From the IMG/VR virus record IMGVR_UViG_3300033145_000312, positions 1 through 41,598 of that record: a stretch of DNA of 41,598 nucleotides. One strand, written 5' to 3'. This stretch comes from a virus. Shown piece by piece: positions 1 through 41,598 of the stretch. The position numbers and the translations under genes were made by a program. A model generated the notes under the pieces. It was given only the letters and a program-made list of their open reading frames with translations. It did not search any database and was not told the DNA's origin. How positions within the stretch are numbered: the stretch's first letter is position 1; the number at the start of each line of letters is the position of its first letter.

Positions 1-11
1 GGTGTTAAACA

Positions 12-263
12 ATGAAAAGAACAATAGCAGATCTACCAAGTAGCGAAATAACACATGAGCATATATTTAAGTTGTGGTTTAAAGTTAAAGTTGATGGAAC
101 AACATATAAGGAATATAAAAAAGGAAAATCTAATATTTATTTTCTATGGACAAGAGTTATGGGGTATAATTCAGACACTAAGTATTACCATTTTACTATA
201 GAGGCCAGAATGACAAGGGATGAGTTATTAAAACTAGAATACGCTATGTTACCAAAAGAGTAA
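12..263 (+). CDS. hypothetical early protein, 83 aa
   Basis: I do not recognise this 83-residue protein. It is basic, rich in Lys and Tyr, and has no membrane segment or metal motif. It precedes a promoter that begins at its stop codon, so it is the last gene of an operon that enters from the left edge. If the window ends are joined, it would follow the truncated gene at 41463 directly. Its N-terminus ends in strand-like stretches, which may suggest a small beta-rich domain, but no function is assigned. Confidence 0.7.
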   Translation: MKRTIADLPSSEITHEHIFKLWFKVKVDGTTYKEYKKGKSNIYFLWTRVMGYNSDTKYYHFTIEARMTRDELLKLEYAMLPKE

Positions 264-292
264 TTGACAATAAGAGAAAACAGAGATAATAT
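264..292 (+). promoter_or_regulatory. sigma70-type promoter upstream of a short noncoding unit
   Basis: TTGACA at 264-269 and TAATAT at 287-292 are separated by exactly 17 bases. No gene with a ribosome site starts before the hairpin terminator at 367-395, so the transcript would be about 95 bases and noncoding. Confidence 0.6.
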
Positions 293-299
293 AGAGATA

Positions 300-395
300 C
301 CTTTATGGACTGATTAGCTTTTTTCCTTTTGCTTATTCTTTCATACATTTTTTATCTTTTACTCTTTGCCACTCTTAACGGGGTGGCACTCTTTT
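300..395 (+). ncRNA. candidate small RNA, pyrimidine-rich
   Basis: The stretch lies between a consensus promoter and an intrinsic terminator and carries no credible reading frame. Its body, about 318-366, is strikingly rich in T and C on the + strand, so the RNA would be U/C-rich and could pair with the purine-rich ribosome sites (AAGGAG type) used across this genome. The existence of the transcript and the pairing role are inference. It could also be only a spacer between operons. Confidence 0.35.
367..395 (+). terminator. rho-independent terminator
   Basis: GCCACTC (368-374) pairs with GGGTGGC (381-387) with one G-T wobble around a TTAACG loop, and T367/A388 extends the stem. A T-tract follows at 391-395. 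It separates the early operon end from the packaging operon. Confidence 0.75.
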
Positions 396-398
396 TAA

Positions 399-427
399 TT
401 GCAACAATCACAACAAAATAGTATAAT
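399..427 (+). promoter_or_regulatory. promoter of the packaging operon
   Basis: TTGCAA at 399-404 and a perfect TATAAT at 422-427 with a 17-base spacer sit directly after a terminator and 18 bases before the first gene of the terminase operon, whose ribosome site is AGGAGAA. The untranslated leader would be very short. Confidence 0.7.
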
Positions 428-444
428 ATTTATAGGAGAACAAT

Positions 445-657
445 ATGTTAATATCAGAATTGCCGAAGAAAGCAATAGAGGAAGGAGCAACACTTAGAAT
501 CTTTCCTGTAGAGACTATAAAGAGATTACAATTAAAACATATTGATAAAATAGACGAAGATAACATGTTAGTATTAAGAACTAGTAAAGGGTTAGATTAT
601 GCAGTAACGCTGAAAGAGTTGATTGAGTATGTTAAAGGAGATCTAAATGACAAATGA
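445..657 (+). CDS. hypothetical protein, 70 aa, first gene of packaging operon
   Basis: This 70-residue charged protein is not recognised. Its start has a good AGGAGAA ribosome site. Its C-terminal part contains YAVTLKE, and a 15-base DNA match to this stretch (596-610) recurs at 1123-1137 in another small gene of the operon. Its position just before the terminase genes suggests a role in packaging or early control, but nothing in the sequence shows which. Confidence 0.7.
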   Translation: MLISELPKKAIEEGATLRIFPVETIKRLQLKHIDKIDEDNMLVLRTSKGLDYAVTLKELIEYVKGDLNDK

Positions 658-1051
658 GATGTTAGAAGAATATACAAGATTAAAAATAGAAGAAAAAACT
701 AGAGGCTTAGAAAAAGAAATAACGTCTTTAAAGCTATTATCAAAAGGATACAAGACAGAAATGTATTTTGCTGATCATACTAGATCTACTTCTTACCAAG
801 GAATAGACGATATAACAAAAGAGCTAGAAGGAAAACATAAAGAGTTAAATACTACTATAGTAAGTCTTAAAGAAGCGTCGAGAGAGTTAAAAGAATCAAA
901 TAGAAACTATAATGCCTTGACTGATAAGTATAATAATCTATTAAGTCTAAACATAGAGTATCAATCTGAATCAGTACAAGTACATGAATTCAAAAAAGAC
1001 TCTTTGCTTGGTAGACTTAAAAAAGCATTTAAGGGAGATCTAAATGAATAA
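647..1051 (+). CDS. coiled-coil hypothetical protein, 134 aa
   Basis: The protein is almost wholly charged helix with heptad-like Leu spacing, predicted by eye to be a coiled coil, with a basic C-terminus (LLGRLKKAFKGDLNE). It overlaps the previous gene by 11 bases. The junctions into this gene and into the next share the same ribosome-site string GGAGATCTAAATGA, suggesting a local duplication. No family is recognised. Confidence 0.7.
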   Translation: MTNEMLEEYTRLKIEEKTRGLEKEITSLKLLSKGYKTEMYFADHTRSTSYQGIDDITKELEGKHKELNTTIVSLKEASRELKESNRNYNALTDKYNNLLSLNIEYQSESVQVHEFKKDSLLGRLKKAFKGDLNE

Positions 1052-1196
1052 GGATATAGAAGAGGTTATAATACCATTAAGCAATCCAGTAATAAAACAA
1101 CTGAGTGAGGACTTAGCAGAGTATTATGCAGTAACGCCAAAGGAAGCCTTATATAGATTGGAGCATGGTTGTCCATCTAAGGGTATAGAACTATGA
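1044..1196 (+). CDS. small hypothetical protein, 50 aa
   Basis: The frame begins at an ATG within the end of the previous gene, after the ribosome site GGAGAT, and ends in an ATGA overlap with the next gene, which supports real translation. It contains YYAVTPKEA, echoing YAVTLKE in the first gene of the operon. No function is recognised. Confidence 0.6.
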   Translation: MNKDIEEVIIPLSNPVIKQLSEDLAEYYAVTPKEALYRLEHGCPSKGIEL

Positions 1197-1408
1197 CATA
1201 TATCGCACAACGCTATTCTTACGATCACTATGAGTTTACTGATATTATATGCGTGTCAAAAGATATTCAGAAGATATACAAGCATATAGCAGATGACAAG
1301 AACCTCAAAGATCAAGAGGTTTTATTAGTAGCAGATCAAGATAGAATAGAAGATAACGAAGGCAACGGCAGAGGGTTTATATTGATAGAGGAGTGGGAAG
1401 AACTATGA
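1193..1408 (+). CDS. hypothetical protein, 71 aa
   Basis: An acidic 71-residue protein linked by ATGA overlaps to the genes on both sides, so it is translationally coupled with the small terminase gene. No conserved motif is recognised. Confidence 0.65.
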   Translation: MTYIAQRYSYDHYEFTDIICVSKDIQKIYKHIADDKNLKDQEVLLVADQDRIEDNEGNGRGFILIEEWEEL

Positions 1409-1929
1409 GCGATAAACTAACAGATAAACAGAAACTAGAAGGTAGACCAACAAAATACACTACTGACTTGTTCTCAAAGATTAAAAAGCTTATTAAGTTA
1501 GGTGCAACAGATAAAGAAGTAGCCGAGTTAATAGATGTTGCAGAGTCCACTTTTACACTATGGAAGTCAGAGCATGAAGAGTTTTCGGTGTTCCTAAAGG
1601 AATGTAAAGAGATAACTGATTCAGATATGGAGCAAAGTCTACGTAAAAGAGCTATGGGATGCACCACAACAGAACGTAAGACAATTAGACGTTTCAGCAA
1701 TGAAAAGGATTCTATGGAGCTATACGAAGAAAGCGAAATAGTCAAAGAACATGCACCAGATACAAAAGCAATTGAAAGATGGTTGTTTAATAGAGATCCA
1801 GATAGATGGAAGAATAAACAGGAAGTCTTGAATACAACTTTAGACGAAGAGGGTGAAGAAGTAGGAATAAATTATAGTAAACTACCAACGGAGGTATTAG
1901 AGGCCATTGTCAAAGCTTCCGAATCTTGA
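1405..1929 (+). CDS. terminase small subunit (DNA recognition)
   Basis: The small terminase binds the phage packaging site and hands DNA to the large subunit. I place the start at the ATG at 1405, in an ATGA overlap and after GAGG, rather than at the GTG 12 bases upstream. The N-terminal part after a GRPTKY segment carries a clear helix-turn-helix (ATDKEVAELIDVAESTFTLW), followed by a charged region and a C-terminal RDPDRWKNKQ segment that is typical of this protein class. It directly precedes and overlaps the large subunit gene. At 174 residues it is of normal length. Confidence 0.85.
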   Translation: MSDKLTDKQKLEGRPTKYTTDLFSKIKKLIKLGATDKEVAELIDVAESTFTLWKSEHEEFSVFLKECKEITDSDMEQSLRKRAMGCTTTERKTIRRFSNEKDSMELYEESEIVKEHAPDTKAIERWLFNRDPDRWKNKQEVLNTTLDEEGEEVGINYSKLPTEVLEAIVKASES

Positions 1930-3403
1930 TCTTGATAAGATAAAAAAAGAATTAGCAAAACGAACTCAGTTGGATTTTACCAAACATACTATGGCCAAGA
2001 ATAAAGATGGATCTAGTAAGTTTCATGAAGGACAATTTCATAAATCTTATTACTCTGTATTAGATAAGTTTGTAGATGGACTAATAAAGAAGCTAATAAT
2101 AACTGTACCACCTCAACATGGAAAATCAGAAGGATCAACAAGGAGATTACCAACTAGGCTAATAGGCCGTAATAATACCTTGAATATTGCAGTAGCTTCT
2201 TATGCCTCAACACAGGCTAGGAGGTTTGGCCGAGATATAAACAGAATAATAGACAGTAAAGAATATATAGGCCTATATCCCGATTCAAAACTATCTAAAT
2301 CTAAACTACATAATTTATCAAGCGATGCAATTAGAACAAGTGAAGAATTTGAAATAATCGATAATGACGGAGTGGCCACTGGTGGAAATGTTAAACTAGT
2401 CGGCCGTAGTACTTCATTAACTGGTAACGCTGTTGATGTTTTAATAATAGACGATTTGTATAAAGATGCAAGTGAGGGTAATTCTCCGGTAATAAGAACA
2501 AATTGTACTGATTGGTATGATACTACGGCCGACTCTAGATTACACAATGACTCTCAACAATTAATTGTTTTTACTAGATGGCACGAAGAGGACTTAATCG
2601 GTTATCTTGAATCTAAAGAGGAAGTAAGAACGCTTAACAGTTTATCTGAGATTGATCCTAATTTTGATGGTTGGTATAAAATAAACTATGAGGCCATTAA
2701 AACAGGAGAACCAACAGAGCTAGACCCAAGAGAAAAGGGTGAAGCATTATGGCCAGAAAGACACAGTAAGGCCAAGCTATTAAAGACTAAAGCAAGGAAT
2801 CCAGAGGCCTTTGAATGTTTATATCAAGGTAATCCAGAGTCAAAAGAGGGGATGTTGTATAAGGCTTTCAATTTATACGATGCAGAGCCTACAGCATTTA
2901 AAATGAAAAAGAACTACACCGATACGGCCGATACAGGAAAAGATTATCTATGTTCAATCAACTATACTGTTGGCCAAGATGATAGATGTTACATAACCGA
3001 TATTTTATACACTCAAGAACCGATGGAGATTACAGAAGGTGCAACAGCTGGATTATTAGATAGAGGCCAAACAAATAAGGCCGATATAGAGTCTAATAAT
3101 GGTGGTAGAGGATTTGCAAGGAATGTTAAGGCCAAACTAAAGGGATCTACTGTTGTTAATTGGTTTCATCAGTCAGGGAATAAAGAGAGTAGAATACATA
3201 GTAACTCGGCCTTAGTTCAAGAAAGAATAGTTTATCCTAAAGATTGGCATGTGAGATGGCCAGAGTTCTACACTCATACAACTAAATACAAAGCATTATT
3301 TACGGCTAACAAACATGATGATGCAGCCGATACACTAACAGGAATAGTAGAGATGTTAACAGGTAGCACCACCAAAAGACGTAAGATAATATGGAACGAT
3401 TAG
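1907..3403 (+). CDS. terL: terminase large subunit (ATPase/nuclease)
   Basis: This is the packaging motor that cuts concatemeric DNA and pumps it into the prohead. The ATPase shows a Walker A-like PPQHGKSE (residues 68-75), Walker B VLIIDDL (178-184) and a motif-III-like IVFTRW (220-225). The RNase H-like nuclease domain carries the acidic residues D339 (TDTADTG), E395 (IESNNGG) and D471/D472 (HDDAADT). At 498 residues it is full length. The start is a TTG overlapping the small subunit, with GGAGG about 12 bases upstream. The gene holds almost every GGCC tetranucleotide in the window, unlike its neighbours, which may mark a different origin. Confidence 0.93.
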   Translation: MSKLPNLDLDKIKKELAKRTQLDFTKHTMAKNKDGSSKFHEGQFHKSYYSVLDKFVDGLIKKLIITVPPQHGKSEGSTRRLPTRLIGRNNTLNIAVASYASTQARRFGRDINRIIDSKEYIGLYPDSKLSKSKLHNLSSDAIRTSEEFEIIDNDGVATGGNVKLVGRSTSLTGNAVDVLIIDDLYKDASEGNSPVIRTNCTDWYDTTADSRLHNDSQQLIVFTRWHEEDLIGYLESKEEVRTLNSLSEIDPNFDGWYKINYEAIKTGEPTELDPREKGEALWPERHSKAKLLKTKARNPEAFECLYQGNPESKEGMLYKAFNLYDAEPTAFKMKKNYTDTADTGKDYLCSINYTVGQDDRCYITDILYTQEPMEITEGATAGLLDRGQTNKADIESNNGGRGFARNVKAKLKGSTVVNWFHQSGNKESRIHSNSALVQERIVYPKDWHVRWPEFYTHTTKYKALFTANKHDDAADTLTGIVEMLTGSTTKRRKIIWND

Positions 3404-3420
3404 AATAATTGATTTATACC

Positions 3421-3433
3421 TTAACATATGTTA
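3421..3433. promoter_or_regulatory. palindromic site upstream of the portal operon
   Basis: TTAACATATGTTA contains the perfect 12-base palindrome TAACATATGTTA (3422-3433). The same 13 bases occur at 14611-14623 upstream of a tail-completion gene, where they form the -35 region of a plausible promoter. Here a matching -10 element is weak. It could be a binding site for a dimeric regulator. Confidence 0.4.
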
Positions 3434-3474
3434 CCCTTAATTAGACTTATAGCACATTGATGCAAGGGGTAATA

Positions 3475-4899
3475 ATGAATCAAACACTATCAGATAGTTA
3501 TATACAGCGAATATATAACCTAGATTTAAAGACAATCAAAGACTTATACGACCAAGTTTTAGAGTCCACAGATAACACAATTAGACAGAACGAACAGACA
3601 GGGGTCTATAATAGATCAAGACTTAAAGCTGCAAGTGCTGAAATACCTTTAGGAAATGAAGCCGATGGTATACCGATATTAATAGCAGTAGATCCAAAGA
3701 CAGGGGTACTCAATTCAAAGCTTAATCTTAAATCACATACTGATTATGTCAAACTTATCGCTCAGAATAAAGCCGGTTATCTTTCAAGCGTGGAAATCAC
3801 AGGAGAGAATCAAAAGGCTATAGACGATTTCAATCTTAACAACGGAATGAAAGCAATGTTTAATACAACAGTTAAACAGGGTGCAATGTGGGGAGTTAAC
3901 GCTTTTAGGTTATACAATACAGTAGACCAAGGCGTTAAAACAACAGCTGTTAAACCATGGGAGTATACTCCTTTCTATAACGAGGTTGGAGAGCTTGCAT
4001 TTACATTTCAAACTAAGAAGATAAGCGACTCAGTAAAAGAGTACTACAATAACTCTACTGCAAGAGTAACGATATTAACACCTACAGAAGAGTTACATTT
4101 TTATGTTGATAATGACACTATGGTAATGAATAACGTTGATTACCCAACTATTGTTGAAGATAACATAACAAAAGAAGCAGGAGTTAGAAAGCATTTCTTC
4201 AACGGTGTTCCTTTTGTAGAGTTCTTTAATAACGATGAAAAGCGTGGTGATGTTGAGTACTCACTATTAGAGCAGGATACTATTGACCGGTTAATGTCTA
4301 AAGCCGATTGTGGTTTTGGTACATTTGCAGACCATATACTTACAGATACAACAGCAGAAGGCGAGAACATAAACCAAGATGAACTTGATTCAATGGCTAA
4401 AGGTATGGAAAAGTATGGTGTATTATTGCATGGTAAATGGGCGTGGTTATCTAAGAAGTACGAAGGTTACGAGGCGTTATTTAAACACCTACAATTAAAA
4501 GAGTCCATAGTCTTTCAAAACTCCAATAGCTACAATCCTAATTCTCTAGGTGGAGACGGCACAGCACCAACCAAGTATCAGATAGAGCAGAAAATGAAAC
4601 TATTATCAGATAGTACAGTTGAGACAGAGAATCAGTATGATAGATCTTTAAGAGAACTTTATAGATTAGCATTAACTCATGGATCAAGAGCAACAGGGAC
4701 AACGGTTAAGCCACTTAATTTAACTATAGCTTTTCAGCACACTATACCAGAGGATAAAGTGGGATCTTTAAAGATTGCCTCAGATGGTGGAGCAAACGTA
4801 CCCCAAAAACTATGGTTTGATGAGTTAGGCTACAAGTATGAAGAAGTAGAGGTGTTACAGGATGAAGAATCTAAAAAGGTAAACAATGAGTTCGAATAA
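3475..4899 (+). CDS. portal protein (SPP1 gp6-like)
   Basis: The portal is the dodecameric ring at the packaging vertex. The 474-residue length, the position between terminase and the MuF-type protein, and the mixed alpha/beta sequence with a long C-terminal helical part fit the SPP1 gp6-like portal class. The ATG at 3475 is preferred because AAGGGG lies just upstream; in-frame TTG/ATG codons at 3457/3460 are alternatives. The gene overlaps the next one by 14 bases. Confidence 0.82.
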   Translation: MNQTLSDSYIQRIYNLDLKTIKDLYDQVLESTDNTIRQNEQTGVYNRSRLKAASAEIPLGNEADGIPILIAVDPKTGVLNSKLNLKSHTDYVKLIAQNKAGYLSSVEITGENQKAIDDFNLNNGMKAMFNTTVKQGAMWGVNAFRLYNTVDQGVKTTAVKPWEYTPFYNEVGELAFTFQTKKISDSVKEYYNNSTARVTILTPTEELHFYVDNDTMVMNNVDYPTIVEDNITKEAGVRKHFFNGVPFVEFFNNDEKRGDVEYSLLEQDTIDRLMSKADCGFGTFADHILTDTTAEGENINQDELDSMAKGMEKYGVLLHGKWAWLSKKYEGYEALFKHLQLKESIVFQNSNSYNPNSLGGDGTAPTKYQIEQKMKLLSDSTVETENQYDRSLRELYRLALTHGSRATGTTVKPLNLTIAFQHTIPEDKVGSLKIASDGGANVPQKLWFDELGYKYEEVEVLQDEESKKVNNEFE

Positions 4900-5887
4900 A
4901 TACGATAAGGAAGTAGAGAGAGAAACCAAGAAGCGTGACTCTCTTATTATTTCTGAGATAGCTATTATCTATAGTGTAATTAGAGATAAGTCTTTCCTGT
5001 TGTCTGCTAAAGCTAAATCTAAAGCAGGAGATAATACTAAATGGTTTAATACTGGCAATAGAAAAAAAGCATTTGCTAAGAAAGTTAATGAAACTCTAAA
5101 ACCAGAATATATTAAACGTGATGTGTTTACAAAAAATGTTTACGCAGAAGAATATCGAACATCTTATTTCTACGCTAATTATGCGACTGAGAATCTAGGG
5201 ATATCAAAGGGATATAATGTTAAATTGTCCCGATACACTAAAGACCAATTCAAAGAAGCTCTTAATTACTCTATGTCTGTTATTATGGATACTCAAGAAA
5301 TGACTATGAGAAGAAAGCAGAACGCCAAACAGATATATAAGACAATATTAAATGGTGTAGAGAATGGATACAGCCAGGAGAGAATCAATAAAAACATAGA
5401 AATAGATCTAGGTTATAGAGATGAAAATGGTAAGTTCATATCAAGTAAAAAGAATATGAGAGGGCAAGCATATAAGACGAAGAGACTTATTAGAACAGAA
5501 GTAGGAAGAATCAGAAACGATGCAAGTAGAGATCAATGGATTAATGAGCAAGACATAGTTAAAAGTAAATACATGGTTGTTGAAACGCTAGATGATAGAG
5601 TGAGACAACAATCTGTACAAATGGATGGGGATTATTCAAACGAAAAAGGTGAATTCCTATATCCTAATGGTGAATGGCATTACTTAGGTAGATCGGGTGT
5701 TGCTAGATGGGACATCAATGACAGAGGAACAGCCGTAACAGTAGACCAAGAATTTCCACCGGAAAGCAGAATCCAAAGAGATCCCGAAACACAAAAGAAT
5801 ACTATACAGCCATATACTAACGCTGACGATTGGATTAAGTCAAAAGGGTTAACAAAAAACAGGTATGGAGAAATTCTGTATAAATAA
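4886..5887 (+). CDS. MuF/SPP1 gp7-like head morphogenesis protein
   Basis: A minor head protein of 333 residues that usually associates with the portal and enters the prohead with it. The C-terminal half shows the family pattern: RLIRTEVGRIRN followed by ETLDDRVR, a segment with DGDY, and the PPESRIQRDP end. It overlaps the portal gene and is the last gene before an accessory island, whereas in most relatives the scaffold gene follows directly. Confidence 0.8.
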   Translation: MSSNKYDKEVERETKKRDSLIISEIAIIYSVIRDKSFLLSAKAKSKAGDNTKWFNTGNRKKAFAKKVNETLKPEYIKRDVFTKNVYAEEYRTSYFYANYATENLGISKGYNVKLSRYTKDQFKEALNYSMSVIMDTQEMTMRRKQNAKQIYKTILNGVENGYSQERINKNIEIDLGYRDENGKFISSKKNMRGQAYKTKRLIRTEVGRIRNDASRDQWINEQDIVKSKYMVVETLDDRVRQQSVQMDGDYSNEKGEFLYPNGEWHYLGRSGVARWDINDRGTAVTVDQEFPPESRIQRDPETQKNTIQPYTNADDWIKSKGLTKNRYGEILYK

Positions 5888-5908
5888 AAAACCCTCTTAA
5901 TTGAGGGC
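5885..5908 (-). terminator. terminator of the leftward accessory operon
   Basis: Read on the minus strand, CCCTC and GAGGG form a 5-bp stem around AATTAA, followed by a run of six T (plus-strand A run 5886-5891). It ends the leftward transcripts. In the rightward direction there is no T-tract, so it is a poor terminator for the portal operon. Confidence 0.6.
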
Positions 5909-5930
5909 GTTGGTTATAGTCTCCATACCT

Positions 5931-6074
5931 TCATAGTGTCTCCAATTTATCTTTCGCTATAACTTTTTTCTTGAAATCTACACACGCAACACCATCTCTT
6001 TTCACAGCCAAGTTACAACACCAACAATGCCTGCAATCTATACATTTTTCATCTAAATACTCGTTACTAATCAC
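5931..6074 (-). CDS. small cysteine-rich protein, 47 aa
   Basis: A 47-residue protein starting at a GTG with GGAGAAG upstream. It has a dense Cys/His cluster, CIDCRHCWCC, plus one later Cys, suggesting a small metal-binding knuckle. It is the last gene of the leftward accessory operon. Function unknown. Confidence 0.55.
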   Translation of the reverse strand: MISNEYLDEKCIDCRHCWCCNLAVKRDGVACVDFKKKVIAKDKLETL

Positions 6075-6084
6075 TTACTTCTCC

Positions 6085-6288
6085 TTACTGTATAGCCTTA
6101 AACCGTTTAACAGCCATATCTAACCTTCTTGTTGCGTCTTCCTCACAACTAAAATTAACACCATGTTTTTTAGGTCTTAATAAATGTTTTAAAGTTTTAT
6201 CATAACCTCTTTTCACATAAGTCTCATGAATATAATCATTCTCATCATCTAATCTATCAAGTAAATCTTGATCCCATCCCATACCCAT
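6085..6288 (-). CDS. hypothetical protein, 67 aa
   Basis: A charged, probably helical 67-residue protein with GGAGAGAG upstream of the ATG and a 10-base gap to the next leftward gene. No family is recognised. It belongs to the accessory operon inserted among head genes. Confidence 0.6.
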   Translation of the reverse strand: MGMGWDQDLLDRLDDENDYIHETYVKRGYDKTLKHLLRPKKHGVNFSCEEDATRRLDMAVKRFKAIQ

Positions 6289-6326
6289 CTATTCTCTCTC
6301 CTCTTTAGCGTATATAACGCAAGTAA

Positions 6327-6506
6327 TTAAAGCCACGGATTATCGTTTTCTTCTGCAATATAAAACTCTTTTAATTCTTTAACTTTCTCTGTTAACGAGC
6401 CTTTTAATATATCTAAATGCATTTGTGGTGGCATAGGTAAGTCCATCGCACTTACTAAATTATCTATACTGTCTATTATTTCACCTAATTTATCGCTGTC
6501 TTTCAT
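6327..6506 (-). CDS. hypothetical protein, 59 aa
   Basis: A 59-residue acidic protein with a strong AAGGAGAAGAG ribosome site. It has a Met/Pro-rich middle (MDLPMPPQMH) and ends in DNPWL. No function is recognised. Confidence 0.6.
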   Translation of the reverse strand: MKDSDKLGEIIDSIDNLVSAMDLPMPPQMHLDILKGSLTEKVKELKEFYIAEENDNPWL

Positions 6507-6541
6507 CTCTTCTCCTTAACGCCTGTTATACGCTTTCTATT

Positions 6542-6670
6542 TTAAAGAACTATTGATATATTCACGTGCTTTATTATCCATATAATTATATCTACGATTT
6601 TCCATATTGCTAATGGGAATAATATTATTGGTATAAATATAGCTCTTTCTATGTCTTTGAAATTACTCAT
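6542..6670 (-). CDS. single-helix membrane protein, 42 aa
   Basis: A 42-residue protein dominated by one hydrophobic segment (IFIPIILFPLAIWKIVDIII) with few charges. AAGGAGAG lies upstream of the ATG at a slightly long spacing. It could be a small inner-membrane protein such as an exclusion or holin-like peptide; this is inference. Confidence 0.5.
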   Translation of the reverse strand: MSNFKDIERAIFIPIILFPLAIWKIVDIIIWIIKHVNISIVL

Positions 6671-6727
6671 TGTTTACGCTCTCCTTCAATCTATCCAATC
6701 CCTTCAACACCATATACTGTGATAATG

Positions 6728-6889
6728 TTAAACCTTCTCTTTAGCCCAATACACGCAAGCCTCAAAGACTTTTCGCTTCTTTTCATTGTTATACCAGTTA
6801 ATCAACGTTCGTTCGCTCTGTTCTACGCTATCAGCAACCTGTTTAAGATTAAGACCCACTGTTTGCTTAGTATATTCACTAGGCTTCAT
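6728..6889 (-). CDS. small helix-turn-helix protein, 53 aa
   Basis: A 53-residue protein with a helix-turn-helix-like stretch, LKQVADSVEQSERTLINWY, followed by a basic tail. Its ATG lies in the end of the upstream leftward gene, so translation is coupled. A DNA-binding regulator of the accessory operon is plausible but not shown. Confidence 0.6.
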   Translation of the reverse strand: MKPSEYTKQTVGLNLKQVADSVEQSERTLINWYNNEKKRKVFEACVYWAKEKV

Positions 6890-7700
6890 TTGATAACTCT
6901 TTTAATTTTTTCTCTAATTCTGCTTTTTTCTTGTCTTTTTCAGACTGGATTCTTTTCTTTTCACTCTCTTTTGCTTCTTGGATTTTAGGATGTTTTATTT
7001 CAAACTTCTCCAAGTTATCTACATATCTATTTGTTAAGCTTTTAGATTCTAACTCACTTAAAACTCTTTCCTGTAATTCCTCAAACGTATTAAATAGCCA
7101 CACTTGGTATCTTTCTGAACCTGAGCAATCAGAATATTGCATTAAACAAATCTCAACCTCGCCTCTGTTTTCTCTTCTGTCCAACTGAAATGCTTTTAAA
7201 TCGTGTCCATAGTAATCATTATTTTCATATATCCGTTCTTTTTCAAACTCTTCAATCGACATAATAGTATATTCATATTCTGTTTTAGCTCTCCACCGAC
7301 TATCCTGTAAAATATATTTAGTTTTACCGTTTAAGAAATCTAAATAAGGGGAAAACCCTTCAATCTTTAATAAGTCTTTTTTTATTGCTTTAAGTTTATC
7401 TTCTGCCTCTATATATTTCTCTCTTGATTTATTGTTAGCTTCTGAAATAATATCCTTTGCTTTCTTTTCAGCCTCACCAATAACCTTTGCAATCCTTTTA
7501 TCAACATCAATTTTCTTTTCGGTCATATATTTTTTGTTTGCAAATATAGTTTGACCTACGCTTTCAAGATAGCCACCAAACTCATCGTAACCATCATTTT
7601 CATAATATTCTGCTAAATCTAGCTCTATTAAATACTCATTACCTAAATCAGCCTTTACAATACACGGGATATTGCAATAAAACATTTCTTTTTCTTCCAT
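6879..7700 (-). CDS. coiled-coil hypothetical protein, 273 aa, first gene of leftward operon
   Basis: I choose the ATG at 7700, which has AAGGAGAAC upstream and lies just after a strong leftward promoter; a start 51 bases further upstream lies within the promoter. The protein has an N-terminal acidic, Tyr-rich part, a charged coiled-coil segment around residues 75-105, a middle globular part and a long basic coiled-coil tail rich in KK and EK. No enzyme motif is visible. As the largest gene of an island placed between head genes under its own promoter, it may act early or independently of virion genes. Confidence 0.75.
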   Translation of the reverse strand: MEEKEMFYCNIPCIVKADLGNEYLIELDLAEYYENDGYDEFGGYLESVGQTIFANKKYMTEKKIDVDKRIAKVIGEAEKKAKDIISEANNKSREKYIEAEDKLKAIKKDLLKIEGFSPYLDFLNGKTKYILQDSRWRAKTEYEYTIMSIEEFEKERIYENNDYYGHDLKAFQLDRRENRGEVEICLMQYSDCSGSERYQVWLFNTFEELQERVLSELESKSLTNRYVDNLEKFEIKHPKIQEAKESEKKRIQSEKDKKKAELEKKLKELSNEA

Positions 7701-7722
7701 CTTGTTCTCCTTAACTACAATC

Positions 7723-7751
7723 ATTGTATGAAACAATTTACATAAAGTCAA
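7723..7751 (-). promoter_or_regulatory. leftward promoter of the accessory operon
   Basis: On the minus strand, TTGACT (7746-7751) and TACAAT (7723-7728) are separated by 17 bases and are followed by an AAGGAGAAC ribosome site and the ATG at 7700. This is a near-consensus sigma70 promoter. Confidence 0.75.
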
Positions 7752-7794
7752 GCGTTATTGTAATAATTACTAAAAACATCAAACTACTTAAAAC

Positions 7795-7823
7795 TTGTGT
7801 AGTATAAATTAGTTAAGTATGGT
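7795..7823 (+). promoter_or_regulatory. rightward promoter for the structured RNA/HNH unit
   Basis: TTGTGT (7795-7800) and TATGGT (7818-7823) with a 17-base spacer lie about 45 bases from the divergent leftward promoter. A transcript would begin near 7830 and cover the structured stretch and the HNH gene. Confidence 0.45.
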
Positions 7824-7829
7824 AATATA

Positions 7830-8320
7830 AGGAGTCAAAGAGATTCACTACCTCTATACAATGACGACAAGCTTAACTTATAATACAGAGAGATTTGTAA
7901 TATTCTTTAGTTGATTTTGTTAAGCGGTCAATGTTAATCGTAGTGGATTAGAAGAGAATGTTATAGATCTCTTTTCTATTTGTGGTTTAGGGAGAATGTC
8001 CTAAAGTCAAGGTTAAATTCCTTGTCTCCCTTTATCACTTACCCTTTGACTGTCTGGGTAGTATATAAGACGGGACACTAAACATGGAAACGGGTGAGTA
8101 TGAGGTCAGGACGCCTACCGAAAGGAAAGTTGTTGATAATATATGCCAAAGTTGATATCTGGATGTGATTATACATTTCAAACCGATTGGGTCAATTCAA
8201 TGATTCATGGTAGTTTTTCTAGTTTTAGGCTGGGCTAGATAGTAGGCTTGTACCACAACAGGGATGATTAGATATGCTCTATGGCTGGTACTGTTGAACA
8301 CTAATTAAAAAACAAATCAA
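7830..8320 (+). ncRNA. large structured noncoding stretch upstream of HNH gene (unassigned)
   Basis: About 490 bases lack a credible gene on either strand but are rich in pairing. GCTTAAC (7871-7877) pairs with GTTAAGC (7919-7925). AGAAGAGA (7950-7957) pairs with TCTC and TTCT (7968-7977). GTGGT plus AGGGAGA (7982-7995) pair with TCTCCCT plus ATCAC (8025-8038), stacked next to CAAGG/CCTTG (8008-8024). GGTAG (8057-8061) pairs with CTACC (8115-8119). GTACCA (8250-8255) with TGGTAC (8286-8291) and CAACAG (8256-8261) with CTGTTG (8291-8296) interleave like a pseudoknot. Local G+C is above that of the flanks. I could not find the classical group I intron core sequences or a group II domain V. Large phage RNAs (ROOL, GOLLD, HEARO) are possible matches that I cannot test here. 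Confidence 0.55.
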
Positions 8321-8330
8321 GGAGAACAGA

Positions 8331-8885
8331 GTGGGGAAAAGCAAGAAAGAACAATCAGCAATAAGGGATGAGAGAAGGGAAGCATTAAAATATTTAGTAA
8401 CCCAATTAAAAAATAAAGGCTTATATGATGAAGAGCAAACACCTAAAAAGAATGTAATGGATTATTTTCAATTAAATATAAGAGGATATAGGCATAGTAA
8501 AAATAACTACACAAGATTAGCAAGATATATGACTTTAAATAAAAACAATATCCCGTATAACATAATACAGTTAAAAGGATATGGAAGTAGAAATGATTGT
8601 GCCTTAAAAACTGAAAAGAAAACATATAAAATGCCGAAGGTTGGCAAGACGTTTTATAGCTCTAGGGAGTGGCGTTCTTTAAGGGTCGATGCTTTAGTAA
8701 AGAATGGTAGAAAATGTTGCCTATGTGGAAGGTCGCCCAAAGATGGTATAATATTACATGTTGACCACATTAAACCAATCAGCAAGTTTCCTGAGCTTAA
8801 ATTGACACTTAGTAATTTGCAGATATTATGTGAAGATTGTAATTTAGGCAAAAGTAATAGATACGATGAGGATTGGAGAGCATGA
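8331..8885 (+). CDS. HNH homing-type endonuclease, 184 aa
   Basis: The C-terminal half is a classical HNH nuclease: a Cys pair in CCLCG (129-133), HVDHIKP (143-149) with the catalytic His, N162, and a second pair in CEDCN (167-171). A charged N-terminal half of about 100 residues may bind DNA. The GTG start has AAGGAGAACAG upstream. The enzyme would make site-specific cuts that promote spread of its own gene, as free-standing or intron-borne HNH enzymes do. It follows a large structured noncoding stretch and lies in an island that splits the head genes, which fits a mobile element. Confidence 0.9.
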   Translation: MGKSKKEQSAIRDERREALKYLVTQLKNKGLYDEEQTPKKNVMDYFQLNIRGYRHSKNNYTRLARYMTLNKNNIPYNIIQLKGYGSRNDCALKTEKKTYKMPKVGKTFYSSREWRSLRVDALVKNGRKCCLCGRSPKDGIILHVDHIKPISKFPELKLTLSNLQILCEDCNLGKSNRYDEDWRA

Positions 8886-8998
8886 AAATAAAAGTAGGAT
8901 ACACAAAGAATAATTTCATATTAGGTTTGGGGTTATATAAACAAGACAATGAAATACATATTAGCTTATTATGGTTCTATATAGAAATTATTCTTTAG
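8882..8998 (+). CDS. small hydrophobic protein, 38 aa
   Basis: This frame is coupled to the HNH gene by an ATGA overlap. It encodes 38 residues ending in a hydrophobic aromatic stretch, SLLWFYIEIIL. It may be a genuine small gene or a remnant at the island border. No function is assigned. Confidence 0.4.
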   Translation: MKIKVGYTKNNFILGLGLYKQDNEIHISLLWFYIEIIL

Positions 8999-9070
8999 AT
9001 GGATAGATTAACAACAGAGTCTTATCTATTAGAAGTTAACTCTTGACAAAGGGTGTAGTTAGAGGTCTAT

Positions 9071-9099
9071 TTGACACTATACAAGTGTTAAGGTATAAT
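9071..9099 (+). promoter_or_regulatory. consensus promoter of the capsid operon
   Basis: TTGACA (9071-9076) and TATAAT (9094-9099) with a 17-base spacer match the sigma70 consensus exactly. The scaffold gene begins at 9129 after AAGGGAG. This should give strong transcription of scaffold and capsid genes. Confidence 0.8.
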
Positions 9100-9128
9100 T
9101 GACTATAATTTAAGAGAAGGGAGCAGAT

Positions 9129-9710
9129 ATGCCAGACGGGACAACGCACGTTGATAATTCAGCGGACACGGTAGTGGATGACACAAACGCAATACCAACA
9201 ATAGAAGAATTGCAAGCACAGATTCTTGAAAGAGACGGAAAACTTGCAGAGGCAATTAAAACTAATGAGACTCAGGCAACTAAGATCAGTGGTTTAGATA
9301 GTGCTAATTCAAAACAGAAAAACGCATATGACGAGTTAATTAAAAAGAATGAATCAGATGCAGAACGAAAGGCAAGAGAAGCCGAAGAGTCGAAACTAGT
9401 AGAACAAACTAGAGTTGACGGAATAACACAGAGAGAATCAGACATAATTAGTCGTGAAAACTCTTTATTGGTAAAAGAAAAAGCTGTAGAGCTAAACTTT
9501 ACAACCGAAGAAAGAGAGTCAATGTTAAAGATGGGGATCAATACTGTTGAAGGTGTTGAAATCTATAGACAAACATTAACTGATTTAGGTGTAAAGAAAG
9601 CAGAAGAGACAGCAAAAAATATATTAGATAGCCATTCTGGTAAACCAGAGGGATATGATAACAAACTAAACAACGCTGACACTGCCTTTGCAAATAGATG
9701 TAAAGCCTAG
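9129..9710 (+). CDS. capsid scaffolding protein
   Basis: The 193-residue protein is acidic and almost entirely helical, with coiled-coil character from about residue 25 to 120, and lies directly before the major capsid gene. Both features are typical of phage scaffold proteins (GP20/DUF4355-like), which fill the prohead and are removed before packaging. The C-terminal part after residue 150 probably contacts capsid protein. It is driven by the consensus promoter at 9071. Confidence 0.8.
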   Translation: MPDGTTHVDNSADTVVDDTNAIPTIEELQAQILERDGKLAEAIKTNETQATKISGLDSANSKQKNAYDELIKKNESDAERKAREAEESKLVEQTRVDGITQRESDIISRENSLLVKEKAVELNFTTEERESMLKMGINTVEGVEIYRQTLTDLGVKKAEETAKNILDSHSGKPEGYDNKLNNADTAFANRCKA

Positions 9711-9731
9711 TCAATCAGCTAGGGGGAAACA

Positions 9732-10817
9732 ATGAGTTTTGAAACTTATGCAAGAGACATCGTATCTAAAGTAGACAGCGTGTCAAAAACATTCCATGAG
9801 CCGGACGAAATGGCAAGAGGAATAATTCAAGAAATTGGAACATCTGAAAAGATTGGAACACAAAAACACGAATGGTTTCAAAAAGATAGACGACCAAGAA
9901 CAACCGAAGTTAAAGCAACTTATACGGCAGCAGACCCAACATTAGATGTTGACGACACTTCTTTCTTTGTAGTAGGTCAGTTAATAGGTTTTGAGACAGG
10001 TGACGATAATTACGAAGTAACAGCAATTACAGACTCTGATACTTTGGCAATTACTATAGTTTCTGGAACACCAGCAGGACACGCAATAAACGATGTTGTT
10101 TATATGAGAACTATAGCCGTTTCAGAAGGTTCTACTGGAGCAGATGTTAAAAGAAATCCCGAGTATAGTGTAGATAATATTACGCAGATAATGCTTGCTA
10201 ATGTTAAGGCAACAGAATCAAGAATCGCCCAGGGTGAAAAGATAGCTGGTCAAAAGTTCGAGGATGATATCGCTGATGAGATCGCACAGTTTGCACTTAA
10301 TGATGCATATGATATTTGGTACGGAGTTAAAAAGCTTGCTGCGACAACTGCCGATATAGCATACGCTGGTGGTATTGATTGGTATGTTAATCTTCACGGA
10401 TTCAAACAAACAGCTACAGGCTTAACAACTACTACTTTATTTAAGTTTATTGATGATTATTTCAATGGACAAAATGGAAAGGGTGGAAAGTTATGGATGA
10501 ATCCAGCAGACTTGCAGATCATATCAGATTTTGATATTTCTATTCTTAGAAGAGATTCAGACTCAACTGGTTCTGGTCACTTTACAACTAGAATAGTTAC
10601 TAAGCAAGGTAACGAGATGGAGATCTCTACAGATACAAACATTAAGGTTAAACATATTTATATCCTTGATGCTGGTAACATTAAACGTAAACCTCTTATA
10701 GCTTTAAAAGCTGAGTATCTTGGTAAAGTAGGTTTATTCAGAGAGATGGAGATTTCAAAAGAAGAAACATTTGAAATCAATTCATCTGGTCAAATGGGTA
10801 GACTTATTTACTCATAA
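9732..10817 (+). CDS. major capsid protein (SU10/DUF5309-like)
   Basis: The 361-residue protein follows the scaffold gene. Its sequence runs VKRNPEYSVDNITQIM, a long helix with EKIAGQKFEDDIADEIAQF, a segment GGKLWMNPADLQIISDF, and a C-terminal LGRVGLF-like strand (YLGKVGLFREMEI), which is the pattern of SU10-like/DUF5309 capsid proteins with the HK97 fold. Residues about 60-115 form a Thr/Asp-rich beta segment that looks like an added domain, possibly surface exposed. A hairpin follows the gene and may reduce downstream transcription. Confidence 0.83.
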   Translation: MSFETYARDIVSKVDSVSKTFHEPDEMARGIIQEIGTSEKIGTQKHEWFQKDRRPRTTEVKATYTAADPTLDVDDTSFFVVGQLIGFETGDDNYEVTAITDSDTLAITIVSGTPAGHAINDVVYMRTIAVSEGSTGADVKRNPEYSVDNITQIMLANVKATESRIAQGEKIAGQKFEDDIADEIAQFALNDAYDIWYGVKKLAATTADIAYAGGIDWYVNLHGFKQTATGLTTTTLFKFIDDYFNGQNGKGGKLWMNPADLQIISDFDISILRRDSDSTGSGHFTTRIVTKQGNEMEISTDTNIKVKHIYILDAGNIKRKPLIALKAEYLGKVGLFREMEISKEETFEINSSGQMGRLIYS

Positions 10818-10824
10818 TATCAAT

Positions 10825-10850
10825 AGCCCTCTTTAATCGGAGGGCTTCTT
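10825..10850 (+). terminator. hairpin after the capsid gene (attenuator)
   Basis: AGCCCTC (10825-10831) pairs with GAGGGCT (10840-10846) around an 8-base loop, followed by TCTTTA. The T-tract is weak, so partial readthrough to the connector genes is likely. Confidence 0.6.
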
Positions 10851-10861
10851 TAGGAGAATAA

Positions 10862-11119
10862 ATGTTTAAGTATAAAGTAGATGCTAAAAACCATACTCAT
10901 TCAGATGGTAAATCGTATAGAGTGATAGACGGTATCCTAACTGTACCTTTCAAAATTAACGCACCATTTGCAAGGTTGATAGTAGAAGAAAAGAAAGTAG
11001 AATCAGACGAAAAAGAAACGCTAATAGAAGAAGCTTTAGGATTAAAGATAGGTGCAAAATCTTCATTAAAAAGATTATCAGTAGAGACTTTAAAAGAACG
11101 AATCAACGAGGCTAAATAA
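10862..11119 (+). CDS. small head protein, 85 aa
   Basis: An 85-residue protein between capsid and connector genes, starting after TAGGAGAA. The C-terminal half, with ALGLKIGAKSSLKRLSVETL, resembles a small helix-extended-loop-helix (HeH/LEM-like) domain, which occurs in phage head accessory proteins. The N-terminal part may be a beta strand region. The assignment is tentative. It overlaps the next gene by one base. Confidence 0.6.
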   Translation: MFKYKVDAKNHTHSDGKSYRVIDGILTVPFKINAPFARLIVEEKKVESDEKETLIEEALGLKIGAKSSLKRLSVETLKERINEAK

Positions 11120-11466
11120 TGGAAGAGTGGCTATCACTTGCAGAGATTAAAGCATATTTAAAGATAACAGATACAACTTATGACGATGATATAACTTTTC
11201 AGCTTGATAATTTTAGAAGTCAAACAAGAGTTGCAAGATATATAAATCGAGGTTTAGATTATGTATTACCTGTAGACTTTGAACAAGCTTATTCACAATA
11301 TGTATTATATTTAGTTGACGAAATGGCTATTGAATCTGGTAACAATAGAGTTGTTAAGTCATGGGTGTTTGATGGAGAATCTAAGACTTACGAAGATGCT
11401 TCGGGAAGTTCTAAAGGAACAGTCGCTTTATCTTCATTTGATGCATTAAGGAAAAATTGGGTATGA
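11119..11466 (+). CDS. head-tail connector protein (gp6-like)
   Basis: A 115-residue helical protein starting MEEWLSLAEIKAYLKITDTTYDDDI, the usual opening of HK97 gp6-like connector proteins that join the portal to the tail. Position after the capsid gene and before the closure protein supports this. It overlaps the next gene by ATGA. Confidence 0.8.
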   Translation: MEEWLSLAEIKAYLKITDTTYDDDITFQLDNFRSQTRVARYINRGLDYVLPVDFEQAYSQYVLYLVDEMAIESGNNRVVKSWVFDGESKTYEDASGSSKGTVALSSFDALRKNWV

Positions 11467-11930
11467 GTTTTATAGAAGGGACTGCGAGCTTTGTTAATCC
11501 TTTAGGTGGAACAACTGTATTAGACTCTAATTATGAGCCTGTATATACACCAACTTCACCTATTGTTGTAACTAACGCTACATTTAATCAACTATCATCA
11601 ACAGAGCAAGCACAGAGACAACAATTACAAGATGATAGCACACATAAAGTAAGAATAGACTTCAACGATTTAAACAAAATCATAAATTTCACATATACAG
11701 TTGAAATAGAAGGAAAAGAATACGAAATAACAGGCGATCCTAAGCACCCTATTATGTGTGAAGGTCGTATAACTATATATTTAAGGACTGACGGAAAAGT
11801 AGTCGAAACAACACCAGTAGGACTGTTGCTAGTGTCTTACAGTGACGGAACAGGGATAAATGATCTAGTAGTTGCATACAGTAACGGAACTGGAGCAAAT
11901 GATTTAATTTTAACATACGGAGTAGAATAA
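11463..11930 (+). CDS. head closure-type protein with repeat tail, 155 aa
   Basis: I use the ATG at 11463 in the ATGA overlap; a TTG six bases upstream is less likely. The first ~120 residues are beta-rich, with QQLQDDSTHKVRIDF and KEYEITGDPKH, as expected for head-closure (gp16/gp7-like) proteins. The C-terminus carries imperfect 13-residue repeats, SYSDGTGINDL, AYSNGTGANDL and a truncated TYGVE. Such a tail is unusual for a closure protein and may be an adaptor for the fiber encoded next. Confidence 0.6.
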   Translation: MSFIEGTASFVNPLGGTTVLDSNYEPVYTPTSPIVVTNATFNQLSSTEQAQRQQLQDDSTHKVRIDFNDLNKIINFTYTVEIEGKEYEITGDPKHPIMCEGRITIYLRTDGKVVETTPVGLLLVSYSDGTGINDLVVAYSNGTGANDLILTYGVE

Positions 11931-13472
11931 ATGGCAGAAAACAGAACAGGATATTTTTCTTCACCTTTTAAAACGGCAATAGAGTTTACAGCAGAAAACG
12001 CAATATTGCCTATTGGTGTATATGGTACGGAATCAGATACACAAAAAACAAAGTGTGGAGACGGTGTAACAGCATGGAATAGTTTAAACTATACGCAAGG
12101 AACAAAAGGCGATACAGGTAGTCAAGGTATTCAAGGAGACACAGGAAGCCAGGGTGTACAAGGGATTCAAGGAATTCAAGGAATTAAGGGCGATCAAGGC
12201 GATCAAGGAATACAGGGTGTAAAAGGTGACACAGGAGAATCAGGAGGTTCAAGTGGTTTCAAGCCTTTAACTATAGGATATGCAGGGGACTCTATCGCCG
12301 TTTTATGGAGTCGTGAAGATGGTTATTCTCCAATGTATTGGTTGAAGCAATTATTTTACCCATGCGAAACCAAGAATATATTTACATCTGCGTTGGGAGG
12401 AACACCGGTACAGAGTCTTTTATATGAGGATCAAGGTAGACCAATACAAATAGATGCACTAGAGTCGGCGACAGAGAAGCCAGAGTTATTGATAATTCAT
12501 ACTACACAAAACAATTTTTTTGGTAGTGATTCTGATGGAGATCAAAATTCAGCAATCATAAAAGAATATTGTGGCAGAGCGTTTGCAACAGGTGTTAAAA
12601 ATATACTTATAGCAGGAAGACCGCCAAAATCGGGAACTGACACAGCCCATGCAGTTGAATATTTTAATAGGATAATGTCGACCTATGCAAAGGATACCGA
12701 GGGCGTACATTTTATTGATGTTTATTCTCTATGGAGAGAAGTGCCAACAAGCGAAGATGTAGACGGTGACGGTGTTGATTGGAAACCAGGTTATTCTAAC
12801 GATACGGTACATCCCACTAGTAAAGCTATGTATGAGGTAGGGAAATTATTAGAACCTATTTTAGGGTCTTTAGTTCAAGCAAAAGAGAACCCAAAAACAT
12901 GTGCAACTGAATATGACGATGTAACTGATCCATACGCAAGTTTATTAAATCTAAATGGTCTAATAATTGGTACGTGGGGAGAATATAACGGTGTTGATAA
13001 TGCTAATGTTGCAGGATTTGAAGAAGACCACCGATGGGAATTATCAGACGGAAATGGTGTAACTGCCACACCATCAATCGTTGTTGGTGAAGATGGGTAC
13101 AATTATCAACAACTAGTATTAGGTGGAACGGCTACAGCTCAACAAGATATTATTTTAAAATATTCATTTGCTGTAAACCCAATAACGGAGGGTAACTTTC
13201 TCCAAGAAGCTATTTTGCATTTAAATAATATAGAGGGTGTTAATTACATTAGATACGGAACAGATGCTATAGCTCAGTATGATATTATAAACTGGGATCA
13301 AGATCTTTTGGGTGAAAACAAGTTACACTTAACTCACGAGGCTGTTTATGGTCAACAAGATTGGTCAACAAGATCATTTACTATAAAAATAAGAGTTTTA
13401 AATGGTGAATCTCCAACAGGAACTATAAAGCTAGGTAGATGTGGGTTATATAGACAAGTACCAACGGCATAA
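11931..13472 (+). CDS. collagen-like fiber with SGNH/GDSL hydrolase domain
   Basis: The N-terminal ~55 residues resemble the major tropism determinant N-terminal domain of phage fibers (PIGVYGTESDTQ then CGDGVTAWNSLNY). Residues about 58-110 are Gly-X-Y collagen-like repeats rich in GDTG, GSQG and GIQG. A GDSL-type hydrolase follows, with YAGDS (nucleophile Ser about residue 121), TTQNN and the late DTVHP carrying the Asp-His pair. The last ~190 residues look like a beta-sandwich. The enzyme probably removes acyl groups from host surface sugars. The gene lies among head-connector genes, so it may be a head fiber instead of a tail fiber. Confidence 0.8.
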   Translation: MAENRTGYFSSPFKTAIEFTAENAILPIGVYGTESDTQKTKCGDGVTAWNSLNYTQGTKGDTGSQGIQGDTGSQGVQGIQGIQGIKGDQGDQGIQGVKGDTGESGGSSGFKPLTIGYAGDSIAVLWSREDGYSPMYWLKQLFYPCETKNIFTSALGGTPVQSLLYEDQGRPIQIDALESATEKPELLIIHTTQNNFFGSDSDGDQNSAIIKEYCGRAFATGVKNILIAGRPPKSGTDTAHAVEYFNRIMSTYAKDTEGVHFIDVYSLWREVPTSEDVDGDGVDWKPGYSNDTVHPTSKAMYEVGKLLEPILGSLVQAKENPKTCATEYDDVTDPYASLLNLNGLIIGTWGEYNGVDNANVAGFEEDHRWELSDGNGVTATPSIVVGEDGYNYQQLVLGGTATAQQDIILKYSFAVNPITEGNFLQEAILHLNNIEGVNYIRYGTDAIAQYDIINWDQDLLGENKLHLTHEAVYGQQDWSTRSFTIKIRVLNGESPTGTIKLGRCGLYRQVPTA

Positions 13473-13496
13473 ACAGTATAAAAAAGGGGGGCTTAA

Positions 13497-14309
13497 ATGC
13501 CAGTTAAAATAATAGACGCAATATCTATCGGAAACGGACTTGATATAAATATGGATCTTAATGACGGTTGTAGTTTTGTTGATAAATTTGGCGAAAACCC
13601 CGATATAGATACAGCAACAGTACCAGAGGATATTTGGGAATTCGGAGGGGAATATGTTTATGATACAGACGGAACAGCACCGATCGTTAGTTTAATATCT
13701 GACAACGCCCTAGATACAATGGACATTAGTATCACAGGTTTAGATATAGACGGATATGAAGTAAATCAAACTGTAACGCTTACAGGTACAACTAGAGTTG
13801 CTTTACCTATCCCTTTATGGCGTGTTTATCGAATGGCTAACGAAGGAGTAACAGGAGAAGATATTAACGGAACGGTTTACTGTTACGTTGGGACAGGTGG
13901 AGTGCCTGCGATTGCAGATGTAAGAGCAGTTATAGACAATGGAAACAATCAAACTTTAATGGCTTTATATACAGTACCAAGAGGGAAGGTAGGTTTTCTA
14001 TTCCGTGGTGAATTAGGTGGTTCAAGAAATCAGAACGCTGGGGCTATTCAATGTGCTTATTATTCTAGGCGATATGGTAGAGTTTTTAGAATAAAAAAAA
14101 GGGTTAACTTAACAAATCAAGGATCAAGTATTTATCAAGATAAGAGGATAGCACCCGATATAGTACCAGCTCTTACAGATATAAAACTAAGAGTAGAGAA
14201 TGTGAGTGCAAACAATACTGGAGTGTTTGGAACACTAGATATTTTACTTGTTGAGCAAACAAAATTTGACGAGAGTTATTTGAAGGCGATAGGTCAACCA
14301 TATGTTTAA
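13497..14309 (+). CDS. phage structural protein, 270 aa
   Basis: A Gly/Thr/Asn-rich beta protein with EDIWEFGGEYVY, ITGLDIDGYEVNQTVTLTG and NGNNQTLMALYTVPRGK. This pattern recurs in virion structural proteins of many marine and enteric phages. The AAGGGGGGC ribosome site implies strong translation. With the preceding fiber gene it forms a two-gene insert between the closure and tail-completion genes, perhaps fiber plus anchor. The exact role is unknown. Confidence 0.7.
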   Translation: MPVKIIDAISIGNGLDINMDLNDGCSFVDKFGENPDIDTATVPEDIWEFGGEYVYDTDGTAPIVSLISDNALDTMDISITGLDIDGYEVNQTVTLTGTTRVALPIPLWRVYRMANEGVTGEDINGTVYCYVGTGGVPAIADVRAVIDNGNNQTLMALYTVPRGKVGFLFRGELGGSRNQNAGAIQCAYYSRRYGRVFRIKKRVNLTNQGSSIYQDKRIAPDIVPALTDIKLRVENVSANNTGVFGTLDILLVEQTKFDESYLKAIGQPYV

Positions 14310-14445
14310 AAAGAAAGAGAAAACAAACAGAGATAAAGGATTAAAAGCACTAGCAAGGACTTATAAAAAGAAGCTTGAAAGGTGTAGTGAATTACCACCA
14401 AACTCTTTAGAGATGTTTAGAACAATAAGAAAGGCAGGGCTATGA
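14302..14445 (+). CDS. small basic protein, 47 aa
   Basis: A 47-residue Lys-rich protein (MFKKKEKTNRDKG start) whose ATG overlaps the end of the previous gene. It ends close to the next small gene. No recognised family; a virion-internal or regulatory peptide is possible. Confidence 0.5.
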   Translation: MFKKKEKTNRDKGLKALARTYKKKLERCSELPPNSLEMFRTIRKAGL

Positions 14446-14598
14446 ATGATAAAACACAAACCAAATCCAATAACAGACGTTAAGATCAAAGGGATCATTT
14501 ACAAATGTAAGAATGGTATTTTAGAATTACCAGAAGCTTACCCGAGGTTTAACCCTGTTGAGGTTAAGAAAAAGCAGAAAGAAGTAGAAGAGGATTAA
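14446..14598 (+). CDS. small protein, 50 aa
   Basis: A 50-residue protein starting directly after the previous stop codon, with GGCAGGG as a possible ribosome site. It reads as a short strand (IKGIIYKCKNGILELPE) followed by a charged KKKQKEVEED tail, which is a common layout for small phage head genes. Function unknown. Confidence 0.5.
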   Translation: MIKHKPNPITDVKIKGIIYKCKNGILELPEAYPRFNPVEVKKKQKEVEED

Positions 14599-14610
14599 AT
14601 ATCATAATAC

Positions 14611-14639
14611 TTAACATATGTTATGTAGTGTGATAGTAT
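14611..14639 (+). promoter_or_regulatory. promoter overlapping a palindrome; predicts leaderless mRNA
   Basis: TTAACA (14611-14616) and TAGTAT (14634-14639) have a 17-base spacer. The -35 lies inside TTAACATATGTTA, the same 13-base string seen at 3421. The next gene starts only six bases after the -10 and has no ribosome site, so its mRNA would have no leader. Confidence 0.5.
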
Positions 14640-14644
14640 AAGTC

Positions 14645-14989
14645 ATGAGCGAGTTGGTATGGTATGGCGACGATATAATAAAGAATGTTAACGTAGGAAC
14701 AATAAAAGCGTTGATAAGGTCTGCAAATATTGTTCAAACAGACGCTAAATTATTAGTAGCTATAGACACTGGAAATCTAAGGGGTTCTATAGTGAAAGGG
14801 CAAGTTGATAAGACTAATTTATCTATAACAGTGTCAACTAATTCAGAATATGCATTTGCTCAAGAGTTTGGTAGACCAGACCTAGTAAGTTATACTTTTT
14901 CACCATATATGCGACCAGCTTTAAACAACAATATAAAGAAGATAGAAAAGATATTTATAGACGAGGAGAAAAAAGCAATTGATAAATGA
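14645..14989 (+). CDS. HK97 gp10-like tail completion/connector protein
   Basis: This 114-residue protein shows the HK97 gp10 pattern: DTGNLRGSI (about residues 41-49), EYAFAQEFG, and YTFSPYMRPAL near the C-terminus. Proteins of this family act at the head-tail joint. No Shine-Dalgarno sequence precedes the ATG, which sits right after a predicted -10 element. It overlaps the next gene by 11 bases. Confidence 0.8.
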   Translation: MSELVWYGDDIIKNVNVGTIKALIRSANIVQTDAKLLVAIDTGNLRGSIVKGQVDKTNLSITVSTNSEYAFAQEFGRPDLVSYTFSPYMRPALNNNIKKIEKIFIDEEKKAIDK

Positions 14990-15401
14990 CCCATATACAG
15001 CAGTAAATTATATATTGGCTAACAATACGGCTATAACTTCTCTTTTAGGCAAATATTTATTACCAAACAAAACACCAGGAACAATTCCACTAATTAAGGG
15101 TGGTACATTAGCAGAGACAGAAACGGACTTTCCAAGAATTTTATTTATTAATGACCCTATGGATTCAAGTGGTAATAAAGAGGAATCAATATTTTTATTG
15201 TCTTGTTTGGCAGAGAGTTCAAGAGATTCTTTCTTACTAGCACGAACAGTTGTAAAAGAATTAAACGGTTCGCAAGAATATGCAGATGGTTATAGTTCAA
15301 CAGTAGTTTGTAAACTATTAGGGCAAAATCCAGATCCTTCACAATTACAAGTAAACACAATCGTAGAGATGCGATTATTTAATATTAATGGAGGTGCTTA
15401 A
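14979..15401 (+). CDS. tail terminator/completion protein, 140 aa
   Basis: A 140-residue alpha/beta protein between the gp10-like protein and the tail tube, the standard position of the tail terminator that caps the tube. The TTG start has GAGGAGAA upstream and lies inside the previous gene. The sequence FPRILFINDPMDSSGNKEESIFLLSC fits the strand-turn-strand of this class. Confidence 0.7.
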   Translation: MINDPYTAVNYILANNTAITSLLGKYLLPNKTPGTIPLIKGGTLAETETDFPRILFINDPMDSSGNKEESIFLLSCLAESSRDSFLLARTVVKELNGSQEYADGYSSTVVCKLLGQNPDPSQLQVNTIVEMRLFNINGGA

Positions 15402-16061
15402 ATGGCATTTTATCAAAGTACTGATATTCTAAAAGAGTATCAAATTAAGGGGTCATTTAAGATAGAATATGCACCCTATGTGGCAGATTACACAACAGCA
15501 GTTTGGGTTGATGTTGGCATGTGTGATAATCCTAGTTTTGTTGAGACAATCGAATTCTTAGAAGGTCAAGCAAGTAACGCAGCTAAACCAGACATTAATA
15601 CCGGTGTAGGTAAACAATCTCTTGCAATAGGTTTTGATCCCTGGGCGTATGATATCACAAACGATATGTTTTTACGTGGTGGAATTGACACTCTCGTAAC
15701 TAGTGCAGACGCAGCAACAGCAGGTATGACATCTGTTTATACCGGTGGATTAACTGAGATTACTCCTTTTATGATTAAGTTCACAAACAGGCGTATTGAT
15801 AAAGTAACGGCTGCCGATCTAGTACAGTATACTGGTACTGACTATACAGGCTTATCTGTTGATGATCCTATTTATAGAGACATTGAAGTAATAGGCTTTA
15901 AATGTACGCCAACGGCAGGAACTTCTATAACAGGAAAGAATGACGTTGACACAGACGCAGCATTGAGATTTCCAAAGACTTTTGAAGGTTTAGAGGATAC
16001 CGCTAGAGATGTTGGTAAACAGTTATCAGTAGTAGATAGGAACATAGTGCCAATAGTTTAA
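15402..16061 (+). CDS. major tail tube protein
   Basis: A 219-residue beta-rich protein directly before the tail chaperone pair, which is the conserved place of the tail tube gene in siphophages. Features include MAFYQSTDIL, AVWVDVGMCDN and an aliphatic C-terminal strand. It starts immediately after the preceding stop codon, with GGAGGTGC upstream. A stable hairpin follows and may protect or terminate its abundant mRNA. Confidence 0.75.
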   Translation: MAFYQSTDILKEYQIKGSFKIEYAPYVADYTTAVWVDVGMCDNPSFVETIEFLEGQASNAAKPDINTGVGKQSLAIGFDPWAYDITNDMFLRGGIDTLVTSADAATAGMTSVYTGGLTEITPFMIKFTNRRIDKVTAADLVQYTGTDYTGLSVDDPIYRDIEVIGFKCTPTAGTSITGKNDVDTDAALRFPKTFEGLEDTARDVGKQLSVVDRNIVPIV

Positions 16062-16072
16062 TAATTAATTCG

Positions 16073-16104
16073 TTGGGTCGGTTGGCGTTCTCCGGCTGGC
16101 TCAA
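16073..16104 (+). terminator. 13-bp hairpin between tail tube and chaperone genes
   Basis: Bases 16073-16085 pair with 16092-16104 over 13 positions, several as G-T wobbles, around a CGTTCT loop. Only CTTT follows, so it is a weak terminator, an mRNA-end stabiliser or a processing site that lowers expression of the downstream chaperone genes relative to the tube. Confidence 0.6.
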
Positions 16105-16119
16105 CTTTAGGAGAACAAA

Positions 16120-16644
16120 ATGAACAAGCTTAAAGTAGGTAGATACAAACTAGATATAAGCGAGATATCACACGCAAGAGAAGTTAAAGCCCAGGGAAAA
16201 TGGCAAAGGGTTTTTGAGAATACTAAGAAGATAAGAAGTGCTAGATTCTACAATAAGCACACAAACAAGATAGGCTCTTACTTGCTTAATCAAGATATGT
16301 TTATACTGAGAAGAACATTAAGTTTTTCAGATGCATTAAAAGAGTTGCTAAAAAGAAGATTAATAATAACATCTATGTTTTTAAATAGATTGTGTAATAC
16401 AGAATATGAAGGTTTCCAAAACTTTGTTTACTTAACAATATCTGGAAAAACTTTAAAGCAGTTAGAACAAGAAAAAGAGGATTCAATAAAAAAAAAAGAC
16501 TTGGCGTCGGTGGGAATCCAAGCGATGAAGAACATCGAGAAGATGGGGTTATCAGTAGATCAATGTTCGGAGTTGTTTCAGACGTGGCTCAAAGAACAGG
16601 TCAAAAGCGAGAATATATTAGTTCTTACCCAAGAAAACAAATAG
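16120..16644 (+). CDS. tail assembly chaperone (gpG-like)
   Basis: A 174-residue protein between tube and tape measure, with TAGGAGAA upstream. It is basic at the N-terminus and helical afterwards. Like lambda G it would hold the tape measure soluble during tail assembly. A run of ten A at 16488-16497 allows ribosomes to slip -1 into the frame that continues to 16787, producing a longer G-T fusion. Confidence 0.75.
   Translation: MNKLKVGRYKLDISEISHAREVKAQGKWQRVFENTKKIRSARFYNKHTNKIGSYLLNQDMFILRRTLSFSDALKELLKRRLIITSMFLNRLCNTEYEGFQNFVYLTISGKTLKQLEQEKEDSIKKKDLASVGIQAMKNIEKMGLSVDQCSELFQTWLKEQVKSENILVLTQENK
16488..16497 (+). other. programmed -1 frameshift site
   Basis: Ten consecutive A cover three in-frame AAA codons (Lys) and end before GAC. 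Slippage by -1 leads into an open frame AGA CTT GGC continuing to 16787. The position, direction and gene order match the conserved tail-chaperone frameshift of siphophages. Confidence 0.75.
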
Positions 16645-16787
16645 TCCAATGGTGGCATGAGTTTGCAAAGGATAATTTCACAGAGAGGGCAAAGATAGCT
16701 CAGAATGTAGACCCTAAAATACAACAGGAAAAGAAAGAGACTAGGCAAGAAGCTTTAAAGATGTGGTCTAAAGACAAAGGAGATTAA
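16497..16787 (+). CDS. tail assembly chaperone frameshift extension (gpT-like)
   Basis: This -1 frame is read as an extension of the upstream chaperone, giving a fusion of about 222 residues (126 before the slip and 96 after). The extension contains SMFGVVSDVAQRTGQ and REYISSYPRKQIVQWW, the Trp-rich region seen in gpT-like parts that bind the tape measure. An internal ATG at 16563 has no good ribosome site, supporting frameshift expression. Confidence 0.75.
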   Translation, partial: RLGVGGNPSDEEHREDGVISRSMFGVVSDVAQRTGQKREYISSYPRKQIVQWWHEFAKDNFTERAKIAQNVDPKIQQEKKETRQEALKMWSKDKGD

Positions 16788-18863
16788 ATGGCTAAGTTAG
16801 GTGAATTAGTTGTAGAAATAAAAGCAAACAACACAGCCTTTAATAAAAGCATAGAGGACACAGAAAAGAAAAGCAAGAAAGCTTTTAAATCTCTAGGCTC
16901 GGTAGCTAAAAAGGGTGCTAAGATAGTTAGTGCTTCCCTTGTTGCTCTTGGTGTCGCATCAACTAAATTCGCTTCGGATTTAGGGGAATCAGTAAATGCC
17001 GTAAATGTTGTATTTGGTGAAAGCTCAGATATTATTAAAGATTGGGGTGATGTAGCCTCTGAGCAAGCAGGATTAAGCAAGAGAGCCTTTAATGAATCCA
17101 GTGCAGTAATCGGAACGCTATTAAAGAAAACAGGTCAAGATTTAGACGGCGTTGCTCAAAGTACTATTGACGTAACTACTAGGTCCGCAGATCTTGCGAG
17201 TGTATTTAATAAGGATTTATCAATAGCTACCACCGCAGTAGGTGCAGCATTAAGAGGTGAGACAGAACCTATTAGACAATTCGGTATAGATGTATCGGCA
17301 GCAGCCGTTGAAGCAGAAGCATTGTCTAGTGGTTTAGTAGAAAACAAAAAAGACATAACAGAATCGGTAAAGGTTCAAGCACGATATAATTTAATAATGG
17401 AACAATCGGCATCATTAGCCGGAGACTTTGCAAAGACCAATGATGATCTTGCAAATAGTTCAAGAGTACTAAAAGCAGACCTAGAAAATGCCGGGGCTGA
17501 ATTAGGTGAAGTATTTCTTCCTGTAGCTGCTAAAGTAGTTGGAAAGGTAAGAGATTTAACAGTAAAGCTAAAAGATCAAGCACCTATAATAAAATCCACT
17601 TTGTTAACTGCATGGATAAAATTTGGTGGAAATGTACAAAAGATAATAACTACTCTAGGTGGATCTTTCAAATTATTCGGGACAACTATTAAGGGTTCTT
17701 GGATAACGGCAGTTAATTCTATTCAAATAGCTTTTAATGATTTAGCGATATCCATAACAACCAATACACTAGGGGCAGTTTCAAAGTTCTTAGATGTAGC
17801 CTCAAAATTACCTTTTGTTGGTAAAAAGTTTGAAGAGGCGTCGGACTCAGTTGATGGATTAAACGATTCATTAAGAGCAAGCTCTGAAGCATCAAAAGAA
17901 GCGAACCAAGCGTCTATTGATGCAGCCCAAGCAGAAGTGTCAAGCATAAAAGAATTGACTGATTCAAAGATAGAAGCGATAGATATAGAAACAGAGGCAA
18001 GACTGTCGGCTCTCGCAATTACTGGTGAAGCAGAAGAAGAAGAACAAATAAAGAAAGAAGAGAATATTTTAGTTATCAAGCAACGAGAACAAGAGCTTGA
18101 AGAAGAAAGAAACAGATTAAGAGAAGAACGAGCTATAGCAGACGAGGAAGCAAGGCAAGAACGATTAGCAAAGCAAGTAGAAGATCTTGAAACATTTCAA
18201 GAATACTCTGAGCTAACATTGGGAATAATAACTAATTTACAACAGGTTCAGCTTAATAATATAGAGACTAAGAAAAACCGACAGATAGAGGCACTTGATA
18301 GAGAACTTCTAGGAGAAGAGGAATACAACGCCCAGGTTCAAACAATAGAAAAAGATGCAGCCTTGGAGAGTTGGAAACTTCAAAAAGAAATGTTAGCAGT
18401 TAAAAAAGTTGCTGATGTTTCAGAGATTGGAATTAATACAGCAGTAGCAATAACAAAAGCACTTGCACAACTTGGACCGATAGCAGGACCAATAGCAGGT
18501 ATTTTAATGGGAGTAGCTGGGGCAGCCCAAGCAGCCGTTGTAATATCAAAACCAGACCCACCACGACCACAACTAGCAACAGGGGCATTTATAAAAGGTA
18601 GTCAAAGAGGAACTGAGGTGATTGTTGGGGAAGGTGGAAACAGCGAAGAAATCTTTGGAATGGGTGCAAAAGGTGTACCAAGACGGCAACAATTAGCCAA
18701 CGAAGTTGCCTCGGTTGTGAGTCAAAAATTAGGTGGTGGAAACCAAACTATCAATGTATATCAAAGTAACTTATTGAATATGCAAAACGAGGCGAACATA
18801 GCAAAGGTAGCAGCCCAACTTTATGAACCGCTAGAGCAAGAAAGAAAAAGAAGGGGTTTATAA
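16788..18863 (+). CDS. tail tape measure protein
   Basis: A 691-residue protein that sets tail length and is ejected with the DNA. It shows long helical, Ala/Lys/Glu-rich stretches, an N-terminal SVAKKGAKIV start region, hydrophobic segments near residues 290-345 and 545-590 (GPIAGPIAGILMGVAGAAQAAV), and a Glu/Arg coiled coil around 400-460. From length alone the tail would be about 100 nm. It starts right after the chaperone stop codon, behind a GGAGATTAA ribosome site. Confidence 0.88.
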   Translation: MAKLGELVVEIKANNTAFNKSIEDTEKKSKKAFKSLGSVAKKGAKIVSASLVALGVASTKFASDLGESVNAVNVVFGESSDIIKDWGDVASEQAGLSKRAFNESSAVIGTLLKKTGQDLDGVAQSTIDVTTRSADLASVFNKDLSIATTAVGAALRGETEPIRQFGIDVSAAAVEAEALSSGLVENKKDITESVKVQARYNLIMEQSASLAGDFAKTNDDLANSSRVLKADLENAGAELGEVFLPVAAKVVGKVRDLTVKLKDQAPIIKSTLLTAWIKFGGNVQKIITTLGGSFKLFGTTIKGSWITAVNSIQIAFNDLAISITTNTLGAVSKFLDVASKLPFVGKKFEEASDSVDGLNDSLRASSEASKEANQASIDAAQAEVSSIKELTDSKIEAIDIETEARLSALAITGEAEEEEQIKKEENILVIKQREQELEEERNRLREERAIADEEARQERLAKQVEDLETFQEYSELTLGIITNLQQVQLNNIETKKNRQIEALDRELLGEEEYNAQVQTIEKDAALESWKLQKEMLAVKKVADVSEIGINTAVAITKALAQLGPIAGPIAGILMGVAGAAQAAVVISKPDPPRPQLATGAFIKGSQRGTEVIVGEGGNSEEIFGMGAKGVPRRQQLANEVASVVSQKLGGGNQTINVYQSNLLNMQNEANIAKVAAQLYEPLEQERKRRGL

Positions 18864-19231
18864 TGATATTGAAACTAGGGTTAGACAACGATCAAACAGA
18901 TTTACCAGTAAAGTCTTTTAGCCTTGCACCAAACAGCAGGAACGACAAGAACAAGAGTATTAGAACAGCAGACAACACATTACATATAGATTATACACCA
19001 GTTAAAACTGATTTAACATTGACATGGGATGTCATAAAACAATCGGATGTAGTCCTGTTAGAATCTATCTATAATACACAGGTTACATCATTACAGAGCC
19101 TTGTTTTTACTTATGAGGATTCTCTAGGGACTCACAGTTACTCTGTTTACATGCCTCCTGTAAGCGTTGGAGCAACAACTTTTGTTAAAGGATACTCGTA
19201 TGGTTTAACTATAGAGTTGCAGGAGCTTTAA
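18863..19231 (+). CDS. distal tail protein, 122 aa
   Basis: A 122-residue beta protein following the tape measure by a one-base overlap and overlapping the next gene in the same way. Small proteins in this place usually form the first ring of the tail tip (lambda gpM-like or Dit-like). No catalytic motif is present. Confidence 0.65.
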   Translation: MILKLGLDNDQTDLPVKSFSLAPNSRNDKNKSIRTADNTLHIDYTPVKTDLTLTWDVIKQSDVVLLESIYNTQVTSLQSLVFTYEDSLGTHSYSVYMPPVSVGATTFVKGYSYGLTIELQEL

Positions 19232-21270
19232 TGATAGATATATCTACAGAACTTCAAGACGCTTTTAAGGCTCATTCAAGAGAGATACACACAGAAATAA
19301 CTTTAAACTTTTCTGATTTATCCCTAGATAAAAACTCTACTGTATCGAGTGCAGAACAAAACGAACCAGTTTTTAATTATCAATTGATAAACGGTAACAC
19401 TGTAACAGATTGCAAGTGGGCTGTGATGGATGGTGAAACCACTGATATGTCCGGTGATTATTGTATGTGTCCAAGTGACACAACAACCAACGCTTATCAA
19501 ATCGGTTTATGGTCGGAAGATGTTACAGATGCTTCGGGTGTATGTGACGTTACTTTTAATATTGCTAGATCTACAGGAGATTTATCCGGTTTAGCCTTAT
19601 ACGGTGATAACATGCGACAGGAATATATGATTGATTTTACTATTGAGTTTTATGATGATGGTGGTTTAATTCACACTGACACAGTAGTTAATAATACGTC
19701 TATTGCTTATGACTTAGAAATAGGCTCAACTTTAGAAGATGTAGTTAATATAATATTTAACATAACTAAATGGTCAGAGCCTTTAACACCTGTTAAAGTG
19801 TTGGCAGTAAGAACCGATTTACTTAAAAAGATGAACGCAAGCGATATATTAGATTTCTCTATAACAGATGAAAGCGAGATAGTCGGAACAAGCACAATAC
19901 CAACAGGGAATATAAGTTATGGTTATTCTGCTTTTAGCTTTTTGAATAGAGATAGGGTATTCGATGTTAATAACACAGCTTCCCCATTGTACGGACAAAT
20001 TAAACAGAATACAAAGATAGACGTTTCCGTTGGAGCTAGAACCGTTAACGGTATCGAAATGGTAAAGATTTTCTCTGGTTGGACTGATGCAATAACAACG
20101 GACGATAACTCTCTTATTGCAGCAACACAGGCAACCGATAGATTAAAACGATTATCTTTATCAGATATGACACCTACAGCCGTATTGATTGATTATACAG
20201 TAGGAGCAATCTTTGACTTAATCTTTGCTGATGCTGATATTTCAAGCGAGTTTTTAAATATAGAGTCTTTATTATATGAATCTACTTATCAATTACCAAT
20301 TTATTATATTAAGGGTTCTGATCATTTAGCAGAATTAAGAAGATTATCCGAGGCAGTAAGCACAAGTGTTTATGTTGTCAACGATGTCATAACAGTAGAG
20401 AGTATTGTGGCTATATCATTAAAGTATGAGACGCAGGAAACTTACGACTTAAGTGATTATACTAATAAAGCCAATCAACCATTATATGACGCTGTTTACA
20501 ACTCTGTAACCGTACCATATAACGTATATACTCAAATAGATGACGTAGAAGTTTACTCGACATCTACCAACGAGCTAGAGAGAATAAACCTAGGTACTAA
20601 GGAATATGTTTTTACGTTCTCTGAGAAGTCTTGTATTAACCATGTTCTTAATTATACTCCTGTTGGTGGTGTAACGGTTGGGACTACTAACTATTATAGT
20701 GATAGAGCAGTAATAGAGTTTGTTAATTCAAACGGTATTGATACTGATATAACTATAACAATTGACGCTGATGTTTACGAGATATCAACAAGAAAAACTG
20801 TGAGCGATCAAGACAACGATTCTATTGAATCTTATGGTATCTCAAATTTTACATATGGCGACAATCAAATAGTACAAACTCAAGGTTTATCTAATGTAAT
20901 AGCAACTAATATTCTGCAAACTTACAAAGACCCATTTAGAGATATAACATTAGAAATGCAATATGCAGGGAATCCAGCACTAGAACTAACGGACAAAATA
21001 ACTGTTGAGGATAGATATTTAGAGCAGAGTTACAACATCGTAAATAAAACTCTAAGTTTTGACGGTGGATTGTCCATGCAGATCAAAGCTAAAAAAGCAT
21101 CTTTAAAAGATTACTCTTTAATAGATAATCTTAATAATAATTTTGTTGATGATTTAGGGAATACTATAATAGCTCTAACCAGTGATATAGTTGAAACCTT
21201 TGATCTAGTAGATAATAACGCTAATAAATTTGTAACTGATAAAGGTTTTCAAATAATAATAGGAGGATAG
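19231..21270 (+). CDS. tail tip/hub protein, 679 aa
   Basis: A large beta-rich protein after the distal tail gene. Residues about 200-400 have the look of a hub domain (DYTVGAIFDLIFADADISSE and AELRRLSEAVSTSVYVVNDVI), as in phage tail-associated hub proteins with the gp27-like fold. The rest is Asp/Thr/Asn-rich strands. It probably forms the base of the tail to which fibers attach. The C-terminus repeats DNxNNxFVxDxG-like units (DNLNNNFVDDLGN and DNNANKFVTDKGF). Confidence 0.65.
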   Translation: MIDISTELQDAFKAHSREIHTEITLNFSDLSLDKNSTVSSAEQNEPVFNYQLINGNTVTDCKWAVMDGETTDMSGDYCMCPSDTTTNAYQIGLWSEDVTDASGVCDVTFNIARSTGDLSGLALYGDNMRQEYMIDFTIEFYDDGGLIHTDTVVNNTSIAYDLEIGSTLEDVVNIIFNITKWSEPLTPVKVLAVRTDLLKKMNASDILDFSITDESEIVGTSTIPTGNISYGYSAFSFLNRDRVFDVNNTASPLYGQIKQNTKIDVSVGARTVNGIEMVKIFSGWTDAITTDDNSLIAATQATDRLKRLSLSDMTPTAVLIDYTVGAIFDLIFADADISSEFLNIESLLYESTYQLPIYYIKGSDHLAELRRLSEAVSTSVYVVNDVITVESIVAISLKYETQETYDLSDYTNKANQPLYDAVYNSVTVPYNVYTQIDDVEVYSTSTNELERINLGTKEYVFTFSEKSCINHVLNYTPVGGVTVGTTNYYSDRAVIEFVNSNGIDTDITITIDADVYEISTRKTVSDQDNDSIESYGISNFTYGDNQIVQTQGLSNVIATNILQTYKDPFRDITLEMQYAGNPALELTDKITVEDRYLEQSYNIVNKTLSFDGGLSMQIKAKKASLKDYSLIDNLNNNFVDDLGNTIIALTSDIVETFDLVDNNANKFVTDKGFQIIIGG

Positions 21271-21273
21271 AAT

Positions 21274-21948
21274 ATGGCTAATATAAGAGTTGATGGATTA
21301 CCATTAAGCCCAGGAGTAGCATTAACAGATAACTTACACACTACGCAAGGTGGAGTTGATTACAAAGCGACTTTACAATCGATTTACGATGCTATAAAAT
21401 ATGAGGCAGTTCCAGCAGGACAAGTTTTCAGTGTAGCATGGAACGCAGACCCTGCTACATTAGGGCATAAGGCTTTATTATTACAAGGTCAAGGAATAAT
21501 AAGAGCTAACTACCCCGAACTAGACACAGCAGTTTATGTTGGAGATGGTAACAACGCCACAGCCTCAGCATTTTACAGAGCTACAGACAGTGGAGGGGTC
21601 ACAAGAAGCACAACAGGAACATATTTAATTCTACCTGACGCTAGAGGTCGTATGATTCGTGGGCTAGATTTAGCAGGTAGTATTGATCCGGATGGGGCTT
21701 CTCGTGATTTAGGTAGTTATCAAGATGATAGCATTCAAGGACACGCACATACTTTTTTCCAAGACGGTGCAGGAGGGGCATCTAAAAATCCTAATACTCT
21801 AAACAATGGAGATGGATTAAGGGCATTAGAAGTAACTCCTAGACCAGTAGTTGGTGGAGCAATTACTGATGCCCTTTTTGGATCATCGAGAGTATCCACA
21901 GAAACAAGATCGGTAAATATTGCATTGAACCACGTAATAACATACTAA
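21274..21948 (+). CDS. phage tail collar/fiber-tip protein
   Basis: The 224-residue protein has the tail-collar pattern: GQVFSVAW early, then LILPDARGRMIRGLD, a Gly/Asp-rich loop, LGSYQDD and GHAHTF, and an aromatic C-terminus. Such domains form trimeric fiber ends, with the His motif often binding metal. It lies three bases after the hub gene, with GGAGG upstream. Confidence 0.8.
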   Translation: MANIRVDGLPLSPGVALTDNLHTTQGGVDYKATLQSIYDAIKYEAVPAGQVFSVAWNADPATLGHKALLLQGQGIIRANYPELDTAVYVGDGNNATASAFYRATDSGGVTRSTTGTYLILPDARGRMIRGLDLAGSIDPDGASRDLGSYQDDSIQGHAHTFFQDGAGGASKNPNTLNNGDGLRALEVTPRPVVGGAITDALFGSSRVSTETRSVNIALNHVITY

Positions 21949-21958
21949 GGAGAACAAA

Positions 21959-22495
21959 ATGAATACAGTTATTTTAGAAACAATAGACGACATAGAAATA
22001 ATAAAGGGCTTCGGCTCTTTGTCTATCGATCCAATCGAAACAGTTAAGCAGAGATCAAAGAAAAAGATTGTTTACTTTGAACCACTGAAAAATGAAAAAG
22101 TTATCTCGGATAAACTAAAAGGGGAACTAGAATTAATAATCTCAGAGAATCCAAAAGCTAAGATTGATATTGATAGCAATGTTTACGAAGATAATCGGGG
22201 CGTGGTTCAATTTATAGATGATAACTTTGTAACTATCGAAAAACTAGGTGAGAAAGTAACAGGTAAACTACAAAGCGATTTCACGGCAGAAGAATTAGAA
22301 GATCTAAGATTTAACAAGCTAACTAAGAAAGATAAAACAAAAGAGTTCAAAGTAATGAAAGATTCTATTATCAATGAGGCTGTTAATATTAAAAACAGAG
22401 CAGAGATAGAAGGTATTGCTAATCCTGTTAAATTAGGTCAAGATCATTTTAACAGTAAACTAACAGATTTAAAATCTAAATATGGAGTTAAATAA
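21959..22495 (+). CDS. fiber-linked hypothetical protein, 178 aa
   Basis: A charged Lys/Glu-rich, helical protein with a strong AAGGAGAAC ribosome site, between two fiber genes and overlapping the next by one base. The position suggests a fiber assembly chaperone or accessory protein. I see no diagnostic motif. Confidence 0.55.
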   Translation: MNTVILETIDDIEIIKGFGSLSIDPIETVKQRSKKKIVYFEPLKNEKVISDKLKGELELIISENPKAKIDIDSNVYEDNRGVVQFIDDNFVTIEKLGEKVTGKLQSDFTAEELEDLRFNKLTKKDKTKEFKVMKDSIINEAVNIKNRAEIEGIANPVKLGQDHFNSKLTDLKSKYGVK

Positions 22496-23169
22496 TGGCA
22501 TGGACACCCCCGAACACAGGATATACTCCTAGCAATAAGCTAACGTATCAACTACACAATGAAATAAGTGGTAATGTGATCTATCTTAAAGTAAGATCCG
22601 ACACAGTTGACGATTCTATAGACCAAGGAGTTAAACAGGCAGATAGTCCGACTTTTGTAGATGTTGTATTAACAGGGTTTGGAGCTATAAAAAGTGCATT
22701 AACAACATTAGTGTCAAGAGTTAATCAAGGCGTTAACACGACATCTAGTCCGACTTTTGCAAAAGTTAATACTGGTCAAGGATCGACCGAGATCTACAAT
22801 ATGAATCAGAATATAAGATCTACTGATGACGTTTCTTTCAAAGGGCTTACTCTAAGCAGCAATTTTCTACCAACAACTTCACCTATAGAAACTACCACAG
22901 CTACCCTAACGATAGACGACTCCACTATCATGATTCCTAGAGGTCTTTATTCAGACATAAAACTAGATTATTTTGAGGCGTCTAACAGTGCTGGAGCAGG
23001 CTACATTGAGAGACTTATAGGAGGTCAATGGGACACAGTCTTTTTTATAAATGTGACATCTAATAAGATAACAGGCTCATGCCAAATTTCTAATGGGAAC
23101 AACTTAAGAATCCGCCTAGGAATAAGCAGTGGAACTTGTTCAGTATCTGCAACACTTATTAAAAGTTGA
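22495..23169 (+). CDS. tail fiber-like protein, 224 aa
   Basis: The middle has imperfect repeats of the form DQGVKQADSPTFVDV / NQGVNTTSSPTFAKV / DDVSFKGLTL, typical of trimeric phage fibers and host-binding stalks. The last ~90 residues form a compact beta domain (YIERLIGGQWDTVFFINV) that may be the receptor-binding head. It is the last gene of the long rightward structural operon and faces a leftward lipoprotein gene. Confidence 0.7.
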   Translation: MAWTPPNTGYTPSNKLTYQLHNEISGNVIYLKVRSDTVDDSIDQGVKQADSPTFVDVVLTGFGAIKSALTTLVSRVNQGVNTTSSPTFAKVNTGQGSTEIYNMNQNIRSTDDVSFKGLTLSSNFLPTTSPIETTTATLTIDDSTIMIPRGLYSDIKLDYFEASNSAGAGYIERLIGGQWDTVFFINVTSNKITGSCQISNGNNLRIRLGISSGTCSVSATLIKS

Positions 23170-23175
23170 TTATCC

Positions 23176-23379
23176 TCAGACGTCGTTGATGTTGCATAGA
23201 AACACACCATCTAAATCAAAGACATTGCCATCATCATCAATAGTAACGAAGATTTCTTCGCACTCATGTGGTGGTGGTCCTTGCCAACCTGGTTCTTTCT
23301 CAGAACTATTTAGTTCTTGGTCCAAAGCACAACCATTAAACATCATAACCAAACTTAAAATCACTATTATCTTTTTCAT
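23176..23379 (-). CDS. small lipoprotein, 67 aa
   Basis: The ATG at 23379 with AGAGGAAAG upstream gives a lipoprotein signal: MKKIIVILSLVMMFNGCA, with the lipobox NGC. The mature part is acidic, Pro-rich (GWQGPPPHEC) and has two further Cys. Outer-membrane anchoring is expected. In a lysis region a small Pro-rich lipoprotein could be an outer spanin, but it is encoded on the opposite strand to the lysis genes, so superinfection exclusion is also possible. Confidence 0.65.
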   Translation of the reverse strand: MKKIIVILSLVMMFNGCALDQELNSSEKEPGWQGPPPHECEEIFVTIDDDGNVFDLDGVFLCNINDV

Positions 23380-23503
23380 TTCTCTTTCCTCTCTTGCTTT
23401 AATCATAAGCTATATAACCAACAATTCCACCCTAAAAAAACAAAACCTTTATTTATTTTAATTAATATGATACTTTATACTTAACAAGTTTTAAGGGGAA
23501 TTT

Positions 23504-23980
23504 ATGACACGTTCTAATAAATGGGGAATATATGCGATTCAAGACGGTGTAATATTGCACGCTCTAACCAGTGAATCAGACTATGGGAATAGATTATATA
23601 TATACCATCCTTGTGGACATGTAACTTTATATGGACATTTAAGCCTTTTGTTAGTAGATGAACACACCCAGGTAAAAAAGGGTGATCTAATAGGTTTTAT
23701 GGGTGATAGTGGTCGAGGTATTCCAACACCAAACAAGCATTTACATATTGGTTTATTTCCACCTAATGAAGATTTAAGGGGTATAAACGCAATCAATCCT
23801 GTTCCTTTTATTGTTGACGGTTCATATCCTTGTAATACTAAAGTAAGTGGAGCATTTCAAGAACTATATACAGATTACTATCATGAAGGTTTAGACTTCT
23901 CTGGAAGAGATGAGAATTTAATCAAGGGATGGCGTGCAGGGATAAAAGCCCATAATCAAAAATACTATAGGAGACGATAA
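23504..23980 (+). CDS. M23-type peptidase endolysin with apparent circular permutation
   Basis: M23 enzymes are zinc endopeptidases that cut peptidoglycan cross-bridges. The protein opens with the core strands (IYAIQDGVILHA, YIYHPCGHVTLYGHLS at 32-47) and has the HLHIG zinc motif at 79-83. The other zinc motif, HEGLDFSG (127-134), which normally precedes the core, is at the C-terminus instead, led by YPCNTKVSGAFQ. All expected ligands are therefore present but in rotated order. It has no signal peptide, a good AAGGGGAA ribosome site, and overlaps a holin gene, fitting an endolysin of 158 residues. Confidence 0.78.
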   Translation: MTRSNKWGIYAIQDGVILHALTSESDYGNRLYIYHPCGHVTLYGHLSLLLVDEHTQVKKGDLIGFMGDSGRGIPTPNKHLHIGLFPPNEDLRGINAINPVPFIVDGSYPCNTKVSGAFQELYTDYYHEGLDFSGRDENLIKGWRAGIKAHNQKYYRRR

Positions 23981-24414
23981 TGAATATAATTAAAGATCTA
24001 ATGCAAGGTGGTATCGAGGGCTTATTAGGGGCTGGAGGTAGCATCATTGATAAGTTTGTAACTAATCCAGAGCAGAAATTAGAAGCCAAAAAAATGATGT
24101 TTGAGGCAGAACAGGGAGCGAAGAGGCTAGAGATAGAATCACAAAAAAACATTCATGATTTCGCTATTCAATATGAGGGTTCAGCAAATCAAGTACCAAA
24201 AGGTATATTGATATTAAGATCGCTTATTAGACCAGTTATAACCGTATGCATGTTTTTTAGCTTAATGTTTTTTATTGGATCAGACATTTTTATTAAAACG
24301 ACGTGGTTAAAAGAATTACCTAAACAATACTGGACTATATTATATATAGTAATGGGTTTTTGGTTTGGTGGGAAAATTGGTGAGAATATCGCCGAGAAAA
24401 TAAAAAACAAATAA
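23980..24414 (+). CDS. holin (3TM-type)
   Basis: A 144-residue protein with an amphipathic Gly-rich N-terminus, a charged helix (EQKLEAKKMMFEAEQ), and two clear hydrophobic segments near residues 77-100 and 116-134, ending in basic residues. This layout matches the 3TM holin family linked to phage and gene-transfer-agent release. It overlaps the peptidase gene by one base, so the two form a holin-endolysin cassette. Confidence 0.75.
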   Translation: MNIIKDLMQGGIEGLLGAGGSIIDKFVTNPEQKLEAKKMMFEAEQGAKRLEIESQKNIHDFAIQYEGSANQVPKGILILRSLIRPVITVCMFFSLMFFIGSDIFIKTTWLKELPKQYWTILYIVMGFWFGGKIGENIAEKIKNK

Positions 24415-24427
24415 ATAAGGGGGTTGC

Positions 24428-24742
24428 ATGGCAACATATGACAATCTGATTGAAAACTTATTAGACATAATAAGAAAAGTAGCTCAATCAGTATTTAAAA
24501 AAGAGATGGATCAGAAGAAGTATTTAAAACATAATTCTTTAGGTTCAGTATGGAGAGCTGTTAAGTTTATCCTGGTTATAGGTGCGAAATCTTTTAAACC
24601 TATGGTTAAGGTTTTAGCTCTTGCTATTGCTAATCATAGGTTAGAGATGCATAATCAGAACAACCAAAAAGAAGTTGACAAACTTAAAAGGAGAATGTCA
24701 GACGATGAGATCGAAGCCTCAACTAGAGGGTGGTCAGGCTAG
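24428..24742 (+). CDS. lysis-region hypothetical protein, 104 aa
   Basis: A basic, helical protein of 104 residues with one mildly hydrophobic stretch (VKFILVIGAKSF) and a charged C-terminus. AAGGGGGTTG lies upstream. The next gene starts inside it in another frame. No known family is recognised. Confidence 0.6.
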   Translation: MATYDNLIENLLDIIRKVAQSVFKKEMDQKKYLKHNSLGSVWRAVKFILVIGAKSFKPMVKVLALAIANHRLEMHNQNNQKEVDKLKRRMSDDEIEASTRGWSG

Positions 24743-25385
24743 GATTATCAAATGGATAGTAATATCTCTTATGGGGCTATTACTATCTATGAATACGATA
24801 ATATCTATAACTAAACCGTACCCAATTTTAAAAGCAATGTATTTAACAATTCCTTATTTGTCTATAATCATTATAGGTTTAAAGTTCTCCACAAAAACAT
24901 TTTTAACTATAACGTTTCTAATTATTGCTCTAGTTTCTGCAATAGACCAAACTAGCCATGTGGATTACTCTGGGTCTGTTTTCTTTATACTGTCTTATGC
25001 AGTGAATAAGAATAAAAAATACGCTGTGTTTATAGGCTTGTTAACGCTAATATCTATATCTTTAAGAGCATATATAAACGACTTATCAATATTTCAAGCA
25101 TTCAATTTAACCCTTGCTTATAGCTTGGTTTATTCTCTTTTTTATCTGCTAGTACTTAAGAAACCAAAACATATATTAACGAACCTTAATAAATCTGAAT
25201 ATGAAAGGATAAAATTATATTCAAAGGGCATGACAACAGAGCAAATAAATGATATTCTAAAATTAAATATTGATCCTAGAAATATAAGGCAATCAATAAC
25301 CGAAGTGCGTAAAAGGTTTGGGTGTAAGAATGATATTGAGTTTACAATAAAGTTATTGCAAATGCAAGAATTACTCATAGACTAA
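24705..25385 (+). CDS. six-helix membrane protein with LuxR-type helix-turn-helix
   Basis: The ATG at 24705 follows AAAAGGAGA and lies in the end of the previous gene; a TTG start ten codons earlier is possible. Residues about 14-155 contain six hydrophobic segments. Residues about 165-220, starting LNKSEYERIKLYSKGMTTEQ, match the LuxR/GerE helix-turn-helix: Glu in the first helix, GMTTEQI turn, and IRQSITEVRKRFG recognition region. A membrane-anchored DNA-binding protein in a lysis cassette is unusual. It may sense membrane state and control late genes or host genes; this is inference. Confidence 0.7.
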   Translation: MRSKPQLEGGQARIIKWIVISLMGLLLSMNTIISITKPYPILKAMYLTIPYLSIIIIGLKFSTKTFLTITFLIIALVSAIDQTSHVDYSGSVFFILSYAVNKNKKYAVFIGLLTLISISLRAYINDLSIFQAFNLTLAYSLVYSLFYLLVLKKPKHILTNLNKSEYERIKLYSKGMTTEQINDILKLNIDPRNIRQSITEVRKRFGCKNDIEFTIKLLQMQELLID

Positions 25386-25446
25386 GAAAAAGTGCTTTAT
25401 ACTATATATTTAAAATTATATTCTATTATCAAGGTAGGATATATAC

Positions 25447-25797
25447 ATGACTTGGAAGGAATTTATGTTACATGAAAAAACACCGGTAAAATTTACTATA
25501 GCAACATTCTTTAGTGTTGTTGGGACTATTATATTGGGTTCTATAGCAGTGTTTGGTTATGTAGGTGGTATGAAATCAGAGGTGGGGAAAACTAGAGGTT
25601 TATTAGAAGAGCATAAAAAAGCCAGTAGCATTGAGATAGCACAGCTAGAAAAAGAAATTGAAGAGAATAAAAGGAATGTAGAAATAAATAGAAAAGATCT
25701 AGTAGATCAAGGCTTAGTTATCATGCAAGTAAAAACAATAGTTTTAGGTATAGCAAAAAGTCAAGAAGAATTAAAAACTATAATACTAAAAAGATAA
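25447..25797 (+). CDS. spanin-like membrane coiled-coil protein, 116 aa
   Basis: One membrane helix (about residues 15-40, FTIATFFSVVGTIILGSIAV) is followed by a long charged coiled coil. This is the layout of inner-membrane spanins, which span the periplasm and, with an outer lipoprotein, fuse the membranes at lysis. No overlapping lipoprotein frame was found; the lipoproteins at 23176 and 26224 lie on the other strand. A hemolysin XhlA-like role is an alternative. Confidence 0.6.
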   Translation: MTWKEFMLHEKTPVKFTIATFFSVVGTIILGSIAVFGYVGGMKSEVGKTRGLLEEHKKASSIEIAQLEKEIEENKRNVEINRKDLVDQGLVIMQVKTIVLGIAKSQEELKTIILKR

Positions 25798-25825
25798 GCC
25801 CTAATTAAAGGGCATTTCTATTTTA
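25798..25825. terminator. bidirectional terminator between convergent operons
   Basis: GCCCT (25798-25802) pairs with AGGGC (25809-25813). T-rich sequence follows rightward (ATTTCTATTTT), and on the minus strand TTATCTTTTT follows, so both the lysis operon and the leftward block can end here. Confidence 0.65.
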
Positions 25826-25958
25826 ATTCTTTTAATCTACGCTTATATTCTTTCTTAGTAATAAACCTAGAATCATAAGCAACTTTTAAATATTGTTTTT
25901 TCTCTTTAAAAGTTGTGGATTCTTTTATCCATCCCTCTAACATTTCCATACCGCCCAT
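25818..25958 (-). CDS. small basic protein, 46 aa
   Basis: A 46-residue protein starting right after the stop of the preceding leftward gene, with AAAGGGG as ribosome site. It is rich in Lys and Tyr and resembles SHOCT-like C-terminal helices (FITKKEYKRRLKELK), which often mediate oligomer contacts. Its function is unknown. Confidence 0.55.
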   Translation of the reverse strand: MGGMEMLEGWIKESTTFKEKKQYLKVAYDSRFITKKEYKRRLKELK

Positions 25959-26222
25959 TTAAACCCCTTTGAATAAATTATGTTTCTTAAATATAGCTAG
26001 GATAATAATATCGTCTAACTCTGTATTCATCTCTTTAACATCCATGTTGTGAGTTGCCAAATCTAACTCTTTTGATTCTATAGCTATCATCTTTTGTAAC
26101 TGAGTAAGTGACAGCTTAGACCAATGACATTTATCTTTGTTCTTATCACTATCTAATTTTAATAATGCTAAATCTAATAAACAATGAAACTCTTTCCTTT
26201 CTTTTTCTGTTATTCTCGACAT
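25959..26222 (-). CDS. hypothetical protein, 87 aa
   Basis: A helical, charged 87-residue protein with AAGGAGAATAGA upstream. One Cys-His pair each occurs in the first and second quarters (EFHCLLDLAL, DKCHWSKLS). It is the middle of the leftward operon. No family is recognised. Confidence 0.6.
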   Translation of the reverse strand: MSRITEKERKEFHCLLDLALLKLDSDKNKDKCHWSKLSLTQLQKMIAIESKELDLATHNMDVKEMNTELDDIIILAIFKKHNLFKGV

Positions 26223-26223
26223 T

Positions 26224-26502
26224 CTATTCTCCTTGCTTTCTAATTACTGGGATCTCTGTAGTGGTAATTAATCCTAAAGGAGTAAGCTCTATAATTCTAG
26301 TCATGCTATTAGCATCTATATATCTCGATATTATATGATAAACCTTTCCATTTTTTATGGCTATGAAATCCTTAGTTGTTCCCTCTAACATATAGACAGA
26401 CTCAAACCCATAAGAGCTATTTTTGATAAATAACGCTCGACCTTGCTTACTACTACAACCAACCAAAACAACTGCTATTAAAACCATTATTATTTTCTTC
26501 AT
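26224..26502 (-). CDS. lipoprotein, 92 aa
   Basis: The N-terminus MKKIIMVLIAVVLVGCSS is a lipoprotein signal with lipobox LVGC. The mature part is a small beta-rich domain (KNSSYGFESVYMLEG). It overlaps the VRR-NUC gene by four bases, so it is made with the leftward non-structural genes. A surface role such as superinfection exclusion is plausible; an outer-spanin role is less likely because of expression timing. Confidence 0.7.
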   Translation of the reverse strand: MKKIIMVLIAVVLVGCSSKQGRALFIKNSSYGFESVYMLEGTTKDFIAIKNGKVYHIISRYIDANSMTRIIELTPLGLITTTEIPVIRKQGE

Positions 26503-26813
26503 TCTTTTAACTCCATTAGTTTAATTTTCAACTCTTCAACACTTTCTATTAAAAAATAATCCTGTTTATTCAATAGACAATGTGCCTCAAATTCCTTTTG
26601 TTCATCTGATTGTTTACCCCCAGACTTTTTTAATTCAATAAAAATAGTCCTATCAAATGCAATTAGTATTATATCGCTTATTCCAGCTTTACCAGTATGT
26701 AGATAAGCACCACTCTTAACTCTTCCTTTGTATACTTGATTTCTCCAAAACCATGTAAAACCACAGTCTTTTAAATAATCTTGTATATCTTTGCTAATTT
26801 CTGATTCTGTCAA
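26499..26813 (-). CDS. VRR-NUC domain nuclease
   Basis: A stand-alone VRR-NUC nuclease of 104 residues, a PD-(D/E)XK fold enzyme thought to resolve branched DNA. The sequence shows SGAYLHTGKAGISDIILI with catalytic Asp at about 47 and FIELKKSGG with the ExK pair at 60-62, then a Gln helix (SDEQKEF). The TTG start follows AAGGAGATAGA. It could process recombination intermediates made by the ERF protein encoded by the divergent operon. Confidence 0.85.
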   Translation of the reverse strand: MTESEISKDIQDYLKDCGFTWFWRNQVYKGRVKSGAYLHTGKAGISDIILIAFDRTIFIELKKSGGKQSDEQKEFEAHCLLNKQDYFLIESVEELKIKLMELKE

Positions 26814-26867
26814 TCTATCTCCTTGTTAATATCCATAATGCCCATATAATAAATAAAGTTTCTATTA

Positions 26868-27443
26868 TCATATAGCAAAGTATTCTTCAAGTATCTCAAC
26901 AGGGTAGCTGTTTACTTCTCCATATCTTTCATCGGGTATTTTTTTTAACTCTAAATCTTTGCTTATTGCCATCTTTCTTAACTCTCTTCCATGCATTGCA
27001 AGTTCAGATCTATTAGTCTTTATCTTGTGTAAAGAGCAGTAAGCGAGTAGAGAAAAATAATCCTCTTTAGGTGCTTCTATTTGTAATTTAGGTTTAGATA
27101 TTTTTTTAATCTCTCCTAATAAAGACTTCATAAAAGATTGATTTTGTTCTTGTTGAATCCTGTTTTGCTCCATCATTCCTTGAAACATTTGAACCATAAG
27201 ACTGCTTGAATTATCAAGGGGTACTACTTGATTTATCAATGGGTCTACAAAATCGACTTCGTTTTTAATGTCTACATTATTCCTTTTAGGCAATTTCTCC
27301 ATAATGGCAATAGATTCTTCTTTATTGTAGTTTATAGCTAACCCTCTACCATTTGATTTGACATTAGGAAATAAAGGTCTTGCTATCTTTCTAACAGTAT
27401 CAATGTGACAACCTGCGGTATCTGCTATCTGTCTAATTGTCAT
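26868..27443 (-). CDS. antirepressor-like DNA-binding protein
   Basis: The N-terminus is a helix-turn-helix (TIRQIADTAGCHIDTVRKIAR). A Gln/Asn-rich middle (MMEQNRIQQEQNQ) links to a C-terminal domain with FSLLAYCSLHKI, GRELRKMAI and GEVNSYPVEILEEYF, a pattern like KilA-C domains of phage antirepressors. Such proteins adjust transcription during infection. It overlaps the previous leftward gene by four bases. Confidence 0.7.
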   Translation of the reverse strand: MTIRQIADTAGCHIDTVRKIARPLFPNVKSNGRGLAINYNKEESIAIMEKLPKRNNVDIKNEVDFVDPLINQVVPLDNSSSLMVQMFQGMMEQNRIQQEQNQSFMKSLLGEIKKISKPKLQIEAPKEDYFSLLAYCSLHKIKTNRSELAMHGRELRKMAISKDLELKKIPDERYGEVNSYPVEILEEYFAI

Positions 27444-27646
27444 ACAACCTCCTTTTCTTTCATTACTTCATCTATCAGATCTTCACTAAAACATTCTTCG
27501 TATATCACTAAAGCTCCCATATTTATAGATATCTGATCTTCTATAAATAAGATATTAGTATCTATCCAACTACTTAATGCTAGTCTTTCAGTATTGTTTG
27601 CATATTTAATAACCATGTCACCGTTCTTATTAAAATTTATCTTCAC
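27440..27646 (-). CDS. hypothetical protein, 68 aa
   Basis: An acidic 68-residue protein coupled by four-base overlaps to both neighbours. It shows strand-like N-terminus (MVIKYANNTERLAL) and no motif I recognise. Confidence 0.65.
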   Translation of the reverse strand: MKINFNKNGDMVIKYANNTERLALSSWIDTNILFIEDQISINMGALVIYEECFSEDLIDEVMKEKEVV

Positions 27647-28182
27647 GCTTTTAACTCCTCTATCTGCTTTAATGCTTCCTTGACTGTCTTTTTTAACTCT
27701 TCGATTTTAATATCGTTTTCTGATTTTCTTGACCATATAAGATCTAATCTTTTTTCGACTTCGTTATCATCTAATGGAGCTAGATGAGAGAGAGGATTAG
27801 TATATATCTTTAATATTTCCCCTAGGTTTAAAATTCCGAATCTATTAAAAGAAGGTGTAATAAGCTCCAGCTGACCATTACAAGGTATAAGAACGCAATG
27901 CCTAACGCCAGTATTCAACGTATCTAACTCCACAACCATTCCTGCTTTTAACTCTGGCATTTCATTCATATCTTTCTCCCTTCTGTTTAATTCTTCTTTG
28001 AATAGTTTGTTAACATCTTTATATTGCACCATGTCACCACTACAAAATGATTCTATATTCAAAGGACACGCATCATGAATACAATTTACGCTCCTACAAG
28101 AAATGCCCTTATGTAAATTATATTCATTACAAGCAAATCTCAATTTCTCCGTACTAATACCACTAAAATCAAGCTTTTCCAC
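27643..28182 (-). CDS. cysteine-containing hypothetical protein, 179 aa
   Basis: The N-terminal 50 residues contain four to six Cys (SCRSVNCIHDACPL, then SFCSG) that may bind metal. The middle is a beta-rich module with MVVELDTLNTGVRHCVLI, and the C-terminus is a coiled coil. The GTG start lies inside the previous gene. Function unknown. Confidence 0.6.
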   Translation of the reverse strand: MEKLDFSGISTEKLRFACNEYNLHKGISCRSVNCIHDACPLNIESFCSGDMVQYKDVNKLFKEELNRREKDMNEMPELKAGMVVELDTLNTGVRHCVLIPCNGQLELITPSFNRFGILNLGEILKIYTNPLSHLAPLDDNEVEKRLDLIWSRKSENDIKIEELKKTVKEALKQIEELKA

Positions 28183-28345
28183 TGTTAATAAACTCCTCTA
28201 AATCCTGCTTTTTAATTCTAACCAAACCACCTATTTTAGTTTTGACTAGCCCACGATCGAACCACTTATACACAAGATCTGTTTTAATCTTGAAATGCTC
28301 AGTTAGTTCCTTTACTGTTAATAATTCATCATCTAATATGCTCAT
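28169..28345 (-). CDS. MerR/excisionase-type helix-turn-helix protein, 58 aa
   Basis: A 58-residue protein with LTVKELTEHFKIKTDLVYKW followed by a wing strand (GGLVRIKKQDLEEFI), the layout of helix-turn-helix 17/excisionase-like domains. It is the first gene of the leftward operon. The ATG lies seven bases after a predicted -10 element and no Shine-Dalgarno is present, so the mRNA would be leaderless, much like lambda cI from PRM. It faces a divergent early promoter and is a good candidate for the switch regulator. Confidence 0.75.
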   Translation of the reverse strand: MSILDDELLTVKELTEHFKIKTDLVYKWFDRGLVKTKIGGLVRIKKQDLEEFINSGKA

Positions 28346-28351
28346 ACTTTA

Positions 28352-28380
28352 AATCTATACAAGTATTAAAGATAAGTCAA
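28352..28380 (-). promoter_or_regulatory. leftward promoter of the regulator operon
   Basis: On the minus strand TTGACT (28375-28380) and TAGATT (28352-28357) have a 17-base spacer. Initiation would fall at or next to the ATG at 28345. Confidence 0.65.
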
Positions 28381-28405
28381 GATATAAATAAATATATTAT
28401 CTAGG

Positions 28406-28434
28406 TTGACATAAAACATTATTAAGCTTATTAT
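28406..28434 (+). promoter_or_regulatory. main rightward early promoter
   Basis: TTGACA (28406-28411) and TATTAT (28429-28434) with a 17-base spacer drive the recombination genes. Only about 25 bases separate its -35 from the -35 of the divergent leftward promoter, so one bound protein could control both. Confidence 0.75.
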
Positions 28435-28454
28435 ATTTTCAAGAGGTGAGAGAG

Positions 28455-28748
28455 ATGAAGCTTAAAGCGTTAACAGAGTTAGCTATAAAAAAGCAGTTAC
28501 AGGATCAGATTAAGAAATTAAAGAAACTTGCAACAAAGGATGATTCTTTAAAAGTAGACCAACTATTAAAAGATATTATAGAGGTATCTTTTAATACTGG
28601 ATTTACTGAGGGGTCAAATAGCCAGATAAACAAAGTAACAGAATTAAAAAAAGAGTTGCAGAAACTATTAAAACTAGGAGGTCAAAAAAATGGATATACA
28701 CCAAAACCCGAAGAAGTCTATAAAAAAGGACACTACGCAGGTGACTGA
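28455..28748 (+). CDS. first early gene, helical protein, 97 aa
   Basis: I prefer the ATG at 28455, behind AGAGGTGAGAG; a GTG nine bases upstream is possible. The protein is Lys/Leu-rich and helical, with a coiled-coil look and a short KNGYTPKPEEVYKKGHYAGD tail. It precedes the ERF gene by one small overlapping gene. No known family. Confidence 0.65.
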   Translation: MKLKALTELAIKKQLQDQIKKLKKLATKDDSLKVDQLLKDIIEVSFNTGFTEGSNSQINKVTELKKELQKLLKLGGQKNGYTPKPEEVYKKGHYAGD

Positions 28749-28854
28749 TATTATATGTCCCGATTGTGGACAAGTACATGAGGGTATAAACGGTCTATTA
28801 GATTGTTTATATTGTAGCAACTGTCAAAAGAATTTATGTAAGGAGATATTTTAA
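28690..28854 (+). CDS. small zinc-ribbon protein, 54 aa
   Basis: The frame has a textbook AGGAGG ribosome site seven bases before its ATG and overlaps the previous gene in another frame for 59 bases. It encodes two Cys pairs, CPDC and CLYCSNC, plus a final C, a zinc ribbon. It ends directly at the ERF start codon. Confidence 0.7.
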   Translation: MDIHQNPKKSIKKDTTQVTDIICPDCGQVHEGINGLLDCLYCSNCQKNLCKEIF

Positions 28855-29463
28855 ATGGATATATTAAACAAAATACAAACTAATTTAGTAGCAAAGAAAG
28901 GGCAAATAAATAACTTTGGTAAATATAATTATAGATCATGCGAAGATATATTCGAGGGTTTAAAAATTCATTTATCAGATACAGGATCAAGTGTTATTGT
29001 GTCTGATGATCTTGTTATGATTGGTGATAGATATTACATAAAGGCTACAGCTAAATTGATACATGAAGAAAAGGTTATAGCAGAAGCAACAGGCTTTGCA
29101 AGAGAATCATTATCTAAAAAGGGAATGGATGAAAGTCAGATCACTGGAACAGCTAGTTCATACGCTCGTAAATACGCTTTAAACGGTTTGTTCGCTATAG
29201 ATGATAATAAAGACGCAGATACAGACGAACACCGTAATAACAGCGACAACAGACCAGTAGAGAAGAAACAACCAGTCAAACAAGATTCTAAAAAAGAAGT
29301 TACACAAATAACTAGAAATATAGTAATGTCTTATATTGAATCGGGTAAAATGTTAGAAGCTCAATCTAGTAAATTATTAGAAGAGTTGAAATCTAAAAAG
29401 AAGTTCGCTAACCAATATTTAGTTGATGAACTGATAAAAGAATATGGTTCTTTAAATGCCTAG
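28855..29463 (+). CDS. erf: ERF-family single-strand annealing recombinase
   Basis: ERF proteins anneal complementary single strands and help circularise or recombine phage DNA. The N-terminal 120 residues show the family pattern: INNFGKYNYRSCEDI, a central beta region (VMIGDRYYIKATAKL), and ITGTASSYARKYALNGLFAI with DNKDADTD after it. The C-terminal part after residue 125 is a charged linker with a small helical end. AAGGAGATATT precedes the start. An SSB-like protein is encoded in the same operon. Confidence 0.88.
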   Translation: MDILNKIQTNLVAKKGQINNFGKYNYRSCEDIFEGLKIHLSDTGSSVIVSDDLVMIGDRYYIKATAKLIHEEKVIAEATGFARESLSKKGMDESQITGTASSYARKYALNGLFAIDDNKDADTDEHRNNSDNRPVEKKQPVKQDSKKEVTQITRNIVMSYIESGKMLEAQSSKLLEELKSKKKFANQYLVDELIKEYGSLNA

Positions 29464-29959
29464 ATTCTACATTAAAAAGGGGTTAGCAACCCCAGAGTTA
29501 AAACAGTATATCCAAGACAATAAAGACGAGCCATTTTTAAGAGTAGATATTGAGATTGAAAGCGATCACGAAAGATTAAGACGGTCTTTTCATGTACTTC
29601 TTAAATCTTGGTTTAACTCCGGTGAATGGTCTTGTAACGGTGCTGAGATTAACAGCTTAGAAAAGTTTAAGGATTATTACAAGTTCGCAGGGTGTGACTA
29701 TAAACCAAACGGCTATATTTACAAGGGTGATAGATTTGAAACTTTAGAGCTACTGCATGAAGCCTATGATTATGTAGTAGTAAAAGAGTTTATTAGACCC
29801 GATGTAAAAAGCTGGACTAAGATGAGCAAGAAAGAAAAAACAAGTTGTATTGATATTTTACTAACAGAGATTAAATTATCAATGACTAACAATCAAGAGG
29901 TTTTAAATTGGGTTGCTAAAGTGAGCGGAGATTATGAATTATTAAGGGGTAAGAAATGA
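29456..29959 (+). CDS. recombination-region protein, 167 aa
   Basis: A mixed alpha/beta protein starting in the last codons of the ERF gene and overlapping the next gene. Conserved-looking stretches are RLRRSFHVLLKSW, Cys at SCNG and GCDY, and KSWTKMSKKEKTSCID. The placement between ERF and SSB-like genes suggests NinB-like or other recombination accessory function, but I do not recognise a definite family. Confidence 0.6.
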   Translation: MPRFYIKKGLATPELKQYIQDNKDEPFLRVDIEIESDHERLRRSFHVLLKSWFNSGEWSCNGAEINSLEKFKDYYKFAGCDYKPNGYIYKGDRFETLELLHEAYDYVVVKEFIRPDVKSWTKMSKKEKTSCIDILLTEIKLSMTNNQEVLNWVAKVSGDYELLRGKK

Positions 29960-30201
29960 AAATGAAAGGCGAACTAGGAGAGTACAACGTAGAGTTTGAG
30001 AAGTGTGGCTTCACATGGGCTGAACCAGTAATTATGGTTAAAAAGTGGTATGGGTATAAAACTGTATTCAAAGATGAAAATGCACTATTAAGAATATATG
30101 ATGTTAGATACTATACGCCAGATCAATACAGAGATGTTTTTGTACCTCTAATAAAAAGGCATGAAGATTATTTAAAGGCATGGATAAAGGAAACTAAATG
30201 A
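29956..30201 (+). CDS. hypothetical protein, 81 aa
   Basis: An 81-residue aromatic-rich protein overlapping both neighbours by four bases. It has strand-like alternation (EYNVEFEKCGFTWAEPVIMV) and no recognised motif. Confidence 0.6.
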   Translation: MKMKGELGEYNVEFEKCGFTWAEPVIMVKKWYGYKTVFKDENALLRIYDVRYYTPDQYRDVFVPLIKRHEDYLKAWIKETK

Positions 30202-30560
30202 AAGAATTAACAATGCACGTTAAGAAACTAAAACCACGCGAAAAGATGGATATAATGGACATCAAACTAGAAAGAATAAGATCTGTTAATTATCGTTGTG
30301 AAGAATGTAACGACTACTTAGAGGCAGGTAATCAGCACATGGCACATATAGTAAGTAAAGCTAAACATAATATAGAAAATTATAGTTATGAAGCAATTCA
30401 TCATCATTTGAATATTAAAATAACTGATTCTAAGTGTAATAGTTCTGTAATGATATCCGGCAGCAATGCGATCAAAGAACATTTTACACCAATTTATGAG
30501 GATCTAACTAATCAGGGTTTTGATTGTAGAGAAGTACTAAGGGGTTTGGGATGGAAATAA
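30198..30560 (+). CDS. HNH-like zinc protein (NinG/Rap-like candidate), 120 aa
   Basis: The sequence carries CEECNDYL, then HMAHIVSK with a candidate catalytic His, HHHLNIKI, and SKCNSS. This Cys-pair / A-H-I / N / C-N order resembles HNH-type nucleases such as lambda NinG (Rap), a recombination endonuclease. Only one full Cys pair is obvious. Location next to ERF and ThyX-like genes fits a recombination role. Confidence 0.6.
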   Translation: MKELTMHVKKLKPREKMDIMDIKLERIRSVNYRCEECNDYLEAGNQHMAHIVSKAKHNIENYSYEAIHHHLNIKITDSKCNSSVMISGSNAIKEHFTPIYEDLTNQGFDCREVLRGLGWK

Positions 30561-31111
30561 TTAAAATAAATAGTAATTGGAAAGATATTTTAAAAGTCTG
30601 TAGAGCTACAGTTGGAAAAGAAAATCTAAACAAAGAACCAAGTGAAGCTTTTAAAAAAGAGATCATGCTATCTGAACATTCACCGATTAGAGAATGGCGA
30701 ATAAGATTTGAAGCTATTATTCCATCTTTTGTTGCGACTCATTTAGCACGTCATTCATGGGAGTGTTACATAGAATCTTTAAGAGATGACAGAACAGATA
30801 AAATTGATAATGATAGAGAGACACTAGTAAGATTTAATGGATCTATGAACGCTCAAAATCTAATTGATACCTTTAGAAAAAGATTATGTACTACTAGCCA
30901 TATCAAAACTATGAAACTAGCGAGGGAATTAAAAGCCCTAATACATAACCATGAGCCAATACTAGCCGATATGTTAGTGCCTAATTGTGTTTATCGTTGT
31001 GGTTGTCCAGAGGGATCAAAGGACTGTGGATTCTTTGACAGAAAATACAAAGATGCAAGCATAAACGATTTGATTAATATTAAAAATAGATATAGTATCT
31101 ATAATAAATAA
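30551..31111 (+). CDS. ThyX-like protein, 186 aa
   Basis: ThyX makes dTMP from dUMP with FAD and folate. This protein has SEHSPIREW at about residue 38, then THLARHSWECYIESLRDDRTD at the place of the ThyX signature RHRxxSxNxxSxRY, followed by NAQNLIDTFRKRLC and a Cys-rich end (NCVYRCGCPEGSKDCG). This short form occurs in phages. The signature lacks the second Arg and the canonical Ser/Asn, so normal thymidylate synthesis is uncertain, and a modified-pyrimidine role is possible. Confidence 0.7.
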   Translation: MEIIKINSNWKDILKVCRATVGKENLNKEPSEAFKKEIMLSEHSPIREWRIRFEAIIPSFVATHLARHSWECYIESLRDDRTDKIDNDRETLVRFNGSMNAQNLIDTFRKRLCTTSHIKTMKLARELKALIHNHEPILADMLVPNCVYRCGCPEGSKDCGFFDRKYKDASINDLINIKNRYSIYNK

Positions 31112-31125
31112 ACGGAGGCAGTAAG

Positions 31126-31491
31126 ATGAATATTACAGCAAAATACATGAAAGTATGGAAAAAAGAAAGTAATGATTACGGTGTTACTTTAAACTTAGGC
31201 GAATCAAAAAAGAAGTATAACGCAGATGGTTATGACAATTGGACTTGGTTTAAATGCAAAATCAAGGGTAATGCTTCCCGGGTTGATGTAAATGAAGGTG
31301 ATACAATAGAAATTAAATCTGGTATTATTCAACAATTCAAAACCAACGAAGGTAAATATCTTAATGATGTTGTAATCTTTGAAATGGAAGTTATGCAACA
31401 AGGACAACCGAAGCAACAGAGTTATACACCAGATAAAAGTGACATGCGTGCTTTAAAAGGTAATAATTTCGAAGACAATATTCCATTTTAA
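31126..31491 (+). CDS. single-stranded DNA-binding protein
   Basis: A 121-residue OB-fold-like protein with beta pattern (DNWTWFKCKIKGNAS, VDVNEGDTIEIKSG) and the acidic tip FEDNIPF that SSB proteins use to dock partners. A Gln-rich linker precedes the tip. It closes the ERF operon ahead of a strong terminator. Confidence 0.8.
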   Translation: MNITAKYMKVWKKESNDYGVTLNLGESKKKYNADGYDNWTWFKCKIKGNASRVDVNEGDTIEIKSGIIQQFKTNEGKYLNDVVIFEMEVMQQGQPKQQSYTPDKSDMRALKGNNFEDNIPF

Positions 31492-31512
31492 GTAGTTTGT
31501 TAAGTAAAATCT

Positions 31513-31543
31513 AAGGCAAGGAATCACAACCTTGTCTTTTTTT
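31513..31543 (+). terminator. rho-independent terminator after SSB gene
   Basis: AAGGCAAGG (31513-31521) pairs with CCTTGTCTT (31530-31538), one G-T wobble, loop AATCACAA, followed by a T run to 31543. Confidence 0.8.
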
Positions 31544-31564
31544 ATATCTTTTTACTTATTATAC

Positions 31565-31593
31565 TTGCGTAGACTAATTATCTAGATTATAGT
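31565..31593 (+). promoter_or_regulatory. promoter of second early operon
   Basis: TTGCGT (31565-31570) and TATAGT (31588-31593) with a 17-base spacer follow the terminator and precede AAGGAG and the ATG at 31618. Confidence 0.7.
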
Positions 31594-31617
31594 TAAAACA
31601 AGATTAAGGAGTAAGTA

Positions 31618-31860
31618 ATGGGATGTAAAGAAGGTAAATACAAAATAGCGTGTGTTAATAGTCGTATCTACAAGAGAGGCTGTTTAGATTGTATTAGTTA
31701 TACAAAAGAGCCTAACAAGTGCAAGTTCACATTAAACAACAGAGGGCAACAAACGGAGCATATAACTACTTCTTGTGGTGAATCGTTTCCAGTGTTGATT
31801 AAACAGATAGGGACGTTTAAATCGTGTCCTTGGTGTTCAAAGGAGATAACTAGAGTATGA
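31618..31860 (+). CDS. cysteine-rich small protein, 80 aa
   Basis: An 80-residue protein with about nine Cys spread along it, including CLDC, SCGESF and CPWC, so one or two zinc ribbons are likely. It overlaps the next gene by four bases. Typical of small early phage proteins that bind host factors; no specific role is visible. Confidence 0.65.
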   Translation: MGCKEGKYKIACVNSRIYKRGCLDCISYTKEPNKCKFTLNNRGQQTEHITTSCGESFPVLIKQIGTFKSCPWCSKEITRV

Positions 31861-32087
31861 ATAGAGGATTATTAGTGCAACAGGTTTTAAATAAGCTTAG
31901 ATTAACACAAAGAGAGTTCGCTATAATATTAAAAGTTAACCCTAGTGCAGTATCAAAATGGATTAGTGGAACTGATTACCTCAGAGATGAAAGAGTATTT
32001 CAGTTAAAGTATTATGTGGATAAAAATATAGGTCGTGAAGCATCGAATATAATGTTTGCTCCGATCCTAAAAGAAATAGAGGGTTAA
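31857..32087 (+). CDS. XRE-type helix-turn-helix regulator, 76 aa
   Basis: The stretch LTQREFAIILKVNPSAVSKW is a classical Cro/CI-type helix-turn-helix. At 76 residues it has a single DNA-binding domain and no C-terminal dimer domain, so it is Cro-sized. It would act as a transcription regulator within the early region. Confidence 0.8.
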   Translation: MNRGLLVQQVLNKLRLTQREFAIILKVNPSAVSKWISGTDYLRDERVFQLKYYVDKNIGREASNIMFAPILKEIEG

Positions 32088-32090
32088 ACA

Positions 32091-32222
32091 ATGAAATCTA
32101 AAAAAGAATTTAAAATGGAAAAAGAAGAGAGTTACAAATCATTATTAATTAAGTGTAAAGTAATAATGATTATCAATAAGATCAAGGAGGGGTTAAGTGG
32201 TATCAAGAACTATATTTTTTAA
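32091..32222 (+). CDS. small basic protein, 43 aa
   Basis: A 43-residue Lys-rich frame three bases after the previous stop codon, with GAGGG as a ribosome site. It is helical and basic. No function is recognised. Confidence 0.45.
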   Translation: MKSKKEFKMEKEESYKSLLIKCKVIMIINKIKEGLSGIKNYIF

Positions 32223-32301
32223 TGAGATGTTGCCAAAAATGAAACGGCGAACAGGTAAGATATTAAACGAAGTAACAGGGCGGATTAAATGGAAATTATA
32301 G
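32197..32301 (+). CDS. small basic protein, 34 aa
   Basis: A GTG start behind AAGGAGGGG gives a 34-residue Arg/Lys-rich peptide. It overlaps both neighbours in other frames. The strong ribosome site is the main evidence. Confidence 0.4.
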   Translation: MVSRTIFFNEMLPKMKRRTGKILNEVTGRIKWKL

Positions 32302-32618
32302 ATAAACTAGGAGTAAACAGAGAGAGTTGTAACAATTGCTCAACTAGAGAGAGTTCTTGTGGTTGTAACTGTAGATTTTTTTGTATACACAATGAGATTG
32401 AACAATTCCGAGATACAGCTGTAAATAGTTTTAAGTCAAAAGCCAACGCTCAACTAATAGCAACAGCACCCGAAATACTAGAGGCTTTGATTGACTTAAT
32501 GACTTGCGATGCTTTAAAACATATGAGTACAACTATTGATAATAGTAAATATTCTCGATTAGTAGAAAAAGCAACAAATAAATCATGGGAAGAAATAAAG
32601 GAGCTGATTAATGGCTGA
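32289..32618 (+). CDS. phage early protein with ATAPEILEAL motif, 109 aa
   Basis: The second half has NAQLIATAPEILEALIDL, the hallmark of a widespread family of small phage early proteins of unknown function. The first half is Cys-rich (SCNNCS, SCGCNCRFFC), which may bind zinc. There is no clear ribosome site other than coupling to the preceding small gene. Confidence 0.65.
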   Translation: MEIIDKLGVNRESCNNCSTRESSCGCNCRFFCIHNEIEQFRDTAVNSFKSKANAQLIATAPEILEALIDLMTCDALKHMSTTIDNSKYSRLVEKATNKSWEEIKELING

Positions 32619-32724
32619 TATGATAATAGCTACAGTTATAACTTTAATCGGCTTATTAGCTATTGTAGAACTAATTAAACTGATTCTTTCCCAGGAGGAT
32701 AAAAAAGATGATACCAAAAGATAA
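32611..32724 (+). CDS. single-helix membrane peptide, 37 aa
   Basis: A 37-residue protein with AAAGGAG upstream and one membrane helix (MIIATVITLIGLLAIVELI) followed by a charged tail. It overlaps both neighbours. The role is unknown. Confidence 0.5.
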   Translation: MADMIIATVITLIGLLAIVELIKLILSQEDKKDDTKR

Positions 32725-33400
32725 AGATATTTCAAGACCAGAAGACTATGAGTTTCCATACTGCTATAATAATCCATGTAGAGGTTTGTTAACTAGACGT
32801 AATGTAAACACAAAGACTGTAACAATAGTCTATAGAGAGGCTAACTCAGAGAGCAAGAGAGGTGAAAGGAAGAACCGTGTTCACTTTACAGCAACTAAAG
32901 ATAATGAAGCCCATAAGGGGACATTAAGAGAGATCAGCAGAGTAGTATCATCAACACATAGCTCTTTAAATAAACGTTTGATCGATAAAGACGAAGTCAT
33001 GAAGAACGGCTGGACTATAAAGAGAGAACGAGGTGCAGAAGTATTTAAAATAATATGGGATGGTAAAAATATCTATAGGAACAAGTTGATTGAAACATTT
33101 GATAAAACAGCGAAGTTTAAAAGCTTAAGTTACAAGAAAAGAGAACTTGCTTACGATGGTGGAATCGTTCTTATGGATAACTTAATATTATCCAAAGATA
33201 GAGATGTTAACAAAAACAATATTAGTAAGTTTGTGCAGCATTACGCATCGGACAAAGATAGATTGTATTTTGGTTCTCTTAAAGATCTTTTATATATAGC
33301 TAATAAAGGAGATGAATACCAAAAGTATTACCTGGCTTTGAGAAAAAGGAAATCTATAGTAATCGGTGATATAACAATTCACAAAGGGGATAAGAAATGA
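32708..33400 (+). CDS. hypothetical protein with helix-turn-helix-like segment, 230 aa
   Basis: The protein starts with a compact beta part containing YCYNNPCRG and VTIVYREA. A segment HKGTLREISRVVSSTHSSLN looks like a NUMOD-type or other helix-turn-helix DNA-binding unit. The rest is basic and aromatic. There is no nuclease motif. CAGGAGG precedes the ATG at good distance. It may be a DNA-binding early protein. Confidence 0.55.
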   Translation: MIPKDKDISRPEDYEFPYCYNNPCRGLLTRRNVNTKTVTIVYREANSESKRGERKNRVHFTATKDNEAHKGTLREISRVVSSTHSSLNKRLIDKDEVMKNGWTIKRERGAEVFKIIWDGKNIYRNKLIETFDKTAKFKSLSYKKRELAYDGGIVLMDNLILSKDRDVNKNNISKFVQHYASDKDRLYFGSLKDLLYIANKGDEYQKYYLALRKRKSIVIGDITIHKGDKK

Positions 33401-33579
33401 AAAAGAGTATATTAATAATAATGATAACCTTTCTACTGTTAACACTAGCCTGGTTATCTGTAATGTTCGGGTTCAAGTTAATAGTCTGTTTTACTCTAAT
33501 GGCTATTGTATATGTAGGATTATCAATATTGATTATGGCGTTATTATCGCCAGTTAAAGAGGAGTCTACAGAATGTTAG
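33397..33579 (+). CDS. two-helix membrane protein, 60 aa
   Basis: A 60-residue protein composed of two hydrophobic segments (about residues 4-25 and 27-52) and a short charged tail. It overlaps both neighbours by a few bases. Small early membrane proteins of this kind can block superinfection, but this is not shown. Confidence 0.6.
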   Translation: MKKSILIIMITFLLLTLAWLSVMFGFKLIVCFTLMAIVYVGLSILIMALLSPVKEESTEC

Positions 33580-33935
33580 ATATAGAAGTTATTAAATGGG
33601 GTTGTGAGTTTGCTGATGGGTTTAGTTGGAAAAATAAGAAATGTATGGATGGCAGGAAAGAGGTTTTTATTGAAGTTATTTGTTACTTTAAACATCAAGT
33701 AAGATTAGAGTATTTTAAAGATAACCCCGAAAGTATGGATTATGGATATTTTTTACAAAGAGTTATTGAGGGGATCAATAAAAATCCTAAAAAATACTAC
33801 ATAGAATTATGTAGAGTTGTAACGGTAGTTAATATAGATGATGGATCTGACTTTATGATGTTTAATACTGCTGATAAATCCATCGACCAAGCCAAAGAGC
33901 AAGCAATAAAATATATTTATAGTGTGATAAATTAG
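33573..33935 (+). CDS. hypothetical protein, 120 aa
   Basis: A 120-residue protein, acidic and aromatic, with N-terminal DIEVIKWGCEFADGFSW. GAGGAG precedes the start. It is the last gene of its operon, ending inside a terminator hairpin. No family is assigned. Confidence 0.65.
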   Translation: MLDIEVIKWGCEFADGFSWKNKKCMDGRKEVFIEVICYFKHQVRLEYFKDNPESMDYGYFLQRVIEGINKNPKKYYIELCRVVTVVNIDDGSDFMMFNTADKSIDQAKEQAIKYIYSVIN

Positions 33936-33954
33936 GGCTTCGGCTCTTTTTTTT
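33934..33954 (+). terminator. terminator with TTCG tetraloop
   Basis: AGGGC and GCTCT pair around a stable TTCG loop, followed by seven T. It overlaps the stop codon of the preceding gene. Confidence 0.75.
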
Positions 33955-33964
33955 GGTTAAACAA

Positions 33965-33994
33965 TTGACAGTATGATTCAAAGTGATGTATAGT
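33965..33994 (+). promoter_or_regulatory. promoter of the replication operon
   Basis: TTGACA (33965-33970) and TATAGT (33989-33994) with an 18-base spacer lie between a terminator and the gene at 34025. Confidence 0.65.
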
Positions 33995-34024
33995 GAATTA
34001 TACTAAATTAGAAAGAGGTAGTAA

Positions 34025-34375
34025 ATGAATTTAACAAAAGGTATGGGGTGTCCTAATTGTGGTAATCATGCAAGATTTCAAGGTGGCAGTTTTGGTGGTG
34101 GGATTAATTCTACCAATGCAGTATGTGATTGTGGATTTCAAGCATGGATTATTATCAAAAGAAAAGATTATGAATATTCTGTTAGTGCAACCAAGCTTAA
34201 CGATATTGAAGGTCGAAAATATAAATATAAGCATTATGATGATAAGCAATTACTTGAATTACAAATAAAATATGATATTGCTTACAACATGATTGACTGT
34301 GGAATTAGACCAGAGATGTATAATACTAAAAAAGAGTTAAGAGAAGAAATTGAATATAGAGAGAGTCTTAAATGA
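34025..34375 (+). CDS. zinc-ribbon protein, 116 aa
   Basis: The N-terminus has CPNCGNHARF and CDCGFQAW, a zinc ribbon. The C-terminal half is charged helix. AGAGGTAG precedes the ATG. It is the first gene of the replication operon and overlaps the next by ATGA. Confidence 0.65.
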   Translation: MNLTKGMGCPNCGNHARFQGGSFGGGINSTNAVCDCGFQAWIIIKRKDYEYSVSATKLNDIEGRKYKYKHYDDKQLLELQIKYDIAYNMIDCGIRPEMYNTKKELREEIEYRESLK

Positions 34376-34521
34376 AACTTTCAATAGTAGAGTACGCCAA
34401 AAAAGAGGGCGTACACCGTACAACTGTTGAAAGATGGATAAGAGAGGGTAAATTGACCTATGAATTAACCCCATCGGGAAGAAAGCGTATAACAGGTGTA
34501 AAAGTAAAGGAGAGTAAATGA
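34372..34521 (+). CDS. MerR-type helix-turn-helix protein, 49 aa
   Basis: A 49-residue protein consisting of one winged helix-turn-helix: SIVEYAKKEGVHRTTVERW followed by a wing (TPSGRKRITGVK). It is coupled to both neighbours by ATGA overlaps. It resembles excisionase-like regulators. Confidence 0.7.
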   Translation: MKLSIVEYAKKEGVHRTTVERWIREGKLTYELTPSGRKRITGVKVKESK

Positions 34522-34691
34522 AGCATTTGGACAAAGTCCTCTACATGGTTTTAGGTTTCATTTTATCTATAGATGGGTATCAATGGTTAGATTTAATAGT
34601 TTTTCTAATGATATTTGGTATAAGTACAGTATTAAGCTTGAATGCTGTAAGATCTTATAGAGAGTACAAAAAGGAGAGTAAGATTGGATAA
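34518..34691 (+). CDS. two-helix small membrane protein, 57 aa
   Basis: A 57-residue protein with two hydrophobic stretches (VLYMVLGFILSI and DLIVFLMIFGISTVLSL) and a charged tail. It overlaps the replication initiator gene, which begins at a TTG eight bases before its end. Function unknown. Confidence 0.55.
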   Translation: MKHLDKVLYMVLGFILSIDGYQWLDLIVFLMIFGISTVLSLNAVRSYREYKKESKIG

Positions 34692-35508
34692 AGACGCTTT
34701 TTACTTCCCACATTTTAGCAATGCAAGAATAGACAGGAAGATTAGAAGATTAAGAAAAGAGTTAGGATTAGAGGGGTATGGAATATATTTCATGATTCTT
34801 GAAACTTTAAGAGAGCAACCAAACTATAATTATCCTGTTGAAGATATGGATTTGCTTGCTGACGAGTTCGGAACATCTGAGCAAAAAGTAAGGACTGTAA
34901 TATCTAATTATGAATTATTTGTAATAGATGAACAACAAAAATTCTTTAGTCCTAAAATGATCATGTACTTACAACCATATTTAGAAGGTAAAGAAAGAAA
35001 AAGAATTGGAGGTATCAGAGGTAATTTAATTAGATACAAACATATAACTTCGGAAGAGTCAAAAGATATGACAGATCATGAAATACTAGAGGTTCATGGT
35101 GGTCTAGCATACAAAAACTCCCTTCCCTCGCTTACCGAGTCGGATACCCCTCGCATTGCTTCGCAAAGTAAAGGAAATGAAACAGATAAAGTAAACAAAG
35201 AAAGTAAACAGATAAAGAAAAGAGGTAAAGCAAATATAATAGTTCCTAGTGGTTTAAGTCTTGAATTAGAGAATGCATTAAAAGAATTTATAGATCATAG
35301 GAAGATAATAAAAAAACCTATTCTATCCGAAAGACCTTTAACATCTATGATAGGAAAAATAGGCTCAGAATTTATTAATGAAGATCATTTAATACAATGC
35401 CTTAACTATGCAATGGATAACCAATATCAAGGTGTTAAAGGTGATTATGTTAAATGTACTAAGCCAGTAGAAGAAATTGATTATTCTAAACTAGAAGGAA
35501 TTTACTAA
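34684..35508 (+). CDS. replication initiator-like protein (Lin1244/Lin1753 N-terminal domain)
   Basis: The N-terminus, YFPHFSNARIDRKIRRLRKELGLEGYGIYFMILETL, is spelled here in parts: YFPHFSNARIDRKI, then GLEGYGIYFMILE. This is the DUF4373 (Lin1244/Lin1753) opening found on phage replication proteins. A winged-helix-like part follows (DLLADEFGTSEQKVRTVI). A polar linker separates it from a C-terminal helical domain. The TTG start has AAGGAGAGT upstream. It probably binds the origin and recruits a helicase loader. Confidence 0.75.
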   Translation: MDKDAFYFPHFSNARIDRKIRRLRKELGLEGYGIYFMILETLREQPNYNYPVEDMDLLADEFGTSEQKVRTVISNYELFVIDEQQKFFSPKMIMYLQPYLEGKERKRIGGIRGNLIRYKHITSEESKDMTDHEILEVHGGLAYKNSLPSLTESDTPRIASQSKGNETDKVNKESKQIKKRGKANIIVPSGLSLELENALKEFIDHRKIIKKPILSERPLTSMIGKIGSEFINEDHLIQCLNYAMDNQYQGVKGDYVKCTKPVEEIDYSKLEGIY

Positions 35509-35873
35509 TGGATATAAATATCTTTATGCAGAACATAACTGTTTACTATGGAGAATATGAGAATCAACAATTAAAAAAAATAGTTGTTGGTTATATCAAC
35601 AAGGAAATAAAAGAGAGTGAATTCAAAGAACTACTAAAAACAGTTTATTCTTATCACAAGGCAATATTTAAAGCACCTTGTATAGCTACAATAGAAGAGT
35701 GTATTGATAAAGCTAGACTGAAAAAAGGTAAATATGAACCTTACAAAATCAAAGAGACAGTTGTAAGAGAGCATAAGTACAAAGAAGAAAAACCAATGAC
35801 AAAAGAAGAGTTTAGATCTAGTCAAAGCATACTTAATGATTTAAAGAAGAGTTTTAAGCACAATAAAGCTTAG
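35508..35873 (+). CDS. putative helicase-loader-like protein, 121 aa
   Basis: A helical 121-residue protein one base after the initiator gene. The N-terminal layout (short helical repeats, then APCIATIEECIDKARL) resembles the N-terminal parts of phage loader or DnaI/gp39-type partners, but no ATPase motif exists. The assignment is from position more than sequence. Confidence 0.5.
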   Translation: MDINIFMQNITVYYGEYENQQLKKIVVGYINKEIKESEFKELLKTVYSYHKAIFKAPCIATIEECIDKARLKKGKYEPYKIKETVVREHKYKEEKPMTKEEFRSSQSILNDLKKSFKHNKA

Positions 35874-35915
35874 AGATGAACGGCAAGAGCAAAAGATATA
35901 ATTAGGAGAGAAGAA

Positions 35916-36233
35916 ATGGATATAGGAAGTAAAGAGTTTCAAGAGTACGCAGATAAAGCTAATATACCTAACAGCTATAGGATATGGGCTAATTGCATGT
36001 GGAAAGAAGCACAACGACAGGCAATAAACACCCCTAAGCATGAAACAGTTGAGGAGTGCCATATAATTTCTAAATGGTCAAAACAAAGGCATAAAGAGTA
36101 TTGGTTAGAATGTTGTCCAGATATTAAGATTACAGAGAAATCATATACTAAAATATTTAGTCATTTTAAACATTGTCCATATTGTTGTAATGTGCTAAAT
36201 CACGGTAAACCAGAGATAGAGGGGTTAAAATGA
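35916..36233 (+). CDS. Cys/His-rich hypothetical protein, 105 aa
   Basis: A 105-residue protein with TAGGAGAG upstream. It carries ECHIISKW, LECCPD and FKHCPYCCNVL, consistent with a zinc-binding module. It overlaps the modification gene by four bases and may belong with it. Confidence 0.6.
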   Translation: MDIGSKEFQEYADKANIPNSYRIWANCMWKEAQRQAINTPKHETVEECHIISKWSKQRHKEYWLECCPDIKITEKSYTKIFSHFKHCPYCCNVLNHGKPEIEGLK

Positions 36234-37366
36234 AATTAGAAACAAAAGTTGAAATAGATGAATTTACAAGGCACGCTTCTAAAGTGTTCGATTATGTGTT
36301 TACTGGTAAATCTTATTTTACGTGTCATAATAAACCAAAAATAAAAGATAGTTTTAATATAGGTTTAATAGTTGGTAGCTCTGGGAGTGGAAAAAGTACA
36401 TTATTAAAAGAGTTTGGAGAAGAGATAAATCCAGTATGGGGAAATGACAAAGCAATAGTTTCTCATTTTGAAACACCAGAAAAGGCAGTAGATAATCTGT
36501 CTAGTGTAGGACTTAATTCTATACCCACATGGATGAAGCCCTATCATGTTTTATCTAATGGTGAGAAATTTAGAGCAGACATGTCAAGAAAATTAAAGGA
36601 TAATTCCGTTATTGATGAGTTTACAAGTGTTGTCAATAGATCAGTTGCTAAATCTGCAAGCATGGCAATATCAAAAACAATTAGAAAGCGAGATATAAAA
36701 AATGTTGTATTCTGCTCATGTCATGAGGATATTATAGATTGGTTAAACCCCGATTGGATATTTTACACCGACACAGGAGAATACAGACCAAGGGGGTCGC
36801 TTCGGCAACCTATTATTCGAGTCGACATATTTAGATCAAATTGGCAGAAGTGGGAGATGTTTAAAAAACATCATTATTTGAGTGAAGAATTGAATAAGGC
36901 TTGTAGATGTTATGTAGGAGTATTTGATGGTGTAGAGATTGCCTTTAATGCATCGTTAAGTTTACCAGGAAAAATACCAGAATTATATATAGGGGATAGT
37001 AGAAAGAAATTTAGGGAATCAAGAACAGTCGTACTGCCAGATTATCAAGGAATAGGTGTTGGAACAAGATTCTCAAATGCTATAGCTGAACTATTTTTAG
37101 ATGATGGATACAGGTATTTTTCTAAAACAGCTCATATTAGAATGGGGGAATATAGACAACAATCTAATTTATGGAGAGGTACATCTACAAATTTAAAAAG
37201 TAGAGAGAAATCCCAAAAACAAAGTAAAACAGAGTTATGGCATCATATGGTTTTAGATACAAAAAGGTTGTGTTATTCCCATGAATATTTAGGAGATTTA
37301 AACAGATATAAGAATTTTGAACCAAACAAGGCGTTAGAGGAATTTAAAAAGGGGTTAAAATGCTAA
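36230..37366 (+). CDS. ABC-ATPase/GNAT fusion, Mom-like DNA modification candidate
   Basis: Residues 49-57 (GSSGSGKST) are Walker A, LSNGEKFRAD (108-117) is an ABC-type signature, VIDEFTS (127-133) Walker B, and His165 in CSCHED the switch His. Residues about 195-360 are a GNAT-type acyltransferase, with VVLPDYQGIGVGTRF (267-281) as the CoA-binding motif A. Phage proteins of this kind are related to Mu Mom, which modifies adenine in DNA. The ATPase part may recognise DNA or load substrate. A Dam-like methyltransferase is encoded nearby. Confidence 0.8.
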   Translation: MKLETKVEIDEFTRHASKVFDYVFTGKSYFTCHNKPKIKDSFNIGLIVGSSGSGKSTLLKEFGEEINPVWGNDKAIVSHFETPEKAVDNLSSVGLNSIPTWMKPYHVLSNGEKFRADMSRKLKDNSVIDEFTSVVNRSVAKSASMAISKTIRKRDIKNVVFCSCHEDIIDWLNPDWIFYTDTGEYRPRGSLRQPIIRVDIFRSNWQKWEMFKKHHYLSEELNKACRCYVGVFDGVEIAFNASLSLPGKIPELYIGDSRKKFRESRTVVLPDYQGIGVGTRFSNAIAELFLDDGYRYFSKTAHIRMGEYRQQSNLWRGTSTNLKSREKSQKQSKTELWHHMVLDTKRLCYSHEYLGDLNRYKNFEPNKALEEFKKGLKC

Positions 37367-37659
37367 CAAAAGAAGAACTAAAAGATCTATACAAAAGAAT
37401 CGATAACCTAGAGGCAGATAAATCAACCCTGCTATCAGCTAACAGGAAACTAAAAGAGAACGTAGAGCGTAACTATAAGCCTCTACAGAAAAAGCACCTA
37501 GAGGCGTTGAAAGAGATAGAAGGGTTAAATGATACCTTTGTACCACAAAAAGAGCTTCTACGTGCCATTAGCAGGGCAAATCAGACGATCAAAAGAAGAG
37601 ACAACAGGATAAAAGGGCTAGAAGATAGTGTTAAGCATTTAAAGGAGCGTAAAGGTTGA
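37360..37659 (+). CDS. coiled-coil protein, 99 aa
   Basis: A charged 99-residue helix with heptad Leu pattern throughout, overlapping the ATPase-GNAT gene by seven bases. It could be an oligomerising partner. No known family. Confidence 0.6.
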   Translation: MLTKEELKDLYKRIDNLEADKSTLLSANRKLKENVERNYKPLQKKHLEALKEIEGLNDTFVPQKELLRAISRANQTIKRRDNRIKGLEDSVKHLKERKG

Positions 37660-37817
37660 ATAGAGATCTACAAGCTGATATTCAGTATAGGAATAGTTTA
37701 ATAAACGTAATAAGACAGCGTAACAATGAATTAAAAGAACTAGAGAAGAGTTTAAAAGATATAACTGATAAAATAGATACTTGTTATGAGGGTAAACAAG
37801 GGGAACTGGATATATAA
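37656..37817 (+). CDS. coiled-coil protein, 53 aa
   Basis: A 53-residue charged helical protein with a TTG start in a TTGA overlap and AAAGGAG upstream. Like the preceding gene it is coiled-coil. It is the last gene before a convergent terminator. Confidence 0.55.
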   Translation: MNRDLQADIQYRNSLINVIRQRNNELKELEKSLKDITDKIDTCYEGKQGELDI

Positions 37818-37850
37818 AAAAAGCCCTCTCTTAATTGAGGGGCTATTTTT
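37818..37850. terminator. bidirectional terminator between convergent operons
   Basis: AGCCC plus CTC pair with GAG plus GGGCT (one bulged T) around TTAATT, with TTTTT following rightward and a run of A preceding, which gives a T-tract on the minus strand. It serves both operons. Confidence 0.75.
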
Positions 37851-38178
37851 ATTTAATTGGCTTGGGTTCATACTCCCATAAGTCGTTAAAACTATGATCT
37901 CTTACTTCTCGACTGCAAACATCCTCATGACTACAATCTATGATGTCAAAAACTAAATCTATTCGATCGCAGTATTTACAATTACCACAACACTTTAATG
38001 ATTCTATGGTTTTAACTTGTTCATAAATAAGATTCTCTTTTAATGTCAATAAATAATTACTATCATATTCTAATCCTGTACCGTCACACGCTCCACAACT
38101 TCCATCACAATAACACCCCGAACCACTACATGCAGAACATTCTTCTAATTCTAGTTTCTTTATCTCTTCAATATCCAT
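37849..38178 (-). CDS. DnaJ-type zinc-finger protein, 109 aa
   Basis: The N-terminus has repeats like the DnaJ Cys-rich domain: CSACSGSGCYCDGSCGACDG, where CxxCxGxG units bind zinc. No J-domain is present. The C-terminal half has a second Cys set (CCGNCKYC, CSHEDVC). It may act in protein folding or in zinc-dependent binding. It is the last gene of the leftward methyltransferase operon. Confidence 0.7.
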   Translation of the reverse strand: MDIEEIKKLELEECSACSGSGCYCDGSCGACDGTGLEYDSNYLLTLKENLIYEQVKTIESLKCCGNCKYCDRIDLVFDIIDCSHEDVCSREVRDHSFNDLWEYEPKPIK

Positions 38179-38219
38179 TCTATTCTCCTTATATACTTTA
38201 ATAATATCATAATGTTAAA

Positions 38220-38456
38220 TTATGATAACCTTTCATTGATTACATTAAGAGCATCTTGAACAGTTTCTATCTTCCTTGCAACCTCATCTTTTATTTCAAT
38301 GTCAAATTCCATTTCTGCCTTATACACCAATTCATAAGCATCTAAACTATCCATGCCTAAATCTTCTCTTAATCTAGATGTCGTTTTAATACCTCTAACA
38401 TCTATATCTAAACTATAAGCCAGTTCTTCTATAATATCTTCTAATTTTTTACTCAT
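38220..38456 (-). CDS. acyl carrier protein
   Basis: A 78-residue acidic four-helix protein with the attachment motif [13 protein letters not shown]. Ser37 would carry 4'-phosphopantetheine. Flanking patterns, including a start [13 protein letters not shown] and [11 protein letters not shown], match bacterial acyl carrier proteins in length and order. TAGGAGAAC precedes the ATG. Acyl carrier proteins are rare in phages of this size. It may serve host fatty-acid or lipid pathways, or supply acyl groups to a phage enzyme such as the GNAT-fold protein. Confidence 0.88.
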
Positions 38457-38466
38457 TCTGTTCTCC

Positions 38467-38483
38467 TATAATCTTTAATATAA
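38467..38483 (+). repeat. direct repeat, left copy, next to tRNA-like element
   Basis: TATAATCTTTAATATAA occurs here and again at 38547-38563, exactly 80 bases apart. The two copies bracket the tRNA-like element. Confidence 0.85.
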
Positions 38484-38486
38484 ATA

Positions 38487-38545
38487 GGCGCGAGGCTGGA
38501 ATCGAACCAGCATACCACTAATGATAATTAAATCACTACTCACGC
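38487..38545 (-). tRNA. tRNA-like element missing one arm
   Basis: On the minus strand a 7-bp acceptor stem is possible between GCGTGAG (38539-38545) and CTCGCGC (38488-38494), with one wobble pair, and a perfect T-arm is present: GCTGG TTCGATT CCAGC (38495-38511). The T-loop sequence is canonical. The 27 bases between (38512-38538) are about 15 short of what is needed for both a D-arm and an anticodon arm, and hold one stem only (TGAT/ATCA). No CCA is encoded. It is either a degenerate tRNA, a minimal tRNA lacking an arm, or a structural mimic. No anticodon can be assigned. Confidence 0.55.
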
Positions 38546-38546
38546 A

Positions 38547-38563
38547 TATAATCTTTAATATAA
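38547..38563 (+). repeat. direct repeat, right copy, next to tRNA-like element
   Basis: Second perfect copy of the 17-base string at 38467-38483. Such flanking repeats can arise by duplication on insertion or by recombination. Confidence 0.85.
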
Positions 38564-38581
38564 GATAATAATAACATAACC

Positions 38582-39325
38582 TTAACAACCGTAATAATCA
38601 CCGTGATACTTATCTAATTTCTTAACAGTGAATAGTTTTTCTACTGGTTTTGGGTTAGATCCATTCTGTGATAATGTGCAACTTATTTCTTTTTCCCAAA
38701 CACACTCAAAGTCATCAGGCATATTATACTCAGATATATAAACTGTATGTCCTAATTCTGTCATACTTCTACACCAGATATAAAAATCATAATGGTTAAA
38801 TCCATCTTTATATGAAGTAGTGTTTTTATATGGAGGATCACAATAAATTATAGAGTTATCAGGAATAATCAAATTTAAATAACTCGTATAAATAAAGTTA
38901 ACACCTTGTATTTTTAATGATTGTTTAATTGCAGACTGTTTGCTTCTTCTTGTTTGTGTAGCCATATTATCAATACAGCCCTTTGTCCCTTTTACATCTC
39001 GTCTATAACCACCAAACCATTTACCACCAAAAGACATTGCAAAACCTACGAAACCTCTTAAGGGATGATCCTCTATGTTTTTAAGAACCGTATAATTGTC
39101 CTCTGTGATTATATCAGGTATTTTATCAGGATTATCTCTAATTAAAAGCAATGCTTCTATCACATATTTATTAAAGTCAGACCCTATCCTTTTACCATCT
39201 ACCTTATCAATCATGTTTCCACCACCCACAAACGGCTCCACATAACATTGACCTTCTTTTCTATTCTTCAAGATGATAGGCAATATATGTTTTGCTATCC
39301 TGTTTTTACTTCCCATGTATTTCAT
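38582..39325 (-). CDS. Dam-like adenine-N6 DNA methyltransferase
   Basis: A D12-class methyltransferase of 247 residues. MKYMGSKNRIAKHIL is the classical start, YVEPFVGGG (28-36) binds S-adenosylmethionine, and YCDPPY (161-166) is the catalytic DPPY motif. Dam-type enzymes usually methylate GATC, and GATC is common in this genome, but the target cannot be proved by eye. AAGGAGAATAG precedes the ATG. It probably protects phage DNA or marks it. It is the first gene of the leftward operon. Confidence 0.88.
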   Translation of the reverse strand: MKYMGSKNRIAKHILPIILKNRKEGQCYVEPFVGGGNMIDKVDGKRIGSDFNKYVIEALLLIRDNPDKIPDIITEDNYTVLKNIEDHPLRGFVGFAMSFGGKWFGGYRRDVKGTKGCIDNMATQTRRSKQSAIKQSLKIQGVNFIYTSYLNLIIPDNSIIYCDPPYKNTTSYKDGFNHYDFYIWCRSMTELGHTVYISEYNMPDDFECVWEKEISCTLSQNGSNPKPVEKLFTVKKLDKYHGDYYGC

Positions 39326-39348
39326 CTATTCTCCTTAAATATAAGTTA

Positions 39349-39377
39349 AATATAACATATGATAACAGTTTATGCAA
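39349..39377 (-). promoter_or_regulatory. leftward promoter of methyltransferase operon
   Basis: On the minus strand TTGCAT (39372-39377) and TATATT (39349-39354) have a 17-base spacer. The spacer holds CATATG and a TAACATATGATA-like half match to the palindrome found at 3422 and 14612. Confidence 0.65.
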
Positions 39378-39385
39378 GTTAAACC

Positions 39386-39414
39386 TTGACTTTAATAGTA
39401 TTAACATGTAAACT
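39386..39414 (+). promoter_or_regulatory. rightward promoter of KilA-N operon
   Basis: TTGACT (39386-39391) and TAAACT (39409-39414) with a 17-base spacer, eight bases from the divergent promoter. Start codon at 39435 follows AAGGTGG. Confidence 0.65.
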
Positions 39415-39434
39415 AATGAAATAAGGTGGTTTAA

Positions 39435-40100
39435 ATGAAACTAGCAAAAGCATTTGAGATAAGTTTAGATTATTTAGGACATAACGATCCTATAAGAATA
39501 GATGAAGGTGGGTATATTTGTTTAACTGATATGGTTAAATATTTCCCTAAGAAGAGATTAGATAACTGGATGGTGTTAAAATCAACCAAAGATTTTATGG
39601 AAGTAGTTTTAAATACCTTGAATCCTAGTGATTTAAAAAACGAGACATTTACAGTATTAAAAAGAAAACGTGGTAAATATGATGGTGGAACTTATGCACA
39701 TGAATTAATTGCATTAGAGTTTGCTACATGGTTAAGCCCTGAGTTTAAATTAAAAGTCTATTCTGAATATCAAAACGGAACACAACGAAAAGAAGATTGG
39801 AATATCAAAAGAATACTTGCATCTTTTAATTACAAGATTATGAGTAAGGCTATTGAAAACGACCATGACGAACCAAAAGGCTATCATTATTCAAATGAGG
39901 CTAGAATGATAAATAGAATTGTATTTGGTAAACCAGACAAAGAATTGAGAGATACAGCAACAGAGAAAGAACTTGATTTAATAGCTAAACTAGAAGGTCA
40001 TAACGCTACATTAATCGGTGTAGGAATGAATTACCAAGAGAGAAAGGTCAAATTACCATTACTTGTCGAATCTGACATAAAGTTATTGGAGGAAAAATGA
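39435..40100 (+). CDS. KilA-N domain protein
   Basis: The 221-residue protein has the KilA-N pattern: GGYICLTDMVKYFPKKRLDNW, split here as GGYICLTDMVKYF and RLDNWM, and later GGTYAHELIALEFATWLSPEFKLKV, given as YAHELIALEFATWL. KilA-N domains bind nucleic acids and occur in phage antirepressors and early regulators. The C-terminal part has a domain with KGYHYSNEARMINRIVFG, common in the same family. It is transcribed divergently from the methyltransferase operon. Confidence 0.88.
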   Translation: MKLAKAFEISLDYLGHNDPIRIDEGGYICLTDMVKYFPKKRLDNWMVLKSTKDFMEVVLNTLNPSDLKNETFTVLKRKRGKYDGGTYAHELIALEFATWLSPEFKLKVYSEYQNGTQRKEDWNIKRILASFNYKIMSKAIENDHDEPKGYHYSNEARMINRIVFGKPDKELRDTATEKELDLIAKLEGHNATLIGVGMNYQERKVKLPLLVESDIKLLEEK

Positions 40101-40246
40101 AAGACTACACAGAAAGCGAATTAGAGCAAATGGGAAATAATATATTTAATATTGTTGATGATAAAGTTAGATATATGTCTAAAGAGAATAAAGATGATTT
40201 AATTGATATGTTGATTGATTCTCTTGAATCGTTAAGAGATGAGTAA
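40097..40246 (+). CDS. small acidic protein, 49 aa
   Basis: A 49-residue acidic helical protein in an ATGA overlap with the KilA-N gene, with GGAGG upstream. Acidic small early proteins can mimic DNA or bind host enzymes; no evidence for either here. Confidence 0.6.
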   Translation: MKDYTESELEQMGNNIFNIVDDKVRYMSKENKDDLIDMLIDSLESLRDE

Positions 40247-40328
40247 ACCTATGTTAGAAATGGAAAAAGAATATTCAGATATTAAGTCTGTATTAGAACC
40301 GTTGTTTACTATTAAGGAGTTAAAATGA
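40239..40328 (+). CDS. tiny protein, 29 aa
   Basis: A 29-residue frame overlapping both neighbours by a few bases. Its ribosome site is weak (AAGAG). It is kept because the overlap pattern is the rule in this operon. Confidence 0.35.
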   Translation: MSKPMLEMEKEYSDIKSVLEPLFTIKELK

Positions 40329-40492
40329 GTCATTTATGTAACGGAATAGATATAAAATATTATCAATCAGATGAAAGATGTTATGAGTGTGGAATGTATT
40401 TTGCAGATCCAGATTTTTGTATAAGTTGTCCATACTTTGAAGAGTTTTGTAAGCAATTAGGTAAAGAATCTATTAAGGTATTGGAGGCGTAA
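40325..40492 (+). CDS. cysteine-rich protein, 55 aa
   Basis: A 55-residue protein with AAGGAG upstream and six to seven Cys, including CYEC and CISC, suggesting a zinc finger. Coupled in ATGA overlap to the previous frame. Function unknown. Confidence 0.6.
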   Translation: MSHLCNGIDIKYYQSDERCYECGMYFADPDFCISCPYFEEFCKQLGKESIKVLEA

Positions 40493-40684
40493 ATGGGTAT
40501 AAGAAAAATAGTAAAATTATATTGTGATGATTGTGGAAAAGAATACAGTGAAGATTCTGATGAAGCAAGATGTTTAAGAGAGTATTCGAGGGATTTTGGA
40601 TGGAAAAGAAAAAGAGTTGAAAATGGTTCTTTGTGGGATTTATGTCCATTGTGTTATAGAGAACATATTGCAGGGAGAGTCTAA
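40493..40684 (+). CDS. zinc-ribbon protein, 63 aa
   Basis: The frame starts at the base after the previous stop codon, with GGAGG upstream. CDDCG and CPLC form a zinc ribbon around a basic loop. No family is recognised. Confidence 0.6.
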   Translation: MGIRKIVKLYCDDCGKEYSEDSDEARCLREYSRDFGWKRKRVENGSLWDLCPLCYREHIAGRV

Positions 40685-40710
40685 TAAAACCAATAGAGGG
40701 AGATAGATAA

Positions 40711-40917
40711 ATGAACAATATATGTGAAAGGTTTAGAGAATGTTTAGCAGAATACGGCAAAGATGCACTGAACGGAGCTATTCTATTAACACCTAACGAT
40801 AATGACAGAGATTATTATAGTGATATAAGAACGCTTTATAGTGCAACAATTGCGGAATATAAGCTGGCTAACGTCAGATTTAAAGTGGCTAGATTTTTTG
40901 AGGAGATAGATAAATGA
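40711..40917 (+). CDS. hypothetical protein, 68 aa
   Basis: A 68-residue mixed-charge helical protein with GAGGGAG upstream, overlapping the next gene by ATGA. No motif is recognised. Confidence 0.65.
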   Translation: MNNICERFRECLAEYGKDALNGAILLTPNDNDRDYYSDIRTLYSATIAEYKLANVRFKVARFFEEIDK

Positions 40918-41240
40918 ATAGAGAAGAGATAACACAAAGACTTGATGAAATTGGGATCGCTAGATTCGATAATACATTAGAGCAAAATAAAGCAATTCAA
41001 AGAGAAACTTTTTATTTAACAGAACTTTTAAAACTAGAGGATAAAAACAAAGAGCTAGAGCAACAATATAAAGACGATGAAAGAATTATAGTTGGTCTGA
41101 TGGATAAAGCCGAGAAGTTAGAGCAACAAGTAAAAAACTATGCAAATATAGTGATCGAGCTTATCAATAATGAGCCTAACAGTCATATAGGTTTTGACAT
41201 AGAAGAGATTTACAATCAAGCATTAACCGACAAGGAGTAA
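40914..41240 (+). CDS. coiled-coil protein, 108 aa
   Basis: A 108-residue Glu/Lys-rich protein with two coiled-coil stretches (KLEDKNKELEQQYKDDE and AEKLEQQVKNY). TGAGGAG precedes the ATG. No known family. Confidence 0.65.
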   Translation: MNREEITQRLDEIGIARFDNTLEQNKAIQRETFYLTELLKLEDKNKELEQQYKDDERIIVGLMDKAEKLEQQVKNYANIVIELINNEPNSHIGFDIEEIYNQALTDKE

Positions 41241-41247
41241 GGGATAT

Positions 41248-41466
41248 ATGAAGAGATACGAAATATATTATTCATGGGATTCTATGGGGTCAAACATGGA
41301 GCGACACGAGGAAGAGTCTGATATAGGTGATTTTGTCAAATACGATGAAGCCAATAAGCTGTTGATAGAGTTTGCCGACTTATTGATAAATCCTTATGAT
41401 TATTCAGATAGAGAATCAGACGAGATAAGAGAGAGAGCAGAGGCATATCTAAAGGAAAACAAATGA
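41248..41466 (+). CDS. acidic hypothetical protein, 72 aa
   Basis: A 72-residue, strongly acidic protein, with AAGGAG upstream and an ATGA overlap into the last gene. It starts with a strand-like MKRYEIYYSW. No family is recognised. Confidence 0.6.
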   Translation: MKRYEIYYSWDSMGSNMERHEEESDIGDFVKYDEANKLLIEFADLLINPYDYSDRESDEIRERAEAYLKENK

Positions 41467-41598
41467 ATGAAAATTGTTGTGGAAATTGTAACCAAGAAGA
41501 AAACAAACTGAAAGCTATAAAAATAATAATAGCTCAGTCCCAGGATGAAGAGTTAAACTTTGACGAGAGCGAGACAATAGAACGGATAGGGAGGGTGT
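41463..41598 (+). CDS. cysteine-containing protein, truncated by window end
   Basis: The frame starts in an ATGA overlap after AAGGAAAAC and runs off the window after 45 codons. It has CCGNC near the N-terminus and an acidic body. If the end is joined to position 1 the frame closes after Trp-Cys, with the gene at 12 beginning three bases after the stop codon, suggesting a circular genome map. Confidence 0.6.
   Translation, partial: MNENCCGNCNQEENKLKAIKIIIAQSQDEELNFDESETIERIGRV

What the first reader, a model, noticed from the sequence alone, without database searches (positions are those of the whole stretch)
7795..8885. Large structured RNA candidate paired with an HNH endonuclease
About 490 bases with a plausible promoter and no gene contain at least five strong helices, including a 12-14 bp stem with stacked branches (7982-8038) and an interleaved pair near 8250-8296 that would form a pseudoknot. 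An HNH endonuclease gene follows directly. I could not find group I core or group II domain V sequences. This could be a new ribozyme or intron, a member of a known giant phage RNA class, or an RNA guide linked to the nuclease.
Basis: partly seen in the sequence, partly recalled or inferred. Interest (0 to 1): 0.85.

Follow-up and report, generated by a model that had tools for sequence, protein, structure and literature searches.

The report
Undescribed structured phage leader RNA class
Upstream of a phage nuclease gene lies a folded RNA module that belongs to a widespread, apparently undescribed class of phage RNAs sitting in front of many different accessory genes, most of which carry an unexplained eight-letter sequence repeated twice; the window itself shows only the first of the class's modules.

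Summary
At 7842-7974 a 5' strand pairs with the loop of a 22-bp stem that ends in a U-run. It is unique in the 41.6-kb contig (both strands) and absent from 400 shuffles.

The same pseudoknot-terminator module occurs upstream of HNH relatives 16 times more often than elsewhere. It covaries strongly, pseudoknot included. It heads a large phage RNA class (Vibrio, Sulfitobacter, uncultured phages) with no Rfam match. Most members continue into a covarying core and a 3' part in which an arbitrary 8-mer after GGCUCCG is repeated after UUCACCA (63 of 78 unbiased pattern hits). The next ORF starts a median of 15 nt later.

The downstream gene varies (HNH in 6 of 56; also GIY-YIG, methylase, Mom), so an HNH guide is unlikely, as is a group I/II intron. 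In the window only the 5' module is demonstrable; 7982-8330 matches none of three covariance models and lacks the repeat. Best reading: a cis-acting attenuator-like leader of phage accessory genes.

The parts
7795..7823 (+). possible weak sigma70-like promoter TTGTGT-17-TATGGT
   Evidence: read from the sequence; not listed by the consensus scan; relatives have much stronger promoters at this place, e.g. TTGCAT-17-TATAAT in Vibrio phage 2.095.A
7842..7851 (+). pseudoknot 5' strand GAUUCACUAC
   Evidence: pairs with 7940-7949
7887..7908 (+). 5' arm of the 22-bp stem P1
   Evidence: stem score 23; with the pseudoknot the only such site in the contig, 0 of 400 shuffles
7940..7949 (+). pseudoknot 3' strand GUAGUGGAUU, directly before the 3' arm of P1, the same order as in relatives
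   Evidence: the equivalent pseudoknot covaries in relatives
7953..7974 (+). 3' arm of stem P1
7972..7981 (+). U-run after P1 (UUUUCUAUUU), terminator-like
   Evidence: sequence; relatives have UUUUUUAUU here
7982..8330 (+). remaining non-coding stretch; place of the 'core' domain in relatives, but not demonstrably homologous to any of three modelled core types
   Evidence: covariance models R1, R2, R3 give no hit; helices here no better than shuffles
8319..8324 (+). Shine-Dalgarno AAGGAG of the HNH gene
   Evidence: sequence
8331..8885 (+). HNH endonuclease, 184 aa, GTG start, intact HNH motif
   Evidence: Pfam PF01844 E 1.1e-10; conserved core shared with viral and phage relatives

Best explanation
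The stretch is the 5' part of a long structured leader RNA of a new phage class. Its first module (7842-7981) is a pseudoknotted hairpin that ends in a U-run. Most likely it works in cis as a transcription attenuator: transcripts from a local promoter fold the pseudoknot and P1 and mostly stop at the U-run, and read-through continues into the core domain and the downstream accessory gene (here HNH). Shown: that the module is real and covaries in relatives, its place upstream of accessory ORFs, and that the gene behind it varies. Inferred: transcription, termination, read-through control and any trigger. That the window's 7982-8330 stretch is a diverged core domain is inferred only.
For: The window module is unique in the contig and absent from 400 shuffles. 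The same descriptor is enriched 16-fold at -240 to -430 of HNH genes (9 in 29 kb against 24 in 1246 kb). In alignable relatives 12 of 34 pairs change on both sides, three of them in the pseudoknot, with 98.5% of cells paired and 0 of 500 shuffles as good. In four HNH relatives (L116, L107, L161, L131) the U-run runs directly into the ATG of the HNH gene, the arrangement of an attenuator. In relatives the next ORF starts a median of 15 nt after the RNA. The module is present in 26 of 50 loci chosen only by the 3' repeat and in 0 of 14 control pattern hits.
Against: No transcript data. The window's own promoter is weak. The core domain could not be matched in the window, and the 8-mer repeat is missing there. 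One relative with the same stem-and-pseudoknot topology (L242, by eye) has no U-run after it, so termination may not be the universal function.
Confidence: 0.5

Rival explanations
1. A stand-alone structured ncRNA (RNA scaffold or RNA-only particle, like ROOL or GOLLD) made from its own promoter; the downstream gene is merely a passenger in an accessory-gene hotspot.
For: Cargo is very diverse (25 clusters among 56 loci). In L228 the following ORFs look like ordinary head genes rather than accessory genes. In Vibrio phages 1.242.O and 1.240.O a tRNA-Arg is embedded in or beside the RNA, as is recalled for GOLLD and ROOL. Relatives have strong dedicated promoters.
Against: The RNA runs to within a median of 15 nt of the next start codon, always in the sense orientation in the loci examined. 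No Rfam match to GOLLD, ROOL or OLE.
Confidence: 0.27
2. A nucleic-acid-guided element: the loop 8-mer R1 recognises the identical site R2 at the RNA/gene junction (R1 RNA pairing with the template DNA strand at R2), so that the RNA directs DNA targeting, cargo exchange or polymerase strand exchange there.
For: R1 = R2 over 7-8 nt and no further (identity 95-100% at positions 1-7, 84% at 8, 27-48% beyond; 31 different octamers). Concerted change between close relatives (L005/L247 AGATGAT, L243 AAGTAAT). No complement of R in the RNA follows R when R changes (p = 0.30). Apart from R1 and R2, R did not recur in the genomes searched for L083 and L041. Cargo changes right after R2.
Against: No dedicated protein; cargo not conserved. 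The window itself shows no R1/R2, so it does not explain the finding as given. R2 often lies in the translation start region, where other constraints could act.
Confidence: 0.13
3. In the window the 5' module is a plain phage terminator with a chance pseudoknot, and 7982-8330 is ordinary non-coding spacer.
For: Whole region z = -0.83; helices in 7982-8330 at chance; no core match.
Against: Stem + pseudoknot + U-run is unique in the contig and absent from 400 shuffles, with the same strand order and distance to HNH as in relatives (-359 against -274 to -389).
Confidence: 0.1

Closest known systems
Attenuator and sequestering leaders of phage homing-endonuclease genes (T4 I-TevI, mobE; recalled, not searched)
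   Same: Structured RNA directly before a homing-type nuclease gene, plausibly limiting its expression.
   Different: Much larger, pseudoknotted, and in relatives attached to many genes that are not nucleases.
ROOL / GOLLD giant phage RNAs (Rfam; PMC12286853)
   Same: Large ornate phage RNAs, sometimes beside or around tRNAs.
   Different: No Rfam match for window or relatives; different anatomy (PK-terminator, covarying core, 8-mer repeat); located directly before an ORF.
HEARO / IscB omega RNA
   Same: Non-coding RNA upstream of an HNH-bearing ORF.
   Different: No Rfam match; the protein is a 184-aa HNH protein with no other Pfam domain found; downstream genes vary.
IS110 bridge RNA / seekRNA (recalled)
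   Same: A loop sequence in the RNA repeats a DNA site nearby, as R1/R2 do in relatives.
   Different: No IS110 recombinase seen; one 8-mer pair about 60-90 nt apart; not seen in the window.

Membership tests
New phage class (5' pseudoknot-terminator module) | 5' strand pairing with a segment just before the 3' arm of a stem of at least about 20 bp, followed by a U-run, upstream of an accessory ORF | tested here: met
   Window 7842-7981, 359 nt before HNH; unique in contig, 0/400 shuffles
New phage class (5' pseudoknot-terminator module) | Covariation of P1 and pseudoknot | tested here: met
   Met in relatives (A4); no alignable homologue of the window itself was found, so not testable on the window
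New phage class (full form with core and GGCUCCG-R1 ... UUCACCA-R2) | Core domain match to covariance models | tested here: not met
   R1, R2 and R3 give no hit in the window, though R1 found L041 blind at 45.5 bits
New phage class (full form with core and GGCUCCG-R1 ... UUCACCA-R2) | 8-nt direct repeat R1 = R2 before the downstream ORF | tested here: not met
   Window p = 0.95; relatives 63 of 78
Group I / group II intron | Core or domain V match and an interrupted gene | tested here: not met
   No Rfam match to E 10; neighbours are a minus-strand gene and the scaffold-position gene, no split ORF seen
HEARO / IscB | HEARO RNA and RuvC + HNH protein | tested here: not met
   No Rfam match; Pfam finds only HNH domains in a 184-aa ORF
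ROOL / GOLLD | Rfam covariance match | tested here: not met
   window; relatives
Attenuator leader | Termination at the U-run and regulated read-through | not testable with these tools
   Needs RNA-seq or in vitro transcription

The most novel reading that the evidence does not exclude
A phage RNA class with a programmable 8-nt segment: R1 in a loop of the RNA must equal the DNA/RNA site R2 at the RNA-gene junction. That points to a new guide-like or strand-exchange mechanism by which phages control or exchange accessory genes, of which the window is a diverged member.
Probability: 0.15. Interest if true: 0.93.

Novelty: new variant of a known kind. Interest (0 to 1): 0.68.

Why it matters
If the class is real, many unannotated gaps before phage accessory genes (homing endonucleases, methylases, Mom, others) hold one folded RNA type that Rfam lacks. 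It occurs in culturable Vibrio phages, so expression and function can be tested directly. The exactly matched but freely varying 8-mer pair is a strong, unexplained constraint that calls for a mechanism.

Tried and rejected
Rfam at E up to 10 on window and on three relatives' RNAs (nothing credible). Group I/II intron (no core, no split gene). HNH-specific guide RNA (cargo varies). Cis switch in which one anti-R segment pairs with R1 or R2: anti-R does not follow R (p = 0.30), and no consistent cis complement was found. Terminator at the RNA 3' end (no consistent U-run after the last hairpin, by eye). A first 'random shuffle' test of R1/R2 was weak for single loci, so the permutation test and the unbiased pattern test were used instead. 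In one search the unanchored members (L041, L005, L243) had been picked by eye. Search for relatives of the window through its head proteins and by RNA sequence: none. Core model in 296 host genomes of one order: none (the search lacked a positive control). Literature searches found no description of the class; subscription papers and preprints are mostly not held.

Full report
The window is a 41,598-bp phage contig held as a virus record. The stretch lies between a Mu-F-like head gene with a block of minus-strand ORFs and the gene in the scaffold position upstream of an SU10-type major capsid protein. 7795-8330 is non-coding and is followed by a 184-aa HNH protein (PF01844) with a good Shine-Dalgarno sequence at 8319-8324.

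What is beyond chance. One element is not. P1 (7887-7908/7953-7974, 22 pairs) ends in a U-run, and the segment just before its 3' arm (7940-7949) pairs over 10 nt with 7842-7851. A descriptor for this found it once in both strands of the whole contig and in none of 400 dinucleotide shuffles. The descriptor was shaped on relatives that were first compared with the window by eye, so the shuffle count is not fully blind. The enrichment tests below do not depend on the window.

Relatives. No DNA or head-protein relative of the window was found. HNH relatives were, and several have 430-700 nt unannotated gaps upstream, including cultured Vibrio phages 2.095.A and 1.276.O and Sulfitobacter phage phiGT1. 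The descriptor is 16 times denser at -240 to -430 of the HNH start than elsewhere in the same loci. In four alignable modules P1, P2 and the pseudoknot show 12 pairs with double changes, 98.5% pairing, and none of 500 shuffles or any slid control as good.

Core. Downstream of the module many members carry a core with four covarying helices (type A: 18 of 24 pairs with double changes, 0 of 500 shuffles). The model found L041, not used in it, at 45.5 bits. Two further types, B and D, have the same layout. Models R1, R2 and R3 do not hit the window. By eye, H1's loop in types A and B pairs with the segment before H3 (a second pseudoknot); this was not scored statistically.

Repeat. In most full members an octamer R1 follows GGCUCCG and recurs as R2 after UUCACCA, about 60-100 nt later. 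A permutation test over 14 loci gave 0 of 100,000. Identity is 95-100% at positions 1-7, 84% at 8 and 27-48% after that; 31 different octamers occur. Some of these loci are near-copies of one another, so they are not 63 independent events. The 5' module occurs in 26 of 50 distinct real hits and 0 of 14 chance hits, which ties the two features into one RNA class. No cis partner of R follows R's changes.

Cargo. The next ORF begins a median of 15 nt after R2, among 56 loci falling in 25 sequence clusters. Six are HNH. Others include GIY-YIG, N6/N4 methylase, Mom and PAPS-reductase-like proteins. In four HNH relatives the module alone precedes the gene and its U-run runs into the ATG.

Mechanism. 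Shown: a covarying pseudoknot-terminator module that stands before accessory genes. Inferred: that it terminates transcription in most rounds and that read-through sets the level of the accessory gene. The window is assigned to the class on its 5' module, its distance to the gene, its HNH cargo and its place in the head-gene cluster (also that of the Vibrio members). That assignment does not extend to the core or the repeat, both of which were tested and not found.

Known classes. No Rfam 15 family matches window or relatives apart from tRNAs. The open-access library gave no paper describing the class.

Noticed in passing
window 9071-9099: Perfect sigma70 consensus promoter TTGACA-17-TATAAT directly before the scaffold-position gene.
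   Followed up: no
window 8905-8917 and 8984-8996: 13-bp perfect inverted repeat just after the HNH gene; 9000-9200 also folds better than shuffles (z about -3.7).
   Followed up: no
L235 880-1500; L250: tRNA-Arg embedded between the 5' module and the core in Vibrio phage 1.242.O, and beside it in 1.240.O.
   Followed up: partly
L237: Vibrio phage 1.226.O has lost the R1 hairpin by deletion between ACCTTT repeats; R2 remains.
   Followed up: no
L240 1480-2040: Two copies of the CTACTTTGCATTTGTGTGGAGTGGGG promoter-like sequence in tandem, each before a different accessory gene.
   Followed up: no
window 36230-37366: ORF that by eye looks like an ATPase fused to a GNAT/Mom-like domain; not tested.
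   Followed up: no
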